Assembly: GCF_900172225.1 (NCBI RefSeq)
Contig: NZ_FWFO01000004.1
Coordinates: forward strand, 248,001-312,000
DNA: 64,000 bases
Reading direction: 5' to 3'
DNA from: Falsiruegeria litorea R37
GTDB taxonomy: Bacteria; Pseudomonadota; Alphaproteobacteria; Rhodobacterales; Rhodobacteraceae
The notes below the pieces were generated by a model that saw only the letters and a program-made list of their open reading frames with translations, was not told the origin of the DNA and did no database searches. The stretch's first letter is position 1. Each line of letters opens with the position of its first letter. Position numbers and translations under genes: made by a program. This document shows, one piece after another, positions 1 to 64,000 of this stretch.

Positions 1-785
1 AGGTCACCCTTATCGAGAGTGCGCGCAACCTTGGTTTTGCGGGGGGCAACAATCTGGCGCTTCGGCGGGCTTGCGGGCGGTACATTCTGCTGCTCAACAC
101 GGATACGTTGATCCATGGTGCGGTGCTGTCCAAAGCCGTTGAATGGATGGACACCCACCCAAAGATCGGGGTGATGGGGCCGCGGGTTCTGAACACGGAT
201 GGCACCATTCAACCGTCGTGCAGTGCCTTTCCGTCACTCAGGTTTCTGGTTATGCAGGCACTTGGGTTAACCCGCATCGAACGGCTGGACAGCTATCGCA
301 TGACCGGATGGGACAGATCGACCGAACGGCACGTCGACGTGATCTCGGGGGCGGCCATGGTGGTTCGCCGCAGTGCCATGGAGCAGGTTGGATTGCTCGA
401 TGAGGCCTTTTTCTTTTACGGAGAAGAGACAGATTGGTGCCTTCGGTTTGCGCAAGCAGGGTGGGGGCTGACTTATGTTCCGATCCCCGCTGTCACGCAT
501 TTTGGCGGCGGTTCTGTGGCAAAGCTTGATCATCGCCGGGATGTGATGATGACCGAAGGTGTCACCCGGCTGCATCGCAAGCATGGCGGAACATTGGCCG
601 GGTTGGCCTGTTTTGCGGTTTTGACCTTTCACAATGCATCGCGCGCGGTGTTCTGGACGGCTTTGGGGTTGGTGCACCCCAATCGCGCAGGTGCGCGTGC
701 CCTGCATTTCTTGTCAGTGGTACGCGATCTGCCACAGGCCTGGCCCCGATTTCGCACCAACGTGACCAAGGGGGCGGCTCAATGA
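1..785 (+). CDS. Family 2 glycosyltransferase, 5' end outside window
   Basis: The frame is open from base 3, so the gene starts before the window; it ends at TGA 783-785. Bases 27-53 encode NLGFAGGNN, a hallmark of WbbL-like rhamnosyltransferases of family GT2, followed by an LLLNTD segment, the usual nucleotide-sugar/metal site, and later by an EETDWCLR segment that fits the acceptor-side acidic motif. A role in adding a sugar to a lipid-linked polysaccharide repeat is inferred from the family and from the cluster downstream. The stop overlaps the next gene's start (ATGA), which implies translational coupling. The sugar donor cannot be read from the sequence. An internal TTG at 108 is not the real start, because conserved GT2 sequence lies upstream of it. 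Confidence 0.88.
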   Translation, partial: VTLIESARNLGFAGGNNLALRRACGRYILLLNTDTLIHGAVLSKAVEWMDTHPKIGVMGPRVLNTDGTIQPSCSAFPSLRFLVMQALGLTRIERLDSYRMTGWDRSTERHVDVISGAAMVVRRSAMEQVGLLDEAFFFYGEETDWCLRFAQAGWGLTYVPIPAVTHFGGGSVAKLDHRRDVMMTEGVTRLHRKHGGTLAGLACFAVLTFHNASRAVFWTALGLVHPNRAGARALHFLSVVRDLPQAWPRFRTNVTKGAAQ

Positions 786-2020
786 TGCGTGTCCTGATAA
801 TCGCCCCAAATGTCGATGCCACCGATGTCGGAGAGGCCTTGATTGCCTATAAGTGGGCCAAGGCGCTGTCTAAACGCGTGAACTTGACCGTGTTGACCTT
901 TCAGCGCCAAGGGCGCCAGAGCGTTGCAGACCAATTGCCTGAGGCTCGGGTCGTGACCTGGCCCGAGCCCGCTTGGGCCCGGGTACACGAGCGGGTGAAC
1001 GCGATGCTCAAACCCGCCTGGCCGGTGTTTTCAGGCCACGTGCGCCGCTGGATTTCCGAGCAGATGAAACAGGGTGAGCACTTTGATATCGCGCATCAAT
1101 TGATGCCACAGGCTGCCCGTTATGCCTCGCCCCTGCGCCACTTTGAGATACCTTATGTCATCGGTCCCCTGGGTGGTGCTTTGGACACCCCAGAGGCATT
1201 CCGATCCGAGGCTGCAAGCGCGCCGATGTTTACCAGGTTGCGGGGGCTGGATGCCTATCGGTTTCGTCACGACCCATGGCTGCGGGCCAGTTACATGCAG
1301 GCCGCCTGTATGTTGGGTGTTGCACCTTATGTGCGTGATGTTCTGTGCGACATTCCCTTGCAGCGGTTCGAGCCGATGCTTGAATTGGGCATCGATGATG
1401 TCGAGCCGGTGCAGCCGCGCGCCCGTATTCCCGGGCAGATGCGCATCCTCCATGTCGGTCGTGCGGTGCGCACCAAGGGGTTGCGCGACACGGTTCGTGC
1501 GCTTGCGCAGTTGCGGGATATGCCGGGTGTGACGCTCACCAGCGCGGGGGATGGAGAAGAACTCGACCTGTGCCAGACCGAGGCCGAGCGGCTTGGGGTA
1601 TCCGACCGGGTGCACTTCCTCGGCAAGGTGCCACGCGATCAGCTGGAAACGCTATATGCCTCGCATGACGTGTTCTGCTTCCCGTCATTTCGTGAACCCG
1701 CTGGCGGGGTGCTCTATGAAGCGATGCGCCATGGTCTGCCAATCGTGACTGCCGACCGGGGCGGACCAAGCTGGATCGTGGATGACACATGCGGCTTCCG
1801 CTTGCCGGTGAGAACGCCCGAACAGTTCGCCACCTCGATCGCTCAGGTCCTTGGAACGCTTGCTCAGGATGCAAAGTTGCGGGCACGACTGGGAGAGGGC
1901 GCACGGGCCAAGGTTCTGCGCGAGGGCCTGTGGGCGAACAAGGCGGATCGTCTGGTCGATCTATATACCGATTTGCTGCCCGCCTCGGCGGGTCAGCGGG
2001 CTATCCCAAAGCATAGTTGA
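782..2020 (+). CDS. Family 4 (group 1) glycosyltransferase
   Basis: A 412-residue GT-B fold glycosyltransferase. The C-terminal half carries HVGRAVRTKGL near residue 224 and the GT4 EX7E pair (Glu305 and Glu313 in REPAGGVLYEAM), which binds the nucleotide-sugar donor. The N-terminal acceptor domain occupies roughly residues 1-200 and has no membrane segment. It overlaps the preceding GT2 gene by 4 nt (ATGA). In this setting it probably adds one sugar of an exopolysaccharide repeat unit at the inner face of the cytoplasmic membrane. The exact linkage is unknown. The next gene follows after a 106-base gap, the longest within this cluster, so a new transcript may begin there. Confidence 0.88.
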   Translation: MMRVLIIAPNVDATDVGEALIAYKWAKALSKRVNLTVLTFQRQGRQSVADQLPEARVVTWPEPAWARVHERVNAMLKPAWPVFSGHVRRWISEQMKQGEHFDIAHQLMPQAARYASPLRHFEIPYVIGPLGGALDTPEAFRSEAASAPMFTRLRGLDAYRFRHDPWLRASYMQAACMLGVAPYVRDVLCDIPLQRFEPMLELGIDDVEPVQPRARIPGQMRILHVGRAVRTKGLRDTVRALAQLRDMPGVTLTSAGDGEELDLCQTEAERLGVSDRVHFLGKVPRDQLETLYASHDVFCFPSFREPAGGVLYEAMRHGLPIVTADRGGPSWIVDDTCGFRLPVRTPEQFATSIAQVLGTLAQDAKLRARLGEGARAKVLREGLWANKADRLVDLYTDLLPASAGQRAIPKHS

Positions 2021-2126
2021 GCTCACCTTTGTTGGCGTCAGGGTGACTTTTGCGACGCCTCATCAAAGGGTTAAGTCCGCGTAGATTTGTTCTCAAGACA
2101 TCGAAGAGAAACTTGGGAGCAAAACA

Positions 2127-2594
2127 ATGACTGACCATTCACGCAACAGTCCCGTTGTTCTGGCCGTCTCGTCCGGCGGAGGGCATTGGGTTCAGATGCA
2201 GCATCTGTCGCCTGCTTTTGCCGGGGCTGAGGTGCACTATGCCACCACCGATAGCACGGCCTCTGATGGCGTAAGCGATGGGCAAGTGCACACGTATCCG
2301 GACGCCAACAAGGATACGCCGTTGCGTCTGATTGCATGCGTGTTGCGGCTGGCCTGGATCGTGCTGCGGGTGCGTCCTGATGTGGTCATTTCAACTGGTG
2401 CCGCAGGCGGGTTTCTCGCCATTCGCCTCGCCCGTCTGATTGGCGCCCGCACGATGTTCATCGACTCGATTGCCAATGCCCGCGCTCTGTCGATATCGGC
2501 GCGCTTGTCGCTGGATGTCGCGGACCGCGTTCTGTCGCAATGGCCAGCTGTCGCTGACCTGACCGGTGCCGAATACCGCGGCGCAGTGATCTGA
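2127..2594 (+). CDS. PssD/Alg14-like glycosyltransferase subunit
   Basis: A 155-residue protein with the N-terminal SSGGGHWVQM loop (about residues 13-22) typical of Alg14, PssD and EpsE-type proteins. Known family members anchor and activate a partner catalytic subunit (Alg13/PssE), together forming one GT-B glycosyltransferase that often transfers glucuronic acid or N-acetylglucosamine onto a lipid-linked sugar. The partner gene follows 29 bases downstream, which supports this reading. A hydrophobic stretch around residues 60-75 could sit at the membrane. Start ATG 2127 has a GGGAGC ribosome-binding sequence upstream. The sugar specificity is not determined. Confidence 0.85.
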   Translation: MTDHSRNSPVVLAVSSGGGHWVQMQHLSPAFAGAEVHYATTDSTASDGVSDGQVHTYPDANKDTPLRLIACVLRLAWIVLRVRPDVVISTGAAGGFLAIRLARLIGARTMFIDSIANARALSISARLSLDVADRVLSQWPAVADLTGAEYRGAVI

Positions 2595-2623
2595 AACCTG
2601 CACTGTCCCAAAAGGATCCCCCC

Positions 2624-3166
2624 ATGATTTTCGCAACCGTTGGCACGCAGCTGCCATTTGATCGCATGCTTCATGCCCTGGACGATTGGGCCGGTGGCAA
2701 TCCAGGTGTTCCGGTTTTCGCTCAGATTGGCAGCAGCCAGGGGTCGTTTCAAAACATGGAGACGATCGAAAATCTGGGGCAGGCCGAGTTCCGTCAACGC
2801 TTCAAGGCGGCCCGGCTGATTGTGGCCCATGCTGGTATGGGCACCATCTTGTCCGCAGCCGAGCTGGGCAAGCCAATCATTCTGATGCCGCGTCGCTTTC
2901 ATCTTGGCGAACACCGCAACGATCACCAAATGGACACCGCGCAAGAAATGGCACGCCTGTCGAATGTGACGGTGGTCGAGGACAACGAAGCGCTGCATGA
3001 AACCTTGGATTGGTATGTCCGATCCGGGTGCGAGGTCGCGATAGCTCCGGTTCAACCCGATGTCGCCACGCTGGAACCACTGCTCGAGGTCATTCGGGAC
3101 TTTGTCTGGGATGGCCACGAAGACCAGCATGTCCTGCCATCCAATGACACGGTGAGGGCGGTATGA
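2624..3166 (+). CDS. PssE/Alg13-like glycosyltransferase catalytic subunit
   Basis: A 180-residue GT28 C-terminal-type domain. It begins MIFATVGTQLPFDRM, the canonical start of PssE/Alg13 proteins, and carries a HAGMGT loop near residue 70 that contacts the UDP-sugar diphosphate. It should pair with the PssD-like product encoded just upstream to make a two-chain glycosyltransferase. The stop overlaps the ATG of the next glycosyltransferase by 4 nt (ATGA at 3163-3166), so the genes are translationally linked. The split PssD/PssE arrangement is common in rhizobial and roseobacter exopolysaccharide loci. Confidence 0.87.
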   Translation: MIFATVGTQLPFDRMLHALDDWAGGNPGVPVFAQIGSSQGSFQNMETIENLGQAEFRQRFKAARLIVAHAGMGTILSAAELGKPIILMPRRFHLGEHRNDHQMDTAQEMARLSNVTVVEDNEALHETLDWYVRSGCEVAIAPVQPDVATLEPLLEVIRDFVWDGHEDQHVLPSNDTVRAV

Positions 3167-4002
3167 GCAAGGCCACCATCCTCATCCCGGCTCACGACGA
3201 AGCCGAAGTGATTGGGCGCACGCTCTGGTTCCTGTCGCGCGGCCTGCGTTTGGACGATTTTCAGGTCATCGTGATCGCGAATGGCTGTTCAGATGCCACC
3301 GCTGCCCGTGCCCGTGCAGCTTTGCCGCAAGCTCGGATCATCGAGACTGAGCAGGCAGGAAAATGCCATGCGCTGAACCTGGGGTATGCAGCAGCGAATA
3401 CGCAAGCGCCGATTGTCTGCATGGACGCAGATTTGGATGTAACGGCCGAATCTGTCACCGCGCTTGTCGCCGCAGTAAGTGACCAGGACGCAATGGCGGC
3501 CTGCGGCAAGATGAAAGTTGATACGGCGCACGCATCTGCTCTGGTTCGGGCCTTTTATCAAGGGTGGCGATCAAACCCTTACTTTGATCGGGGAAAGTTC
3601 GGTGGATTGTTTGCCGTGTCCGCATCTGGTGCCGCGCGGGTGTTCCCGTTGCCGGACGTGACCGCAGATGACGAATACGTACGCCGCAGCTTTGGCGAAG
3701 GGCAGGTTGCGACCGTTCCTGGGTGTACTTTTGTGGCTCGGTCCCCAGCGACGCTCGGTGCGCTTGTCAACATTCGCCGCCGCAGTCTCAGGGGGGCCCG
3801 TGAGGTTGCCAAACTGGGCCTGCCCAGCCCCGAGCGGATCCGTAGGTTCCGCATGTTGGGGCGTGCGTTGTCGTCCCCGCGTGAGGCTTTGCCGATTGCC
3901 GTCTTTCTGGCCGTGGTCACCTGGGTGCGACTGGCGCTTGTGTTCGAGGTTGCCGATGAAACCCGTTGGGAACGTGACCTGACCTCACGTGCGGTGCGGT
4001 GA
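3163..4002 (+). CDS. Family 2 glycosyltransferase
   Basis: A 279-residue GT-A fold enzyme. The N-terminus (TILIPAHDEAEVIGRT) and MDADLD around residues 87-92 are the standard GT2 nucleotide-binding and DxD metal sites. A hydrophobic segment near residues 245-262 may hold the C-terminus at the membrane. It overlaps PssE upstream (ATGA) and the co-polymerase gene downstream (GTGA), placing it inside a single co-translated unit. Likely role: adding a sugar to the undecaprenyl-linked repeat. Substrate unknown. Confidence 0.86.
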   Translation: MSKATILIPAHDEAEVIGRTLWFLSRGLRLDDFQVIVIANGCSDATAARARAALPQARIIETEQAGKCHALNLGYAAANTQAPIVCMDADLDVTAESVTALVAAVSDQDAMAACGKMKVDTAHASALVRAFYQGWRSNPYFDRGKFGGLFAVSASGAARVFPLPDVTADDEYVRRSFGEGQVATVPGCTFVARSPATLGALVNIRRRSLRGAREVAKLGLPSPERIRRFRMLGRALSSPREALPIAVFLAVVTWVRLALVFEVADETRWERDLTSRAVR

Positions 4003-6068
4003 CAGGCATGACTCTCGCAGCTCTCCCCCAACCCACGGTCACGGAACAGGCCACACCGGTCCTGCCGCCGGTTGAGGCGCCGGAACAAAACCCGTTGGCC
4101 GGGTTCGCCCGTGCCCTGCGGGGGCGCTGGAAACGCGCCATGGCCGGGGCCGCAGCGCTTGGGGCGATCTGCGCCGGTCTGGGCTATCTTGCCGGTGTTC
4201 AGCTGTACGAGGCACAGGCCATCCTGCGGGTGTTCCCTCAGGAGACCAACATCCTCTACTCGACCGGAGAGGCCTCGGTCCTGAAAACCTTTGATAGTTT
4301 CGTCAAGGCCGAGACCACCTATGTTGCCTCGCACCCGGTTATGTCGCGGGCGGTGGACACTATTGCGGTCCAGGATCCCGAAACGGCGGGGGGGATCCGG
4401 GTCTCTGACCTGGCGGGCTCGGTTGAAATCCGCCGCTCGGACAGTCTGATCATTCTGAAAACCAAAAGCCGCGATCCGGGCTTTGCACAGATTAAACTGG
4501 ATGCGGTGGTTTCGGCCTATCTGACGCTCAAGAACGAAGCCAAAGAGGCCCGCTCGGCAGTGCGTCTGGCAGAGTTGTATGCGCGTGAGCAGGAACTGGT
4601 CGAACGCCTAACCGATCTACGCGCCACCCAGCTTGAAGTAGGGGGTGAGTATGGCATGAACGCGCTGGCCAAGGCACATATCGAAAAGATCGCTCAGATT
4701 GACGGTCTGGCCGCGCGAAAATCCGAAGTGGCCGCGACCCTGATTGCGTTGGAAGCCAACAGTGGCGGCGCCTCGGCCGATACCTCGGACGAAGAGATCA
4801 TGCGCGCCACCCTGCTGGACCGGGCGATGGCGGATCTGAACTTTGAGCGCGCCAAACTGATGAGCCAATTGGCTGGGCTGCGTGCCGGGTATCAGGGGCA
4901 GAACAATGCGCGGTTCGAACTGAAGGTCGCAGCCAAGCTGGATGAGATCGCGGTGATCGAAAAGGCGCTGGCGGATCGTCGCGAGCAGATCAAGGTGTTG
5001 GGGCAGACCGGTGCATTGACCGACGCCTCGGCCGAAGGCACGGACACCAGCCTGGCCGACATTCGCGCCCTTTACACCAAGGTCGAAGGACAACTTGCCA
5101 ACGCGCGCAAAGAGGCGCGCGATCTCAACCGCCGCCGGATCGAGCTGGATCAGGTCGAGCAGGACATAGACGAGGCGCAAAAGCTGCTGGAAGAAACCCG
5201 CCGCGCACTTGAGGTGATCCGCCTGGAGACTGGGCGCGCTCTGCCGGGGTATGCGGTTTTGATGTCGCCCGCCTCGCGTCCGACCAACCCTGTCAGCGAC
5301 AGCCGCAAGATGCTGGCTGCTGCGGGGCTTGTCGGCGGTGCCGGGCTGTCGCTGTTGATTGCCCTTGGACTTGGCATGGCCGAGCGGCGCGTGCGCTTTG
5401 CCGAAACCCTGTCTTCGGTCGAGCATCGCGTGCCTGTCCTTCAGGTCTCGGACGCGGGCAGTGACGACGCACAGGCCGCCGACCTGTTGCGCAATGAATT
5501 GCAACTGCGTCCCCTGCGTCATCCGCGCCTTGTGGGCAAAGCACCCATCATTGCCGTCACCTGCGCCGCCGACCGCGACACAACCGAATTGGCCCGGGCC
5601 CTGGCCGCCAGCTATGCCCGAGCCCGGATGAAAGCCCTCTTTGTCGAAGGCGACATCGTGGTAACGCAGACCTCGGTGCCCGCAAACCGTTGGCGCAGTG
5701 TGCTGAGCGACGAGGGCGGACATCCCCGTGCCATGCGTGGCAGCACTGGCGCTTGGGAACTGCGCAAAGGCCCCGAGAGCGATATCGACGACACCTCGGT
5801 TTCGGCCCCGATGGTGCGCCGGTCGTTGGACAAGCTGGTGGGTGATTTCGACGTGATCGTTGTTTCGGCCGGAAGCCTGACAGACCGCCTTGCCAGCAAG
5901 TTTGTACTGTCCGCCAGCGATGTGGGGGTGGTGGAAATGTACCCCGGCGACGCCAAGGACGCTGTTCTTTCCCAAATCGACTGCCTCGACACCTTGCCCC
6001 GAAACGGCAGCGTCGCGGTGATGCGAAATGCCTTGCCAGCCGATCCCTGGCTGAGCGTGCGGACTTGA
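3999..6068 (+). CDS. Wzz/Wzc-type polysaccharide co-polymerase with decayed kinase domain
   Basis: About 689 residues. It has a membrane segment near residues 50-65, a long charged, coiled-coil-rich periplasmic region, a second membrane segment near 437-460 (after a Pro-rich ASRPTNPVSD linker), and a cytoplasmic domain of about 180 residues. This is the layout of PCP-2a chain-length regulators such as Wzc or ExoP. The cytoplasmic part resembles a BY-kinase/ParA fold (IIAVTCAADRDTTELARALA, then VIVVSAGS) but has no GxxxxGK[ST] Walker A loop and no C-terminal tyrosine cluster, so tyrosine-kinase activity looks lost. Start: GTG 3999 overlaps the upstream stop; ATG 4008 is an alternative. Expected job: control of polymer length and export in this cluster. 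Confidence 0.82.
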   Translation: MTGMTLAALPQPTVTEQATPVLPPVEAPEQNPLAGFARALRGRWKRAMAGAAALGAICAGLGYLAGVQLYEAQAILRVFPQETNILYSTGEASVLKTFDSFVKAETTYVASHPVMSRAVDTIAVQDPETAGGIRVSDLAGSVEIRRSDSLIILKTKSRDPGFAQIKLDAVVSAYLTLKNEAKEARSAVRLAELYAREQELVERLTDLRATQLEVGGEYGMNALAKAHIEKIAQIDGLAARKSEVAATLIALEANSGGASADTSDEEIMRATLLDRAMADLNFERAKLMSQLAGLRAGYQGQNNARFELKVAAKLDEIAVIEKALADRREQIKVLGQTGALTDASAEGTDTSLADIRALYTKVEGQLANARKEARDLNRRRIELDQVEQDIDEAQKLLEETRRALEVIRLETGRALPGYAVLMSPASRPTNPVSDSRKMLAAAGLVGGAGLSLLIALGLGMAERRVRFAETLSSVEHRVPVLQVSDAGSDDAQAADLLRNELQLRPLRHPRLVGKAPIIAVTCAADRDTTELARALAASYARARMKALFVEGDIVVTQTSVPANRWRSVLSDEGGHPRAMRGSTGAWELRKGPESDIDDTSVSAPMVRRSLDKLVGDFDVIVVSAGSLTDRLASKFVLSASDVGVVEMYPGDAKDAVLSQIDCLDTLPRNGSVAVMRNALPADPWLSVRT

Positions 6069-6092
6069 CCTTTTGGACCACAGGAGATTGCA

Positions 6093-6737
6093 ATGACCAT
6101 GACCTCAATTGCTCCCGTAAAGCGCACCTCAAAGTTGCCCAAGGTCAACGCCAAGCGGGTGCTGGATCTGGTCTTGACCGGGTTGATTTTGCTGGCGATC
6201 TGGCCGGTTCTGGCGATCGTTGCGGGGCTGGTTGCGCTGACTTCGCGCGGGCCGGTGTTTTTTGTGCAGACCCGGGTGGGGCGCTATGGGGAACCGTTTC
6301 GGATGCTCAAGTTCCGCTCGATGTACCGCGATGCCGAGACGCGTCGGGCGCAATTGGTCCAGCACAGCGAACGAGACGGCGTCTGTTTCAAGATGCGCAA
6401 GGACCCGCGCGTCACCCCGGTGGGTCGGTTCATCCGTCGCTGGTCGCTCGATGAGTTGCCGCAACTGATCAACGTGCTCAGGGGCGACATGTCGCTGGTC
6501 GGCCCGCGCCCGGCCTTGCCGCAAGAGGTTGCGGCCTATTCCGCCAAGGCGCATGGGCGCCACAGCGTTCTGCCCGGCATCACCGGCCTGTGGCAGGTAT
6601 CGGGCCGCGCGGACGTGAGCTTTGATGAGATGATCGCGCTGGATCTGGCCTATGCCCGGCAGGTCTCTGTTCTGACGGATATCCAGATCATGTTCCGCAC
6701 ATTCCAGGCCGTCTGGGGCGGGCGCGGGGCCTATTGA
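6093..6737 (+). CDS. ExoY-like undecaprenyl-phosphate sugar-1-phosphate transferase
   Basis: A 214-residue bacterial sugar transferase. One hydrophobic segment (about residues 27-50) precedes the catalytic core with KFRSMYRDAETR, then DPRVTPVGRFIRRWSLDELP and DMSLVGPRPALP, the signature block of the family. The short single-helix form matches ExoY/PglC-type monotopic enzymes rather than the five-helix WbaP type. These enzymes move a sugar phosphate from a nucleotide sugar to undecaprenyl phosphate, starting the lipid-linked repeat. AGGAGA lies just upstream of ATG 6093. It sits between the co-polymerase and rfbA, consistent with one biosynthetic operon. Confidence 0.92.
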   Translation: MTMTSIAPVKRTSKLPKVNAKRVLDLVLTGLILLAIWPVLAIVAGLVALTSRGPVFFVQTRVGRYGEPFRMLKFRSMYRDAETRRAQLVQHSERDGVCFKMRKDPRVTPVGRFIRRWSLDELPQLINVLRGDMSLVGPRPALPQEVAAYSAKAHGRHSVLPGITGLWQVSGRADVSFDEMIALDLAYARQVSVLTDIQIMFRTFQAVWGGRGAY

Positions 6738-6762
6738 CCAGTTGTTTTCACGGAGGATTTAC

Positions 6763-7653
6763 ATGACCCATAAAGGTATCATTCTGGCCGGCGGCAACGG
6801 CACGCGGTTGCGCCCCCTGACCACCGGCATCAGCAAGCCGCTTCTGCCGGTCTATGACAAGCCGATGATCTATTACCCGATCAGTGTCTTGATGATGGCC
6901 GGTATTCGCGACATTGCGATCATCACTTCGCCCCAGGATCAACCCATTTTTCAACGGTTTCTGGGCGACGGGCGGCAGTGGGGCGTGTCGTTCACCTGGA
7001 TTGTGCAGCCTTCGGCCGATGGCATCGCGCAGGCCTATACCTTGGCTGAGGGGTTTCTGGATGGCGCACCGTCCGTGCTGGTGCTGGGGGACAACCTGTT
7101 CTTTGGTCCCGACCTTGCCGAGCGCTTGCAAGCAGCCTTGAGGGAGAACCGAGGGGGGACGATTTTTGCCTATCAGGTCGAGGATCCCAAACGATACGGC
7201 GTTGTGGCCTGTGAGGGGGATACCGTGACCGGGATCGTTGAAAAGCCCGAGGTGCCGCCGTCAAACTTTGCGATCACGGGGCTGTATATTCTGGACGGCA
7301 CCGCGCCCGAACGCGCGCGTCGGGTTGAGCCGTCCAACCGTGGTGAGCTTGAGATCGTGTCGCTGCTGGAAAGCTATCTGACCCAAGGAGAGTTGTCCGT
7401 GGAACGGTTGGGGCAGGGCTATGCCTGGTTTGATGCTGGCACCCATCAGGCGCTGCTCGAGGCCAGCTGCGCGGTCCAGCAGTTGCAACAAAACGGGCAG
7501 GTGCAGGGCTCACCGGATCAGGTTGCTTTGCGCAACGGGTGGACCTCGCAGCGGGCGTTTCTGCGTTCGGTCGAAGAATTGGCGAAGACGGAAACCGGCG
7601 CCATGCTCAGTCGTTTGATCCCCGGTCCAAAGGCCAGTGTCGCGGCCTCGTGA
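6763..7653 (+). CDS. rfbA: Glucose-1-phosphate thymidylyltransferase
   Basis: A 296-residue RmlA/RfbA. The N-terminus MTHKGIILAGGNGTRLRPLT contains the GGxGTRL nucleotide-binding loop and is followed by SKPLLPVYDKPM; LVLGDNLF carries the metal-binding Asp. It makes dTDP-glucose from dTTP and glucose-1-phosphate, the first step to dTDP-L-rhamnose. I chose ATG 6763 because CGGAGGA lies 7 bases upstream; an upstream in-frame TTG at 6742 lacks support. The partner genes rfbB, rfbC and rfbD are not in the window, so they must lie elsewhere. It is the last gene of the polysaccharide block. Confidence 0.95.
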   Translation: MTHKGIILAGGNGTRLRPLTTGISKPLLPVYDKPMIYYPISVLMMAGIRDIAIITSPQDQPIFQRFLGDGRQWGVSFTWIVQPSADGIAQAYTLAEGFLDGAPSVLVLGDNLFFGPDLAERLQAALRENRGGTIFAYQVEDPKRYGVVACEGDTVTGIVEKPEVPPSNFAITGLYILDGTAPERARRVEPSNRGELEIVSLLESYLTQGELSVERLGQGYAWFDAGTHQALLEASCAVQQLQQNGQVQGSPDQVALRNGWTSQRAFLRSVEELAKTETGAMLSRLIPGPKASVAAS

Positions 7654-7664
7654 AAATGTGCACG

Positions 7665-7693
7665 AGCGGGAATTTGCCGGGCGATTTCCCGCT
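7665..7693 (+). terminator. Hairpin downstream of rfbA
   Basis: Twelve bases after the rfbA stop, AGCGGGAA (7665-7672) pairs perfectly with TTCCCGCT (7686-7693) around a 13-base loop, followed by a short TATT. The stem is moderate and the T tract weak, so this is a possible but not strong intrinsic terminator for the polysaccharide operon. Confidence 0.4.
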
Positions 7694-7700
7694 TATTGAA

Positions 7701-7730
7701 GCCCCTGTCACCACGCATTAGGTCAGGGGC
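7701..7730 (+). promoter_or_regulatory. Hairpin masking the ribosome-binding site of the 45-residue peptide
   Basis: GCCCCTG (7701-7707) is perfectly complementary to CAGGGGC (7724-7730), and the second arm ends at the base before ATG 7731. The only purine-rich sequence available as a Shine-Dalgarno lies in that second arm, so folding would hide it. That suggests translational control, or possibly a second terminator stem. The role is inference. Confidence 0.35.
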
Positions 7731-7868
7731 ATGAGCAACGAATCCCAAACTGTTAGCCCCGCTTCGACTGGTCTGGACAAGACTCTGGTCACCTTTGCTG
7801 TCGTGTTGGCGTCGCTGGGGATCATTGCGGTTACCAGCACATTGCTTAGTGTTTGGATCGTCTTTTAA
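7731..7868 (+). CDS. Small single-helix membrane protein, 45 residues
   Basis: ATG 7731 to TAA 7866-7868 encodes 45 residues: a polar N-terminus (MSNESQTVSPASTGLDK) and one hydrophobic helix from about residue 19 to the end (VTFAVVLASLGIIAV and on), finishing WIVF. The composition (charged or polar head, one uninterrupted helix, immediate stop) is typical of a genuine bitopic micropeptide rather than chance. It lies 77 bases after rfbA and is preceded by a hairpin that covers its ribosome-binding site. I recognise no family. It could be a membrane accessory to polysaccharide export, but nothing in the sequence proves this. Confidence 0.55.
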   Translation: MSNESQTVSPASTGLDKTLVTFAVVLASLGIIAVTSTLLSVWIVF

Positions 7869-7899
7869 ATTCCCAGGCTTTCCATTCTTTTCTAGCTGT

Positions 7900-8898
7900 T
7901 TAAGCACTCCGGGCTTCTGCCGTGTTGGCAAAGGCTTGACGGCGCAGTGTTCGTGGGCTTGAGCCCAGTTCCTTGCGGCACCAATAGCTGAGGTTTGTAA
8001 GCGAGCTGAACCCGGTCGCGATCACGATCTCGGGCAGCGACAGGCTGGAATGCACCATCAGCTGATGCGCGCGCTCGATCCGCAAATTGCGATAAGCCAC
8101 CAGCGGGGTGGTGTCGGTCTTTTCCTGAAATCGGCGTTCCAGCTTGCGGGTTGAAACACCCACCTGACGTGCCAGATCGCGCACCCGCTTGGGCTCTTCG
8201 ATGTGGTCCTGCATCAGGTCCAGAATGCGCGCGATCAGGGCGTCGCCCTCGGCGCGTTGTTTCAGGCGCAGAGCCACCTTGCTTCGGGTGCGTTCGGATG
8301 GATTCGACAGACCCAGATATTCGGCCAGGGCACCTGCAATGAATTGCCCATGGTCATCCCGTATCAGGTCGATGAACAGATTGAGCGCGGCAAAGGGGCT
8401 GGTGGCGCTGTGCAGCGTGTTCGAGCTGGCGGTGTGACGCCCGCCTTGGGCCGGGGTCAGCTGTTCTTCTTCGGCGGCGGCCATGAAGTTTGGATGAACC
8501 GCGATCTGGTGGTTGTCGCGCAGGCCGGTTTCGCCCAGCAGGAACACCGCGCCACCCACCAGAACCGTACGTGGTGCCAGGCGGATGATGCGCTGCACTT
8601 TGTGGCGGTCGTCGGCCGAGACCTGCCAGCGGGTGTGCAGATCGCCCAGGAAAACCACGGTGCGGCGGCTCCAGCGGCGGGGGTCTTGGTGATGCGGCTC
8701 GGACAGGTGGCGCACCGACAGGCGATAACCTCCGTCTGTCAGCAGCTCATTGGCGGATAGGAACATGTCCTCGATCATCTGGGTGCCGGCAAGCGGGGCG
8801 CATTCGGGCAGCAAGATGTCGATGTCGTGAACGGGTGCCGTCCCTGTTGGCGCAAGGGTGCATTGAGCGGTGTCTGAAACCGGATTGAAAAAGGTCAT
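7900..8898 (-). CDS. GlxA-type AraC regulator (DJ-1/PfpI plus HTH)
   Basis: A 332-residue regulator with an N-terminal DJ-1/PfpI-like sensor domain (about residues 15-190) and a C-terminal AraC double helix-turn-helix (about 225-325; VRDLARQVGVSTRKLERRFQ, then the second helix pair near FSSLTNLSYWCRKELG). Members of this class, such as GbdR and CdhR, control catabolism of glycine betaine, carnitine and related amines. It lies just after gcvP on the same strand but beyond a terminator-like hairpin, so it is probably a separate gene governing the glycine block or an amine pathway that feeds it. Start ATG at 8896-8898 has a strong AGGAGGAGA upstream; longer starts enter the intergenic region. 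Confidence 0.87.
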   Translation of the reverse strand: MTFFNPVSDTAQCTLAPTGTAPVHDIDILLPECAPLAGTQMIEDMFLSANELLTDGGYRLSVRHLSEPHHQDPRRWSRRTVVFLGDLHTRWQVSADDRHKVQRIIRLAPRTVLVGGAVFLLGETGLRDNHQIAVHPNFMAAAEEEQLTPAQGGRHTASSNTLHSATSPFAALNLFIDLIRDDHGQFIAGALAEYLGLSNPSERTRSKVALRLKQRAEGDALIARILDLMQDHIEEPKRVRDLARQVGVSTRKLERRFQEKTDTTPLVAYRNLRIERAHQLMVHSSLSLPEIVIATGFSSLTNLSYWCRKELGSSPRTLRRQAFANTAEARSA

Positions 8899-8946
8899 GC
8901 CTGTCTCCTCCTGGTGATGGATCGCGTCAGTTTTGGGGGCACCCTG

Positions 8947-8989
8947 AAAAAAGGGGAGGGTGTGCCCTGCCGAGATATCCCGGCAGGGC
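8947..8989 (-). terminator. Terminator-like hairpin after gcvP
   Basis: On the minus strand, a perfect 9-bp stem (GCCCTGCCG at 8964-8972 pairing with CGGCAGGGC at 8981-8989, 8-base loop) follows the gcvP stop. A C-rich spacer leads to six T residues (A-run at 8947-8952 on the plus strand). The T run is about 11 bases from the stem, so termination may be imperfect. It separates the gcv genes from the GlxA-type regulator. Confidence 0.6.
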
Positions 8990-9014
8990 TGGTTGATTTG
9001 AGGCCTGAGTTGGA

Positions 9015-11867
9015 TCAGGCGTCGTCTTCGTAGTCCGACATGGGCGGGCAGGTGCAGATCAGGTTGCGGTCGCCATAGGCGTTGTCGACCCGATTGACGA
9101 CCGGCCAGTATTTGTCGACGCCCAGGTTGCCCGGAGGGAAACACGCCTGCTCGCGGGTGTAGGGGCGATCCCAATCACCCACCAGATCGCGGACCGTGTG
9201 CGGCGCGTTCTTGAGCGGGTTGTTTTCCGCGTCGATCTTGCCGTCGATGATGTCCTGCGCCTCCTGACGGATCGAGATCATGGCGTCACAGAAGCGGTCA
9301 AGCTCTGCCATCGGCTCGGATTCCGTGGGTTCCACCATCAGCGTGCCAGCCACAGGCCAGGACATGGTCGGTGCGTGGAAGCCCGAGTCCACCAGTCGTT
9401 TGGCAACGTCGTCGACACTCACGTGGGCCTCGTCGTTCAGCGGGCGGGTGTCCAGGATGCATTCATGCGCCACACGGCCCGTTTCCGAGGTGTAGAGGAT
9501 CGGATACGAGTCCTTCAGACGGGCCGCGATATAGTTGGCGTTCAGGATCGCCACTTTGGTTGCTTGCGTCAGACCCGCGCCACCCATCAGCAGCACATAG
9601 GCCCACGAGACGGGAAGGATCGAAGGCGAACCGAAGGGCGCCGCCGAAACCGGACCCACGGCAGTGCCGTATTCCGGGTGACCCGGCAGGTGCTCGGCCA
9701 AGTGTGCCTTGACGCCGATCGGACCCATGCCGGGGCCGCCGCCACCATGCGGAATGCAGAAGGTCTTGTGCAGGTTCAGGTGGCTGACGTCGCCGCCAAT
9801 GTCACCCGGACGCGACAGACCCACCATGGCGTTCATGTTGGCCCCGTCGATGTAGACCTGACCGCCATGCTCATGCGTGATGTCACAGACCTCTTGCACG
9901 GTGGTCTCAAAGACGCCGTGGGTCGAGGGGTAGGTGATCATGCTGCCCGCAAGCTCGTTCGAGTGCTTTTCGGCCTTCTCGCGGAAGTCATTGAGGTCAA
10001 TGTTGCCGTTGTCATCCGCTTTGATCGGAACAACCTTCCAGCCCACCATCTGCGCCGAGGCCGGGTTGGTGCCATGTGCCGAGGTCGGGATCAGGCAGAC
10101 ATTCCGGTGCCCCTCGCCGCGGGCGAAGTGATAGTTGCGGATGGTCAAAAGGCCTGCGTACTCACCCTGCGCGCCCGAGTTGGGCTGCTGGGAAATCGCG
10201 TCATAACCGGTGATCTGACACAGTTTGTCGTTCAGATCGTCGATCATCTGGTGATAGCCCTGCGCCTGATCTTCAGGGCAGAACGGGTGCAGATTGCCGA
10301 ACTCGGGCCAGGTGACCGGAATCATCTCGATCGTGGCGTTCAGCTTCATGGTGCAGGACCCCAGCGGGATCATTGCACGGTCCAGCGCCAGATCTCGGTC
10401 GGCCAGGCGGCGCATATAGCGGGTGATCTCGGCCTCGGCCCGGTTCTTGTGGAAGATCGGGTGGGTCAGATATTCGCTTTCACGCAGCGCATAATCGGGC
10501 AGGCGATAGTGCTTTTCTGTGCTGTCGTCTTTGCGGTCGATGCCAAAGGCACCCCAGACGGCCTCGATGGTTTCCGGGCGGGTCTGCTCGTCAAGAGAGA
10601 TACCAACCTTGGTCTCACCCACTTTGCGCAGGTTGACGCCACGGGCAACGGCAGCTTCCATGACGACGTTCTGCAGGTGACCCACTTCAACGGTGATGGT
10701 ATCGAAAAACACCTCTGGTTCGACCGAGAATCCGGCCTCTTCCAGGCCAACGGCCAGACGCGATGTCTTGCGGTGTACCGACTGGGCAATTGCCTTGATG
10801 CCGTCGGGACCGTGGTAGACGGCGTACATCGATGCAATCACAGCCAGCAGCGCCTGAGCGGTACAAACGTTCGAGTTGGCCTTTTCGCGGCGAATATGTT
10901 GCTCGCGGGTTTGCAGCGCAAGGCGATAGGCTTTGTTGCCGCGCGCGTCGATGGACACGCCGATGATCCGACCGGGCATCGAGCGCTTCAGCTTGTCGGT
11001 GGTTGCCATGTAAGCGGCGTGGGGGCCACCGTAACCCATGGGCACGCCGAACCGCTGGGTCGAGCCGATGGCGATGTCCGCGCCCATTTCACCGGGCGAT
11101 TTCAGCAGCGCCAGCGACAGGATGTCGGCGGCAACAATGGCGATGGCCTTGTTTTCATGCAACGCAGCGATCTGGTCGGTGAAGTCCTGCACATGACCGT
11201 TGGTGCCCGGATACTGGAAGATCGCGCCAAAGACGGCACCGGCTTCCAGCTCAGCGGGATCGGCAACCTGCACGTCAACGCCCAAAGGCTCGGCGCGGGT
11301 TTTGATCACGGCGATGGTCTGCGGGTGGCAGTTCTTGTCGACAAAGAAGGCCGCGTTGTTGGCTTTGGACCGTCCGCCGCGTTTCGCCATTGCCATGGCT
11401 TCGGCTGCTGCGGTGGCCTCATCAAGCAGCGAGGCGTTTGCAACGTCCAGCCCGGTCAGATCGCTGACCATGGTCTGGAAGTTCAACAGCGCCTCAAGAC
11501 GGCCCTGGGAAATCTCGGGCTGGTAGGGGGTATAGGCCGTGTACCACGCCGGGTTTTCCAGAATGTTGCGCAGGATCGGCGCCGGGGTGGTGGTGCCGTA
11601 ATAGCCCTGACCAATCAGCGAGGTCAGAACCTTGTTCTTGCTCGCGATCTCTTTCATGTGGAACAGCGCATCGCGCTCGGTCATCGCCGGACCCCAATCG
11701 AGCGCCTCTTTCTGGCGGATCGCAGGGGGGACGGTGGCGTCGATCAGCTCGTCCAGGGTTTTGAAGCCGATCACCTTGAGCATATCGCGCATTTCGGTGG
11801 GCGACGGGCCGATGTGGCGGCGATTGGCGAAATCGTAAGCTTCGTAATCGGTGAGTTTGAAGGCCAT
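9015..11867 (-). CDS. gcvP: Glycine dehydrogenase (decarboxylating), P protein
   Basis: A 950-residue single-chain P protein, the normal length for the proteobacterial fused form. It decarboxylates glycine using pyridoxal phosphate and loads aminomethyl onto the lipoyl arm of GcvH. The PLP-lysine region reads [18 protein letters not shown], and a Gly-rich loop in [13 protein letters not shown] lies in the N-terminal half. ATG 11865-11867 starts [13 protein letters not shown]; upstream in-frame codons would run through an intergenic hairpin and are rejected. It is the last gene of the lpd-lipA-symporter-uspA-gcvT-gcvH-gcvP series, 68 bases after gcvH. Confidence 0.97.
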
Positions 11868-11894
11868 TTCAGCGCTCCTGAGGTCAAATGTCCG

Positions 11895-11916
11895 GCCCGG
11901 CGGTCTGCCGCCGGGC
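11895..11916 (-). other. Strong hairpin between gcvH and gcvP
   Basis: GCCCGGCGG (11895-11903) and CCGCCGGGC (11908-11916) form a perfect 9-bp GC stem with a TCTG loop, midway in the 68-base gcvH-gcvP gap. There is no T run in either direction, so it is more likely an mRNA-stability or attenuation structure inside the operon than a terminator. Confidence 0.5.
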
Positions 11917-11935
11917 GTGTTTGGCAAATGAAGAC

Positions 11936-12301
11936 TTAGCCGATCAGGGCTTTGTAGCCATCCAGATCCATCAGCTCTTCGAGCTGCGAGGCGTCCGACA
12001 GTTTGATCTTGTAGATCCAGGCGTCGCCCTCGGGGCTTTCGTTCAGCTTGCCGGGGTTCTCTTCGAGATCGCCGTTCACGGCGACAACTTCGCCATCGAC
12101 GGGAGCGTAGATTTCGGACGCGGCTTTGACGGATTCGATCACGCCGATTTCGTCGCCTTTTTCGAAGTCATCGCCTTCTTCTTTCTGCTCGACAAAAACG
12201 ATCTCTCCCAGCTGGTCAGCTGCGTGCTGTGTGATGCCGATGGTGGCGGTGTCGCCCTCGACCAGAACCCATTCGTGCTCTTCGGAATAATAGATAGCCA
12301 T
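11936..12301 (-). CDS. gcvH: Glycine cleavage system H protein
   Basis: A 121-residue lipoyl carrier that shuttles the aminomethyl group from GcvP to GcvT and is reoxidised by the E3 enzyme. Lys59 in [13 protein letters not shown] is the lipoylation site, and the flanking sequence fits the classic GcvH pattern; the length is normal. It is 18 bases from gcvT upstream. The lipoyl synthase that would modify it and a dihydrolipoamide dehydrogenase that would recycle it are encoded in the same series. Confidence 0.96.
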
Positions 12302-12319
12302 GTTCTAGTTGCTCTCTGT

Positions 12320-13417
12320 TTAGCGTTTGTAGTTTTGCTGCACGAAGGGCAGCGATACGATTTCGGCAGGTTGAACCTTGCCGCGAATGATCAGGTTGAC
12401 CTTCTCGCCCGGCTCGCCGTGGCCTGCCGAGACATAGCCCATGGCCACCGGTCCACCGACAGTGGGGCCAAAGCCTCCCGAGGTGATCTCGCCGATAGTA
12501 TTGCCTTCAAGACATTGGATTTCAACGTGTTGACGGGCAGGGGCGCGGCCTTCGGGCTTGATGCCCACCAGCTTCTTGGCGGCGCCTTCGGCCAATTCCT
12601 TTTGGATGCGCGCGGCACCGGGGAACCCGCCTTCTTCCTTGCGGCGCTTTTGCATCGCCCAGCCAAGCGAGGCCTCGACGGGCGAGGTCGACTGGTCGAT
12701 GTCATTGCCATAAAGGCACAGACCGGCTTCAAGACGCAGGCTGTCACGTGCGCCAAGACCCGCAGGCTCACAATCGTCATGCGCCAGGAACGCGCGCGAC
12801 ACTTCGATCGCCTTGTCCTCGGGGATCGAGATCTCGTACCCGTCTTCGCCGGTGTACCCCAGGCGAGAGATGCGGCATTCGACGCCGTTGATGTCGGCCA
12901 CGGTGGTTTCCATGAACTTCAGCTCACGCGCGGCGGGGCACAGATCGCCCACAACGTTTTCGGCTGACGGGCCTTGGACCGCAACCAATGCGCGGTCAAA
13001 GATCTCGGTCACTTCGACGCCATCCAGGTGGGCGGTCATGTGCGGGATGTCTTGGTGACGCAGGGCGGCGTTCACGACGACAAAGAAGTGATCGCCTGCG
13101 TTCGACACGATCAGGTCGTCCATGATCCCGCCCTCTTCATTGGTGAAGAAGCCGTAGCGCGCCTTGCCCTCTTTCAGGGTGGCATAAGCCTGCGGGCAGA
13201 GTGTTTCCAATTTCTCACCCACGTTTTCGCCGCGCAGGATCACCTGACCCATGTGGCTGACGTCAAACAGGCCGGCCTTGGCGCGGGTGTGGTTGTGTTC
13301 GCCCATGATGCCCATGGGGTATTGGACGGGCATTTCCCAGCCCGCGAAGTCGACCATCTTGCCGCCGAGTTCGACGTGCAGGTCATAAAGTGGTGTGCGT
13401 TTGGGCGCGTCGGTCAT
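12320..13417 (-). CDS. gcvT: Aminomethyltransferase (T protein)
   Basis: A 365-residue tetrahydrofolate-dependent aminomethyltransferase that releases ammonia from lipoyl-bound aminomethyl and makes 5,10-methylene-THF. Recognisable segments are TPLYDLHVELGGKMVDFAGWEMP at the N-terminus (first part only cited), the DVSHMGQ block and the GLGARDSLRLEAGLCLYG block, all conserved in GcvT. Length matches the family. It is followed at 18 bases by gcvH and preceded at 30 bases by the UspA gene, in the same direction. Confidence 0.96.
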   Translation of the reverse strand: MTDAPKRTPLYDLHVELGGKMVDFAGWEMPVQYPMGIMGEHNHTRAKAGLFDVSHMGQVILRGENVGEKLETLCPQAYATLKEGKARYGFFTNEEGGIMDDLIVSNAGDHFFVVVNAALRHQDIPHMTAHLDGVEVTEIFDRALVAVQGPSAENVVGDLCPAARELKFMETTVADINGVECRISRLGYTGEDGYEISIPEDKAIEVSRAFLAHDDCEPAGLGARDSLRLEAGLCLYGNDIDQSTSPVEASLGWAMQKRRKEEGGFPGAARIQKELAEGAAKKLVGIKPEGRAPARQHVEIQCLEGNTIGEITSGGFGPTVGGPVAMGYVSAGHGEPGEKVNLIIRGKVQPAEIVSLPFVQQNYKR

Positions 13418-13447
13418 GACAGGTGCCTTTCAGTTGACGGGTCGGGA

Positions 13448-13861
13448 TCAGTCACGGACGACCATAACGGTGCAATGCGCGTTGCGCACCACCCGGGCCA
13501 GGTTCGGACCAATTTCATAATTCGGGAAGTCGCCTTTGGCCGATGCCATGATGATCATGTCATAGCCGTCTTTGTGGGCAAGCTTGAGGATTTCGCGGTA
13601 AACGCTGCCTTCTTCAATGTGCACCGGCACGTAGGCGGCGTCGTTTGCGGCCAGAATGGCCTCGACTTTGCCACGGACATAGTCCTTGGCGCCAGAACCA
13701 TAGCCTTCGGGCAGGTTCGGCAGTTGGATGATCTCGGGGATGACCTCGACGGCGTGCAGTTCTGCACCATAGAACTTGGCCTGTTCCAGCGCGGTCGCCA
13801 ACGCCTTTTTCCAGGACCGGTCATCGGTGTGGTCGATCGGAAGCAGGATTTTCGTAGCCAT
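13448..13861 (-). CDS. Universal stress protein, UspA family
   Basis: A 137-residue single UspA domain. MATKILLPIDHTDDRSWKKA is the usual beta-1 start, and the C-terminal segment MASAKGDFPNYEIGPNLARVVRNAHCTVMVVR resembles the family's nucleotide-binding end, though the strict GxxGxxxxGS pattern is not clear. Start ATG 13859-13861 is preceded by GAGGAGA. It lies between the symporter and gcvT in the same direction. Roles for Usp proteins are diverse; here it may tie glycine catabolism to stress or energy state, which is inference. Confidence 0.88.
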   Translation of the reverse strand: MATKILLPIDHTDDRSWKKALATALEQAKFYGAELHAVEVIPEIIQLPNLPEGYGSGAKDYVRGKVEAILAANDAAYVPVHIEEGSVYREILKLAHKDGYDMIIMASAKGDFPNYEIGPNLARVVRNAHCTVMVVRD

Positions 13862-13900
13862 CTGTCGTCTCCTCACGAGGCAAGAATTCTGATTGTGGAG

Positions 13901-13925
13901 GAGAGGGCCGGGGTGCGGCCCTCTC
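13901..13925 (-). other. Hairpin after the symporter gene
   Basis: A perfect 10-bp stem, GAGAGGGCCG (13901-13910) with CGGCCCTCTC (13916-13925), loop GGGTG, sits 12 bases downstream of the symporter stop and upstream of uspA. No T tract follows on the minus strand. It may protect the upstream mRNA 3' end or partly attenuate read-through into uspA-gcvTHP. Confidence 0.5.
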
Positions 13926-13937
13926 GAAGGGTTTGTG

Positions 13938-15311
13938 TTACTCAGCAGCCGTACTGCCGCCGCTTTCCGAGGCTCCGCCAGAGGCGAAGAATTCGCGGGT
14001 CAGCTTGAAGACAACCGGGCTGAGCAGGGCCAGAGCGATCAGGTTCGGGATCGCCATCATGGCGTTCAGCGTGTCCGCCAGCAGCCAGACAAAGCCCAGA
14101 TCGGCGGTCGCACCAAAGTAGATCGCTACGATCCACAGCACGCGGTAGGGCATCAGCGCACGAGCGCCAAAGAAGAAGCCCACGCATTTTTCACCGTAGA
14201 ACGACCAGCCCAGGATGGTGGTGAAGGCAAAGATCGACAGAGCAATGGCGATCAACGCGCCACCAATGCCCGGCAGCGAGGTTTCAAACGCCAGCGAAGT
14301 CAGCGCCGCACCCGATTCACCCGAGATCCACGCGCCCGAGGCGATGATGGCCAGACCGGTGATCGAGCAGACGATGATGGTGTCGATGAATGTACCCAGC
14401 ATCGCAACCAGACCCTGGTTCACAGGACCGGCAGTCGAGGCAGCAGCGTGTGCAATCGGAGCGGAACCCAGACCGGCCTCGTTCGAGAACACACCACGGG
14501 CCACACCAAAGCGGATTGCGGCCCAGACGGCTGCACCGGCAAAGCCACCTTCGGCTGCCGACGGGGTAAAGGCGTGCGTGAACACCAGGCTCAGCGCGTC
14601 GCCGATGGCGCCGATGTTGATCAGCAGAACCAGCAGGCCTGCGATGATGTAGCTGACGGCCATGAACGGCACCAGTTTACCAGCCACCGCACCGATGCGA
14701 GTGATGCCGCCCAGGATCACGGCTGCGGTCAGAACCATCAGCACAACGCCGGTCACGGATGTGTTGACGCCAAAGTTGCTGTCCAGAACCTGTGCTACGC
14801 CGTTGGCCTGTACGCCGTTGCCGATACCAAACGCGGCAATCGCGCCGAACAGGGCAAAGGCAGGGGCCAGCCAGTACCACGACGAGCTGAGGCCGTTTTT
14901 GATGTAGTACATCGGACCACCAACAAAGTTGCCCAGCTCGTCGGTCTCGCGATATTTCACGGCACAGACGGCTTCGGCATATTTGGTGGCCATGCCCACC
15001 AGGGCGGTCATCCACATCCAGAACAAGGCGCCCGGACCGCCCAGGAAGACAGCGGTGGCAACACCGGCGATGTTCCCTGTGCCAATGGTGGCCGACAGCG
15101 AGGTCATCAGCGCGTTGAACGGGCTGATCTGGCCTTCGCCTTGGCCTTCACGGCCTTTGAACAGCAGGCTGAAGCCCGTGCCCAGTTTCAGGATCGGCAT
15201 GAACTTCAGGCCGACCTGCAGGAAGAAGCCGACGCCGAGGATGAGGACCAGCATCAGCGGCCCCCACACGACGCCATTGATGGCTCCTACGATTGAACTT
15301 AACGCTTCCAT
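13938..15311 (-). CDS. AGCS family sodium:alanine/glycine symporter
   Basis: A 457-residue transporter with about 10-11 hydrophobic helices. The segments GAMTSLSATIGTGNIAG-like (here ALMTSLSATIGTGNIAG), ALFWMWMTALVGMATKYAE and FSNEAGLGSAPIAHAAA are family signatures of Na+-coupled alanine/glycine permeases. It is embedded in the glycine-cleavage series, so glycine (or alanine) import feeding GcvP is the natural reading. Stop is followed by a stable hairpin, start is 49 bases from lipA. Substrate preference between Gly and Ala cannot be read directly. Confidence 0.93.
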   Translation of the reverse strand: MEALSSIVGAINGVVWGPLMLVLILGVGFFLQVGLKFMPILKLGTGFSLLFKGREGQGEGQISPFNALMTSLSATIGTGNIAGVATAVFLGGPGALFWMWMTALVGMATKYAEAVCAVKYRETDELGNFVGGPMYYIKNGLSSSWYWLAPAFALFGAIAAFGIGNGVQANGVAQVLDSNFGVNTSVTGVVLMVLTAAVILGGITRIGAVAGKLVPFMAVSYIIAGLLVLLINIGAIGDALSLVFTHAFTPSAAEGGFAGAAVWAAIRFGVARGVFSNEAGLGSAPIAHAAASTAGPVNQGLVAMLGTFIDTIIVCSITGLAIIASGAWISGESGAALTSLAFETSLPGIGGALIAIALSIFAFTTILGWSFYGEKCVGFFFGARALMPYRVLWIVAIYFGATADLGFVWLLADTLNAMMAIPNLIALALLSPVVFKLTREFFASGGASESGGSTAAE

Positions 15312-15360
15312 GGTTTCCCTCCCATTTGCGTCTGGTAATTTGCCTTGATCTTCGACCGCT

Positions 15361-16290
15361 TCAGGCGAGAGCCGTCAGACGAGCTTGTTTCAAGGCGGCA
15401 AAATCTTCGTCCGCGTGGAACGAGGATCTGGTCAACGGCGTTGCGGATACGCCGAGGAAGCCCTTGCCCTTTGCGATCTGTTCCAGCTGGGCGAACTCCT
15501 CAGGCGTCCAGAACCGGTCGATCGGGTGATGTTTGGGGGTGGGCTGCAGGTATTGGCCGACGGTCAAAAAATCGACCCCAGCCGCGCGCAGGTCGTCCAT
15601 GACCTGACGCACATCATTCATGGTTTCGCCCAGACCCACCATCAGGCCGGACTTGGTGAAGACCTGCGGGTTGGCGCGCTTGGCATCATCCAGCAGGCGC
15701 AGCGAGGTATAGTAGCGGGCACCGGGGCGCACGCGTGGGTAAAGATGCGGTACGGTTTCAAGGTTGTGGTTGAACACGTCTGGTGCGGCGTTGAACACGG
15801 CCCGCGCGGCGTCGCCTTTGCCCAGAAAATCGGGGGTCAGCACTTCGATCGTGGTTCTGGGGGTCTGATGACGCACGGCGCGGATGGTTTGTGCAATGTG
15901 ATCAGCACCGCCATCCGCCAGATCATCGCGGTCAACGGATGTGATCACCACATGGCGCAGTCCCAGCTTCTTGACAGCTTGCGCGACGCGACCGGGTTCA
16001 AACGCATCCAGCGCGTCCGGCTTGCCGGTCGCCACGTTACAGAAGGAACAACCGCGGGTACACGTCTCGCCCATGATCATCATGGTGGCATGGCGCTGCG
16101 ACCAGCATTCGCCGATGTTGGGACAGGCCGCTTCTTCACAAACCGTGCTCAGATTGTGGTCCCGCATCAGGCGGCGGGTTTCGTAATACTCGGCGCTTTC
16201 GATCTTTTTCTTGCGGATCCACTTGGGCTTGCGCGGGATCACGCTGTCGGCCTTTTTGGATTTCTCGGGGTGGCGAAGCTGGATGGTCAT
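15361..16290 (-). CDS. lipA: Lipoyl synthase
   Basis: A 309-residue radical SAM enzyme that inserts two sulfurs into octanoyl groups on GcvH and 2-oxoacid dehydrogenase E2 subunits. Both clusters are visible: the auxiliary 4Fe-4S set in [13 protein letters not shown] and the SAM-binding CTRGCSFC (CX3CX2C). The C-terminal SSFHADE supplies the conserved Arg-Ser-type serine region ([11 protein letters not shown]). Length is normal. It lies 12 bases after lpd and upstream of the symporter, so the enzyme maturing GcvH is encoded with it. Confidence 0.96.
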
Positions 16291-16302
16291 CTGGCGTCCC
16301 CC

Positions 16303-17685
16303 TTATGCGTGGATGGCGCGGCCAAGCGCGTCGAGGCAGGCCTCTTTCACTGCTTCGCCCATAGCCGGGTGGGCGTGGCATGTGCGCGCGACCTCTTCAA
16401 CGGTGGCGCCTTTGGTCATGGCCAGCACCAGTTCTGCGATCAGATCGCCGCCATGCGCGCCGCAGATGTGCGCGCCCAGGATCTGCCCCTCGGGCGTGGC
16501 GAGAACCTTGACCGCGCCGTCGGTTTCACCGGTCGAGCGCGCGCGCGAGTTCGCCATGAAGGTGAACTTGCCGCTTATATAGTCGGTGCCTGCCTCTTTA
16601 AGCGCCTCTTCGGTCTGCCCGACCGAGGCGACCTCGGGGTCAGTGTAAACCACGCCAGGAACGGTGTTGTAATCCACATGGCCGTGCTGACCGGCCAGGG
16701 ATTCGACGCAGGCGACGCCGTCCTCTTCGGCCTTGTGCGCCAGCATCGGGCCGGGGACACAATCGCCGATGGCATAGATGCCGGGGACCGAGGTCTGGAA
16801 CGCGTCGTCAACTTCGATGAAACCACGTGCGTTCACAGCGACCCCCAGGTCTTCGAGACCCAAACCACGGGTGACAGGGCGGCGACCGATGGCGATCAGC
16901 ACCTTGTCGGCTTCGATCTGCTCGACTTTGTCCTTGCCGACACGCTCTACGGTCAGCGACAGGCCCGCGTCGGTCTTTTCAACGGTCTTCAACGCACGGC
17001 CAAGCTGGAACTTCAGACCCCGCTTGGACAAGGCACGCTGCGACAGCTTGGCGATTTCGCCGTCGATGCCGGGCAGGATACGGTCGAGGAATTCAACAAC
17101 GGTCACCTTGGCGCCCAGACGGGCCCAGACCTGGCCCAGCTCCAGGCCGATCACGCCTGCACCCACAACAACCAGATGCTCTGGAACCGCATCCAATGCC
17201 AACGCACCAGTCGAACTGACCACATCCACTTCGTCGATCTCGACACCCGGCAGCGGGGTCGGTTCGGACCCGGTGGCGATCAGGATGTTCTTGGCCTCAT
17301 GGACCTCGTCACCCACCTTGACCTGACCAGGGGCGGGGATGCTGGCCCAGCCTTCGATGTGCTCAACACCGTTCTTCTTGAACAGGAAAGCGATCCCTTT
17401 GGTCAGATCGCCCACCACCTTGTCCTTGCGCCCCATCATGGCGTCCAGATCAATGCTGGCCCCCTCGACCGAGATGCCGTGTGAGGAGACATGGGAGAGT
17501 TCGGCAAACTTGGCCGAGGAGGTCAGCAAGGCTTTGGACGGGATGCAACCAACGTTCAGGCAAGTGCCGCCAAGGGCGCCGCGCCCTTCGACACAAGCGA
17601 CCGACAGGCCCAGTTGAGCCGCGCGGATCGCCGCGACATAGCCACCCGGTCCACCACCGATCACGATCAGATCAAATGCGCTCAT
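16303..17685 (-). CDS. lpdA: Dihydrolipoamide dehydrogenase (E3/L protein)
   Basis: A 460-residue FAD flavoprotein. It has an N-terminal GGGPGGYVAA nucleotide loop, the redox-active disulfide in GGTCLNVGCIPSK, a second NAD-binding GAGVIGLELG, and the HAHPAMGEAVKEA active-site histidine at the C-terminus. It reoxidises dihydrolipoyl groups to make NADH. As first gene of the glycine series it is probably the dedicated L protein, though it could also serve other lipoyl complexes. GGAGGGGAG lies just upstream of its ATG. Its promoter region faces a divergent XRE-cupin regulator. Confidence 0.95.
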   Translation of the reverse strand: MSAFDLIVIGGGPGGYVAAIRAAQLGLSVACVEGRGALGGTCLNVGCIPSKALLTSSAKFAELSHVSSHGISVEGASIDLDAMMGRKDKVVGDLTKGIAFLFKKNGVEHIEGWASIPAPGQVKVGDEVHEAKNILIATGSEPTPLPGVEIDEVDVVSSTGALALDAVPEHLVVVGAGVIGLELGQVWARLGAKVTVVEFLDRILPGIDGEIAKLSQRALSKRGLKFQLGRALKTVEKTDAGLSLTVERVGKDKVEQIEADKVLIAIGRRPVTRGLGLEDLGVAVNARGFIEVDDAFQTSVPGIYAIGDCVPGPMLAHKAEEDGVACVESLAGQHGHVDYNTVPGVVYTDPEVASVGQTEEALKEAGTDYISGKFTFMANSRARSTGETDGAVKVLATPEGQILGAHICGAHGGDLIAELVLAMTKGATVEEVARTCHAHPAMGEAVKEACLDALGRAIHA

Positions 17686-17780
17686 GGGTCTCCCCTCCCT
17701 GAGATGGCGCGTAGCGGATTGTCGCCGAATGCGCCTGTATGCTGCGTTTCGACTCCTTTAGGAAACTTTTCCCCTATAAG

Positions 17781-17798
17781 CAACAAAAACTATTGTTG
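17781..17798. promoter_or_regulatory. Inverted repeat in the lpd/XRE divergent promoter
   Basis: CAACAA (17781-17786) and TTGTTG (17793-17798) are perfect inverted arms separated by 6 bases, within the only AT-rich part of the 175-base intergenic region. It is a reasonable operator for the adjacent XRE-cupin regulator, acting on both directions. I searched this region by eye for a glycine riboswitch and did not see one. Confidence 0.4.
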
Positions 17799-17805
17799 AG
17801 AAATT

Positions 17806-17834
17806 TTGACTATGAACTAGGTCATGGCTAAGCT
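17806..17834 (+). promoter_or_regulatory. Candidate sigma-70 promoter of the XRE-cupin gene
   Basis: TTGACT (17806-17811), a 17-base spacer and TAAGCT (17829-17834) give a fair housekeeping promoter; ATG follows at 17861. It abuts the inverted repeat at 17781-17798, as expected for an autoregulated gene. Confidence 0.45.
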
Positions 17835-17860
17835 CTGCGGGAAACAAGGAAAATGGGCGG

Positions 17861-18475
17861 ATGGAACCAGTTCAATTAGAAGAGAGCGGTATCGCGATTG
17901 AGGCGAATGAAGCCCCGGATGGCGAAGTTCTGGGGAAAATGATTCGGGATGCGCGCAAGGAAAAAGGCCTGACGCTTGAGGAAGCGGCCAAGGCGGCCGC
18001 CATTGGTCGCTCGACCCTGTCCAAGATCGAAAACAATCAAACCCGCCCCAGTTTCGAGATCATCCGCCGTTTGATGCAAACGCTGGAACTGGAAACGCCG
18101 CAGCTGTTTGTGCAGTCAGCGCAAAGCGATATCTCGGGTCGTCGTGATTTCACCCGCAAGGGGCAGGGCGAGCACAAGGAAACCCCGACCTATGATCACG
18201 AGCTGCTGTGCAGTGAACTGACCAGCAAACGCATGGTCCCCTACATCAGCACCATCAAGGCGCGCGATGTCACTGAGTTTGAAAGCTGGGTTCGACACCG
18301 GGGTGAAGAGTTCATGTTCGTGCTAAGCGGCGAGCTGACACTTTATACGGAACACTACCGGCCGCTGAAGATGCAGGCGGGGGATTCCGTGTATTACGAC
18401 AGCGGCATGGGGCACGGCTGTGTCTCGACCAGCGAAGAGGACGCTACCGTCCTTTGGGTGTCGCTCGAGGGGTGA
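17861..18475 (+). CDS. XRE family regulator with C-terminal cupin domain
   Basis: A 204-residue regulator with a helix-turn-helix XRE domain (about residues 25-85; RDARKEKGLTLEEAAKAAAI then GRSTLSKIENNQTRPSFE) and a C-terminal cupin barrel (about 115-200; WVRHRGEEFMFVLSGELTLY, ending in a typical small-molecule pocket). Such proteins sense a metabolite through the cupin and often control the neighbouring operon. It is divergent from lpd, the head of the glycine-cleavage series, which makes that block its most likely target. It ends one base before the convergent PhzF gene. Confidence 0.9.
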   Translation: MEPVQLEESGIAIEANEAPDGEVLGKMIRDARKEKGLTLEEAAKAAAIGRSTLSKIENNQTRPSFEIIRRLMQTLELETPQLFVQSAQSDISGRRDFTRKGQGEHKETPTYDHELLCSELTSKRMVPYISTIKARDVTEFESWVRHRGEEFMFVLSGELTLYTEHYRPLKMQAGDSVYYDSGMGHGCVSTSEEDATVLWVSLEG

Positions 18476-18476
18476 T

Positions 18477-19304
18477 CTACAGGGTCACCGTGCCGTCGAT
18501 GAGAATGTGGCTTTGACCGCCGATCCACACGGTGCCCTCGCGACAATCGGCGTAAACGCGACCGGTGCGACCGATGCAGGTGCCTTGCGCGATCACCTTT
18601 GGGCCCGTCCAATCGCCGGTTTCGTATTTCCAACACGCAAGCGCCGCGTTCAGCGACCCGGTGATCGGGTCCTCGCTCATGGAACTGGCGGGGCCAAGGT
18701 TGCGGACCTCTACGTCTGCTTCGCCGCCCGGTCCGAGCAGGGCAACACCGCGAAACTCCGGCCCGCGTTTGGCGAATGGGGCCACGGCCAAAACGTCAGC
18801 GGCGCTTTGCAGTTCGATCACCTGCCATGTGGGGCCATTGTTCAGTCGCGTAGTGCGTGTGATCAGGTCCCGAGGCAGGGCAAGTGCTGCGCAGATGCGC
18901 TCGACTTGGTCCGGGTCCAGGGCGTCCACCGTGGTTGAAGGCGCGGCAAAGGCGGGCATCGCGCCGCTTTGGTCAATTTCGACCAACCCAACCCCGCATT
19001 CTTGCACCACCACGCCGGGCCGTTTCGATACTCCGCCCGCAGCCAGCCAGGCCGCGCAGCTGCCCAACGTGGGGTGCCCGGCAAACAGCATCTCGCCCGA
19101 CAGCGAGAAGATGCGCAGGCGATAGTCTGCGTCCGGCGAGGTGGGGAATTGGATGAACGTTGTCTCGGCCAGGTTGGTCCAGGTGGCAAAATCCTGCATC
19201 TGCTGATCGCTCAGCCCGTCCCCATCCAGCACAACCGCCAGCCCGTTGCCTTGGGTCGGGGTGGGCGTGAAGACATCAACTTGCATGAAACGGCGGGATT
19301 GCAT
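18477..19304 (-). CDS. PhzF family isomerase/epimerase-like protein
   Basis: A 275-residue two-domain diaminopimelate-epimerase fold protein. Glu47 in NLAETTF corresponds to the catalytic glutamate of PhzF, and GHPTLGSCAAW and the later DPITGSLNAAL are the family's Gly-rich helix caps. The true substrate of most PhzF homologues is unknown; there are no phenazine genes here. It overlaps the MocR regulator upstream (TGATG), implying that MocR autoregulates a two-gene unit. An alternative start at MQVDVFTP would shorten the N-terminus by six residues. Confidence 0.87.
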   Translation of the reverse strand: MQSRRFMQVDVFTPTPTQGNGLAVVLDGDGLSDQQMQDFATWTNLAETTFIQFPTSPDADYRLRIFSLSGEMLFAGHPTLGSCAAWLAAGGVSKRPGVVVQECGVGLVEIDQSGAMPAFAAPSTTVDALDPDQVERICAALALPRDLITRTTRLNNGPTWQVIELQSAADVLAVAPFAKRGPEFRGVALLGPGGEADVEVRNLGPASSMSEDPITGSLNAALACWKYETGDWTGPKVIAQGTCIGRTGRVYADCREGTVWIGGQSHILIDGTVTL

Positions 19305-20719
19305 CAGCGGCTCCGGTGTGAGGGGTCGAATATCTGTTCAAGGCGGGTCAGGGCCTGTTCCAGCTCTTCTATGGAAAAGCCGCAGTAGCCCAGAAGAAAG
19401 CCGTTATAGTCCGCCCCGGTTGCGCAGAAATGCGATAAGGTGTCGACGTTGAGCCCCAGCTCTTTCGCGCGGGCGGCAAGTGTTGTGTCGTCTAGCCCAG
19501 CACGCAGATGAAAGGCCACCTGCATCCCCGCCTGATGATCCACCAGCGAGCCAACGTCGGAAAAGTCCCGGGTCAGCCGGTCCAGCAGATACCTGCGCCG
19601 CTCGCCGTAGGTGCGGCGCACCCGGCGCAGATGGCGATAGAATTCACCATCGCGGATGAACTCGGCCAGGGCCTGCTGCGGCATGTAACTGGCGCGCAGA
19701 CCAAAGCGTTCGAGCGAGGTGCGGAAGTGATCCGTCAGCGCCTGGGGGACGATCAGATAGCCAAGGCGCAGGGTGTTGGAAAAGATCTTGGAGAAGCTGC
19801 CGACATAGATCGTGCGGTTCAGCCGATCAAAACCCGCCATCGCCGGAATGGGCCGCCCGGCATAACGGAACTCGCTGTCATAGTCGTCTTCGATGATCCA
19901 GCCGCCGGTGCGGTCGGCCCAGGTGATGAAGGCCTGCCGCCTGTCTGGCGACATCGCGCCCCCCAGCGGGAACTGATGAGACGGTGTCAGAACTGACAGA
20001 CGCACGTCCTGTTCCGGGCGGGGGAGTTGCGCGCCATGCTCATCCACGGGCAGGAAACGCGTCACCAGCCCGCGTGCATCTGCAAAGCGTCGCAAAGGTG
20101 GGTAGCAGGGGTTTTCCAGCCCGATGCCCTCACCGCGCTCGGCCAGCGTTCTGGTGCAGATTTCCAGCGCGTCGGCCGAGCCTGCGGTGACAATGATCTG
20201 GGCCGGGTCTGCCGTGATGCCGCGCCATTCGGCCACGTGCCCGGCGATGGCCTGGCGCAGTTCGAAATTGCCGAACGCCGCGCCGCCCAGCAGCATGGCC
20301 TGCGGGTTGGTGCGGCAGACCCGTGCCACTGATTTGGCCCATTGGCGATAGGGAAACAGCCGCATGTCGGGATAGCCCGGTGCGAAGGGCAGACGGGTGG
20401 GGGTGGTTTCGGGTTCAATCGCGCGGGTCGGTGACGGGTTGGGCGCGGCGAATTCCACCCCTTCCATCGCGCGGATGGTATATCCGGACCCTTGCAGGCT
20501 GCTCAGATACCCTTCGGCCACCAGTTGTTCGTAAGCGGTGACCACGGTTGAGCGCGACACCCCCAGTTCCGTCGCCAGCGCGCGGGTGGCAGGCAGGCGC
20601 GCGCCATGCAGCAAATCACCCCGCGTGACCCTTTGGCGGATGTGGTCGCAGATCTGCTCGAACACGGGCGTGCGGGCCTCGCGGTCGATGGCAAAGGCGA
20701 TGGAGGGCGTTTGGGTCAT
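19304..20719 (-). CDS. MocR-type regulator (GntR wHTH plus aminotransferase fold)
   Basis: A 471-residue protein with a GntR winged helix (residues 1-75; QICDHIRQRVTRGDLLHGARLPATRALATELGVSRSTV spans the recognition helix) joined to a class I aminotransferase domain (about 105-465). The PLP lysine is in YVGSFSKIFSNTLRLGY. PdxR and GabR are known relatives that bind PLP and control vitamin B6 or amino-acid genes. It forms an operon with the PhzF gene and is divergent from a GNAT acetyltransferase across a 94-base region, either of which could be its target. Confidence 0.9.
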   Translation of the reverse strand: MTQTPSIAFAIDREARTPVFEQICDHIRQRVTRGDLLHGARLPATRALATELGVSRSTVVTAYEQLVAEGYLSSLQGSGYTIRAMEGVEFAAPNPSPTRAIEPETTPTRLPFAPGYPDMRLFPYRQWAKSVARVCRTNPQAMLLGGAAFGNFELRQAIAGHVAEWRGITADPAQIIVTAGSADALEICTRTLAERGEGIGLENPCYPPLRRFADARGLVTRFLPVDEHGAQLPRPEQDVRLSVLTPSHQFPLGGAMSPDRRQAFITWADRTGGWIIEDDYDSEFRYAGRPIPAMAGFDRLNRTIYVGSFSKIFSNTLRLGYLIVPQALTDHFRTSLERFGLRASYMPQQALAEFIRDGEFYRHLRRVRRTYGERRRYLLDRLTRDFSDVGSLVDHQAGMQVAFHLRAGLDDTTLAARAKELGLNVDTLSHFCATGADYNGFLLGYCGFSIEELEQALTRLEQIFDPSHRSR

Positions 20720-20813
20720 CGAATTGGTCTGCTCAAATCGTTATTCTTTGGACATTAACGGCGCGCCGAATGTGGTGCAAACCCGCAATCGACAATGCGG
20801 AATGGAGAGCATC

Positions 20814-21524
20814 ATGGCGCAGCGGATCAACGAACACGGACAACCCATCGGGGTCGAGGTGCCCAATTGGACCGGATGCGACCGGCCGGGCGATGCGCCC
20901 ATGGAGGGGCGGTTTTGCCGGGTTGAGCGTCTGAACCCTGAACGGCACGGTGCGGACCTGTTCGACGCTTTCAATCATGACCAAACGGGGCAGCTTTGGA
21001 CGTATATGCCGGTTGGTCCTTTTGTCGATGACCGAGCCGGGTTCGACGCTTGGCTGGCCGAGGCGGCGCTCAGCCCTGATCCTTTGTTTCACGCCATCAT
21101 CGACGCCCAGACCGGACAGGCCGTTGGCGTGGCCAGCTATCTGCGCATCGCGCCGCAGGCGGGCACGATCGAAGTGGGGTTCATTGCGTTCTCTCCGCTC
21201 CTTCAACGGACACCGCTTGCGACCGAGGCGATGTTTCTGATGATGAAACGGGTGTTCGCGGAGTTGGGCTATCGCCGCTACGAGTGGAAATGTGATGCGC
21301 TCAATGCGCCGTCCAAGCGCGCGGCAGAGCGGTTGGGCTTTACCTACGACGGCGCGTTCGAACAGGCGCTGGTCTACAAGGGCCGCAACCGGGACACCGC
21401 TTGGTTTTCGATCCTGGACCGGGATTGGCCGCGGATCGAGGCCGGATTCGATACGTGGCTTGCACCTGAGAATTTCGACGAACAGGGGCAACAGCGACAG
21501 TCCTTGGCTGCTTTGATGTCGTGA
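20814..21524 (+). CDS. GNAT family N-acetyltransferase
   Basis: A 236-residue acetyltransferase of the RimJ/RimL-like class. The N-terminal region sets up the substrate pocket (GRFCRVERLNPERHGADLFDA), the core has VGVASYLRI and IEVGFIAFSP, and the C-terminal KRAAERLGFTYDGAFEQAL is the usual acetyl-CoA binding end. I chose ATG 20814 because GGAGAG sits 5 bases upstream; ATG 20802 is an alternative. It is transcribed away from the MocR gene. Substrate unknown; a small amine or amino acid is likely. Confidence 0.87.
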   Translation: MAQRINEHGQPIGVEVPNWTGCDRPGDAPMEGRFCRVERLNPERHGADLFDAFNHDQTGQLWTYMPVGPFVDDRAGFDAWLAEAALSPDPLFHAIIDAQTGQAVGVASYLRIAPQAGTIEVGFIAFSPLLQRTPLATEAMFLMMKRVFAELGYRRYEWKCDALNAPSKRAAERLGFTYDGAFEQALVYKGRNRDTAWFSILDRDWPRIEAGFDTWLAPENFDEQGQQRQSLAALMS

Positions 21525-21563
21525 CAAAAAAGGCGAGATTTCCGGACCTTCGGAAATCTCGCC
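21525..21563 (-). terminator. Intrinsic terminator of the molybdopterin oxidoreductase gene
   Basis: A perfect 13-bp stem (GGCGAGATTTCCG at 21532-21544 with CGGAAATCTCGCC at 21551-21563, loop GACCTT) is followed on the minus strand by seven T residues (A-run 21525-21531). This is the clearest rho-independent terminator in the window. It lies between convergent genes and ends the leftward transcript. Confidence 0.9.
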
Positions 21564-21589
21564 AGGCAGGGAGCTGGGCAGGATCTGCC

Positions 21590-23632
21590 CTAGCTGCATC
21601 TCACATCCACAAAGGTTTCATTGTAGCAGGCGCCGTCTTCGATATCGGTGCGGATGCCTGCGGGGATCAGCGCGTTGGCGGTCAGACCGGTTTTCGAGGT
21701 GGCGCGCCAGGTGCCTTTGGGACTGTAAAGCACTCCGGGGCGCGTGGCCTCCGTGATGGAAAGGGTAAAGGTCACCTCTCCCTGTCCGTTGAACACCGTG
21801 ACTTCGGCCCCGTCCTGCAACCCCAGATCGCCAGCATCTGCGGGGTTCATCTCGACCACTTCGGGTCCAAGACTGTCAGCATGACCGCCAAAGGTGGCGT
21901 TGGTGCGCTTGGCTGAGGATGGCGTGATCAGGGCAAAGCGCCGGTCTTGTGGTACGGGTTCAAAACGTGGCACGCCATAGCCAAAGCGATCCTCCAGATC
22001 CTGGCTGAACAGCTCGATCTTGCCGCTTGGCGTGGCAGGGTGGACGGTATCGCACATGATCATGTCCGCGCCGCCTTGGGTTTTCATGCCGATGGCGCGG
22101 TCCACGGCAATCTCGCTGGGGCGTTGACCGTTCAATTGTGGATGCGCACCATCCATGGCCTGATCCATCAGATCGCGGTCGCTGGCCAGGAACTCTGGTC
22201 CATCAAAGCCGAACTTTGCCGCGAGCCGCCGGAAGATTTCGGTGTTGGGCAGGCTTTCCCCGACCGGAGGGATCACTGGAGCCGCCCGTTGCAAATAGTT
22301 CTGCCCATAGGCGCCAAAGATGTCGTCATGTTCGAAATGGGTGCAGGCAGGCAAGATCACGTCGCACAGCAACATGCTGTCGGTCATTGCCACATCGCAG
22401 CCCGCCACAAACAAATCTTCGCGCATCAGCGCCTTGATCATGTTTGCCTGATCGGGGTGGGTGGCCACCGGGTTGTGGTTGTAGATCAGCGTCGCCTTGA
22501 CCGGTGTGTCGAGTGTCTCATCCTGCAGCTTTTCGGCAATATCCACGATGTTGAACACCCGCGTTCCGCTTGGGATCAGATGTGAGCCTTGCAGAACGTC
22601 CGTGGTCTTGGGCACCGAAAGTCCGGATTTCGCAATCACGCCCGCGCCCAAGCGCCCGTGCTGGCCAGTCAACGCCTGCAGCGCCATCGCAGCCCGCAGG
22701 CCGGAACCACCGGAGCGACCCCGCTCCATCCCGTTGCCGAGCGAGGTGGCCATCGTGTCCGCCGCCATGATCCAATCGGCCAACTGGTGGAACTGGCCCA
22801 TAGGGACACGGCAGATCGTTTCGACGTCTTCGACCGAATAGCTGCGGGCCTGTTCCATGTAGGCGTCAAAGCCCATGGTCCATTCGGTGACGAAATCCAT
22901 GTCCAGGGCACCCCGCCGCTCCAGTTCGGCGGCCAGAGCCATGGCAAGGACGACGTCTGTGCCCGGGTGAATATGGATGTGCATATCCGCCTGTTCGGCT
23001 TGTTTGATCCGCTTGGGGTCGATGACGACCACGCGGGCGCCTGTGCTGCGCGCCTCTTTCAACACGCGGGTCATGTGCAGGTTCGACACGGTGACATTGT
23101 TGCCCCAGACCAGGATCAGATCGGCGTGCACGGCCTGCTCGGGCGGCATCCCCGGCGCTGCGCCATAGAGACTGCTGTAAGCTGTGCCGCGCACCGCGCC
23201 ACATAGCGGGCCGCGATTGAGCAGGGACGCGCCGAGCTTATAAAAGAACCGCCGGTCCATCGAGCCACCTGCCAGTTCCCCATGGGGACCTGCATAGTTG
23301 AAGGGCAGGATCGATTGCGGCCCGTGCTCCGCAATTACCGCAGCAAAGCGGTCATGAATGATATCCAGCGCCTCGTCCCAGGTGATGCGCTCGAACTGTC
23401 CGCTGCCGCGCGGTCCTGTGCGTTTCATCGGATGGGTCAGGCGTTTGTCGCCATGCACGAAATCCGGGTAGGCGCGTGTGACCTTGTTGCAGATGACACC
23501 CGCCGTATAGGGGTTTGCGTCCGAGCCTTTCACTTGGGTGATCTGGTCGCCCTCGACCGTGATGTTCAGGCTGCAGGTGTCGGGACAATCCAGCGGGCAG
23601 ACGCTGGGGTGGATTTTGGCTTGCTGGGTCAT
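21590..23632 (-). CDS. Molybdopterin-dependent oxidoreductase
   Basis: A 680-residue member of the DMSO-reductase superfamily. Near the N-terminus CPLDCPDTC followed by a fourth Cys in GVICNKV makes a 4Fe-4S site; RGPLCGAVRG and ILVWGNNVTVSNLHM belong to the Mo-bis-MGD core; the C-terminal region ALITPSSAKRTNATF leads into the MGD-binding beta barrel. There is no twin-arginine signal, so it should be cytoplasmic. The substrate cannot be inferred, and no electron-transfer subunit is adjacent. Start: ATG 23630-23632; longer starts run into the divergent promoter. Confidence 0.9.
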   Translation of the reverse strand: MTQQAKIHPSVCPLDCPDTCSLNITVEGDQITQVKGSDANPYTAGVICNKVTRAYPDFVHGDKRLTHPMKRTGPRGSGQFERITWDEALDIIHDRFAAVIAEHGPQSILPFNYAGPHGELAGGSMDRRFFYKLGASLLNRGPLCGAVRGTAYSSLYGAAPGMPPEQAVHADLILVWGNNVTVSNLHMTRVLKEARSTGARVVVIDPKRIKQAEQADMHIHIHPGTDVVLAMALAAELERRGALDMDFVTEWTMGFDAYMEQARSYSVEDVETICRVPMGQFHQLADWIMAADTMATSLGNGMERGRSGGSGLRAAMALQALTGQHGRLGAGVIAKSGLSVPKTTDVLQGSHLIPSGTRVFNIVDIAEKLQDETLDTPVKATLIYNHNPVATHPDQANMIKALMREDLFVAGCDVAMTDSMLLCDVILPACTHFEHDDIFGAYGQNYLQRAAPVIPPVGESLPNTEIFRRLAAKFGFDGPEFLASDRDLMDQAMDGAHPQLNGQRPSEIAVDRAIGMKTQGGADMIMCDTVHPATPSGKIELFSQDLEDRFGYGVPRFEPVPQDRRFALITPSSAKRTNATFGGHADSLGPEVVEMNPADAGDLGLQDGAEVTVFNGQGEVTFTLSITEATRPGVLYSPKGTWRATSKTGLTANALIPAGIRTDIEDGACYNETFVDVRCS

Positions 23633-23715
23633 GACAGAGTCCGGGCGTTGCTGTGTTTGAGGCAGGATAGCGCTGTCATTTGGTTGTGCAGAACGGCCAA
23701 AAGGGCAAAATCTGA

Positions 23716-23738
23716 CCAGACCAATTAGATTGGTTTGG
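23716..23738. promoter_or_regulatory. Near-perfect 23-bp palindrome between mopB-like and kinase genes
   Basis: CCAGACCAAT (23716-23725), centre TAG, ATTGGTTTGG (23729-23738): nine of ten pairs match, with perfect ACCAAT/ATTGGT inner arms. It sits in the 169-base divergent region, so a dimeric regulator (GntR/FadR or LacI type, not encoded nearby) could control both genes. Confidence 0.5.
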
Positions 23739-23801
23739 CTGGGATGTGGCAGGCCCGTACAGAATCCGCTATGGCAACGGGACCGTAAAGCAGGAGCAGA
23801 C

Positions 23802-24662
23802 ATGGACACCTTGCCGGAATGGATCGCAGTTGATTGGACGCCTGTGCGCAGGCGGGCCTGGGCCATGCGCGGGGATACGGTTCTTGATATGGCCACGCAG
23901 GTCGGCCCGGTCGAGACCACGCGCCCGGCTGAGGCTCTGTTGGACCTGATCTCAGGCTTCTTGTCGGATTCGGCGGTCGACGTAATGACCTGTGGCACGC
24001 TTGGACCTGTGGGGGCCTCGGTGCCCTGCGCGCCTCTGTCGGACGGGGCGTGGTCGGTGGACATGGGCGACGCACGGGTGCGCCTGCGCGGTGTCTCCGG
24101 CCTGCGTCAGAAACAACCGGTGGACCTGATGCAAGGGGATGAGACCCGCGTGGCTGGGTTCCTGTCCCTCAACCCGGAGTGGGACGGCGTGATCTGCATC
24201 CCCGGCGAACACAGCCGCTGGATTCACGTCAGCGCCGGAGAGATCGTGAGCTTTCAGACCTTCATGACCGGCGTTGTCGCGGCCACATTTTTGGAGCGCA
24301 CGGTGCCCGATGCGCGCGCGACCCGCGTGGATGGGGCTGCTTTTGTCGAAGCGGTGGCAGATGCCATTGCCAAGCCCGAGCGGGTCATGGCGCGGGTCTA
24401 TTCGATACATGCCGAGGCGGTGCTAGATGGGCTGGAGCCCGAGATCGCCCGCGCGCGCCTGCTGGGTGGGTTGATCGGGTCGGAATTGGCAGCAGCGCGC
24501 CCCTTTTGGCTGGGTCAGCAACTGGCCGTGGTGGGCGAGGGCGAATTGGCGCAGCTTTATGTTGATGCCCTGGCCGCCCAGGGTGCCCCGGCTGCCTTGG
24601 CGGATGAGCCGCGCATGACGCGGGCCGGCCTGGCGACCGCTTGGCGCACCTTGACCTCTTGA
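23802..24662 (+). CDS. DgoK-like 2-keto-3-deoxygalactonokinase family protein
   Basis: A 286-residue ASKHA-fold sugar-acid kinase of the DgoK family, which normally phosphorylates 2-dehydro-3-deoxy-galactonate. The second half is well kept: IPGEHSRWIHVSAGEIVSFQTFMTG matches the family's THSKW...MTG core in part. The N-terminal phosphate loop is altered: where DgoK proteins have DWGT[ST]xLRAW, residues 11-20 here are DWTPVRRRAW. Activity is therefore doubtful. ATG 23802 is chosen because CAGGAGCAG precedes it; an upstream start would break the family alignment. No KDPGal aldolase gene follows. Confidence 0.78.
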   Translation: MDTLPEWIAVDWTPVRRRAWAMRGDTVLDMATQVGPVETTRPAEALLDLISGFLSDSAVDVMTCGTLGPVGASVPCAPLSDGAWSVDMGDARVRLRGVSGLRQKQPVDLMQGDETRVAGFLSLNPEWDGVICIPGEHSRWIHVSAGEIVSFQTFMTGVVAATFLERTVPDARATRVDGAAFVEAVADAIAKPERVMARVYSIHAEAVLDGLEPEIARARLLGGLIGSELAAARPFWLGQQLAVVGEGELAQLYVDALAAQGAPAALADEPRMTRAGLATAWRTLTS

Positions 24663-24713
24663 GCTCGGGTCGCAAACACCCGACAGTGCGCGCAAACAAA
24701 CAGGAGCAGCCCC

Positions 24714-25118
24714 TTGGCCTTTGACGTTCAGATCCCGGTTCGGTTCAAACATTGTGACCCCGCAGGGATCGTTTTCTTTCCGCGTTACTTCGAGATGATC
24801 AACGATGTGGTCGAGGATTGGTTTGCTCAGTCCCTAGGCACCCCGTTTGATGTTCTGGTCAAGGAAAACGGCGCGCCCACGGTCGAGATTTCGGCCGGGT
24901 TCACCGCGCCCAGCTTGCACGGCGATGTTCTAGATTTTCGCCTGGCGCCCGTACGCCTGGGGCGCTCAAGCGTGAGCTATGAGATCACGGCGCATTGCGG
25001 CGACGAACTGCGCCTGAGGTGCAGCGGCACGCTCGTCTACATCCAACGTATGGGCAAATCACAACCCTGGCCCGACAGCATCCGCGAACGGATCGAAGCT
25101 CAACTGCCGAGCAGCTGA
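24714..25118 (+). CDS. Hotdog-fold acyl-CoA thioesterase (4-hydroxybenzoyl-CoA type)
   Basis: A 134-residue hotdog thioesterase. VRFKHCDPAGIVFFPRYFEMIND holds the catalytic Asp in the CDPAGIVF loop, as in 4-hydroxybenzoyl-CoA thioesterase and YbgC. It hydrolyses an acyl- or aroyl-CoA; the chain preference is unknown. The start is TTG 24714, preceded by AGGAGC. It is 51 bases after the kinase gene. Its last 19 bases overlap the end of the convergent phosphatase gene, so there is no room for a terminator between them. Confidence 0.88.
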   Translation: MAFDVQIPVRFKHCDPAGIVFFPRYFEMINDVVEDWFAQSLGTPFDVLVKENGAPTVEISAGFTAPSLHGDVLDFRLAPVRLGRSSVSYEITAHCGDELRLRCSGTLVYIQRMGKSQPWPDSIRERIEAQLPSS

Positions 25119-25756
25119 TCAACGGCTGCAATCAGACCCGCGCTGTCGTCAAACGTGGCATGGTGCGGAAGATCGGCCACCGGTGTCTTGCGATACCCCT
25201 TTGTGAACAGAAGAAACGGCACGCCCGCGCGGTGTGCGGTTTCAGCGTCAACCTCGCTATCGCCAACATAGATCTTTTGCGTGGCCTCCAGCGCGTCGAA
25301 GGTAGCGTGCAATGGGGCAGGGTCCGGTTTGCGTTGAGGCAGGCTGTCGCCGCCGATCACCACGTCAAAGAAGCGCGACATGTCCAGCGCGTCCAGCACA
25401 TGGCGAGCCGGGGCTTCGGGCTTGTTTGTGCACAAACCCATCTTGAGCCCCCGCGTTTGCAGCGTCTCAAGCACCTCGATGATGCCGGGATACACAACCG
25501 TCAGCGCGGTTGAGGCGCGGTTGTAGTGGGCGAGGGTTGCCGCCGACAGCTCGGCGTGACGGGCCATGTCCTGCCCGACGTGCTCGATCACCAGTTTCAC
25601 GAGATGCGGCAAGCCATTGCCGACAAAAGAGATCACGGTCGCAAGGTCCAGCGATTCGTACCCTTCGTCTGCCAGCATGGCGTTGACGGCGGCGGCAATG
25701 TCCGGTGCGCTGTCGACCAGCGTGCCGTCCAGATCAAAGACGATGCTTGCGGTCAT
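25100..25756 (-). CDS. gph: Phosphoglycolate phosphatase, HAD superfamily
   Basis: A 218-residue HAD hydrolase. Motif I is FDLDGTLVDSAPD at the N-terminus (nucleophile Asp at residue 8 region), motif II is the T in LCTNKP, and motif III/IV is KPDPAPL then YVGDSEVD. The helical cap after motif I is of Gph type. It removes phosphate from 2-phosphoglycolate produced by DNA repair or photorespiration-like metabolism. Start ATG 25754-25756 follows CAGGGGGAC. Convergent overlap with the thioesterase gene is 19 bases. Confidence 0.9.
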   Translation of the reverse strand: MTASIVFDLDGTLVDSAPDIAAAVNAMLADEGYESLDLATVISFVGNGLPHLVKLVIEHVGQDMARHAELSAATLAHYNRASTALTVVYPGIIEVLETLQTRGLKMGLCTNKPEAPARHVLDALDMSRFFDVVIGGDSLPQRKPDPAPLHATFDALEATQKIYVGDSEVDAETAHRAGVPFLLFTKGYRKTPVADLPHHATFDDSAGLIAAVDQLLGS

Positions 25757-26079
25757 TAGAAGTCCCCCTGTTTCAGCCTTGAGTGACAGGGCCAAAGCGC
25801 AAGCGCAAGAGGGGAGGCTCGCAGAATTCTGCGGGCGCAAAATTGCCCGCTTGACATACCTTACTATTTTTATCAGATTATGGATCAACACGAACAGCCA
25901 ACCCGTTTTGCCAACCTGCTTTGCCAACCTGCTTTGCATAGGGTCAGCCAATATCGCAACCCAGTCCGATCTCTGGTTCGCAACATGCAAAGCATTGAAT
26001 TCAAATGTCTGTTTCCTCGAGCCCGGACACACGTCCCAGCCACCACTCGCATCCAGTCCAAAGCTCAGGAGATGATCCA
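25757..26079. other. Intergenic region upstream of hemP
   Basis: A 323-base region with no convincing gene. It contains an AT-rich stretch starting with a perfect TTGACA (25851-25856) but only weak -10 matches downstream, and a triple 13-bp direct repeat at 25898-25936. hemP genes are normally iron-repressed through Fur/Mur, Irr or RirA-type sites; I could not assign one of those boxes by eye. Confidence 0.5.
25898..25936 (+). repeat. Three tandem 13-bp repeats upstream of hemP
   Basis: Three adjacent 13-bp units: CCAACCCGTTTTG (25898-25910), then two identical CCAACCTGCTTTG copies (25911-25923, 25924-25936). The first differs at two positions. The 13-bp step puts copies on slightly rotated helix faces. 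They lie between the TTGACA element and the hemP start. Function unknown. Confidence 0.85.
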
Positions 26080-26247
26080 ATGAACGCGCAGACCTCCACT
26101 CCGACCCAAGGTTACCCTGTTTCCCTGCTGCCGGCCCACAAGGCCGAAGAGCTGACCAAAGGCGGCAATCTGGCCCATATTGAGTTGGGCGATCAGCTGT
26201 ACACGCTGCGGATCACCCGCGCGGGCAAATTGATCCTGACCAAATGA
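26080..26247 (+). CDS. hemP: Hemin uptake protein HemP
   Basis: A 55-residue protein ending LYTLRITRAGKLILTK, the diagnostic HemP C-terminus; the N-terminal part is variable as usual. HemP is a small cytoplasmic factor needed for efficient haem uptake and reported in some bacteria to activate haem-receptor gene expression. CAGGAGATG precedes ATG 26080. Longer in-frame starts upstream lack homology and run through the tandem-repeat region, so they are rejected. The stop overlaps the next gene's start (ATGA). No haem transporter genes are in the window. Confidence 0.93.
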   Translation: MNAQTSTPTQGYPVSLLPAHKAEELTKGGNLAHIELGDQLYTLRITRAGKLILTK

Positions 26248-26717
26248 GCGGGACACCTCGGGGCGGGGCGGCTGTTGGCCGTCTCGCCGACCTGGCCCCG
26301 GTTGAGGCGGGCGCGGTGATGTACCTGCGCATGTGGAGCGACAGCGCCCATTCCCGCGCTGATGCCGCCAGCGATTTCAATCTTGCTCTCGGGCGGGGTC
26401 TTGGCAAATCGGCGATGTCGACGCTGGAGCAGATTTGCTCGCTATGTGCCGTGCACGGGCGTCGCCCATTGATCCGGCATGGGCTGGGTTGTTCCTGTTT
26501 GGGCGCAGATGAAAGCTGTTTCGCGCAGATGATCGGTGCAGCGGCAGACGGCCAGAATGAAGACGCGATGATGATGGCTGCGTTGATCGTGCGGCCGGAC
26601 TTTGCACCGTCTCTGACGGCCCTGTCCGAGCAATTCGGGCTGGCTTTGCGGCGCATGACCCTTCCGTTTCAACACGGACGGGTGACACATTCCACGTCGC
26701 CATCAGTGTTGCACTGA
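26244..26717 (+). CDS. Cys-rich hypothetical protein coupled to hemP
   Basis: A 157-residue protein of no family I can name. It overlaps hemP by 4 nt, so the two are co-translated. Its main feature is a Cys/His cluster: Cys65-x2-Cys68, then Cys83-x-Cys85 and Cys92, with His71 and His79 between, in the middle of an otherwise helical, Ala/Met-rich chain. This could hold zinc, an Fe-S cluster or haem iron. No signal peptide or membrane helix is apparent, so a cytoplasmic role in haem or iron handling is a fair inference from context only. A terminator hairpin follows. Confidence 0.75.
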   Translation: MSGTPRGGAAVGRLADLAPVEAGAVMYLRMWSDSAHSRADAASDFNLALGRGLGKSAMSTLEQICSLCAVHGRRPLIRHGLGCSCLGADESCFAQMIGAAADGQNEDAMMMAALIVRPDFAPSLTALSEQFGLALRRMTLPFQHGRVTHSTSPSVLH

Positions 26718-26750
26718 CAGCACTAAACCATTTTCAACAAAGTCATTGTC

Positions 26751-26782
26751 GCCCCGGCCCTCCCTCAGGTCCGGGGCATTTT
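26751..26782 (+). terminator. Terminator of the hemP operon
   Basis: GCCCCGG (26751-26757) pairs with CCGGGGC (26771-26777), followed directly by ATTTTC. It lies 34 bases after the Cys-rich gene and just before the convergent end of the fusion gene. Confidence 0.65.
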
Positions 26783-26785
26783 CTG

Positions 26786-29700
26786 TCAGCAGCACCCGCA
26801 GCCGGAATGATGATGCTCATGCCCGCAGCCGTGATCGTGCGCGGGTGCAAAGTCGCCCACCTCTGACAACACCTGATCCAAGGCCCAAAGGATCATCTCG
26901 ACGTCTTCTGCCTCGATCGTCAGCGGCGGGCGGATTTTCAGGATGTTATCTTTGGGCCCTTCGCTGCCGATCAGGATGCGGTGATCACGCATCCGGTTCT
27001 TGACGAATTTGCAGATCTCGGTGCCCTCGGACCCGTCCGGGTTGATCAGTTCGACCCCTAGGAACAAGCCCATACCGCGCACATCGCCAACGCTGCCATA
27101 TTTGGCCTCAAGCGCCTTGAGCCCCGCCATCAGCGTGTCGCCCATCAGGCGTGCGTTGTCCTGCAACCCCTCGTCATCGACAATATCCAGCACTTCCTTG
27201 CCGGTCCGACAAGACAGGGTCGAGCCGCCAAAGGTCGAAAAGAACTCGATCCCGTTGTCGAAGCTTTGCGCGATCTCTTTGGTCGTAACCAGTACGCCCA
27301 GGGGATGCCCGTTGCCGATGGGTTTGCCCATGACAACGATGTCGGGCAGGGCGCCTTGGTGTTCAAAGCCGAAGTAATGCTCTCCCAGGCGGCCCAATCC
27401 GGTTTGCACCTCATCTGCGATGCAGACCCCGCCAGCGGCGCGGATCTTCTCGTAAACAGCAGGCAGGTAACCCTTGGGCGGGATGATCTGACCACCGACC
27501 GAGGGGAAGGTTTCAGCGATGAACCCGGCCAGCCCCTGACCGCGCTCTTGCAAGGCCGCAATCGCAGGATCGACCAGATCGGCAAACTTTCGGGCACGAT
27601 CGGCATCATCGCGATTGAAGCTACCGCGGTAGTCGTCGGCCACTTCAACCAGTTCGACCCAATCCGCCTGACCAATGCCACCCGGCTTGTTGAACTTGTA
27701 GGCCGAGATCGCGACGGCGGCATTGGTGTTGCCGTGATAGCCGTGATCCGGTGTCACGATCCCCTTGTTGCCGGTGTGCGCCCGTGCCAGCCGCAAGGCC
27801 AGCTCGTTGGCCTCGGTGCCGGAATTGACAAAAAAGCAAACCTCCAGATAGTCTGGCAGCTTTGACAGCACCTTGTCGGCAAAGGCGGTCTGCGCCGGAT
27901 GCAGATAGCGGGTGTTCGAGTTCATGCGTTTGAGCTGATCCGCCGCAACCGCCTGAATGCGGGGATGCGCGTGACCCACATGGGGGACGTTGTTGTAGGC
28001 GTCCAGATAGGGCCGTCCCCATTCGTCGAACAGGTGATGTTTCCAGCCGCGCACCAGCATGACCGGATCGTTATAGGTCAGGCTCAAGTTGCCGCCGAAA
28101 TGCTCCTGCCGTCCTTGCAGCACGCCGCCTTTATCGGTGGGCTGATAGAACACCTTGTCGTCGGGCAGGTTCAGCATCGCTGCCGGATTGGGGCAGACCT
28201 TGTGCCACAGATATATCTCGTCCGGGTCGCCGACGCCAGGCCAGTCGGCCTCCATGCCGTCAGTGGTCAGTGCCAGTTGGAAATGCACATGCGGCGCCCA
28301 ACCGCCATTCTGAGTGTGATTGCCCAGCCGGGCAAAGGCCGATCCGCGCGCCACCGGATCACCAGGCTTCAGACGGTCGCAGACCTCGGGATCCAGGTGA
28401 CCATAGAGGGTGTAGAACGCATCGCCTTCGGGCGTTTCGTGGTGCAGGATCACCACGCCACCATAGTCCAGATGCCCGGTGCGGTTCTCGACCACCTCGA
28501 CCCGTGCGCTCATCGGTGCATAAAGCGGCGTTCCGGCGGGGGCAAAGACATCCACGGCCAAATGCACGGTGCGCCGGTCGCTGGCCTTCCAGGGGCCCTT
28601 GCGGAACCCCGGTTCGGCATAGATCAGGCGCGGTTCGCTGTAATAGCCCAGCCACCAGTCGGGACCGAATTCCTCACCCACACGAGCGGCTTCTTCCAAT
28701 GGCATGTGAAACGGGTTTTGCGGCCAAGTGGAGTTCTCGACCGAGAGCGACCCCATCGGCACATCGTTCAGATCGCGACCAAAGAGATCGGCAAACTCGC
28801 CCCGGTGCTCTTCCAGATAGGCGTGAACCCGGTCGGCGCCATCGGTCACGGGCAGGTAGCAGGCGGCGCGCAAGCGCGCCGACATCAGACCACCATTGAC
28901 CGCGTCATTTTCAAGGAACCGCCACGCAGGGGCCTGCGAGATGGTGACATAAGGATCGCCGGGGTTCTCCACCGCCATCAGGGTCGAGTTCACAACCGAC
29001 ACCGCCAGCCGCATCCGCAGCAATGGCCAGATCAGATCAACCTCTTGTGGGCTCAGTCGCCCGGCCGCGTGATAGCCCTGCACCAACGCGGCCAAAGCTG
29101 CCTCGGGGTTGGGATGATCCAGAACGATGTAAGCGCCACAGATGGCCAGATCGCAAACCCTGGGCGCGGCGCACATGTCACCCAGATCAATCAGGCCCGA
29201 TACCTGCTTGGGCGCGCCCAATTCGCCTTCGACCAGGATGTTGTAATCATTGGCATCATTATGGATCGCTTGTTTGGGCAGGGCCTGCAGCTCGGGCTTG
29301 ATCGCCGCAAACGACCTGGTGATGTCCCCCAACAGCGCCCGCCTTGCCGGATCGTCGATCGCATCCAGATTGTTCGCGATCCAATCGCCCTGCATCAGGT
29401 TCCATTTGAAATCGCGCTCAAGCCCATCGTTTTCGAACCCCTTGAGCGCCCGTCCGGTCGCGCCCAGAACCCGACCCAGTTTGACGATCAGGTCCAGCGG
29501 TTTCGGGTTGGATTTGGCGTAGCAGTCTCCCGGCAACCGTTCGAGCAACCAAGCAAGGCGCGGTGCGCCGCTTTCATCTGCGATCTCTGGCAACAGCGCG
29601 CCTGCGATTGTCGGGAAAACTTTTGGGAATGGAAGGCCGGGCGCGGCCTGGGCGATGTGCTCCAACGCCTTGACCTGCATGTCAACCAGATCGGGTGCAC

Positions 29701-29854
29701 AGCCCGCACGCATGACCTTGAGCACATAGTCCTGCCCATTGGTGGCGCGCGCCAGAAAGTTCAGGTCGTATTCACCGTCCAGGCGCTCCAGCTTGGCTTC
29801 GAACCCCCAGACCCGGCGCAGCGCTGCGCCCCAAAACTCCAGCTCACCCGACAT
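26786..29854 (-). CDS. Fusion protein: APH-type kinase, LytM/M23 domain, class III aminotransferase
   Basis: A 1022-residue protein with three domains. Residues about 1-340: aminoglycoside-phosphotransferase-type kinase (Brenner motif HNDANDYN at about 198-205 and IDLGD). About 400-560: M23/LytM domain with the metal ligands HLAVD (His431, Asp435) and HVH (His522, His524). About 590-1000: class III PLP enzyme of the AGXT2-like/phospholyase group, with GKPIGNGHP carrying the PLP lysine near residue 860. The last 17 residues are HDHGCGHEHHHSGCGCC, a metal-binding tail. Kinase plus phospholyase resembles hydroxylysine kinase with phosphohydroxylysine or ethanolamine-phosphate lyase, so phosphorylation then elimination of an amino alcohol is the likely chemistry. 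There is no signal peptide. ATG 29854 is preferred (GAAGGG upstream); ATG 29863 is possible. Confidence 0.88.
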   Translation of the reverse strand: MSGELEFWGAALRRVWGFEAKLERLDGEYDLNFLARATNGQDYVLKVMRAGCAPDLVDMQVKALEHIAQAAPGLPFPKVFPTIAGALLPEIADESGAPRLAWLLERLPGDCYAKSNPKPLDLIVKLGRVLGATGRALKGFENDGLERDFKWNLMQGDWIANNLDAIDDPARRALLGDITRSFAAIKPELQALPKQAIHNDANDYNILVEGELGAPKQVSGLIDLGDMCAAPRVCDLAICGAYIVLDHPNPEAALAALVQGYHAAGRLSPQEVDLIWPLLRMRLAVSVVNSTLMAVENPGDPYVTISQAPAWRFLENDAVNGGLMSARLRAACYLPVTDGADRVHAYLEEHRGEFADLFGRDLNDVPMGSLSVENSTWPQNPFHMPLEEAARVGEEFGPDWWLGYYSEPRLIYAEPGFRKGPWKASDRRTVHLAVDVFAPAGTPLYAPMSARVEVVENRTGHLDYGGVVILHHETPEGDAFYTLYGHLDPEVCDRLKPGDPVARGSAFARLGNHTQNGGWAPHVHFQLALTTDGMEADWPGVGDPDEIYLWHKVCPNPAAMLNLPDDKVFYQPTDKGGVLQGRQEHFGGNLSLTYNDPVMLVRGWKHHLFDEWGRPYLDAYNNVPHVGHAHPRIQAVAADQLKRMNSNTRYLHPAQTAFADKVLSKLPDYLEVCFFVNSGTEANELALRLARAHTGNKGIVTPDHGYHGNTNAAVAISAYKFNKPGGIGQADWVELVEVADDYRGSFNRDDADRARKFADLVDPAIAALQERGQGLAGFIAETFPSVGGQIIPPKGYLPAVYEKIRAAGGVCIADEVQTGLGRLGEHYFGFEHQGALPDIVVMGKPIGNGHPLGVLVTTKEIAQSFDNGIEFFSTFGGSTLSCRTGKEVLDIVDDEGLQDNARLMGDTLMAGLKALEAKYGSVGDVRGMGLFLGVELINPDGSEGTEICKFVKNRMRDHRILIGSEGPKDNILKIRPPLTIEAEDVEMILWALDQVLSEVGDFAPAHDHGCGHEHHHSGCGCC

Positions 29855-29935
29855 AGGCGACATCCCTTCTGCAAACCCCGTCCATGCTTCTTTTTGTTAC
29901 AAATACGGCGGGGGTGAATTGGCTAAAAGCCAAGA

Positions 29936-29950
29936 GGGGGCAGCGCCCCC
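29936..29950 (-). terminator. Hairpin between dehydrogenase and fusion genes
   Basis: GGGGGC (29936-29941), loop AGC, GCCCCC (29945-29950): a 6-bp all-GC stem ten bases after the stop of the minus-strand dehydrogenase, followed on that strand by TCTTGGCTTTT. It is a plausible intrinsic terminator, so the fusion gene downstream may have its own promoter. Confidence 0.55.
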
Positions 29951-29959
29951 AAACCGGTC

Positions 29960-30832
29960 TCAGTCCAGCGCCTTCAGGCGTTTGAACAGCGATGAAGTAT
30001 CCCAGCGACCGCCGCCCATCTTTTGTACGTCCTTGTAGAACTGATCGACCAATGCCGTCACAGGCAGCGAAGCGCCGTTTTCTTCGGCCTCATCCAGGCA
30101 AATCCCCAGATCCTTGCGCATCCAATCGACGGCAAAGCCATAGTCGAAATGATTGTCCAGCATTGTCTCGTGCCGGTTCACCATCTGCCAGCTGCCTGCG
30201 GCACCCTGGCTGATCACCTCGACCACCGCGCGGCCGTCCAGACCCGCCTTTTCGGCAAAATGCAGTGCTTCGGACAGGCCCTGAACAAGACCGGCGATGG
30301 CGATCTGATTGGCCATCTTGCAGCGCTGACCGGCACCTGCCTCGCCAATGCGGCGGCAGATCTTGGAATAGATTTCCATCACGGGCAGGGCCGTGTCATA
30401 AGCCGCCTGTTCGCCGCCGCACATGATCGACAGCACGCCATTTTCAGCGCCCGCCTGACCGCCTGAGATCGGGGCGTCGACAAAGGACAGGCCAGCCGCA
30501 GAGGCGATATCACCCAATTCGCTTGTGACCTTGGCCGAAACAGTGGTGTGATCGACAAAAATCGCGCCCTCTTTCATTGCCGAAAACGCCCCGTCCGCTC
30601 CGGTGCAGACCATGCGCAGGTCATCGTCGTTGCCAACGCAGGCCATGACCAGATCGGCATCTTTGACGGCTTCCGCCGGGGTGACCCCCAATGCGCCACC
30701 ATGTTCGGCGACCCAGGCTTCGGCCTTGGCGATGGTACGGTTGTAGACGGTGACGGAATGCCCGGCGGCTTGCAAATGACCTGCCATGGGATAGCCCATG
30801 ACCCCAAGGCCCAGGAATGCGACGTTTGCCAT
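29960..30832 (-). CDS. 3-hydroxyisobutyrate dehydrogenase family reductase
   Basis: A 290-residue beta-hydroxyacid dehydrogenase. It shows the NAD(P) loop GLGVMGYPMAGHL at the start, the substrate segment DAPISGGQAGAENG, and the catalytic lysine in GAGQRCKMANQ. Family members oxidise 3-hydroxyisobutyrate or reduce tartronate semialdehyde (2-hydroxy-3-oxopropionate); sequence alone does not separate these. ATG 30830-30832 is the family-consistent start. It lies 96 bases downstream of cueR on the same strand. It could act in valine or glyoxylate metabolism. Confidence 0.9.
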   Translation of the reverse strand: MANVAFLGLGVMGYPMAGHLQAAGHSVTVYNRTIAKAEAWVAEHGGALGVTPAEAVKDADLVMACVGNDDDLRMVCTGADGAFSAMKEGAIFVDHTTVSAKVTSELGDIASAAGLSFVDAPISGGQAGAENGVLSIMCGGEQAAYDTALPVMEIYSKICRRIGEAGAGQRCKMANQIAIAGLVQGLSEALHFAEKAGLDGRAVVEVISQGAAGSWQMVNRHETMLDNHFDYGFAVDWMRKDLGICLDEAEENGASLPVTALVDQFYKDVQKMGGGRWDTSSLFKRLKALD

Positions 30833-30928
30833 AGTGATGATCCTCTCGGCTGTGCGGTCCCTCTCCCCAAGGGTCGCTCTCGCGCAGAGACAAATCAAAG
30901 CTGGCGGCGCAGGGCAACCCCCGTTTGT

Positions 30929-31318
30929 TCAGGTGGTGCCACCCAGATCCTGCAAGATCGGGCAATCGGGGCGATCATCGCCTGCGCAGCAGTTCACCAG
31001 ATGGGTCAGCGTGTCGCGCATCGCCTGCAGATCGGCAATCTTGGCCTCGATCTTGACCAGATGGGACTTTGCCACCCGTTTGACGTCGGAACTGGCGCGG
31101 GTTTCATCCTCGTACAGTGCCAATAGGGTCCGGCAATCCTCGATGGTGAAGCCAAGGGCGCGAGCGCGGCCCAGAAAGGTCAGCTTGTGCAGGTCCTGTT
31201 CGCGAAACTGGCGATAGCCGTTGTCGCTACGACCCGGAACCACAAGGCCGATGTCCTCATAGTAGCGGATGGTCTTGGGGGGCAGGCCGGTTTGTGCGGC
31301 GACGTCTCCGATGTTCAT
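30929..31318 (-). CDS. cueR: Copper-responsive MerR-type regulator
   Basis: A 129-residue MerR protein: winged helix at residues 1-40 (MNIGDVAAQTGLPPKTIRYYEDIGLV), a dimerisation helix, and a C-terminal metal loop with Cys111 and Cys119 in CCAGDDRPDCPI, matching the Cu(I)-binding pair Cys112/Cys120 of E. coli CueR. A third Cys, Cys110, is adjacent. It activates copper-efflux genes by untwisting a long-spacer promoter; such a promoter is present upstream of copA. It is encoded 10 bases downstream of copA in the same direction, so it would be co-induced. Confidence 0.93.
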   Translation of the reverse strand: MNIGDVAAQTGLPPKTIRYYEDIGLVVPGRSDNGYRQFREQDLHKLTFLGRARALGFTIEDCRTLLALYEDETRASSDVKRVAKSHLVKIEAKIADLQAMRDTLTHLVNCCAGDDRPDCPILQDLGGTT

Positions 31319-31328
31319 GGATGACCTC

Positions 31329-33806
31329 TCATTCTGCTGGTGCGGGCTTGAGTGTGGCTGCGCTTTGGGTCGCAGGCACAGAGCGTGCCACAAAGCGCAG
31401 CCGCAGCGCGTTGGTCAGGACAAAGACGCTCGACAGAGCCATGGCGCCTGCTGCCAGCATAGGTGACAAAAGCGGCCCGCCAAAGGGGTACAGGACACCA
31501 GCCGCCACGGGGATCAGAAGTGTATTGTAGCCAAATGCCCAGCCCAGGTTCTGGCGGATGTTGCGCAGGGTGTGGCGCGAGATCTCATAGGCGTTTGTCA
31601 CGCCAGACACATCGCCCGACATCAGCACCACACCCGCCGCCTCGATCGCCACATCCGTGCCGGTTCCGATGGCAATACCCACATCAGCCGAGGCCAAAGC
31701 GGGCGCGTCGTTGATCCCGTCGCCGACAAAAGCCACCGCGCCAAACCGTTTGCGCAGATCGGAGACGGCGTCGACTTTGCCGCCGGGCATGACTTCGGCC
31801 ACCACATGGTCGATCTGCAACTCGGCGGCGATGGCTTTGGCCGTGGCCGCATTGTCACCGGTGATCATGGCAACGGTCAGTCCCTGGGCGTGCAGGGCAG
31901 CAATGGCGTCGTGGCTTTGCGGTTTGATCGGGTCGGCCACGGCCAATGCAGCGGCGGCCGTGCCGTCGATGGCCACATAAAGTGGGGTTTTGCCCTTTGC
32001 CGCCAATTCTTGCGCCAGGGGTTCTAGTGCCGAGAGGTCGATGTTCTGACGCATCATCAGGCGATCTGCACCAATCAGGACCGAGCGACCCTCGACCTGT
32101 GCCTTGAGACCCAGACCGGTCAACGATTCAAATGCGGTAACTTCGGGCAGCGGGCCAGGAGCGGCTTGTGTGATGGCGCGCGCGATTGGGTGCTCCGACG
32201 ACGCCTCGGCAGCGGCGGCAAGGCGTAAAACCTCGTCACGGTCAAACCCTTCGGTTGTGATCAGGTCGGTCAGCTCGGGGCGTCCCATCGTCAACGTGCC
32301 GGTCTTGTCAAAGGCCAAGACGCGGGTGTCTTGGAGGGCTTGCAGCGCGTCTCCCTTGCGGAACAGCACACCCATTTCGGCGGCCCGCCCGGTGCCCACC
32401 ATGATCGAGGTCGGCGTGGCCAGACCCATGGCGCAGGGACACGCGATGATCAGCACCGAAACCCCGGCCACCAGCGCCATCGACAACGCCGGGTCGGGGC
32501 CGAAGAACAGCCACACCAGCACAGTCAGTGCGGCGGTTGCCAGCACGGCGGGCACAAACCAGGCGGTGATGCGGTCGACCATCCCCTGGATCGGCAGTTT
32601 GGCACCCTGTGCCTGTTCCACCATGGCGATGATCTGGGCCAATACCGTGTCTGCGCCAACCTTGGTCGCGGTAACGCGCAAGGCTCCTGTACCGTTCAAC
32701 GTGCCACCAACGACTGCATCCCCAGCGGATTTGAGAACCGGAACAGGCTCACCGGTGATCATGCTTTCGTCGACATAAGTCTGGCCGTCCAGCACCGAGC
32801 CGTCCACGGCGATGCGCTCGCCGGGGCGGACGTGCAGGAGGTCCCCGGCCACGATTTCGGCAATGGGGCGCTCGGTGACGATGCCGCCCACCTCAACCCG
32901 CGCGGTTTTGGGTTGCAGGCCGATGAGCTTGCGAATGGCTGCGCCTGTACGCCCCTTGGCGCGCGCCTCGAGCAGGCGACCAAAGAGGATCAGGACCACG
33001 ATCACCGCCGCCGCCTCGAAATAGACGTTGGCGGTTCCTGCGGGCAGCAGGTTTGGGGCAAATGTGGATAGGACCGAAAACCCATAAGCCGCCAGCGTCC
33101 CGATTGCGACAAGGGCATTCATATCAGGGGCACCCCGGAAGAGGGCAGGCAGGCCTTTGGCATAGAACATGCGACCTGGGCCGATCAGAATGACGCTGGT
33201 CAGGGCAAACTGGATCAGTTGGCTGGTGTGCTGCCCGATGGTGGCGTGGACCCAGTGGTGAAAGGCAGGGATCATGTGCCCCCCCATTTCCAGCACAAAG
33301 ACAGGCAGCGCCAAAAGCGCCGCTAAAAGGGTTTGGTGGGCGAGCGTTTGAATCTCCTCGACCTTGCGATCAGTGATCTCGGGCATGTCGCTTGGCGGTG
33401 CGACCGCATAGCCTGCTTGGGTGACGGTTGCCGCCAGGGTGTTTGGGTCGGTGGTGCCGGTGGCAAAGGTTACGCTGGCGATTTCCGTGGCCAAGTTGAC
33501 GTTGGCGGTGATGACACCGGGTGCTGCCAAAAGTGCGCGCTCGACCCGGCCGACACAGGACGCACAATTGAGCCCTTCAATGGTCATTTGGGTGTCTTGG
33601 GTCGCGACGGGATAGCCTTTGTCTGACAGGGCCGCGGCGATGTCGGCAAGTTGCGCATCATGGCTGACTTGCGCCGTCTCACTGGCAAAGTTCACGTGCG
33701 CCTGATCGACGCCGGGTAGGGCGTTTAGCGCAGCCTCGACCTTGCCCACACATGACGCGCAGCCCATGCCGGTGATCTGGAGTGTTGTGGTGGTGTGATG
33801 CGACAT
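31329..33806 (-). CDS. copA: Copper-exporting P1B-type ATPase
   Basis: An 825-residue Cu(I) pump. It has two N-terminal heavy-metal-associated domains with CxxC at Cys16/Cys19 (GMGCASC) and Cys81/Cys84 (GLNCASC), eight predicted membrane helices, the transport CPC in [13 protein letters not shown], phosphorylation motif DKTGTLT, SEHP nucleotide-binding motif and [11 protein letters not shown] hinge. It moves Cu(I) from cytoplasm to periplasm. ATG 33804-33806 starts MSHHTTTT; the upstream in-frame TTG is less likely. A CueR-type promoter lies 32 bases upstream of the start. Confidence 0.96.
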
Positions 33807-33838
33807 ATCCGAGGCCAAAAATTTCTTGAGTCGTGCCT

Positions 33839-33869
33839 CAGATAAGGGTTCCAGTTAGGGGAAGGTCAA
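33839..33869 (-). promoter_or_regulatory. CueR-type promoter of copA
   Basis: On the minus strand TTGACC (33869-33864) and TATCTG (33844-33839) are separated by 19 bases, the overlong spacing used by MerR-family activators. The spacer contains CCTTCC and GGAACC arms around a 7-base centre, close to the known CueR dyad CCTTCC-N7-GGAAGG. Together with CueR downstream this is a strong assignment. Confidence 0.8.
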
Positions 33870-33923
33870 GGGATGCCTTTCGAACTCTTGCTTCGATGAC
33901 GGTCGCTGCAGGTCCGGGGAAGG

Positions 33924-34118
33924 CTCCCGCCCGTCGATCAGGCATCAAAGATGCCCTCCTCCCGTTGGGCCGGGCCGCGCTGCGCGCGGCGGTTGGCGCT
34001 TGTGACGAACCAGATGCCTCAAGCGGGGCCGCGCCGAGCCAAAGGCGAGGCGCCCGGCCCAAGGCCGTTAGCGGTGCTGGCGCAGCCAGGATCGCTCGGG
34101 CGCGGGAGCACCCCCGTC
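33924..34118. repeat. Composite copy (R3) of the gene-end palindromic repeat
   Basis: This fills most of the 315-base gap between the SDR stop and copA. The left part, read on the plus strand, has CTCCCGCCCGTCG (33924-33936), hairpin GGCATC-AAA-GATGCC (33941-33955), and CTCCTCCCGTTGGGCC followed by a GCCGCGC-TGC-GCGCGGC stem. The right part, read on the minus strand, begins with GACGGGGGTGCTCCCGC three bases after the SDR stop and contains a second degenerate TTGGGCC stem-loop with TTT loop. It appears to be two facing, diverged copies of the element seen at 57758 and 59227. I see no gene here. Confidence 0.75.
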
Positions 34119-34121
34119 CAA

Positions 34122-34883
34122 TCAGTGTCGACCGTCGATCTGTCGTTCCATCAGTCGCTGAAAAAGGCGCGGGGACAGGCTGTTGACCCACCACGCCGCG
34201 CGCGCGATGCGGCCGACCGGGATCATGGGTCGGGACTTGCGCAATCCGGTCAGGATCTCCGCTGCCGCATCTTCGGGCGTCATGTAATCCATTCCATCCG
34301 TGGCAGATCCGGGTCGTGCGGTGCCGTCCTCTTGCCGCTGGTCATTGCCAATGTTCGTGGCCACAAAAGACGGCGCGGCGATCAGAGTGCGCACGCCGTG
34401 CTCCTTCTCCTCAGATCGCAGCGATTTGAAGAACCCTTCGAGCGCATGTTTTGATGCGGCATAGGCGGTTCGGTGATAGAGGGGCGAGAACCCTGCCACG
34501 GAAGAGATTGCCAGATGCGTGCCCTTGGCCGCCCGCACTGGTGCCAGCAGGTGGCGCGCCATGGCAACTGCGCCGAAATAGTTGATCTCGAACACTTTGC
34601 GATGGCTGACGTCATCCGTGGCGTCAAAGGCTCCGATCTGGGTGATGCCCGCGTTGTAGATGGCGAGGTCGACCCGGGGAAACCGCTCGGCGATCTGCGC
34701 CATGGTGTCGTCAAGCTGCTCAGGATTGGTCAAATCGCAGTGCATCGGGAACTGTGTCTCGCTGGCCTCAACCCCTGAGATGTCGAGATCGACAAGCACG
34801 GTTTGCCAACCATCGGCTTGCAGGGCCGTCGACAGCGCGCGCCCCAAACCGCCCGCACCACCAGAAATCACTGCTGTTTTCAT
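34122..34883 (-). CDS. Short-chain dehydrogenase/reductase
   Basis: A 253-residue classical SDR: TGxxxGxG-type loop (VISGGAGGLGRAL), NAG in IYNAGITQIGAF, catalytic Ser in ISSVAGFSPL and YxxxK in YAASKHAL. It oxidises or reduces a hydroxyl or keto group with NAD(P); the substrate is unknown. It is the last gene of a four-gene unit (monooxygenase, symporter, epimerase, SDR), overlapping the epimerase by 4 nt. Its stop is followed after 3 bases by the palindromic repeat. A C-terminal hydrophobic tail (about 220-245) could touch membrane. Confidence 0.9.
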   Translation of the reverse strand: MKTAVISGGAGGLGRALSTALQADGWQTVLVDLDISGVEASETQFPMHCDLTNPEQLDDTMAQIAERFPRVDLAIYNAGITQIGAFDATDDVSHRKVFEINYFGAVAMARHLLAPVRAAKGTHLAISSVAGFSPLYHRTAYAASKHALEGFFKSLRSEEKEHGVRTLIAAPSFVATNIGNDQRQEDGTARPGSATDGMDYMTPEDAAAEILTGLRKSRPMIPVGRIARAAWWVNSLSPRLFQRLMERQIDGRH

Positions 34884-35812
34884 TTGATGGCCTGCTTTCT
34901 CCAGAACTCGAACACTTCGGCGCTGGTCTTTTCGGGGGTGTAGCCAAAATCTGATTTCAGCGCGTCATTGGCCAGAACAGGGCGGTATTGCAGGAACCGC
35001 ACCTGCTCGTGTCCGTATTGTGACAGGCCCAGGGGGCGCGCCACGGCCAACGCGGCCTTGAGCGCCCAGGCAGGCAAACGCAGCACTGGTTTGCCCAATG
35101 CGCGTGCCAGGTCCGAGACCCCCACCGCGCCGTCACCCGCCACGTTATAGATGCCGGTTGGCCCATCGGTCGCAGCACGCGCGATGATGCGGACCAGATC
35201 GCGGGTCCAGATGAATACAAATGGGCTCTCGCTGCCCTGGATCGCCAACAGCCGGGGTTTGTGAAACAGCGCCGTGATCTGATTTTCCGTTCCTGCGCCC
35301 AGAACCGTACCCACGCGCAGAATGACTTGTTCAAGCTGTGGCGCAGTTTCGCGGGCTTCTGCGAGCATTTCTTCGACCTGGCGCTTGTGATCGGAATAGG
35401 GAAACTCGGGGTTGCCACGGACGGGATCGCTTTCCTGCAAGGGCACCGGATTGTCGGCGTGATAGCCGTAGGCCGCGCCCGAAGACGTCACCACCAGCCG
35501 CTGCACGCCATGTTTGATGCAGGCGTCCAGCACGTTTCGGGTGCCGGTCACATCGACATTGTAGGCAAATTCGCGCCCAGTACCCTTGGGCGGTGTCACG
35601 ATCGAGGCGAGATGCACCACCACGTCCGGCTGCACCTTGGCGATCACCCGATCGGGGTCGCCACCGGTCACGTCCATTTTGGCAAAGCTGACGCCTTCTG
35701 GCAGCGGGTCAGGTGGCGCAAGGTCGGTGGCAAAGAGCTGATGATCCCGGATCTCGGCCACCAGGGCGCGGCCAACCATTCCGGCGGCACCGGTGACAAG
35801 GATGCGGGTCAT
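34880..35812 (-). CDS. NAD-dependent epimerase/dehydratase family protein
   Basis: A 310-residue extended SDR: ILVTGAAGMVGRAL gives the TGxxGxxG cofactor loop, VVHLASI the following strand, and the catalytic set is Ser in TSSGAAYG with YSDHKRQ as YxxxK. Relatives act on nucleotide sugars, but several act on steroids or other hydroxyls (3-beta-HSD-like). The setting next to a flavin monooxygenase and BASS symporter favours a non-sugar substrate; this is inference. It overlaps both neighbours by 4 nt. Confidence 0.88.
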   Translation of the reverse strand: MTRILVTGAAGMVGRALVAEIRDHQLFATDLAPPDPLPEGVSFAKMDVTGGDPDRVIAKVQPDVVVHLASIVTPPKGTGREFAYNVDVTGTRNVLDACIKHGVQRLVVTSSGAAYGYHADNPVPLQESDPVRGNPEFPYSDHKRQVEEMLAEARETAPQLEQVILRVGTVLGAGTENQITALFHKPRLLAIQGSESPFVFIWTRDLVRIIARAATDGPTGIYNVAGDGAVGVSDLARALGKPVLRLPAWALKAALAVARPLGLSQYGHEQVRFLQYRPVLANDALKSDFGYTPEKTSAEVFEFWRKQAIK

Positions 35813-36711
35813 CGTTCCGCCTCGGTCCGGGACATGAGGGCGGCCAGACCCAGCCCCGTGATCGCGTGCCAGATACCCCAGAACGCGGCGACGACGGCCA
35901 TGCCGCCAAGCCCGTTGAAAAAGGCAAAGATCAGAACCAGGCCAAGGCCCGAGTTCTGGATGCCGGTTTCAATGGTCACGGCGCGGCGATTGAACGGGGA
36001 CAGGCGCGCCAGAGTGGCCACGGCATACCCGCCCCCCAGAGCCAGGGCGTTGTGCAAGATGACAAGCCCGGCGACTGCTCCGGCGAAGGCCAGGAAGAAC
36101 CCCCAGTTGGCCGCCAGAGCAAGAACGATGAATGCGATGAAAATCCCCATGGACAGATACTGCAGCGGCCTGCGCAGCCGAGCCGTCAGTGAGGGGCGGT
36201 GCAGGTTCAATTGAACACCCAAAACCAGCGGCAGGATCAGCATCAACCCCACTGTGATGGCGATCTGAACCGGATCGATTTGGGTTTCCTGCAAGATCGC
36301 CCGCGTCGGTTCATACAGCCCACCCCACAGCGCGACGTTGATCGGGGTCAGCAGGATCGCGCCGACGGTGGCAAAAGCTGTCATCGAAACCGAAAGCGCC
36401 GCATTGCCGCCCGCCCGATGGGTGATGAAGTTCGAAATGTTACCTCCGGGACAGGCCGCAACAAGGATCAGCCCCAAGGCAATCGACGGGCGCGGATCGG
36501 TCAGCACCACCAGGCCAAAGGTCAGAACGGGCAGCACGATGAACTGCGAGCAGAGCCCCACCAGAAGCGGTTTGGGTGACCTGCGCAGCCGGCTGAAATC
36601 GTTGGGCTTCAGATCAATGGCAATTGAAAACATGACCACCGCGAGGATCGCATTCAACAAGGTCAGCGAGCCGGGCGAAAAATTCAGCGTGACGTCATCG
36701 ATCCCCGTCAT
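35809..36711 (-). CDS. Bile acid:sodium symporter (BASS) family transporter
   Basis: A 300-residue membrane protein with about nine to ten hydrophobic helices. The family core is visible: IDLKPNDF near the first loop, VAACPGGNISNFITHRAGGNAALS, the crossover region with the Na+ sites, and ETGIQNSGLGLVL in the second repeat. BASS carriers import bile acids, steroid sulfates, pantoate or 2-oxoacids with Na+. ATG 36709-36711 overlaps the monooxygenase stop (ATGA); longer reading frames upstream are antiparallel noise. As the only transporter of the unit it should bring in the substrate. Confidence 0.9.
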   Translation of the reverse strand: MTGIDDVTLNFSPGSLTLLNAILAVVMFSIAIDLKPNDFSRLRRSPKPLLVGLCSQFIVLPVLTFGLVVLTDPRPSIALGLILVAACPGGNISNFITHRAGGNAALSVSMTAFATVGAILLTPINVALWGGLYEPTRAILQETQIDPVQIAITVGLMLILPLVLGVQLNLHRPSLTARLRRPLQYLSMGIFIAFIVLALAANWGFFLAFAGAVAGLVILHNALALGGGYAVATLARLSPFNRRAVTIETGIQNSGLGLVLIFAFFNGLGGMAVVAAFWGIWHAITGLGLAALMSRTEAER

Positions 36712-38027
36712 GCCTGCGCGCCTTTGCTGAGCTTGGCGATCCATCCGGTGACGGCGCTGCGATAGGTGGCCTTGTCCACGTAATAGGCCATCCGCGCGAG
36801 TTGCAGATAGTTCATGCCGCCAGTTGCGCGTTCGAACCCGTTTGCTTTCTCGGATTGCAGCGATCCGGCCACCGGGCAGCCCGCTTGCAGCCCCTTGATG
36901 TAACGGACAATCATTTCCGCCTGTTCGTGGCGGCCCTGCCAGCCCAGACCGCTGGCTTCGACCATGCCCAAGACAAACAGATCGTCCCGTTCGGGGTGCA
37001 TGGCGTTCAGATACAGATGCGGCGCATCCCCCTGCCAATTCAGCAACTCGCGGTCGATGAAGGGATAGTGCAGCTTATACCCGGTGGCGGCCAGGATCAT
37101 GTCATACTCATCTGATGAACCATCACGGAAATGCACGGTCTTGCCGTCCATCCGCTCGATGTCTGCCCGAATGCGCAGATCGCCGTGGCCTGCGTGATAG
37201 AGCACCAGCGAATTCACCACCGGGTGACTTTCGTAAAGCTGATAGTCGGGCTTGGGAAAGCCGTATTTTTGCGGATCACCCACGAACCATTTCAGGATCA
37301 TGCCGTCGATCCGCCGTTTCAGCCACATGGGCAGTTTGATCAGCCCGCCCATGGTGTCGGCGGGTTTGCCGAACACATATTTGGGCACAAAGTAATACCC
37401 CCGCCGCATCGACAGGTCACACAGGCTTGCATGGTGGATCGCATCCACAGCGATATCACAGCCCGAGTTGCCGGCCCCGACAATCAGAACGCGCTTGCCG
37501 TCGAACTGGCTGGGGTGTCGATAGGCCGAGGAATGGATCAACTCGCCATCAAACTCACCGGGGAAGGTCGGCATGTTAGGCTCAGATAGGGTGCCGTTGG
37601 CGATCATGACGCCCGCAAACTCGGCCGTATGATCGCCATCGACGTCCCGCCAGGTGACGCGCCACCCGTCACCCGGTCCCCCCAGTGGCTCGGTTTTCAA
37701 CACTTCGGCGTTGAAGGTGTAGTGATCGCGCAGGCCGAAATGGTCGGCGAAGGCGCGGAAGTAATTGCGCAGGTCGCGGTGCGACGGGTATTCGGCCACG
37801 CCCTCGTCCATCGGGAAGTCCGCGAACTCGGTCATCGTCTTGGACGAGATCAGGTGGGCCGTCTCGTACATCGTCGATTTGGGGCCTTCGATGTCCCACA
37901 GGCCGCCAACGTCCGAATGCAGCTCAAACCCGCGAAAGGGGATACCGTGTTCCTTGAGCACCTTGGCCATGGCAAGCCCCATCGGACCCGCCCCGATCAG
38001 AGCGTAAGCAGCGCGCGTTTCCGTCAT
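36708..38027 (-). CDS. Flavin-containing monooxygenase
   Basis: A 439-residue class B flavoprotein monooxygenase. FAD loop GAGPMG is at residues 12-17, the fingerprint FDGELIHSSAY (FxGxxxHxxxY, residues 159-169) marks FMO-type enzymes, and the NADPH loop GAGNSG is at 184-189. It would insert oxygen into a soft nucleophile (N or S) or perform a Baeyer-Villiger-like reaction. It is first gene of the leftward operon, 78 bases from the divergent TetR gene, with a perfect palindrome between. The C-terminal half has membrane-affine aromatic stretches. Confidence 0.9.
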   Translation of the reverse strand: MTETRAAYALIGAGPMGLAMAKVLKEHGIPFRGFELHSDVGGLWDIEGPKSTMYETAHLISSKTMTEFADFPMDEGVAEYPSHRDLRNYFRAFADHFGLRDHYTFNAEVLKTEPLGGPGDGWRVTWRDVDGDHTAEFAGVMIANGTLSEPNMPTFPGEFDGELIHSSAYRHPSQFDGKRVLIVGAGNSGCDIAVDAIHHASLCDLSMRRGYYFVPKYVFGKPADTMGGLIKLPMWLKRRIDGMILKWFVGDPQKYGFPKPDYQLYESHPVVNSLVLYHAGHGDLRIRADIERMDGKTVHFRDGSSDEYDMILAATGYKLHYPFIDRELLNWQGDAPHLYLNAMHPERDDLFVLGMVEASGLGWQGRHEQAEMIVRYIKGLQAGCPVAGSLQSEKANGFERATGGMNYLQLARMAYYVDKATYRSAVTGWIAKLSKGAQA

Positions 38028-38053
38028 GTGACCTCCCTAAGATGAAGCTTAAC

Positions 38054-38069
38054 TTGAACGATCGTTCAA
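38054..38069. promoter_or_regulatory. Perfect 16-bp palindrome, TetR operator
   Basis: TTGAACGATCGTTCAA (38054-38069) is a perfect 16-bp palindrome placed centrally in the 78-base gap between the monooxygenase start (38027) and the TetR start (38106). Size, symmetry and location fit a TetR-family operator controlling both directions. Confidence 0.8.
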
Positions 38070-38105
38070 AATAAGGCAATATGTTTTTGAAGACAGGGAA
38101 TTTGC

Positions 38106-38747
38106 ATGGAAAAACAACGCAAAAGAGCGCCCTCGGCCCGCTCGCTCCAGACCAAGGCGCGGATTCTGGATGCGGCAGAGCAGGTGTTTGCGGCGCGGGG
38201 ATTCGACGGCGCCTCGATCCGGGACATCGCGGCAGAGGCCGGGGTGCAGGTGGGGCTGGTGCATCACCACGGCGGCGGCAAAGAGGAGCTGTTTCACCAG
38301 ACTGTTGCGCGCCGGGCAGATGAGCTGTCGCGGATCAGGCTGGAAGCGTTGGATGCCGCGCGGGCAGGCGGTGTCCTGACCCTGAGCGCGGTGCTCGACT
38401 GTTTCATCCGGCCCTATGTGACGCTGGCCCGGACGGGCGGACCGCAATGGATGGCCTATGGCCGCCTGGTCGCCCACGTCTCGGTCGATCCGCGATGGCG
38501 TGCGATTGCGGCAGAGTGTTTTGACCCCACGGCCGGGCAGTTCATTGATGAGATTGCGCGGCTCTACCCGCAAGCTGACCGGCAGTCGATTGCCGCCGGT
38601 CAGGTCTATTCGGTGTCGGCCATGCTCGCATTTCTGAACACCGGCTGGCGGATCGAGGCGCTCAGCCCCGGTGCGGTAGAGGCGCGAGTGGATCAGTTGG
38701 TCGACTACTGCGCGGCGGGGATCGAGGTGATGGTGAAACGGGATTAG
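38106..38747 (+). CDS. TetR family regulator
   Basis: A 213-residue TetR protein. The DNA-binding domain covers residues 12-60 (ARILDAAEQVFAARGFDGASIRDIAAEAGVQVGLVHHHGGGKEEL, of which the recognition helix is around VGLVHHH), and the ligand domain has the CFIRPYV and HVSVDP segments seen in CerR-like C-terminal domains. It starts right next to a perfect palindromic operator and is divergent from the monooxygenase-symporter operon, so it should repress that operon until its substrate is present. It ends two bases before the convergent PNPOx gene. Confidence 0.9.
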   Translation: MEKQRKRAPSARSLQTKARILDAAEQVFAARGFDGASIRDIAAEAGVQVGLVHHHGGGKEELFHQTVARRADELSRIRLEALDAARAGGVLTLSAVLDCFIRPYVTLARTGGPQWMAYGRLVAHVSVDPRWRAIAAECFDPTAGQFIDEIARLYPQADRQSIAAGQVYSVSAMLAFLNTGWRIEALSPGAVEARVDQLVDYCAAGIEVMVKRD

Positions 38748-38748
38748 T

Positions 38749-39366
38749 CTACTTGCCCGCCAACTCCGCCTTCAACCTCTCATTCTCGGCCTTCAACTGT
38801 GCGATCTCCAGCCCCAGTTGGTTCAAATGGGGGCGCAACTCGGCCTCAGTATAGCGGGGCGTGATGTGGCGGGGACAATTCCAATCCAGCGCTTCGACCT
38901 TGATGATCACGGCGCGTTCGGGTTGGGTTTCTGACCCTTCGATGAAGAGGCTCGCCGCCGCCTGTTCGCCTTCGGTAAAGCTCACACGGCCCAGTATCTT
39001 CAGGCGGCGTTGGTTGGCGTAATCCATCAGGATCATCGCCACCCTGTCGTTGCCATCCAGGTTCCCGCGCGAGATGTATTGGCGGTTGCCGCTCAGATCC
39101 GCATAGCCGAGTGTGCTTTCCCCCAACACCTTGAGGAACCCCACAGGTCCACCGCGAAACTGCACATAGGGCCAGCCGGTTTCGGACACGGTGGATTGAT
39201 AGAACCCATCCCGGGCCTCGATGAATGCCTTTTCGGCCGGACCGATCAGGTGGCCGCTTTTGGGGCCTTCGGTCAGGAATTTTTCATAGCTGCGGGCCGA
39301 ACCCATGCGTTCTTGATGGGCGAGCACAGCAGGGGTGAACATCAGTTTGTTAAAGGCGCGGGGCAT
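38749..39366 (-). CDS. Pyridoxamine 5'-phosphate oxidase-like flavoprotein with coiled-coil tail
   Basis: A 205-residue split-barrel protein of the PNPOx-like group. Key blocks are GPAEKAFIEARDGFYQSTVSE and GWPYVQFRGGPVGFL, followed by ANQRRLKILGRVSF, which resemble flavin-phosphate contacts. Such proteins bind FMN or F420-like cofactors and reduce or detoxify small molecules. The last 25 residues (LEIAQLKAENERLKAEL) form a heptad leucine pattern, an unusual coiled-coil addition. Start ATG 39364-39366 follows AGGAGACA. Last gene of a three-gene unit under the TetR at 40144. Confidence 0.85.
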   Translation of the reverse strand: MPRAFNKLMFTPAVLAHQERMGSARSYEKFLTEGPKSGHLIGPAEKAFIEARDGFYQSTVSETGWPYVQFRGGPVGFLKVLGESTLGYADLSGNRQYISRGNLDGNDRVAMILMDYANQRRLKILGRVSFTEGEQAAASLFIEGSETQPERAVIIKVEALDWNCPRHITPRYTEAELRPHLNQLGLEIAQLKAENERLKAELAGK

Positions 39367-39377
39367 GGTGATGTCTC

Positions 39378-39842
39378 CTAAAGGCCCAGATCGCTCAGGC
39401 CGGGGTGATCGTCGGGGCGGCGGCCAAGCGGCCAATGAAACAGGCGGTATTCTTCGCGGATTGGCAGATCGTTGATCGAGGCATGGCGGCGGGCCATGCG
39501 CCCGTCGGCGGCGAACTCCCAGTTTTCATTGCCGTAGGATCGCGTCCAAGTGCCGTCCGCATCGCACCATTCATAGGCATAACGTACCGCAATCCGGTTG
39601 TCGCCAAAGGCCCAAAGCTCTTTGATCAGGCGATACTCCAGCTCTTTTTCCCACTTCCGGGTCAGGAAGGCGTGGATTTGCGCGTGACCCGCCGGAAATT
39701 CATGTCGGTTCCGCCAGCGGCTGTCGTCGGTATAGGCAGGCGTCACGAGGTCAGGGTTGCGGCTGTTCCAGCCATCTTCGGCCAGGCGCACTTTTTGGAT
39801 TGCGGTCTTGCGGTCAAACGGGGGGAGAGGAGGGCGGGTCAT
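39378..39842 (-). CDS. DUF1348 / NTF2-like fold protein
   Basis: A 154-residue SnoaL/NTF2-like protein of the DUF1348 group, recognised by the repeating family pattern [22 protein letters not shown] and [29 protein letters not shown]. The fold forms a cone that binds a small hydrophobic ligand or catalyses simple chemistry; no reaction is known for this group. It is 11 bases upstream of the PNPOx gene and follows the 27-residue peptide gene, all on the minus strand. Confidence 0.88.
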
Positions 39843-39852
39843 GGGGGAACCT

Positions 39853-39936
39853 TTAGGTCAGCGTAGCCACCAGCAGCACAACGGCCAGCAGTGCGGGGTT
39901 GAACGGGTGGAGCTTTGCTTTCTTGGGGCAGGGCAT
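39853..39936 (-). CDS. 27-residue membrane micropeptide
   Basis: [27 protein letters not shown]: a short basic head followed by a 13-residue hydrophobic helix. AAGGAG lies 7 bases upstream of its ATG (39934-39936), an excellent ribosome-binding site, and the stop is 10 bases before the DUF1348 start. It is the first gene of the TetR-controlled unit, directly after the paired operators. Small basic single-helix peptides are often membrane regulators, but function is unknown. Could also be a translated leader. Confidence 0.5.
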
Positions 39937-39953
39937 GGGGCACTCCTTTTGGG

Positions 39954-39997
39954 TGTACTGATCGGTAACTCTTGCCTTAATGTGTACAGATCGGTAA
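39954..39997. promoter_or_regulatory. Two direct operator repeats for the TetR at 40144
   Basis: TGTACTGATCGGTAA (39954-39968) and TGTACAGATCGGTAA (39983-39997) differ at one base, and their starts are 29 bases apart. They lie just upstream of the leftward 27-residue peptide gene. The shared GTACnGATCnGT core also occurs before the tetR gene (40113-40128). Confidence 0.7.
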
Positions 39998-40112
39998 ATC
40001 TTATTGCAAGCCAGATACGGTTTTGTGATCTGATGCGCAGTTGGGGACACGAAAGGGTGTGAAAACCGTCATCTCTGGCCCCTATCGTTGCAGCAGGGCG
40101 GATGGCGGACTA

Positions 40113-40128
40113 TGTACTGATCAGTTCA
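40113..40128. promoter_or_regulatory. Third operator-like site upstream of tetR
   Basis: TGTACTGATCAGTTCA contains a perfect ACTGATCAGT palindrome (40116-40125) with near-symmetrical flanks and matches the two sites at 39954 and 39983. It is 15 bases before the tetR start, so it probably serves autorepression. Confidence 0.65.
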
Positions 40129-40143
40129 TGTCAAGGACGAGCC

Positions 40144-40719
40144 ATGCGCCCGAACAAGAAAGACGAGTTGGTCTCCAAGGCTTTGGAGGTGTTTTACCGG
40201 GATGGGTTCCATGCCACGGGCATGGACAAGCTGGTGGTGGAAACCGGGGTCTCCAAGACGTCAATGTACAAGCATTTCCGCACCAAGGACGACCTGATTC
40301 TGGCCGCGTTGGAGCTGCGCGACCGGAATTTTCGCGAATGGTTTCTGAACCGTGTGGCCGAGATGGCAGACACGCCCGAGGGGCAGTTGATCGCGGGCTT
40401 TGATGCGCTGGCCGAATGGTTTGAAGAGGACAACTATCGCGGTTGCATGTTCATCAAGGCCTGCTCCGAGTTTCAGGAAGCCGAGCATCCGATCCATCAG
40501 CAGGCCGCGCGCCACAAGCAGATCCTGCTGGAGCACCTGACGGGGCTCGCCAAGACGGCGGGGGCAAAAGACCCGGATTGTCTGGGCAGTCAGATGCTGC
40601 TCTTGAAAGAGGGTGCCATCGTGTCGTCGGTCCTGATCAACAGCGGCGCGCCTGCGCGCGATGCCAAGGCGGCAGCCCGGGTTTTGTTGGATCAGGCGTT
40701 GGAGCACCAGGCCGCCTGA
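40144..40719 (+). CDS. TetR family regulator (AcrR type)
   Basis: A 191-residue TetR protein with the N-terminal helix-turn-helix ALEVFYRDGFHATGMDKLVVETGVSKTSMYKHFRTKDDL (residues 10-50) and a C-terminal domain of the TetR_C_YxaF/LmrA-like class (CMFIKACSEFQEAEHPIH...). Start ATG 40144 with AAGGACGA upstream; a longer start would cover the operator. Three near-identical operator sites flank its promoter and that of the divergent peptide/DUF1348/PNPOx unit, so it should repress both until an inducer appears. Confidence 0.9.
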   Translation: MRPNKKDELVSKALEVFYRDGFHATGMDKLVVETGVSKTSMYKHFRTKDDLILAALELRDRNFREWFLNRVAEMADTPEGQLIAGFDALAEWFEEDNYRGCMFIKACSEFQEAEHPIHQQAARHKQILLEHLTGLAKTAGAKDPDCLGSQMLLLKEGAIVSSVLINSGAPARDAKAAARVLLDQALEHQAA

Positions 40720-40731
40720 TCGACGGCCTGG
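40707..40731. terminator. Hairpin between convergent tetR and beta-oxidation genes
   Basis: CCAGGCCG (40707-40714) pairs with CGGCCTGG (40724-40731), enclosing the tetR stop codon. No T tract on either side, so termination is uncertain. Confidence 0.35.
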
Positions 40732-40740
40732 CAAAGGGGT

Positions 40741-42882
40741 TCAGGCAAACAGCTTCTGTTCGGAAGCGTGCTGTTTTAGGATTTCGGGCGGGGTGAAGCG
40801 GTCGCCGTATTTTGCGGCCAGTTCCTCGCAGCGCGCAACAAACCGATCCAGACCATAGGTGTTCACGAACTGGATGTAGCCGCCCGTGTGGACCGGCGCA
40901 CCGATGCCCAAGATCGAACCCACATTGCCATCCGCGACCGAGCGCAAGACGCCCTCTTCCAAACAGCGGAGCGTTTCCAGCACCGCGCGGAACAGGATGC
41001 GGTCCTGGATGTCCTGATCGGGCAGGTCGGTGCCCTCTTTGCGCCAGGCGGCCAGACCGGGCCAGATCACCTTGCCCTCGGACGTGTAATCATACAGGCC
41101 CTTGCCGGTGGCGCGGCCGTGGCGATCGTGCTGGCTGACCAACTCGTGCACCATCTTGCGTGCTTCTGGCGTGGCTTCCTGCTCGGGGTCGAGCAAGCCC
41201 ATTTCTACCTGCGTGCCATAGATGTCGTTGGCCAGTTTCAACTGCACCTCATCGAGCAGTGACAGCATACCGGTGGGCATCCCCGTCAGGCGTGACAGGT
41301 TGTCGACGCGCATGGGGTCTTGTCCCTCGGCCACCAGTTGCAGCGCCTCGAACATCTTGGTCGAGATGGTGCGCGAGGTGTAGAACCCGGTCTTGTCGCC
41401 CACGATGATCGGGGTTTTCTTGATCTGACGGGCAAAGTCAAAGGCGCGCGCCAGCGTTTCGTCCGAGGTCTGATCGCCTGCGATGATTTCCAGCAGGGGC
41501 ATCTTGTCGACAGGCGAGAAGAAGTGCAGGCCGACGAAATTCTCGGGCTTCTTGGATGCACCCGCCAGACGGGTGATCGGCAGGGTCGAAGTGTTCGATC
41601 CCCAGAAACCGCCCGTCGCAAGCAATTCTTCATGCTCGGCCAGTACCGCGTTCTTGACGTCGATCTTTTCGAACACGGCCTCGATGATCAGGTCGCACCC
41701 TTTCACGTCTTCGGTCTTGTCAGTCGGCGTGATCAGCGCCAGCACGGCGTCACGCTGTTCGGCCGTCATGCGGCCCTTGTCGACGCGCTTGTTCAGCAGC
41801 TTTTCGGTATAAGCCTTGCCGCGTTCGGCCGCTTCTATGCTCATGTCTTTCAGCACCACAGGAATGCCCGCCATGGCCGCCGAATAGGTGATCCCCTGAC
41901 CCATCATACCCGCGCCCAGAACGCCCAGACGCGCGATTTTCGTACGTGGGATGTCCTTGGGGCGCGAGGCGCCGCCATTGACCTTGTTCATGCCAAAAAA
42001 CAGGGTTTCGATCATGTTCTTGGTCGGTGCCAGTGGCGTCAGCGATGCAAAACGGCGGCTTTCGTAGCGTTGCGCGGTGTCGAAGTCCACGCGGCCTGCT
42101 GCTTCGGTCATGATGTCCAGAATGCGCGTTGGCGCAGGCATCAGGCCGCGGGTTTTCTTGAACAGCATCGCGGCAGCACCGGCGATGCGCGGCGCGTTCC
42201 TGGGCGAGGCCGAAGGGCCGCCGGGAATTTTGTAACCCTTGGTGTCCCAGGGTTGGGTAACGGCGGCTTCATCTCCCTGAACCGAAAGGATGTGTTCTTT
42301 GGCACGAGCCAGCAACTGGTCAGGGGCCACGACCTCATGAATGAGACCTGCCTTGAGGGCCTTTTGCGGGTTGAGTTGACGCCCCTCCAACAGGAAGGGC
42401 ATCGCGCCCTCAAGTCCCAGCAGATAGGTCAGGCGCACCACGCCGCCGCCACCGGGCAGCAGGCCCAGGGTGACCTCGGGCAGGCCGATCTTGGTCTTGG
42501 GGTTGTCGGCGGCGATGCGGTGGTTGCAGGCCAGACAGATCTCGTACCCACCGCCCAAGGCCGCGCCGTTGATGGCGGCAACCATCGGGACGGGGAGTTT
42601 TTCCATGCGTCGCATGACGGCCTTGGTGGCCTCGACCTGTTCAAAAAGGTCGCCCACGGTGTCGGGTGTGATACCCTTGAGCATGTTCAGATCACCACCG
42701 GCAAAGAAGGTCTCCTTGGCCGAGGTCCAGACCACGCCTTTCAGGTCGTCTTCTGCCTCGATCCGGTCCATCGCGCCCTTGAACAGTGGCCAGAACTGAT
42801 CGTTCATCGCGTTAACGGGGCCGTCCATGTCCATGGTGATGGTGACGATGCCGTCCGAGTCCTTGTCATATGCAAATGCCAT
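40741..42882 (-). CDS. Fatty-acid oxidation complex alpha subunit (FadB/FadJ-like)
   Basis: A 713-residue bifunctional enzyme: N-terminal enoyl-CoA hydratase (catalytic Glu in [14 protein letters not shown] and in [15 protein letters not shown]) and C-terminal 3-hydroxyacyl-CoA dehydrogenase (NAD loop [12 protein letters not shown] near residue 320, then [19 protein letters not shown] with the catalytic His). It converts 2-enoyl-CoA to 3-oxoacyl-CoA; the partner thiolase gene precedes it by 15 bases in the same direction. Length is normal. I cannot tell the aerobic FadB from the FadJ type by eye. Confidence 0.94.
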
Positions 42883-42897
42883 GTGTCTGGTCCTTCC

Positions 42898-44106
42898 TTA
42901 CACGCGCTCGATCAGGGTCGAGATGCCCATGCCACCACCGATGCACAGCGACAGCATCGCGCGTTTGGCATCGCGGCGCTCCAGCTCATCCAGCATGGTC
43001 GAGACCAGCATCGCGCCGGTTGCGCCCAAGGGATGACCCATGGCGATCGAACCACCGTTGACGTTGGTGATTTCGTGATCGATGCTCAGGTCCTTCATGT
43101 AGCGCATGGCGACCGAGGCGAAGGCTTCGTTGATTTCCCACAGGTCGATGTCGTCCACAGTCAGTCCGGCCTTGTCCAAGCATTTCTGCGCTGCGGGGCC
43201 GGGGCCTGCCAGCATGATGACGGGATCGGTGGCAATCATGGTGGCCTGGACGATGCGACCGCGCGGGGTCAGGCCGAGGTCCTTGCCTGCCTGCTCTGAG
43301 CCAATCAGAACGGCGGCGGAGCCATCCACGATGCCGGAAGAGTTGCCAGGCGTGTGCACGTGGTTGATGCGCGCGACCTCGGGGTATTTCGACAAGGCCA
43401 TGTCGTCGTAGCCAAAGCTGCCCATAGCGGCGAACGACGGGTTCAGGGCGCCCAGTTTCTGCATGTCGGTGTCGGGTTTGATGAAGTCATCCTTTGCCAG
43501 AATGGTCAGACCACCTTCATCCTTGACGGGGACGACGGATTTATCGAACCAGCCGTTGTCGCGGGCATGCGCGGCGCGACGTTGGCTTTCCATGGCATAG
43601 GCGTCCACGTCTTCGCGGGTGTAGCCGTCGATGGTTGCGATCAGATCGGCGCCGATGCCTTGGGGCACGGCGCATTGGTCCATGATCATATCCGGGTCCA
43701 TGTACATAGCTCCGCCCGAGGCCCCCATAGGCACGCGGCTCATGGATTCGACGCCACCGGCAACCATCAGGTCCTCTTGCCCGCTTGCGATCTTGGCGGC
43801 GGCGGTGTTCACCGCCTCAAGGCCAGACCCGCAATAGCGGTCAAGCTGAACGCCTGAGACGCTTTCATCCCAATGTGCCGCTTGAACTGCACCTTTGGCG
43901 ATGTCACTGCCCTGGTCCCCGGTTGGAGAGACACAGCCCAGCACCACATCACCGACACAGGCAGTATCCAGGTCGTGGCGGCTTTGCATTTCGCGCAGCA
44001 GACCGGCGGCCAACTGAACGGGTTTGACTTCATGCAATGAGCCATTTGCCTTGCCGCGCGAACGCGGGGTGCGGATGGCGTCGTAAATATAGGCGGCATT
44101 CGCCAT
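42898..44106 (-). CDS. Acetyl-CoA acyltransferase (thiolase)
   Basis: A 402-residue thiolase. The nucleophilic Cys is in [15 protein letters not shown], the C-terminal catalytic set is the His in [18 protein letters not shown] and Cys in [11 protein letters not shown]. It cleaves 3-oxoacyl-CoA with CoA to acetyl-CoA and a shortened acyl-CoA. It is the first gene of the beta-oxidation pair, so the order is thiolase then FadB/J. A divergent AraC-type regulator starts 99 bases away. Substrate chain length is unknown. Confidence 0.95.
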
Positions 44107-44205
44107 GGGAATCCTCCGATCTCTGTTTGGAACGCAGCGTGACAGGGCAGGGGGATGCCAACAATGATCTGGCGGTGCAAAAAAATAGACATTAAGTGAC
44201 AGGGT

Positions 44206-45207
44206 ATGGCGGTTCAGATACCAACGGCGATTGCCATCAACCTGCTTGCAGGGGCCGAACGGCGCGGGGTTGACCCGGTGGCGCTGTTGTCGCGCGCGGG
44301 GTTGGGGAATACACCGCGAGATTTGACTGTGCCTGAATTCGTCAAGTTGGTTCGCACCGTGACATTGACCCTAGATGACGAGTTGGCCGGATTGCATCAC
44401 CGCCCGCAGCGTATCGGGTGGACCGCCATCATGGCGTCCTATGTCAGTCAGGCGGCAACCTTGGGCGAGGGGTATGAGCGGGCAGTTCAGTTCATGGACC
44501 TGGGCGACAACTCGTTTCGCTATTCACTGCGCTCATCCGGCAGCAATGTGATGTTCGAGATGACGCGCATTCCTGGTCGCGTGGTTCAGAACGAGGTTGC
44601 GATCGAAATGATCCTGATGCTGGTCAATCGAATGATGGCCTGGCTGGCGGGCAATCTGGGGACGATCAATCGGGCCTGGTTCGACTATCCTGCCCCGCCA
44701 CATGCCTACAAATATCGCAGCATGTTCTTGCGGGCTCCGTTGCTGTTTGATCAGACCAATAGCGGGTTGGCCTTGCCTGCGACATTGATGAAGCTGCCCC
44801 TGATCCGGACCGAGGAGCAGGCGATCGCCTATGCTCGACGTACGCCTTTGGACGCATTTTTACCCATGGACAGCACCTCGGGCCTGTCTCTCGAGGTGTC
44901 AGTGATCGTCGATAGCGTTCTGTCCAGTGAGGGGCGATTGGTCGACATGGATGAGGTTGGTCGGGCATTGGCAATGCCCAGCCACACCCTGCGGCGGCGT
45001 CTGAAGAAAGAGGGCGTGGATTATTCTGACATCCGCAAACAGGTGCGTCGCGACCTGGCGGTACGGCTATTGGCGACGTCGGACGTATCTGTCGAAGAGA
45101 TCGCCAATCAGACCGGTTTTAGCGAGGCCAGCGCATTCATTCGGGCGTTTAGATCCTGGACAGGGATGACGCCGCGGGCCTATCGGTCCTCTGATGCGGT
45201 GAGATAG
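44206..45207 (+). CDS. AraC family regulator with Arabinose_bd-like sensor domain
   Basis: A 333-residue regulator. The N-terminal sensor of the OruR/ArgR-like AraC group is around residues 15-200, and the C-terminal DNA-binding domain is at about 235-330 ([71 protein letters not shown]; the two helix-turn-helices lie inside). It is divergent from the thiolase-FadB pair and probably activates it in response to a fatty acid or derivative, in place of the GammaProteobacterial FadR. ATG 44206. Confidence 0.9.
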
Positions 45208-45263
45208 TTCTTTTTGATTTCAGTGCGTTGACGGGGGATTCGTGAATTTTCTCTTTTTCCTTC

Positions 45264-45288
45264 GAATAAACGTCAGGGCTTGGGCGTT
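45264..45288 (+). promoter_or_regulatory. Candidate ECF-type promoter upstream of the YceI gene
   Basis: GAATAA (45264-45269), a 15-base spacer and CGTT (45285-45288) match the general form of an ECF sigma-factor promoter (short AA-rich -35, CGT-type -10). It precedes the YceI-cytochrome-sigma-antisigma series and could make that series self-controlled. No proof in sequence alone. Confidence 0.4.
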
Positions 45289-45337
45289 TTCATATCAGAG
45301 CGTGATTTGCGCATGAGATAACCAGAGGAAACCCGCT

Positions 45338-45931
45338 GTGAAACACCTGACCCGCCTCGCCACTGCGGCGCTTATGACGACCAGCCTTGCCACTTTTGCC
45401 CAAGCGGGCGGGCACGCCAATTGGACCTCGGTCGCGGACCAGTCGAGCATCGCTTTTGGTTCGATCAAGAAAGACACCGTAGGTGAAGTGCATCATTTCG
45501 AAGATGTGATCGGAACGGTCAGCGAGGCCGGAGAGTTGGCGGTTTCGATCCAGCTTGGCTCGGTCGAAACCTACATCGATATCCGCAACGAACGGATGAT
45601 CGAACATGTGTTCAGGGCTGCTGATGCCAAGGCCACTCTGGCGGGTGAAGTTGACATGGAAGAGTTGGACGCGCTGGGCGTTGGTGAAACCACACTGACC
45701 GATTTCGAGGGTGTTCTGTCTCTGGGTGGTCTTGAGGCTGACATCGAGGCCGAGCTGCTGGTGGCGCGCCTGAGCGAGGATCGTGTACTGGTGACGACCG
45801 CCAACATGATCATGCTGTCGACCGCCGATCTGGGTATCGACGCGGGCATCGATACCTTGATGAAACTGGCCAAGCTGCCGGGGATCACGCGGGTCACGCC
45901 CGTGACGGTGCGTATGGTGTTCGAGAAGTAA
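45338..45931 (+). CDS. YceI-like periplasmic protein
   Basis: A 197-residue protein with a clear signal peptide (residues 1-23, cleavage after AQA) and a lipocalin-like YceI body that begins SVADQSSIAFGSIKKDTVGEVHHF. YceI proteins bind isoprenoid quinones or long hydrophobic ligands. GTG 45338 is the start, with GAGGAAA upstream. It is followed by a cytochrome c, an ECF sigma factor and its anti-sigma, in the same direction; a quinone/cytochrome link to redox stress is plausible but inferred. Confidence 0.86.
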   Translation: MKHLTRLATAALMTTSLATFAQAGGHANWTSVADQSSIAFGSIKKDTVGEVHHFEDVIGTVSEAGELAVSIQLGSVETYIDIRNERMIEHVFRAADAKATLAGEVDMEELDALGVGETTLTDFEGVLSLGGLEADIEAELLVARLSEDRVLVTTANMIMLSTADLGIDAGIDTLMKLAKLPGITRVTPVTVRMVFEK

Positions 45932-45970
45932 TCTTACAGTTGAGTAACGAGTGTGTGTTTTGTGTGCGAG

Positions 45971-45997
45971 CGGTGACACGCGCTAAGCGTGTCACCG
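45971..45997. other. Perfect 11-bp hairpin between yceI and cytochrome genes
   Basis: CGGTGACACGC (45971-45981), loop GCTAA, GCGTGTCACCG (45987-45997). No T run on either strand. It may reduce read-through, stabilise the yceI mRNA end, or be an operator. Confidence 0.5.
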
Positions 45998-46036
45998 TCC
46001 CGCATCCCAGCAAAAACGCCAGGCAAGGGACAAGGT

Positions 46037-46411
46037 ATGAAACGGATGATCATTGGGGCGGCACTGGTTTTGGGCGCCTTTAACACGGGCGCTTGGGCCG
46101 AAGGCGACGCCAAGGCCGGCAAGAAAGTGTTCAAGAAGTGCAAGGCCTGCCACACGGTCAAGGAAGGCAAGAACAAGGTTGGGCCGACGCTCTATGGTAT
46201 CGTCGGTGCGCAAGCGGGGCAGGTTGATGGGTTCAAATACTCGCCCGCGCTGCTTGAGGCAGGGCTGACCTGGGATGCCGAGACGCTCAGGGCGTTTCTG
46301 ACCAAGCCCAAGGAACTGGTGCCGGGCAACAAGATGTCCTTTGCGGGGCTGAAAAAGGAACAGCAGATCGACGATCTGATCGCTTATCTGGTGGCAGAAA
46401 GCGAAGAGTAA
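46037..46411 (+). CDS. Class I cytochrome c (periplasmic, single haem)
   Basis: A 124-residue cytochrome with a signal peptide (residues 1-21, cut after AWA), haem motif CKACH (Cys35, Cys38, His39) and a probable sixth ligand Met100 in GNKMSFAGL. It is typical of cytochrome c2/c552 electron carriers in alphaproteobacteria. CAAGG precedes ATG 46037. It sits between a YceI gene and the sigma/anti-sigma pair. Its exact partners (bc1, oxidase) are not encoded here. Confidence 0.93.
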   Translation: MKRMIIGAALVLGAFNTGAWAEGDAKAGKKVFKKCKACHTVKEGKNKVGPTLYGIVGAQAGQVDGFKYSPALLEAGLTWDAETLRAFLTKPKELVPGNKMSFAGLKKEQQIDDLIAYLVAESEE

Positions 46412-46427
46412 CGAGACGGGATGAGGA

Positions 46428-46961
46428 ATGAAGTTTTGGCGGCGTCAGACATCGCATGAGATCGTGCGTGATGGAGTTGCAGGCGTTTTTCCTCGCCTTT
46501 GGCGGTATAGCCTCACCTTGACCGGCAAGCCCGAAGGCGCAGACGATCTGACTCAGGCCACGTGCGTACGCGCCATAGAGCAAGCTGAGCGCTTCGAGGT
46601 CGGCACTGATCTGGCCAAGTGGATGTTTCGCATCGCCCACAACCTGTGGATCAGTGAGCTGCGAAAGACCGCAGTGCGCACAGGCGGTGGGTTGGTCGCC
46701 ATCGAGGATGCTGATCTGCGCGATCTGAAACCCGGTCCGGAAACTGCGGTGCTCAACCGCGAGGTCATGGTGGCCATTCTGCGCCTGCCCGAGGCGCAAC
46801 GTGCCACAGTGGTCCTTGTTTACGTCGAGGGCTATGCTTACCGAGAGGCGGCCGAGATCCTAGATATCCCAATCGGCACCGTCATGAGCCGTCTGGCCAG
46901 TGCACGGGCCACGATCAGCCAGATGTTCGAATACGAAAAAGGCACGCGCCATGGCAGATAG
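46428..46961 (+). CDS. ECF-type RNA polymerase sigma factor
   Basis: A 177-residue sigma-70 of the extracytoplasmic-function group: region 2 (YSLTLTGKPEGADDLTQATCVRAIEQ ... WMFRIAHNLWISELRK) and region 4 (LPEAQRATVVLVYVEGYAYREAAEILDIPIGTVMSRLASAR). It directs RNA polymerase to special promoters when released from its anti-sigma. It overlaps the anti-sigma gene by 11 bases, the usual arrangement. A candidate target promoter is at 45264-45288. Confidence 0.93.
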   Translation: MKFWRRQTSHEIVRDGVAGVFPRLWRYSLTLTGKPEGADDLTQATCVRAIEQAERFEVGTDLAKWMFRIAHNLWISELRKTAVRTGGGLVAIEDADLRDLKPGPETAVLNREVMVAILRLPEAQRATVVLVYVEGYAYREAAEILDIPIGTVMSRLASARATISQMFEYEKGTRHGR

Positions 46962-47691
46962 AACCTTCACAGACGAAGAGCTTGTCGCCTTTCTTGACGG
47001 CGAAGAAGATCACGCGCCGGCGGCCGCCATTCGCGAGGCGCTGAAAGAGGACGCTGTGCTGCGGCAGCGACTGGATGCGTTGCAGATCGACAAACAGGCC
47101 ATTTCGGATGGGTTTGCCGCGCTGCTGGCGCAGGACCGTCCTGCGCCTGTTCTGCCTGAAACGCCCGCATCGCGCGGCTATGGTCTTGGGAGCCTTGCCT
47201 TGGTGGCGAGCCTTGCGTTGGCCATCGGTTTGAGCAGCGGCGCGTATTTGACCCGTGCGCCGCAGCCGGGCTGGTTGGCTTATGTGGCGGCGTATCAGGC
47301 GCTTTATTCTACGGAAACCTTGTCGCACATTCAGCAGGATGAAACCGCCCAGCAGGTTGAGCTGGACCGGGTGGCGGTGGCGATAGGCAAGATGTTGACA
47401 CCCGCCGAGCTCGATATGTTGCCAGGAGCAGAATACAAACGTGCGCAGGTGCTGAGTTTCAATGGCAAGCCACTGATTCAGCTGACGTTCCTGACCGAGG
47501 GTGGTGATCCATTGGCATTGTGCATCATCCGGTCGAACAAGGGGCGCTCGCCACAACCAGAGCTGTCGCAGATGGAAGGGATGAGCGCCGCTGTCTGGGG
47601 GCGCGATGGTTATGAGTACCTGCTGATTGGCGGGCAGGACGACGCGCAGATCAGCCGGTACGCCGAGGTGCTTTCAACGGCAGATGTCTAA
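46951..47691 (+). CDS. Anti-sigma factor with one membrane helix
   Basis: A 246-residue membrane protein. The cytoplasmic N-terminus (FTDEELVAFLDGEED and the helices to residue 70) resembles anti-sigma domains, a single membrane helix lies at about 90-110 (LGSLALVASLALAIGLSSGAY), and the periplasmic part is about 135 residues. There is no HxxxCxxC zinc motif. It should hold the ECF factor, encoded just upstream and overlapping by 11 bases, at the membrane until a periplasmic signal arrives. Ends 51 bases before a convergent acyl-CoA dehydrogenase gene. Confidence 0.85.
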   Translation: MADRTFTDEELVAFLDGEEDHAPAAAIREALKEDAVLRQRLDALQIDKQAISDGFAALLAQDRPAPVLPETPASRGYGLGSLALVASLALAIGLSSGAYLTRAPQPGWLAYVAAYQALYSTETLSHIQQDETAQQVELDRVAVAIGKMLTPAELDMLPGAEYKRAQVLSFNGKPLIQLTFLTEGGDPLALCIIRSNKGRSPQPELSQMEGMSAAVWGRDGYEYLLIGGQDDAQISRYAEVLSTADV

Positions 47692-47741
47692 CAGTTCCGG
47701 TCCGCGTCGCACAACGCGTGAACCGATTGGGTGACGTTCAA

Positions 47742-48899
47742 TCACTGCCCGGCCAATCCCATCTGTCGCACTGCCAGGTCGCGCATGATTTCCTCGGATC
47801 CACCGCCGATGGCCATGATCTTGATCTCGCGCCAAACCCGTTCAACCGGGTTGCCGACCATATAGCTGGCACCGCCAAAGACCTGCATTGCCTCAGAGGC
47901 TACAAACTCAAGCGACTTGGTGGCTTGCACTTTGGCTTTGGCCAGTTCCGCAACCGGCATCAGGCCCTGATTGATGGCCCAGCAGATGCGTTCGATGTAA
48001 GCTTCGTTCAGGTCGATTTTGGCTGACATTTCGGCAAACTTGTGGGCGATGACCTGATGCTCGATAAGCCGCTGGCCGAATGTCTTGCGTTCCCGAGCCC
48101 AATCGAGCGCGCTTTCATAGCAGACTTTCATCATCCCCAACGAGCCGGACGTCAGCGACAGACGCTCGAAGTTGAAGTTGTTCATGATCGCGATGAAACC
48201 CTTGTTTTCTGGTCCCAAAAGGGCGCTTTCGGGCAGTTCGCAATCGTCCATGTGCAGCGTTGCTTGCTGCGAGCAGTGCCAGCCCATCTTGCCTCCAAGG
48301 GGCGTGCGGCTAAAACCCGGCGCGTCGTGTGGCACCAAAAACAGCGATATCCCTGCCAGTCCCGGCCCACCGGTTCGCGCGCCAATGACGAACCATTCGG
48401 CGTCCATGCCGCCGGTGATATAGGTTTTCTCGCCGTTCAGGATCCACTTGCCACCCTTGCGCTCGGCCTTGGTGGTGATGTTAGCCACATCCGAACCCGC
48501 GCCCGGTTCGGTAATTCCCAGGGACGACATCATGCGACCCGCCAGGATTTCCGGTAGAACGGTGGTCTTGAATTCTTCGGACGCAAACTTGGCAATCGGA
48601 CTGATCGAAATCGCCCGACCGCCAACTGCTGCAGCCACACCCGATGCGCCGCAGCCAAACAGCAACTCGTTGAAATCATGACGCATGAACGCGTCTTCAA
48701 ACCCAAGACCGCCGTATTTCTCGTCGATGCCGAAACCAAAAACGCCAAAAGCACCAATTGCGGCATGCAACTCCCACGGCACGCCCTTGTCTGCTTCCCA
48801 TTGTTCGATGTTTGGCTTGATTTCGCTGTCGATAAAGCGGGCCATGTCGCGGCGAAAGGCTTCGCGCTCGGGGGTCATGAAGGGGGAAGGCAGGGTCAT
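47742..48899 (-). CDS. Acyl-CoA dehydrogenase
   Basis: A 385-residue flavoprotein with the three-domain acyl-CoA dehydrogenase fold: the N-terminal helical part, the FAD segment MSSLGITEPGAGSDVANI, and the C-terminal FGGASYMVGNPVERVWREIKIM that ends family members. It introduces a C2-C3 double bond into an acyl-CoA; the substrate is not defined. It lies 4 bases downstream of the TetR gene (48904-49542) on the same strand. Together they face the carboxylase series, so it may start the same pathway. Confidence 0.93.
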   Translation of the reverse strand: MTLPSPFMTPEREAFRRDMARFIDSEIKPNIEQWEADKGVPWELHAAIGAFGVFGFGIDEKYGGLGFEDAFMRHDFNELLFGCGASGVAAAVGGRAISISPIAKFASEEFKTTVLPEILAGRMMSSLGITEPGAGSDVANITTKAERKGGKWILNGEKTYITGGMDAEWFVIGARTGGPGLAGISLFLVPHDAPGFSRTPLGGKMGWHCSQQATLHMDDCELPESALLGPENKGFIAIMNNFNFERLSLTSGSLGMMKVCYESALDWARERKTFGQRLIEHQVIAHKFAEMSAKIDLNEAYIERICWAINQGLMPVAELAKAKVQATKSLEFVASEAMQVFGGASYMVGNPVERVWREIKIMAIGGGSEEIMRDLAVRQMGLAGQ

Positions 48900-48903
48900 C
48901 GGG

Positions 48904-49542
48904 TTATCCTTGGTTCAAATCAGAAGGAGCGCGGACGGACAGCTGGCTTTCCATCATGCGGGCAAAGCGGTCCATCATCCGCGTCAGGTATTCGGGCGAC
49001 GAGACGAATTTTTCGTGCAAAAGCAGCCCGCGCAAAAAGTTTCGCGCGATACTCCACAGCAGTTCCGTGTCTTCAGGGTCACCGCTGGCGCTGGTGTAAA
49101 ACTGCGCGATCAGCGTGACATTGGATCGGTCCCAGTCCTTGAGGCTCTCTTCGAGCAACTGGTACAATTCGACGTCGGTGCGGCAAGCCACAAGGATTTC
49201 TACAATCGCGCGGCCTCCGGAAGAGTTCACGATCCGGTTCCACGATGTCATGATCAGATCATAGACTGGTAGCGCGCCTGTTGTGGTGTCTGAACGAGCA
49301 ACTGGGCTTTGGGCATTGCTCAGCAGTTGCATGGCTGTGGCAGCCACCAACGCCTGTTTGGTGGGAAAGTGATGGGTGATCGCACCGCGAGAGACACCGG
49401 CCTTGGCCTGGATTTTGGCGAATGTCGTTTCGGCGTAACCAAGTCGGTCCAGGCAATCGATGGCGGCACGGCAGATCTTGGCTCGCATGGCTTGCGAGCG
49501 TTTGTCCTGCAGCGAAGGTTTGTTGGTTTGTGGCTCTGTCAT
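48904..49542 (-). CDS. TetR family regulator of the acyl-CoA carboxylation unit
   Basis: A 212-residue TetR protein: HTH at residues 15-60 (QAMRAKICRAAIDCLDRLGYAETTFAKIQAKAGVSRGAITHHF), ligand domain of the TetR_C class behind it. It resembles AtuR/LiuR-neighbourhood regulators in context: it is divergent from the AtuA-like series across 115 bases that hold a promoter and an inverted repeat, and its gene is followed by an acyl-CoA dehydrogenase. An acyl-CoA intermediate is the probable inducer (inference). Confidence 0.9.
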   Translation of the reverse strand: MTEPQTNKPSLQDKRSQAMRAKICRAAIDCLDRLGYAETTFAKIQAKAGVSRGAITHHFPTKQALVAATAMQLLSNAQSPVARSDTTTGALPVYDLIMTSWNRIVNSSGGRAIVEILVACRTDVELYQLLEESLKDWDRSNVTLIAQFYTSASGDPEDTELLWSIARNFLRGLLLHEKFVSSPEYLTRMMDRFARMMESQLSVRAPSDLNQG

Positions 49543-49572
49543 GTTCCGTGGCGTCGGTTTGTCAAATCACCG

Positions 49573-49621
49573 TTGACCGGTGGGGTTGAGCAGGACCATA
49601 AAAACAGAACAGGCGGTCTGT
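49573..49621 (+). promoter_or_regulatory. Promoter and operator of the AtuA-like series
   Basis: TTGACC (49573-49578), 18-base spacer, CATAAA (49597-49602) form a candidate promoter. Immediately after it, ACAGA (49604-49608) and TCTGT (49617-49621) are inverted arms around 8 bases, at the expected start-site position for a repressor. GGGAGGG before GTG 49658 is the ribosome-binding site. Confidence 0.5.
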
Positions 49622-49657
49622 AAACTGGATTTCGCCGTCTGAAGGGAGGGACGTAAC

Positions 49658-51439
49658 GTGACAAAGCCACTGAAAATTGGCGGGGCCAGCGGGTTCTGGG
49701 GCGAGGCCCAGCATGCAACGGCGCAATTGTTGCGCGTGCCCGATCTGGATGTTCTGGTCTATGACTACCTGGCCGAGGTGACCATGTCGATCATGGCCCG
49801 CGCCCGACTGAAGGACCCAGACAAAGGCTATGCTGCCGACTTTGTTTCGGACGCAATGGGGCGCAACCTGTCGGCGATCGCCGAAAAGGGGGTCAAGGTC
49901 CTGTCCAACGCGGGCGGGGTGAATCCGGTGGCCTGTGCCGAAGCTTTGCGCGCCAAGATTGCCGATGCGGGGTTGAACCTGCACGTGGCGGTGGTCGAAG
50001 GCGACGATCTGTTGCCGCGCGCCGCCGAGTTTGCGGGTGAGACAGAGATGTTTTCCGGCGCGCCCATGCCGCCCGTAGAGAAGATCGCCTCGATGAACGC
50101 CTACATTGGTGCGGCTCCGATCGTGGCCGCGCTTGAGGCAGGCGCAGATATTGTCATCACAGGGCGTTGCGTGGACAGCGCGCTGACACTGGCGGCGTGC
50201 ATGCACCACTTTGGTTGGACCGTGGATGATCATGATCTGCTGGCGGCGGGCTCGCTGGCGGGGCATCTGCTGGAGTGTGGGCCGCAAGTCACGGGTGGCA
50301 ATTTCACCGATTGGGAGCAGTCCGGCGACATCGCCAAGATCGGCTACCCGGTGGCCGAAGTTGCGGGCGATGGCTCAATGATCCTGACCAAGCCCGAAGG
50401 CACGACCGGATGTGTCACGCCTGCGACCTGCGCCGAACAGATGCTGTATGAAATCGGCGATCCAAGCGCCTATCTGCTGCCGGATGTGGCGTGTGACTTC
50501 ACCCAGGTTGCGATGACGCAGGATGGACCGGACAGGGTTCGTGTGACCGGCACCAAAGGTCGGGCACCCACGGGTCAGTTGAAGGTTTCGGCCACTTGGG
50601 CTGATGGATTCCGTGCCGGTCTGACCTTTCTCGTCAACGGACGCGATGCGCGCGCCAAGGCGCGGGCCTTTGCCCAGGCCGGGCTGGACCGTGCGCGCGC
50701 CGTGCTGAGCAAAATGAAGGCGCCAGATTATCGCGAGGTTTCGTTTGAGGCATTTGGCGGCAAGCCCGGTGAGGGTGACTATGAAGAGATTTCATTCAAG
50801 GCTGCCGTGCGCCATGACGATGCACGCGCGGTTGGGTTGTTTTTGAAAGAACTCACTGGGGCTGCTTTGGCGACGCCTCCGGGTCTGCATATTTTCACCG
50901 CAGGCGGGCGACCGCGGCCGTCTCCGGTGGTTGCGTTGTTTTCTTTCCTGGTTCCGGCGACCGATCTGACTTATCGCATTTCGTTGAATGGCAAGGCCGT
51001 CGCATTCCAGACGCCCAATCTGCCGCTGATCCAAACGCCCAAAACAGCACCCGGCGTGCCGCAGGCACCCGATACCAGCGCAGACATGACCGAACGCAAG
51101 CTCGAAGAGCTTGCCTGGGCCCGATCCGGCGACAAGGGCGATAAGGCCAATATCGGCGTCATTGCACGGCATCCCGCCTACCTACCCTACATCTGGGCCG
51201 CCCTGAGCGAGGATGTGATTGCGGCACGTTTTGCGAACCATCTGCAAGGCGGCATTGATCGCTACCATTTGCCGGGCACCCATTCGATGAACATTCTGAT
51301 GCATGATGTGTTGGGTGGGGGCGGTGTCGCCTCGCTGCGCAACGATGCACAGGGCAAGAGCTTTGCCCAAACTTTGCTCGCCACGTCGGTGCAAATCCCG
51401 GCGGGTCTGATCGTCAATTCAAACGAAGGAGGCATCTGA
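49658..51439 (+). CDS. AtuA-like protein (acyclic terpene utilisation family)
   Basis: A 593-residue protein with an N-terminal DUF1446/AtuA domain (KIGGASGFWGEAQHATAQLLR, then VKVLSNAGGVNPVACAEALR and GADIVITGRCVDSALTLA) and a C-terminal AtuA-like ferredoxin-fold end (ELAWARSGDKGDKANIGVIA). AtuA is required for citronellol/geraniol use in Pseudomonas, but its reaction is not settled. Start GTG 49658 with a strong GGGAGGG upstream. It is first of six tightly spaced genes including both carboxylase subunits. It might accept another methyl-branched acid. Confidence 0.9.
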   Translation: MTKPLKIGGASGFWGEAQHATAQLLRVPDLDVLVYDYLAEVTMSIMARARLKDPDKGYAADFVSDAMGRNLSAIAEKGVKVLSNAGGVNPVACAEALRAKIADAGLNLHVAVVEGDDLLPRAAEFAGETEMFSGAPMPPVEKIASMNAYIGAAPIVAALEAGADIVITGRCVDSALTLAACMHHFGWTVDDHDLLAAGSLAGHLLECGPQVTGGNFTDWEQSGDIAKIGYPVAEVAGDGSMILTKPEGTTGCVTPATCAEQMLYEIGDPSAYLLPDVACDFTQVAMTQDGPDRVRVTGTKGRAPTGQLKVSATWADGFRAGLTFLVNGRDARAKARAFAQAGLDRARAVLSKMKAPDYREVSFEAFGGKPGEGDYEEISFKAAVRHDDARAVGLFLKELTGAALATPPGLHIFTAGGRPRPSPVVALFSFLVPATDLTYRISLNGKAVAFQTPNLPLIQTPKTAPGVPQAPDTSADMTERKLEELAWARSGDKGDKANIGVIARHPAYLPYIWAALSEDVIAARFANHLQGGIDRYHLPGTHSMNILMHDVLGGGGVASLRNDAQGKSFAQTLLATSVQIPAGLIVNSNEGGI

Positions 51440-53058
51440 TGGGTTTTGTCAGCCAGGTCGTTCGCGACTCGGAAAGCTATGCCAGGAACCGTGCCGACAT
51501 GTTGGCGCTGATCGATGAAATGCGCGCGCTCGAGGCACGGCCCGTCGCGCTGTCGGAACAGCGCCGTGAGCGGATGGAAGCGCGCGGTCAGATCACGCCA
51601 CGCGACCGTCTGGCACATCTGCTCGACCCGGGCATGCCGTTTTTACAGATCCATGGGTTGGCGGGCTATTGCGTCGATCACAAAGACCCCGAGAAATCGG
51701 TGCCCGGTGCCTCTCTGATCATAGGCATCGGTTTTGTTTCGGGCGTGCGCTGCATGATCATTGTCGATGACGCGGGCATCAAGGCAGGCTCGATGGTTGA
51801 GATGTCGGGTGCCGCTTTCCTGAGCGCGCAGGACATGGCGCTGAAACAGAACCTGCCATTTGTGCACCTGGTGGAAAGCGCCGGGGCCAATCTGATGGAA
51901 TACAAGGTCGAGTTCTGGGCCAATGGCGGCAAGCTGTTCCGCAATCTGGCGCGCCATTCGGCAGCTGGCCTGCCGAATGTGGCCGTGCTGCACGGGCCGT
52001 CCACAGCGGGCGGAGCATACATGCCTGGGCTGGCCGATTACGTGGTCGGCGTGAAAAAGAACGGAATGGCGGCTTTGGCCGGGGCTGCACTGACCCACGC
52101 CGCGACCGGTGAAAAGGCCAATGACCGTGATCTGGGCGGGTCCGAGATGCACGCGACCACGTCAGGTCTGGTCGAGTATTTGGCCGAAGATGACGCCCAT
52201 GGCGTTGCAATGGCCCGCGATGTGATGGCGCGTCTGGACTGGAACAAATCTCTGCCTCAGCGTCGGGAAAAGGACGTGCAGCCTCCAATTTACGATCCTG
52301 AGGAAATCGCGGGCGTGGTGCCCGTTGACTACCGCCAACCCTACGACGTACGCGAGGTTGTGGCACGCATCGTGGATGGGTCAGAGTTTGAGGATTTCAA
52401 ACCAGGTTTTGGCCCTGCCACCGTCTGTTTGCAGGCGGCGATCAATGGGATTTCGGTTGGTATTCTGGGCAATAACGGCCCACTTGATCCGGCTGGCGCG
52501 AACAAGGCAACGCAGTTCATTCAGCTTTGCGGCCAAGCTGACATGCCGCTGATTTTCCTCAATAACATCACTGGGTTCATGGTTGGTACGCAATCTGAAC
52601 AGGGGGGCATGATCAAACATGGGGCCAAAATGATCCAGGCCGTCACCTCGGTCGACGTGCCCAAGATCACGCTCTACATCGGGGCCAGTTTCGGGGCCGG
52701 GAACTATGGCATGTGCGGCTATGCCTATGACCCCGATTTCCTCTTTGCCTGGCCCAATGCCGCAACCGGCGTGATGGGGGGCGAACAGGCGGCCGGTACG
52801 ATGGAGATGGTGGCACGCGCAGGCATGAAGCGCAAAGGCATCGAGCCGGACGAGGACAAGCTCAAGATGCAGACGGCGATGATCACCCAGCATTTCACCA
52901 AACAAGAAGGGGCGTTCTACACCTCGGGTCGCTGTATCGATCATGGCGTGATTGACCCGCGCGATACCCGCCGGGTGTTGGGCTTTTGCCTGGAAACCTG
53001 CATCGAGGCGCGCGTGCGCAAGGTCAAGCCCACCTCGTATGGCGTACACAGGTTCTGA
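51439..53058 (+). CDS. Acyl-CoA carboxylase carboxyltransferase (beta) subunit
   Basis: A 539-residue carboxyltransferase with N- and C-terminal crotonase-like halves: FVHLVESAGANLMEYK and GPSTAGGAYMPGLADYVVGVKK in the first, ITGFMVGTQSEQGGMIKHGAKMI and TLYIGASFGAGNYGMCGYAYDPDF in the second. Closest in character to methylcrotonyl-/geranyl-CoA carboxylase beta subunits (LiuB/AtuC). It transfers CO2 from biotin to a gamma-methyl enoyl-CoA. ATG overlaps the AtuA-like stop (TGATG). The matching alpha subunit is encoded one gene downstream. Confidence 0.93.
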   Translation: MGFVSQVVRDSESYARNRADMLALIDEMRALEARPVALSEQRRERMEARGQITPRDRLAHLLDPGMPFLQIHGLAGYCVDHKDPEKSVPGASLIIGIGFVSGVRCMIIVDDAGIKAGSMVEMSGAAFLSAQDMALKQNLPFVHLVESAGANLMEYKVEFWANGGKLFRNLARHSAAGLPNVAVLHGPSTAGGAYMPGLADYVVGVKKNGMAALAGAALTHAATGEKANDRDLGGSEMHATTSGLVEYLAEDDAHGVAMARDVMARLDWNKSLPQRREKDVQPPIYDPEEIAGVVPVDYRQPYDVREVVARIVDGSEFEDFKPGFGPATVCLQAAINGISVGILGNNGPLDPAGANKATQFIQLCGQADMPLIFLNNITGFMVGTQSEQGGMIKHGAKMIQAVTSVDVPKITLYIGASFGAGNYGMCGYAYDPDFLFAWPNAATGVMGGEQAAGTMEMVARAGMKRKGIEPDEDKLKMQTAMITQHFTKQEGAFYTSGRCIDHGVIDPRDTRRVLGFCLETCIEARVRKVKPTSYGVHRF

Positions 53059-53060
53059 TC

Positions 53061-53849
53061 ATGCTGCCAACTTCTCAACATCTGGAATTGGAACTGGACG
53101 GCGCGTGGTTGACCGTCTGGTTCAACGAACCCGAAAAACGCAACCCGCTGACCAACGCCCGCGTTGACGCTCTGATCAAGCTGTGCGCAGCCCTGCAAAC
53201 GGCCCCCATTCGTGGCGTCACCTTTCGCGGGCGCGGTGGCATCTTTTGCGCTGGTGGCGATCTGAAATCCTTCAAGACAGTGTTTCAGGGCGGCGCATCA
53301 AAAGACGATGTCGTGGCGCTCAGCCTGCGCGCCGCCGATCTGTTTGACGCGGTCGCTGCGTTGCCGCAGTTCACTGTGATGGCGGTTGAGGGTGCAGTGA
53401 TGGCAGGCGGCTTTGGTCTGGCCTGTATCGGCGACATGGTGATCGCGTCTCAAGGCACGAAATTCAGCCTGTCCGAGACGCGCATTGGCCTTACACCCGC
53501 ACAGATCGCCCCTTTTGTTGTGTCGCGCCTGGGGATGCCTGCCGCACGGCGACTGATGCTGACCGGTGCAATGCTGGACACCGATACTGCGCGCCAGGTG
53601 GGTCTCGTGGATTACGTCGTTGCCGATATGGACAGGGCCCTTGCAGAACAGCAGGCCAAGGTGATGGCCGCTGCTCCGGTGGCGCTGGCCACCATCAAGA
53701 AACAACTCGCAGCCCTGCCGCTTCAAACCCGCGCCGAGCAGCGGCAAATGGCGGCGGATACTTTCGCGGATCGTATGCTCTCGGACGAGGCGCGCGAGGG
53801 GATTTCCGCATTCTTCGACAAACGCAAACCAAATTGGGCAGGGGGATAA
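53061..53849 (+). CDS. Enoyl-CoA hydratase (AtuE/LiuC-like)
   Basis: A 262-residue crotonase: oxyanion-hole blocks RGRGGIFCAGGDLKSF and MAVEGAVMAGGFGLACIGDMVIAS, then SETRIGLTPAQIAPFVVSRLG. It hydrates the carboxylated enoyl-CoA (3-methylglutaconyl- or isohexenylglutaconyl-CoA type). Its start, ATG 53061, is 2 bases after the carboxyltransferase stop. Placed between the beta and alpha carboxylase subunits, as in atu/liu clusters. Substrate length is uncertain. Confidence 0.9.
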   Translation: MLPTSQHLELELDGAWLTVWFNEPEKRNPLTNARVDALIKLCAALQTAPIRGVTFRGRGGIFCAGGDLKSFKTVFQGGASKDDVVALSLRAADLFDAVAALPQFTVMAVEGAVMAGGFGLACIGDMVIASQGTKFSLSETRIGLTPAQIAPFVVSRLGMPAARRLMLTGAMLDTDTARQVGLVDYVVADMDRALAEQQAKVMAAAPVALATIKKQLAALPLQTRAEQRQMAADTFADRMLSDEAREGISAFFDKRKPNWAGG

Positions 53850-53852
53850 CCC

Positions 53853-55829
53853 ATGGCATTTGACACACTCCTTGTGGCGAACCGGGGCGAGATTGCCGCC
53901 CGTGTGATCCGCTCGGCCCAATCCCTGGGTCTGCGGGCCGTGGCGGTTTACACCACCGCAGACGCCAAGGCCCCACATGTTACGCTTGCGGACGAGGCGG
54001 TCTGGATCGGTGAAGGGCCGGTCGGCGACAGCTATCTGGTGGGTGACAAGATTTTGCAGGCCGCGCAGCAAACCGGTGCAGGGGCGATCCACCCCGGTTA
54101 TGGCTTTCTGTCCGAAAACTCGGATTTTGCGCAGGCGGTTGAGGGGGCTGGTCTGACCTTTGTCGGACCGGAACCCAAGGCCATCCTGTCGATGGGAAAC
54201 AAGGCCGAAGCCAAGCGCCTTATGATCGCGGCGGGTGTCCCCTGTGTGCCGGGGTACGAGGGCGAGGATCAGTCAGACGCTGTTCTGATCGAGGCCGCAG
54301 GCAAGATTGGCTTTCCGATCATGGTCAAAGCCGCAGCAGGCGGAGGCGGGCGTGGCATGCGCCTGGTTCATGACAGCGCAGACCTGGCAGAAGCGATCAC
54401 TCTGGCCCGCTCGGAGGCCGAGAATGCCTTTGGTTCGGGCGAGTTGATCCTTGAGAAGGCCATCCTAGAGCCCCGGCATGTGGAAATTCAGGTTTTTGCC
54501 GACACGCATGGCAACGTGATCCATCTGGGCGAGCGTGACTGTTCCGTACAGCGGCGTCATCAAAAGGTGGTGGAAGAGGCCCCATGCCCGGTGATGACCC
54601 CCGATCTGCGCGCCCGGATGGGTGCGGCAGCGGTCGATGCCGCCCGTGCGGTGGATTATCGCGGGGCCGGAACGGTGGAGTTTCTGCTCGACAGCTCGGG
54701 GGCGTTCTATTTCCTTGAGATGAACACGCGTCTGCAAGTGGAGCACCCGGTGACAGAGCTGGTCACGGGGCTGGATCTGGTGGCGATGCAGATCGCCGTG
54801 GCACAGGGCGAGACCCTGTCACTGACCCAGGAGGACGTGACTCTGACTGGTCATGCGATCGAGGTACGCCTCTACGCCGAAGATCCGGCCAACGACTATC
54901 TGCCCGCCACGGGGCCCATCGACCTCTGGCAACCTGCCACGGGGCCGGGTGTGCGTGTTGATGCGGGCGTCGTGACCGGGCAAGAGGTGTCGCCCTTCTA
55001 CGACCCGATGCTGGCCAAGCTCATCGCCTATGGCCCCAGCCGCGAGGCGGCGCGGGCACGGCTGATCAAGACCGTCAAGGAGTCGGTCCTGTTGGGCACC
55101 GTCACAAACTCGGCCTTTCTGGTGGATGTTCTGGGGCAAGAAGCCTTTGCCAGGGGAGAGGCGACAACCGCTTTTCTGGATCAGGCCTATCCCGATGGGT
55201 TTCCGTTGACACAGGCGAGCCCAGCCAATGTGGCGCTGGCGCTGGCGCTGCTGCTGGATGCAGACCAGAAGCGCACCAAACAGGCGGCGGGATATGTCTC
55301 GGATGATCAAATGGGCTGGTCCAGTGCAGCCCTTCTGCCGTTGCATGTGCCCCTGATGTTCGGTGAAGAGGAGCTGACGCCGCGCGCACTGGCCAAGCCC
55401 GATGGATGGACCGTATGGGTAGGAGAGGCGCAGTTCGATGTGTCCTTTTCCGGTCGGGCCAACGGCCACACTCGAGCCCGGATAAACACCCAGACCGTCG
55501 ATGTGGTGTCTCATGTCACCCGCGATACGGTGCAGATCGCCGTGGGGGCGGAACGCCTGAGTTTCCGCCGTTTGCGCCCAGGCGCGCATGACGATGCGGC
55601 CGCTGCTGGAGGGCGTGTCACGGCCCCTATGCCCGGCCTGGTGGTCGAAGTGACGGCAGAAGCTGGACAGACCGTCAGCAAGGGTGACCGACTGGCCGTG
55701 CTGGAAGCCATGAAAATGCAACATCAGATCACCGCCGCCGTTGATGGCACGGTGATCGCTGTGCACGTCAAGGCAGGGCAACAGCTTACTGCCGGGGATG
55801 TGATGATCGAGATTGAGGAGACCGAATAA
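53853..55829 (+). CDS. Acyl-CoA carboxylase alpha (biotin carboxylase/BCCP) subunit
   Basis: A 658-residue biotin enzyme: biotin carboxylase with ATP-grasp (LLVANRGEIAARVIRSAQSLG, KAAAGGGGRGMRLV, FLEMNTRLQVEHPVTELVTGLDLV) and a C-terminal biotinyl domain with EAMKMQH, biotin attached to that Lys. It loads CO2 on biotin for the beta subunit encoded upstream. It starts 3 bases after the hydratase and overlaps the next gene (TAATG). Related to AtuF/LiuD. Confidence 0.94.
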   Translation: MAFDTLLVANRGEIAARVIRSAQSLGLRAVAVYTTADAKAPHVTLADEAVWIGEGPVGDSYLVGDKILQAAQQTGAGAIHPGYGFLSENSDFAQAVEGAGLTFVGPEPKAILSMGNKAEAKRLMIAAGVPCVPGYEGEDQSDAVLIEAAGKIGFPIMVKAAAGGGGRGMRLVHDSADLAEAITLARSEAENAFGSGELILEKAILEPRHVEIQVFADTHGNVIHLGERDCSVQRRHQKVVEEAPCPVMTPDLRARMGAAAVDAARAVDYRGAGTVEFLLDSSGAFYFLEMNTRLQVEHPVTELVTGLDLVAMQIAVAQGETLSLTQEDVTLTGHAIEVRLYAEDPANDYLPATGPIDLWQPATGPGVRVDAGVVTGQEVSPFYDPMLAKLIAYGPSREAARARLIKTVKESVLLGTVTNSAFLVDVLGQEAFARGEATTAFLDQAYPDGFPLTQASPANVALALALLLDADQKRTKQAAGYVSDDQMGWSSAALLPLHVPLMFGEEELTPRALAKPDGWTVWVGEAQFDVSFSGRANGHTRARINTQTVDVVSHVTRDTVQIAVGAERLSFRRLRPGAHDDAAAAGGRVTAPMPGLVVEVTAEAGQTVSKGDRLAVLEAMKMQHQITAAVDGTVIAVHVKAGQQLTAGDVMIEIEETE

Positions 55830-56959
55830 TGAATTCCGACCTGTGCCGTCAGCTTGGCATCGAATTTCCGCTGTTTGCCTTTAGCCACTGCCGTGATGTC
55901 GTGGCCGCCGTGTCCCGGGCCGGGGGCATGGGTGTTTTCGGCGCGGTGATGACCCCGCCGGACAAGCTGCGCGAAGAGCTGGACTGGATCGACGCCCATT
56001 GTGACGGCAGACCCTATGGCGTCGACTTGATCGTGCCGACCTCGATCCAGAAGCAGAAAGGCCCTGCACCGACGCCCGAGCAACTGCTGTCCGCCCTGCC
56101 GGAAACGCACACCGGCTTTGCCGATTCCGTGCTGCAAAGGCACGGTGTGAGCACCGACGGGCTGGATGACAGCCGTTTGGATATGATGCATTTCTCGGAC
56201 AACATGAACGAGGCGGGTGCCGAGGAGGTGCTGGACATCGTATTCTCGTATCCCATCAAGCTGATCGCCAATGCTCTTGGCACGCCGCCGCCGATCATGA
56301 TGGAGCGCGCGCGCGCGACCGGGGTTCCGGTTGCCGCGCTCGTCGGGTCCAAGAAACACGCCGCATTGCAGGTTGAGGCTGGTGTCGACATTCTGGTCGC
56401 AGCGGGTGGTGAGGCCGGTGGCCATTGCGGTGAAGTGTCCACGATCGTGCTGGTACCCGAGGTGGTTTCGGTTGCCAAGGGCACGCCGGTTCTGGCCGCA
56501 GGTGGCATCGTCAACGGTGCGCAGATGGCCGCTGGCATGGCCATGGGCGCGGCGGGTGCTTGGTGCGGCTCGGTCTGGCTAACCACGGCCGAAGGCGAGC
56601 CGCCGCAGCAGATCAAGGAGAAGATGCTCGAGGCGACCTCGTCGGACACAATCCGGGCACGCTCGCGCACCGGCAAGAACTCGCGCCAGTTGAAATCGGC
56701 GTGGACGGAGGCGTGGGAAAACGAAGGCCCCAATCCACTTCCCATGCCGCATCAGTCTCTGGTTTCGGAACCGGCATTGCGAAAGGTCGAGAAGCTTGCC
56801 CAGTCGGGTCACGAGGGCGCTGAGAAACTGTCTACCTATTGGGTCGGCCAGGGCGTGGGCCTGATGAATCAAGCGACTTCGGCCACTGCTGTCGTGCAGC
56901 AGTTCAAAGAGGACTATCTTGAAGCCATTGAACGGCTGAACGCGACGTTGGAGGAGTAA
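55829..56959 (+). CDS. Nitronate monooxygenase/2-nitropropane dioxygenase-like flavoprotein
   Basis: A 376-residue FMN TIM-barrel protein of the NPD group. Characteristic blocks are FPLFAFSHCRDVVAAVSRAGGMGVFGA, VAAGGEAGGHCGEVSTIVLVPEVV and PVLAAGGIVNGAQMAAGMAMGAAGAWCGSVWL, the last holding FMN phosphate ligands. Members oxidise nitronates, but many in acyl-CoA clusters act as enoyl reductases or have no known job. Start overlaps the carboxylase stop. Its presence inside an Atu-type series hints at reduction or oxidation of a pathway intermediate. Confidence 0.88.
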   Translation: MNSDLCRQLGIEFPLFAFSHCRDVVAAVSRAGGMGVFGAVMTPPDKLREELDWIDAHCDGRPYGVDLIVPTSIQKQKGPAPTPEQLLSALPETHTGFADSVLQRHGVSTDGLDDSRLDMMHFSDNMNEAGAEEVLDIVFSYPIKLIANALGTPPPIMMERARATGVPVAALVGSKKHAALQVEAGVDILVAAGGEAGGHCGEVSTIVLVPEVVSVAKGTPVLAAGGIVNGAQMAAGMAMGAAGAWCGSVWLTTAEGEPPQQIKEKMLEATSSDTIRARSRTGKNSRQLKSAWTEAWENEGPNPLPMPHQSLVSEPALRKVEKLAQSGHEGAEKLSTYWVGQGVGLMNQATSATAVVQQFKEDYLEAIERLNATLEE

Positions 56960-57748
56960 ATGGAACAGGCAACGGATTTTCTGGCCGAGAGCGAGGCGCT
57001 CAATGCAGCGTTTGAGGGTGTCTCGGGTAACCAGTGGGACACGGAAACCCAGTTCAAGGGGTGGACCCTGAATGATGTGTTGGTGCACTTACACTTCTGG
57101 AACCAGATGGCGGATCTGTCCCTGATGGACGAGGGTGCCTTTCAGGCACGTCTCGCCGAGACGTTTGCCGGGATCGGTAAGGTCGGATTTCGGGCGACTG
57201 AAAACAGCATGATCACCCTGCGCGGCGAGGAATTGCGCGCGGCTTGGCAAGAGCTCTATCGAGACATTGGCGCCCGCTGGGTCGATCTGGACCCCAAGCA
57301 ACGCGTTAAATGGGCAGGCCCGGACATGTCGGTGCGGTCGTCAATCACGGCCCGGCAGATGGAGACTTGGGCCCATGGGCAAGAAGTATTCGACATCCTT
57401 GGACTGAAGCGTCAGGAGCAGGATAGGGTCAAAAACATCGTTGTGCTGGGCGTGAACACCTTTGGCTGGGCCTATAAGGTCAACGGGCGTGATGTGCCTG
57501 CGGCCATGCCCAGACTGGAGCTGACCGCGCCGTCTGGTGCGATCTGGGAATTCGGCGAACCGGGTGACAACAAGATCAGCGGATCTGCGGTAGAGTTTGC
57601 GCAGGTATCGGCCCAAACGCGGAACGTCGCGGACACCGATTTGGTGGCGGAAGGACCGATCGCCAGAGAATGGTTGTCGATTGCCCAATGTTTTGCCGGA
57701 GGGCCGGAACAGCCCCCTGGCAAGGGACTGCGCCACCGAGTGAGCTGA
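56960..57748 (+). CDS. TIGR03084-type DinB-like protein
   Basis: A 262-residue protein of the DinB/maleylpyruvate-isomerase-like four-helix fold, TIGR03084 group. The N-terminal helix block has LNDVLVHLHFWN, carrying His ligands, and a later RQMETWAHGQEVFDILG repeats the His pattern; the C-terminal beta part (residues 160-250) is of SCP2-like character. Some relatives are thiol-dependent isomerases. It starts one base after the nitronate-monooxygenase-like stop and closes the co-directional series; a palindromic repeat follows after 9 bases. Confidence 0.83.
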   Translation: MEQATDFLAESEALNAAFEGVSGNQWDTETQFKGWTLNDVLVHLHFWNQMADLSLMDEGAFQARLAETFAGIGKVGFRATENSMITLRGEELRAAWQELYRDIGARWVDLDPKQRVKWAGPDMSVRSSITARQMETWAHGQEVFDILGLKRQEQDRVKNIVVLGVNTFGWAYKVNGRDVPAAMPRLELTAPSGAIWEFGEPGDNKISGSAVEFAQVSAQTRNVADTDLVAEGPIAREWLSIAQCFAGGPEQPPGKGLRHRVS

Positions 57749-57757
57749 ACCGCAGAA

Positions 57758-57893
57758 GACGGGGGTGCTCCCGCCCGTCGTCAATGTTTCTAACGAAACA
57801 TTTCCTCCCGTTGGGCCAGGCTCAGGTGGGCTTTGCCCACCTGAGCCTGGCCCCCTGCCGTCCGCAGGACGCAAGGCCGATAGGCCGCGCAGA
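57758..57893 (+). repeat. Gene-end palindromic repeat, copy R1
   Basis: A 136-base element starting GACGGGGGTGCTCCCGC nine bases after the previous stop. Substructures in order: GACGGG/CCCGTC arms, AATGTTTC-TAAC-GAAACATT hairpin, CTCCCGTTGG spacer, a perfect 19-bp stem (57813-57831 with 57835-57853, TTT loop), CGTCC-GCA-GGACG hairpin, and GGCC-GATA-GGCC. It is nearly colinear with R2 at 59227-59360; the long stem differs from R2 at seven of 19 positions but stays perfectly paired. No protein-coding signal. Confidence 0.9.
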
Positions 57894-58059
57894 TTATAAA
57901 GAGGTCGGTTACTTATTCGGACAGTTGCGGGTCAAGGGAGAAGTCCAAAAAGAAAAGGGACGTTGCGTAGTCCCAAGAGGACGCCGCGTTATCCAGATTG
58001 GTTTGAAACATCAGCACAGGTAACATGTTGGCAACTTGCATTTTTGGAGGACGCGTAAG
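57894..58059. other. Spacer upstream of the second acyl-CoA dehydrogenase gene
   Basis: This completes the 311-base gap after the DinB-like gene. It is AT-richer than its surroundings, contains a GGGAC/GTCCC hairpin near 57958-57975, and ends with TTTGGAGGAC as ribosome-binding sequence. I could not identify a convincing promoter or gene. Confidence 0.5.
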
Positions 58060-59217
58060 ATGACGCTCTTTACCCCGACGGCCAATTGGATCACCGAAGA
58101 ACACAAAATGTTTGCCGAAATGTCCGGCCGGTTTCTGGATGACGAACTGGTTCCGAACATCGAGACCTGGAATGGCAATGGCGTGGTTGATCGCGCGTTT
58201 TGGAACAAGGCGGGCGAAGCTGGTCTGATGGGTGGCACGATCGCCGAAGAATACGGCGGTGTTGGTGGCGGCATGGGGTTTGACTCGGTCCTGATGTATG
58301 AACAGGCCGCCCGCGGGGACAGTGGTTGGGGCTTTGGCATCCAGTCCATCGTCATGCATTACATCGCGGGCTACGGCAGTGAAGAGCAGAAACAGAAGTG
58401 GCTGCCCAAACTGGTCTCGGGCGAAATGGTTGGCGCGATTGCCATGACCGAGCCAGGCACGGGATCCGATTTGCAGTCCGTGCGCACGACCGCCGAGAAG
58501 GATGGCAACCACTACAAGATTAACGGCTCCAAGATCTTTATCACCAACGGCCAGACCGCAGATCTGATCATTGTCGTTGCCAAAACCGACAAAACCCAAG
58601 GGGCCAAAGGCGTTTCCCTGATCGGGGTCGAGACGGATGGCACCGAAGGGTTCCGCCGCGGCCGCAACCTCAAGAAACTGGGGATGAAGGCCAACGACAC
58701 CGCCGAGCTCTTCTTTGAAGACGTCAAGGTGCCGATGACCAACTTGATCGGCCCGGAAGAGGGGCAAGGGTTCTACCAACTGATGAAACAGTTGCCTTGG
58801 GAGCGCCTGACCATCGGAATCATGGCTCTGGGTGCCATCGATTTCGCCATTGCAGAGACAGTGAAATACACGCAAGAGCGCAAGGCCTTTGGTCAGCGCG
58901 TGATGGATTTCCAGAACACGCGCTTCAAGCTTGCGGAATGCAAGACCAAGGCGGAACTGCTGCGCAGCTTTGTCAACGACTGCATCGCGCGACTGGAACA
59001 GGGCAAGCTGGATGCAACCACGGCCTCGATGGTGAAATACTGGGGGTCAGAAGTGCAGAACGAAGTGATGCACGAGTGTCTGCAACTCTTTGGCGGTTAT
59101 GGCTTCATGATGGAATACCCCATCGCCCGCCTCTATGCCGACGCTCGCGTCCAGATGATCTATGGCGGCACCAATGAGGTGATGAAAGAGCTCATCGCCC
59201 GCTCGCTGGACGTCTGA
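58060..59217 (+). CDS. Acyl-CoA dehydrogenase (AtuD-like position)
   Basis: A 385-residue acyl-CoA dehydrogenase: MTEPGTGSDLQSVRT for FAD binding, GFGIQSIVMHYIAGYGSEEQK and the C-terminal LQLFGGYGFMMEYPIARLYADARVQMIYGGTNEVMKELIAR, with the classical final Gly-Gly-Thr motif. It would make the 2,3-enoyl-CoA needed before the carboxylation step, as citronellyl-CoA dehydrogenase AtuD does. ATG 58060 with GGAGGACG upstream. It follows the carboxylase series after a palindromic repeat, and is itself followed by R2. Confidence 0.93.
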   Translation: MTLFTPTANWITEEHKMFAEMSGRFLDDELVPNIETWNGNGVVDRAFWNKAGEAGLMGGTIAEEYGGVGGGMGFDSVLMYEQAARGDSGWGFGIQSIVMHYIAGYGSEEQKQKWLPKLVSGEMVGAIAMTEPGTGSDLQSVRTTAEKDGNHYKINGSKIFITNGQTADLIIVVAKTDKTQGAKGVSLIGVETDGTEGFRRGRNLKKLGMKANDTAELFFEDVKVPMTNLIGPEEGQGFYQLMKQLPWERLTIGIMALGAIDFAIAETVKYTQERKAFGQRVMDFQNTRFKLAECKTKAELLRSFVNDCIARLEQGKLDATTASMVKYWGSEVQNEVMHECLQLFGGYGFMMEYPIARLYADARVQMIYGGTNEVMKELIARSLDV

Positions 59218-59226
59218 GCAATACAA

Positions 59227-59360
59227 GACGGGGGAACTCCCGCCCGTCGTCGACGTTTCTGGCGAAACATCTCCTCCCGTTGGGCCGGGCAGGCTCGGGC
59301 AAAGCCCGAGCCTGCCCGGCCCCCGCCGTCCGCAGGACGCAAGGCCGACAGGCCGCGCAG
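59227..59360 (+). repeat. Gene-end palindromic repeat, copy R2
   Basis: A 134-base element starting GACGGGGGAACTCCCGC nine bases after the acyl-CoA dehydrogenase stop, ordered as in R1. The long stem is 59282-59300 paired with 59304-59322 around AAA: perfect over 19 bp. Short hairpin GTTTC-TGGC-GAAAC, then CGTCC-GCA-GGACG and GGCC-GACA-GGCC at the end. Directly followed by a GTTGCAAGGT/ACCTTGTAAC hairpin (59361-59387). Confidence 0.9.
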
Positions 59361-59387
59361 GTTGCAAGGTGACTTCAACCTTGTAAC
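59361..59387. other. Hairpin adjacent to R2, upstream of the DJ-1 gene
   Basis: GTTGCAAGGT (59361-59370) and ACCTTGTAAC (59378-59387) form a 10-bp stem with one G-U pair and a 7-base loop. It could be an operator or transcript end; no T run follows. Confidence 0.35.
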
Positions 59388-59424
59388 ATCACCCCCTATG
59401 TTCATTTGGATTTGAGGGGGTTCC

Positions 59425-60033
59425 ATGCGCAAAATTGCAGCGCTCATTTTCCCGGGGTTCGAATTGCTCGACGTCTTTGGTCCGATGGAGATGTTTGGCT
59501 TGCTTCCCGAGGATTATGCCCTCGAATTGATTGCCGAAACCAGCGGCCCGGTGCCAAGCAATCAAGGCCTGTCGGCTCATGCCACTGCCACAACCGCCGA
59601 CAAAATGGACCACGACATCCTGTTTGTGCCCGGTGGTGCAGGCACGCGGCGCGAGGTCAAAAACGCAAGCCTACTCGCGTGGATTGCAAGGGCGTCAGTG
59701 CACGCCGAGTTCACCCTGAGCGTTTGCACCGGCAGCGCCTTGCTGGCCCGTGCAGGTATTCTGGACAACCGCAGGGCCACCACCAACAAGGCGGCATTTG
59801 CTTGGGTTGCGGCTCAAGGACCGAAGGTTGATTGGGTGCCCAAGGCGCGGTGGGTTGAGGATGGGAACATCCTCACATCCTCGGGCGTTTCGGCCGGGAT
59901 GGACATGGCGCTTGGTGCGATCCAACGCATGCATGGACGCGACCGAGCGCTCGAGGTCGCCAAATGGTGTGAATACACGTGGTACGAGGATCGCGACCAT
60001 GATCCATTCGCCGAAGTGCATGGTTTGGTTTGA
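59425..60033 (+). CDS. DJ-1/PfpI family protein
   Basis: A 202-residue DJ-1/PfpI protein. The likely nucleophile is Cys101 in SVCTGSALLARAGIL, with Glu in FGPMEMFG near residue 22 as its partner; both fit the family. It may be a chaperone, glyoxalase or amidase; it lacks an AraC domain. It is co-directional with the duplicated SnoaL gene 19 bases downstream and separated from the acyl-CoA dehydrogenase by R2. Function within the pathway is unknown. Confidence 0.87.
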   Translation: MRKIAALIFPGFELLDVFGPMEMFGLLPEDYALELIAETSGPVPSNQGLSAHATATTADKMDHDILFVPGGAGTRREVKNASLLAWIARASVHAEFTLSVCTGSALLARAGILDNRRATTNKAAFAWVAAQGPKVDWVPKARWVEDGNILTSSGVSAGMDMALGAIQRMHGRDRALEVAKWCEYTWYEDRDHDPFAEVHGLV

Positions 60034-60052
60034 CCCGAGAGGAGGCAAGAAA

Positions 60053-60799
60053 ATGTCCAACAAGGACCGAATTCACGCGTTGCTCAAGAGTATCGAAACC
60101 GGCGACCCCGAGCCGATTTCTGTTGTCAACGAGGCAAAGTATATTCAGCACAACCCGCAGACCCATGAGGGCAGTGAAGGGCTGGCCGCCCTTTTCAAGC
60201 GGCTGTCGCAGACCAACCCCAAGGTCAACATCGTGCGCGCCTTTGAAGATGGCGACTTTGTCTTTGCGCACACCGAATACGACTTTTCGCGCCGCAACAT
60301 CGGGTTCGAGGTGTTTCGTTTCGATCAAGGGCAAGCGGTTGAACACTGGGACAACATCCAACCCCGGCTGGGGCCGAACCCATCGGGTCATGACATGGTG
60401 GGTGGGCCGACTGAGGCCCGGAATTTGGAGCAGACAGAGGACAACCGTTCGACCGTCCGCGACTTTGTCCAAACGGTTTTGATCGCAAGGCAATTGGAGC
60501 GTCTGGACGACTGGATTACCCAAGGCGCGTTTACCGAGCACAACCCGCATCTGACGGATGACTTGACCAGGCTGGCACAGCACATTTCTGACAAGTCGGC
60601 AGTGGGCTATCGCCATTTGCATCGGATTCTCGCCGAGGGGGATTTTGTGCTCACTGTGTGTGAGGGGAGCCGAAACGGGCAACACAGTGCCCTTTACGAC
60701 CTGTTTCGCCTGTCAGAGGGGCGCATCGTCGAGCATTGGGACACGGTTGAAAAGGTGGCCCCCGCGTCCGAGTGGAAGAATGACAACGGCAAGTTTTGA
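60053..60799 (+). CDS. Tandem SnoaL-like (NTF2 fold) protein
   Basis: A 248-residue protein made of two SnoaL-like halves. Half one (about 1-120) ends DQGQAVEHWDNIQPR, half two (about 130-248) ends SEGRIVEHWDTVEKV; earlier equivalents are YIQHNPQ and FTEHNPH. The duplication suggests an internally dimerised barrel that binds a hydrophobic ligand. GAGGAGG precedes ATG 60053. A longer reading frame upstream overlaps the DJ-1 gene and is rejected. It ends six bases before the convergent LysR gene. Confidence 0.87.
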   Translation: MSNKDRIHALLKSIETGDPEPISVVNEAKYIQHNPQTHEGSEGLAALFKRLSQTNPKVNIVRAFEDGDFVFAHTEYDFSRRNIGFEVFRFDQGQAVEHWDNIQPRLGPNPSGHDMVGGPTEARNLEQTEDNRSTVRDFVQTVLIARQLERLDDWITQGAFTEHNPHLTDDLTRLAQHISDKSAVGYRHLHRILAEGDFVLTVCEGSRNGQHSALYDLFRLSEGRIVEHWDTVEKVAPASEWKNDNGKF

Positions 60800-60805
60800 T
60801 GCATG

Positions 60806-61702
60806 CTACTTGCTCGGTGGTGTCAGTTGGCCGTGCAACCAGTCGCGAAAGGCCTGCAGCGGTGCCGAGGCTGTCGTTCCTTGCGGCCAGACCAGATAGT
60901 AGCGCCCAAGGCTGACCGAGGGTCCATCCCAGGCACAGACCAATCGCCCATCCAACACGTCCTGCACCACCATAAAGCTGGGCAGCAAGGCAACGCCAAG
61001 CCCGTGAACCGCAGCCTGTATCATTGTCGAGAACTGATCAAACAACATACCGTGCACGCCAAACGCTTCGACCCCTTGGGCCGCGAACCATTGCTCCCAA
61101 GCGTCTGGTCGCGTGTCCAGGTGCAAAAGCGAGGCCGACAAAAGCCATTCGGGTGTTCCGTCAGACTGTTCCATCAAGGCAGGCGCGCAGACGGGGATCA
61201 CCTCTTCGCGCATCAGTTCCAGATAGTTCACCCCGGCCCAGTCCTGCGCGCCAAAGTGGATGGCAGCATCGAACCCTTCGGTGCTGAACTCAAACGGGCG
61301 CAAGCGGGTGTTCAGGTTTAGGGTCACACCGGGGTTCTTGCGGGCAAAATCCTGCAATCGCGGCGCCAGCCAATGCATGCCAAAGGCCGGCAGGATGGCC
61401 AGTTGCAGCGAGCCGCCCTGCGGATTGGCCTTGAGCTTGAGCGAGGCCTGCGCCAGTTGTTGCAAGAGTGCTCTTGCGGTTTCCACATATTCTTGGGCCG
61501 CCGGTGTCAGTTGCAGCCGCATTTGCGACCGCTCGATCAGGGCGACGCCCAATTGCTCCTCCAGCGTCTTCAACTGTCGGCTAACAGCACTTTGCGTCAA
61601 GGACAATTCGCCCGCCGCAGCAGATGCGCTGCCAAGCCTGTCGACGGCTTCCAGCGCGAGAAGGGAGTTGATCGAGGGGAGAAAGCGCCGGGGTGCAATC
61701 AT
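60806..61702 (-). CDS. LysR family regulator (GcvA-like)
   Basis: A 298-residue LysR protein. The winged helix covers residues 8-65 (LPSINSLLALEAVDRLGSASAAAGELSLTQSAVSRQLKTLEEQLG, with the recognition helix at TQSAVSRQL) and an effector domain begins near 90 (LQLAILPAFGMHWLAPRL). It is of the GcvA/AmpR-like subgroup. Start ATG 61700-61702 has GAGG at good spacing; ATG 61717 is an alternative. It is divergent from the E1 fusion gene across 177 bases containing a palindrome at 61783-61802, so it may control that gene. Confidence 0.9.
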   Translation of the reverse strand: MIAPRRFLPSINSLLALEAVDRLGSASAAAGELSLTQSAVSRQLKTLEEQLGVALIERSQMRLQLTPAAQEYVETARALLQQLAQASLKLKANPQGGSLQLAILPAFGMHWLAPRLQDFARKNPGVTLNLNTRLRPFEFSTEGFDAAIHFGAQDWAGVNYLELMREEVIPVCAPALMEQSDGTPEWLLSASLLHLDTRPDAWEQWFAAQGVEAFGVHGMLFDQFSTMIQAAVHGLGVALLPSFMVVQDVLDGRLVCAWDGPSVSLGRYYLVWPQGTTASAPLQAFRDWLHGQLTPPSK

Positions 61703-61782
61703 ATGAGTTTTCCTCATGCCTTTTGGATTTATTATCACTCGCGCTTTCCCTGATCCAGAGCGATATAGGAGCAGTACAACCA

Positions 61783-61802
61783 TCATGCGGGACGCCGCAT
61801 GA
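61783..61802. promoter_or_regulatory. Palindrome between lysR and E1 genes
   Basis: TCATGCGG (61783-61790), GACG, CCGCATGA (61795-61802): perfect 8-bp arms around 4 bases, in the LysR/E1 divergent region. LysR sites have the form T-N11-A with dyad symmetry; this is a plausible recognition site. Confidence 0.5.
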
Positions 61803-61879
61803 GCATTTCGCACGCGCCCACCAAGCGTGTACCCTGAGGTCGGAGCATCACCCCGCACCCCGCAAGAGAAGGCCAAAAC

Positions 61880-64000
61880 ATGGATCGCGCTCAGATCGTT
61901 CACGAAAACTTCCTGTCTCGCGTGGCCTCGGGCGACCTGCCCACAGGCGCGCCGCCATGTGAGGGGTTGAGCAAGACGGACGCGGTGTCGCTCTACCATG
62001 CGCAGGTGCTCAGCCGGGCCTTGGATCGCACCAGCCGGGCGATGCAAAAGGCGGGGCAGGGGTTCTATACCATCGGCTCGTCCGGGCACGAGGGGATGGC
62101 GGCGGTGGCCCATGCGCTGCGCCCCGATGACATTGCGTTCCTGCACTATCGCGATGCGGCGTTCCAGATCGCGCGCGCCGATCAGGTGCCGGGACAGCAG
62201 ATCGCTTGGGACATGCTGCTGAGTTTTGCGTGTTCTTCCGAAGACCCGACGTCGGGCGGCCGACACAAAGTGCTGGGCTCCAAGGCGCTGATGATCCCGC
62301 CGCAGACCTCGACCATCGCCAGCCATCTGCCCAAGGCGGTTGGCGCGGCCTATTCGCTGGGATCGGCCCGCCGCCACGCGCCCGAACATCGCGAATTGCC
62401 CGAGGATGGGATTGCAGTGTGTACCTTTGGGGATGCATCCGCCAACCACTCGACCGCGCAGGGGGCGATCAACACGGCTGGTTGGACCGCGATCCAGTCG
62501 GTGCCCTTGCCGCTGCTCATGGTCTGCGAAGACAACGGGATCGGTATTTCGACCAAGACTCCCAAGGGCTGGATCGAGATGTCGATGGAACACCGCCCTG
62601 GCTTCAAGTATTTCCGGGCCAACGGTCTGGACATCTTTGAAACCTTTGCCGTGGCGCAAGAGGCCGCCGAATACGTCCGCACCCGCCGCAAGCCCGCCTT
62701 TCTGCACCTGAAAACCGTGCGGCTTTACGGGCATGCGGGGGCCGATGTCCCGACCACCTATCTCAGCAAGTCTGAGGTCGAGGCGGACGAGGCCAACGAT
62801 CCTTTGCTGCATACTGTCCGCCTGCTGGACCAAGCCGGTGCGATGACGCCAGAGCAAGCTTTGACGGTCTACACTGACACCTGCGCCCGGACCGACCGTG
62901 TTGCGGCAGAGGCCGCCAAGCGCCCGCATCTGGCGGATGCGCAGTCCGTCATGGCCAGCCTGATCCCGCCGAAACGTGACTGCAAACCCACCAACGGTCC
63001 AAGTGCCTATGAGCGTGCCGCCATTTTTGGCTCGGACATGCGGGCAATGGACGACCCTCAGCCGATGAGCCGTCTGATCAACTGGGCGCTGACCGATCTG
63101 ATGCTGGAATATGGTGAGATCGTCATGATGGGCGAGGATGTCGGCCGCAAGGGTGGCGTTTATGGCGTCACGCAAAAGCTGCATCAACGCTTTGGCCCGG
63201 ATCGGATGATCGACACGCTTTTGGATGAGCAATCCATTCTGGGGCTGGCGATTGGCATGGCGCACAACGGGTTCTTGCCAATGCCGGAAATCCAGTTCCT
63301 CGCTTATCTGCACAACGCCGAGGATCAGCTGCGCGGCGAGGCGGCGACCTTGCCGTTCTTTTCCAATGGTCAATTCACCAACCCGATGATCCTGCGGATC
63401 GCGGGGCTGGGCTATCAAAAGGGTTTCGGTGGGCATTTCCACAATGACAACTCGCTGGCTGTGCTGCGTGACATTCCCGGCGTGATCATCGCCTGCCCCT
63501 CGACCGGGGCGGATGCGGCGCAGATGATGCGCGAATGCGTGCGTCTCGCGCGCGAGGAGCAGCGGGTGATCGTCTTCCTGGAACCCATTGCGCTTTACCC
63601 GATGCGCGATTTGCACGGCGCGCAGGATGGCGGCTGGATGACGACCTACCCCTCTCCCGATCAGCGGATCGGCTTGGGTGAAGTCGGCGTGCACGGCGAC
63701 GGTACCGATCTGGCGATTGTGACCTATGGCAACGGGCATTACTTGTCGAAGCAGGCGTTGCCCGAGTTGCAGGCGGCCGGACTGAACACGCGTATCATTG
63801 ACATGCGATGGCTTGCGCCCCTGCCGGAAGACGCGCTGCTTGAAGCGACAAAAGACTGCAAACACGTCTTAATTGTCGACGAATGCCGCCGCACCGGCAG
63901 CCAGTCCGAGGCGCTGATGACGCTGTTCACGGAACAGAGCGATCACCCCATTGCTCGCGTCGCGGCCGAGGACAGCTTTATCGCCACTGGCCCCGCCTAC
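61880..64000 (+). CDS. Fused alpha/beta 2-oxoacid dehydrogenase E1, 3' end outside window
   Basis: An open frame of 707 codons from ATG 61880 to the window edge with no stop, so it is 3'-truncated by the window. The first half is the E1 alpha type: TPP motif GDAS at base 62429 and EDNGIG at about 62528. The second half is the E1 beta type (MGEDVGRKGGVYGVTQ, then the transketolase C-terminal RIIDMRWLAPLP...HVLIVDECRRTGS). Acts in a pyruvate/branched-chain-type 2-oxoacid dehydrogenase complex, where it decarboxylates and passes acyl to a lipoyl E2. No E2 or E3 gene is visible nearby. AGAAGG precedes the start. Confidence 0.92.
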   Translation, partial: MDRAQIVHENFLSRVASGDLPTGAPPCEGLSKTDAVSLYHAQVLSRALDRTSRAMQKAGQGFYTIGSSGHEGMAAVAHALRPDDIAFLHYRDAAFQIARADQVPGQQIAWDMLLSFACSSEDPTSGGRHKVLGSKALMIPPQTSTIASHLPKAVGAAYSLGSARRHAPEHRELPEDGIAVCTFGDASANHSTAQGAINTAGWTAIQSVPLPLLMVCEDNGIGISTKTPKGWIEMSMEHRPGFKYFRANGLDIFETFAVAQEAAEYVRTRRKPAFLHLKTVRLYGHAGADVPTTYLSKSEVEADEANDPLLHTVRLLDQAGAMTPEQALTVYTDTCARTDRVAAEAAKRPHLADAQSVMASLIPPKRDCKPTNGPSAYERAAIFGSDMRAMDDPQPMSRLINWALTDLMLEYGEIVMMGEDVGRKGGVYGVTQKLHQRFGPDRMIDTLLDEQSILGLAIGMAHNGFLPMPEIQFLAYLHNAEDQLRGEAATLPFFSNGQFTNPMILRIAGLGYQKGFGGHFHNDNSLAVLRDIPGVIIACPSTGADAAQMMRECVRLAREEQRVIVFLEPIALYPMRDLHGAQDGGWMTTYPSPDQRIGLGEVGVHGDGTDLAIVTYGNGHYLSKQALPELQAAGLNTRIIDMRWLAPLPEDALLEATKDCKHVLIVDECRRTGSQSEALMTLFTEQSDHPIARVAAEDSFIATGPAY

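Follow-up and report, generated by a model that had tools for sequence, protein, structure and literature searches.

The systems closest to the element reported here are REP-type repeats and intrinsic bidirectional terminators. REPINs (or BIMEs) are presented in the available part of PMC3116915 as inverted doublets with a variable spacer, which occur in many extragenic copies, carry compensatory changes and are randomly spread through extragenic space. Other REP papers do report a bias towards gene ends and convergent genes (PMC3733652 and PMC1525189, in their accessible sections). The CGTC-tagged REPs of alphaproteobacteria, which have no dedicated transposase, occupy positions downstream of genes, for the most part in tandem or convergent gaps and often within 20 bp of a 3' end; their stem of 8-9 bp with a loop of 4-5 bases adjoins an unpaired CGTC and is followed by a short tail that is mostly CCA (PMC3733652, same sections). 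Intrinsic bidirectional terminators are described, in the portion of PMC5381666 at hand, as gene-end hairpins that undergo compensatory evolution with G.U intermediates. The family analysed here is of the REP/BIME kind, and it is placed in neither the REPIN nor the CGTC-tagged REP family, each comparison failing for at least one of the defining features tested. It is best read as an undescribed family: the literature searched (titles and abstract openings, a coverage that leaves absence from print unproven) contained no description of it, nor did the available parts of PMC4809877, PMC2864571, PMC12306157, PMC2267715 and PMC1525189.

The window is a stretch of 64,000 nucleotides from Falsiruegeria litorea R37, in which the preliminary description had reported two palindromic repeats, R1 and R2. 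Their coordinates and letters match the sequence, and the two have their flanking motifs in common. Both repeats start nine bases past a stop codon (TGA 57746-57748 for R1 and TGA 59215-59217 for R2) and contain a perfect stem of 19 bp (57813-57831/57835-57853 in R1, 59282-59300/59304-59322 in R2). Compared with dinucleotide shuffles, the folding of the two strands gives z-scores of -8.3 and -8.7 for R1 and of -5.9 and -5.9 for R2, and none of 200 shuffles folds as well. The window also contains a type A copy that was absent from the preliminary description (33924-34108) and stops 13 bases short of where a minus-strand gene, called at 34122-34883, ends. The features of the three copies are the following:

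57768-57817, minus strand: unit X of R1, with CTCCCGCCCGTCG, the P2 hairpin (57783-57802) and CTCCCGTTGGGCC; folding of the complement strand is favoured
57813-57853, no strand assigned: P3 of R1, perfect 19-bp stem, loop TTT
57855-57892, plus strand (by analogy with Y): unit Z of R1, CTGC-[CGTCC GCA GGACG]-CAA-[GGCC GATA GGCC]-GC-GCAG
59237-59286, minus strand: unit X of R2, with the P2 hairpin at 59252-59271
59282-59322, no strand assigned: P3 of R2, perfect 19-bp stem of another type, loop AAA; stem body kept in three congeneric genomes
59326-59360, plus strand (assumed as for R1): unit Z of R2
33924-33971, minus strand: unit X of the third copy (type A), with P2 at 33939-33955
33972-34055, no strand assigned: 84-base middle of the type A copy, made up of the arms of the GC-rich P3 and unconserved sequence
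34056-34108, plus strand: unit Y of the type A copy, with the P4/P5 hairpin

Further copies are numerous. The motif pair of R1 and R2 is found 18 times in the genome of the strain (4.69 Mb, 18 contigs) and its reversed control is not found, whereas the short motifs alone, searched in the window with 2 mismatches, are not above chance (3 matches each versus 3.9 and 3.5 expected). The core of unit X, CTCCTCCCGTTGGGCC, gives 124 matches in this genome with at most 2 mismatches (control: 7). In stretches of this genome that total 447 kb, 113 copies displaying both X motifs were recovered. With at most 1 mismatch, the core has 103 matches in this genome, 110, 115 and 106 in three congeneric genomes, 0 to 14 per genome in other genera of the family and one match in each of two genomes outside the family; overall, 18 of the 101 genomes are matched. 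The core exceeds 100 matches throughout one genus, with none to dozens elsewhere in the family. A covariance model of X is present in 37 of 248 family genomes (E <= 0.001), in a search that scored at most 23 candidates per genome under strict filters.

Each copy is composed of unit X, which contains the covarying hairpin P2, and of the adjoining GC-rich stem P3. An inverted far unit was recognised in 72 of the 113 copies, Y in 49 (type A) and Z in 23 (type B, including R1 and R2). The 41 copies of type C, where neither Y nor Z was recognised at the thresholds used, are a mixed class that includes some diverged Y. On its folding strand, X has the organisation GGCCCAAC-GGGAGGA-P2 (usually 8 bp)-GACGAC-GGGCGGGAG, and Y the organisation GGCCCAAGnCCG..CTGAC-GCA-GTCAG..CGGGCGCGGGAG; X and Y have only their ends in common. 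The distance from X to Y in type A is of 25-136 bases, mostly unconserved. A check for terminal inverted repeats of the MITE kind gave the termini CTCCCGC and GCGGGAG for type A and no right end for type B. Among 88 distinct P2 regions, the loop on the favoured strand is GUCA or GCCA in 31, whereas GCAA, the loop typical of RNA, accounts for 13, which counts against an RNA role. The idea of a tiny reading frame, with its ATG placed behind GGAGGAG, was dropped, since by eye it occurs only in some P2 types.

Like the CGTC-tagged REPs in the accessible sections of PMC3733652, the family is alphaproteobacterial and lies downstream of genes, and no dedicated transposase of the Y1 type is present in G000 to G003. 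The hairpin resembles theirs in part: the C-rich strand of X carries CCCGTCGTC followed by a stem of mostly 8 bp and a 4-base loop, with CCCGTCG upstream of P2, but the stem differs or the loop has 3 bases in several P2 types, and the CGTC does not always adjoin the stem. In contrast to those REPs, the CCA tail is absent (P2 is followed by CTCC or similar), the conserved cores are long, and there are a second large stem and a partner unit unlike X. The main text of PMC3733652 mentions neither Ruegeria nor Silicibacter, Rhodobacter or Roseobacter. No Rfam family matched the window at the gathering threshold; the best match below it, RF01528 CC3513 (a Caulobacter sRNA; full length on the minus strand of R2, 32.3 versus 40 bits), looks like a match to generic GC-rich hairpins. 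Two other candidates were set aside. GTTGGGC resembles GTTRRRY, which we take to be the half-site motif of attC, and these half-sites face the wrong way. The CCUCCUCCC motif, presumably that of the CcsR/cuckoo RNA, lies on the non-folding strand of X and not in a loop.

The 19-bp stems of R1 and R2 differ at seven positions, and the count from the sequence verifies that all seven differences are compensated. The R2 stem is nevertheless a distinct stem type rather than an R1 stem with seven point compensations: its body is identical across the four congeneric genomes G000 to G003, and the AGGCTCA type seen in R1 is found in 70 of 91 type B copies (hand count of the listed copies). True compensation was detected when orthologous places were compared, with CAGGTGGGC/GCCCACCTG in G000 and G001 versus CAGATGGGC/GCCCATCTG in G002 and G003 for R1, and with the stem base GGGCC/GGCCC versus GGACC/GGTCC (G003) for R2. 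The first hairpin of R1 and R2 (GACGGG..CCCGTC) is no feature of the family; the bases 5' of CTCCCG differ among copies. Concerning the P3 loops of type B, TTT is found in 52 of 91 copies and AAA in 13, and the G002 orthologue of R1, itself a TTT copy, has AAA; hairpin inversion could account for this switch. A GCCCCYTCTWCGTG-like insert of about 10 bases separates P3 and Z in a subset of type B from several genomes (for instance L115, L135 and G000:C2:71145) and may track exchange between copies. At L200, near G000:C1:263501, another long and perfect hairpin, ACCCCACTTCTGGC..GCCAGAAGTGGGGT, comes after the X copy, an arrangement that was not noticed in the other copies inspected.

The proposal that the structure is under selection is supported by covariation, by G.U polarity and by the places common to species. 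In P2 of X, the 8 pairs all change on both sides among 36 distinct sequences, which were chosen for diversity from the 65 unique copies with a P2 region of 25 nt (the length found in 73 of the 113 copies; other lengths were excluded). The proportion of pairing cells is 95.8% versus 80.4% in shuffled alignments and the covariation score is 0.651 versus 0.357, values that none of 500 shuffles reaches, and sliding the partner arm abolishes the covariation. Only the measure of further standard pair types is not above the shuffles (161/500). Unpaired stems in copies elsewhere, a lack of gene-end bias and an absence of further copies, any of which would have spoken against the preliminary interpretation, were not found.

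The mismatched pairs indicate which strand is favoured. With G.U and A.C scored alike, P2 on the C-rich strand comprises 745 Watson-Crick, 129 A.C, 13 G.U and 12 other pairs, that is a G.U:A.C ratio of 129:13 on the complement. This ratio is 65:13 for the 67 distinct stems, 45:4 when the outermost pairs are excluded, and 113:7 in the type B set, a biased set of 91 sequences (23 copies from this genome and 68 from named contigs, the latter collected with an exact pattern). On the strand opposite to that of X, the hairpins P4 and P5 of 51 Y units comprise 470 Watson-Crick, 69 G.U, 4 A.C and 18 other pairs. From these opposite polarities, which are counts of sequences and not of independent events, X and Y are seen to be shaped for opposite strands. 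The polarity is unclear for P3 (G.U:A.C of 1:3 in the copies of this genome and 20:4 in all 91) and for Z (10 G.U and 7 A.C over both hairpins), whose strand is assumed to be that of Y by analogy. Against a reading at the RNA level, G.T also prevails over A.C in single-stranded DNA. The main rival is a single-stranded-DNA repeat of the REPIN type, for which we see a rather low likelihood: a transposase acting in trans would recognise strand-specific hairpins, which the G.T polarity and the GNA/GNNA-type loops would suit, and gene ends would be tolerated targets.

Below P2, unit X displays the series G10-C41, G11.A40, A12.G39, G13-C38, G14.A37 and A15.G36, in which the G.A pairs are predicted to be sheared. 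The step distal to P2 (11.40/12.39) is near-invariant, with G.A in 106 and A.G in 112 of the 113 copies, and the step adjoining P2 is looser (90 and 76). Among 24 copies from other genera (26 such loci, of which L292 and L300 were left out as incomplete), the corresponding counts are 21, 23, 18 and 14, and the pair 13-38 between the two steps covaries (G-C 19, U-A 3 and A-U 2). A compact, conserved and RNA-like unit with the purine-rich segments GGGAGGAG and GGGCGGGAG might also be expected of a source of small RNAs, processed as protein-bound 3' fragments acting in trans. This is highly improbable, about a hundred near-identical cores being found beside many different genes.

The bias to gene ends is borne out by the copies recovered. 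Convergent genes surround 73 of the 113 copies versus 111 of 765 background pairs (Fisher 6e-28), and divergent genes surround a single copy versus 111 of 765 (Fisher 3e-6). The other 39 copies lie between tandem genes, without orientation bias (21 versus 18), and no copy is found inside a gene. Genes were called with our own ORF caller, and the background (543 tandem, 111 convergent and 111 divergent pairs) was taken from the window and from the G001 and G002 stretches. Some gene ends in the gap for 112 of 113 copies versus 654 of 765 background pairs, and the end of the X-side gene is at most 60 bases from X in 73 copies. Of the 26 X loci of the family search (two from G000 or G001; L292 and L300 excluded), 14 are convergent, one of them overlapping a called gene, 12 are tandem and none is divergent; at 8 of them the genes on either side are both transcribed in the sense of the non-folding strand of X, which, like the unbiased orientation in tandem gaps, counts against an RNA role. 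As only 9 of 62 convergent gaps contain the element (window plus G001 and G002 stretches), it is no general gene end.

This distribution departs from the random extragenic spread of REPINs. A gene-end and convergent location is however general for REPs, according to the accessible sections of PMC3733652 and PMC1525189, and by itself gives no support to an RNA role; it is equally what the REPIN-type rival would expect. The enrichment in convergent gaps would also agree with a DNA-level site (cruciform, gyrase or nucleoid protein) of the sort put forward for REPs, which takes up the supercoils of convergent gene pairs; in P3, where 1709 of 1739 pairs are Watson-Crick, either strand can form a nearly perfect stem. 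We consider such a site improbable, as a double-stranded or cruciform structure leaves unexplained the opposite polarity of X and Y and the one-sided G.A steps.

The comparison between species shows that the places of the copies are largely kept. Each of the four congeneric genomes has both R1 and R2. In G034 (87% protein identity) the places of R1 and R2 are empty, although X occurs elsewhere in this genome; in G008 the place of R1 is empty and the contig ends before that of R2. These empty places are too diverged for a comparison of target-site duplications. Both flanks could be aligned for 17 of the 113 copies, versus 400-kb stretches of G001 or G002, and all 17 places contain X in the same orientation (the flanks of one, C1_1571505, are aligned by short pieces only). 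Four further copies have one-sided flank alignments and none is a clear shared place: X near the aligned flank of C1_1682024 has the opposite orientation in G001, C3_143068 and C4_142497 have short matches without X nearby, which are probably paralogues, and at the G002 place of C1_829968, the one copy between divergent genes, no X could be recognised. A clean empty place within the genus was sought and rejected, as a G002 copy without G000 counterpart faces a gene-sized stretch there instead. The flanks of the copy G001:C1:358899 are far apart in G000 (C1:1298785 and C1:61608), and the element lies at a synteny break. This copy and the G002 copy missing from G000 count against a fixity of places.

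The hairpins are less stable than the places. At the 17 orthologous places, the 29 core bases show 0-4 differences (mean 1.1), whereas the identity of P2 is 0.577 versus 0.575 at unrelated places (permutation p 0.46). A similar P2 is kept at 3 of the 17 places (0.84-0.92), including both type B ones; C1_1325329 and C1_771358 have a middle and a Y whose orthology can still be recognised, and a P2 that has been replaced. Stepwise compensation as the sole source of the P2 differences thus finds no support, orthologous P2 being on average no more alike than unrelated ones. We interpret this pattern as an exchange of short tracts between copies, although it may have arisen by other routes. A more far-reaching reading, which we hold to be doubtful, is that the elements form a novel class acting at mRNA 3' ends in both directions: two unlike RNA modules in inverted order would each act in the transcript running out through them, the G.A helix would bind a dedicated partner, and the hairpins would be swapped by short-tract gene conversion with the places fixed.

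These results bear on the REPIN-type rival in both directions. The layout is REP-like, as had been suspected, with inverted doublets of conserved units around unconserved middles in many extragenic copies; compensatory changes occur in REPINs too (available part of PMC3116915), and the profile of more than 100 core matches per genome in one genus with none to dozens elsewhere also speaks for this rival. C1_829968 without recognisable X in G002 and the G002 copy without G000 counterpart would agree with mobility. Different from REPINs are the two unlike units instead of one REP, the size of about 125-220 nt, the opposite polarity of X and Y, the 17 of 17 two-sided places common to species and the lack of RAYT in the high-copy genus. 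A Y1 (RAYT) match was detected in 2 of 10 genomes examined (G010 and G018), and no PF01797 protein in G000 to G003, the genomes with more than 100 matches. The analysis thus lends no support to a REP that is still being moved by a RAYT of its own; the absence of a Y1 transposase counts against a RAYT and not against every mobiliser.

The element shares with the intrinsic bidirectional terminators of PMC5381666 (portion at hand) gene-end hairpins, compensatory evolution and G.U intermediates. It differs from them by its long conserved unpaired cores, by its dispersion as a repeat family and by the lack of a U-tract. Inspection of the printed copies revealed no U-tract directly after a hairpin: Y ends in GCGGGAG followed by mostly C-rich bases, X in GGGAG and Z in GCGCAG. 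U-tract terminators are moreover scarcer where the element is present. In the 62 convergent gaps that lack the element they follow 38 of 124 gene ends; in the 74 that contain it, the figure is 16 of 148 with the element masked, which leaves less sequence to scan, or 25 of 148 without masking (Fisher 6e-5 and 0.009, respectively; about 3% are expected after shuffling). Counted by gap, a simple scan detected an intrinsic terminator in 27 of the 62 that lack the element and in 18 of the 74 that contain it, and none in 91 of the 136. At the R2 place of G034 (L281), where R2 is absent, a terminator-like hairpin with a T-run directly follows the stop codon of the acyl-CoA dehydrogenase orthologue. 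Against a role in 3'-end formation, certain copies, such as C1_787110, are themselves preceded by an ordinary terminator.

Taken together, the location at gene ends, the scarcity of U-tract terminators beside the element, the comparison of R2 with its empty place in G034 and the opposite polarities of X and Y lead us to favour, tentatively and with slightly less than even confidence, a bidirectional gene-end element of Rhodobacterales that would form or protect mRNA 3' ends in both directions. A full copy would act through its two unlike conserved units, inverted around the GC-rich stem so that X faces either Y or Z. Each of X and Y would fold in the sense of the transcript running out through it, and Z is assumed to do likewise by analogy. 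At a convergent pair, provided that the element is transcribed, each mRNA would first traverse the near unit by its C-rich face, which is not folded, and would then enter the far unit by its folded face. From the lack of a U-tract we infer that release would be Rho-dependent or otherwise factor-assisted, and that the far hairpin, in X with its tandem G.A steps, would stop 3' exonucleases or be held by a protein.

REP-like gene-end repeats have long been debated as selfish DNA or as 3'-end machinery. The signature of this family, with opposite polarities of X and Y, shared places, exchanged hairpins and no RAYT, makes the question testable. If the RNA reading is true, the family would add a 3'-end element without U-tract in a setting where 91 of 136 convergent gaps show no intrinsic terminator.
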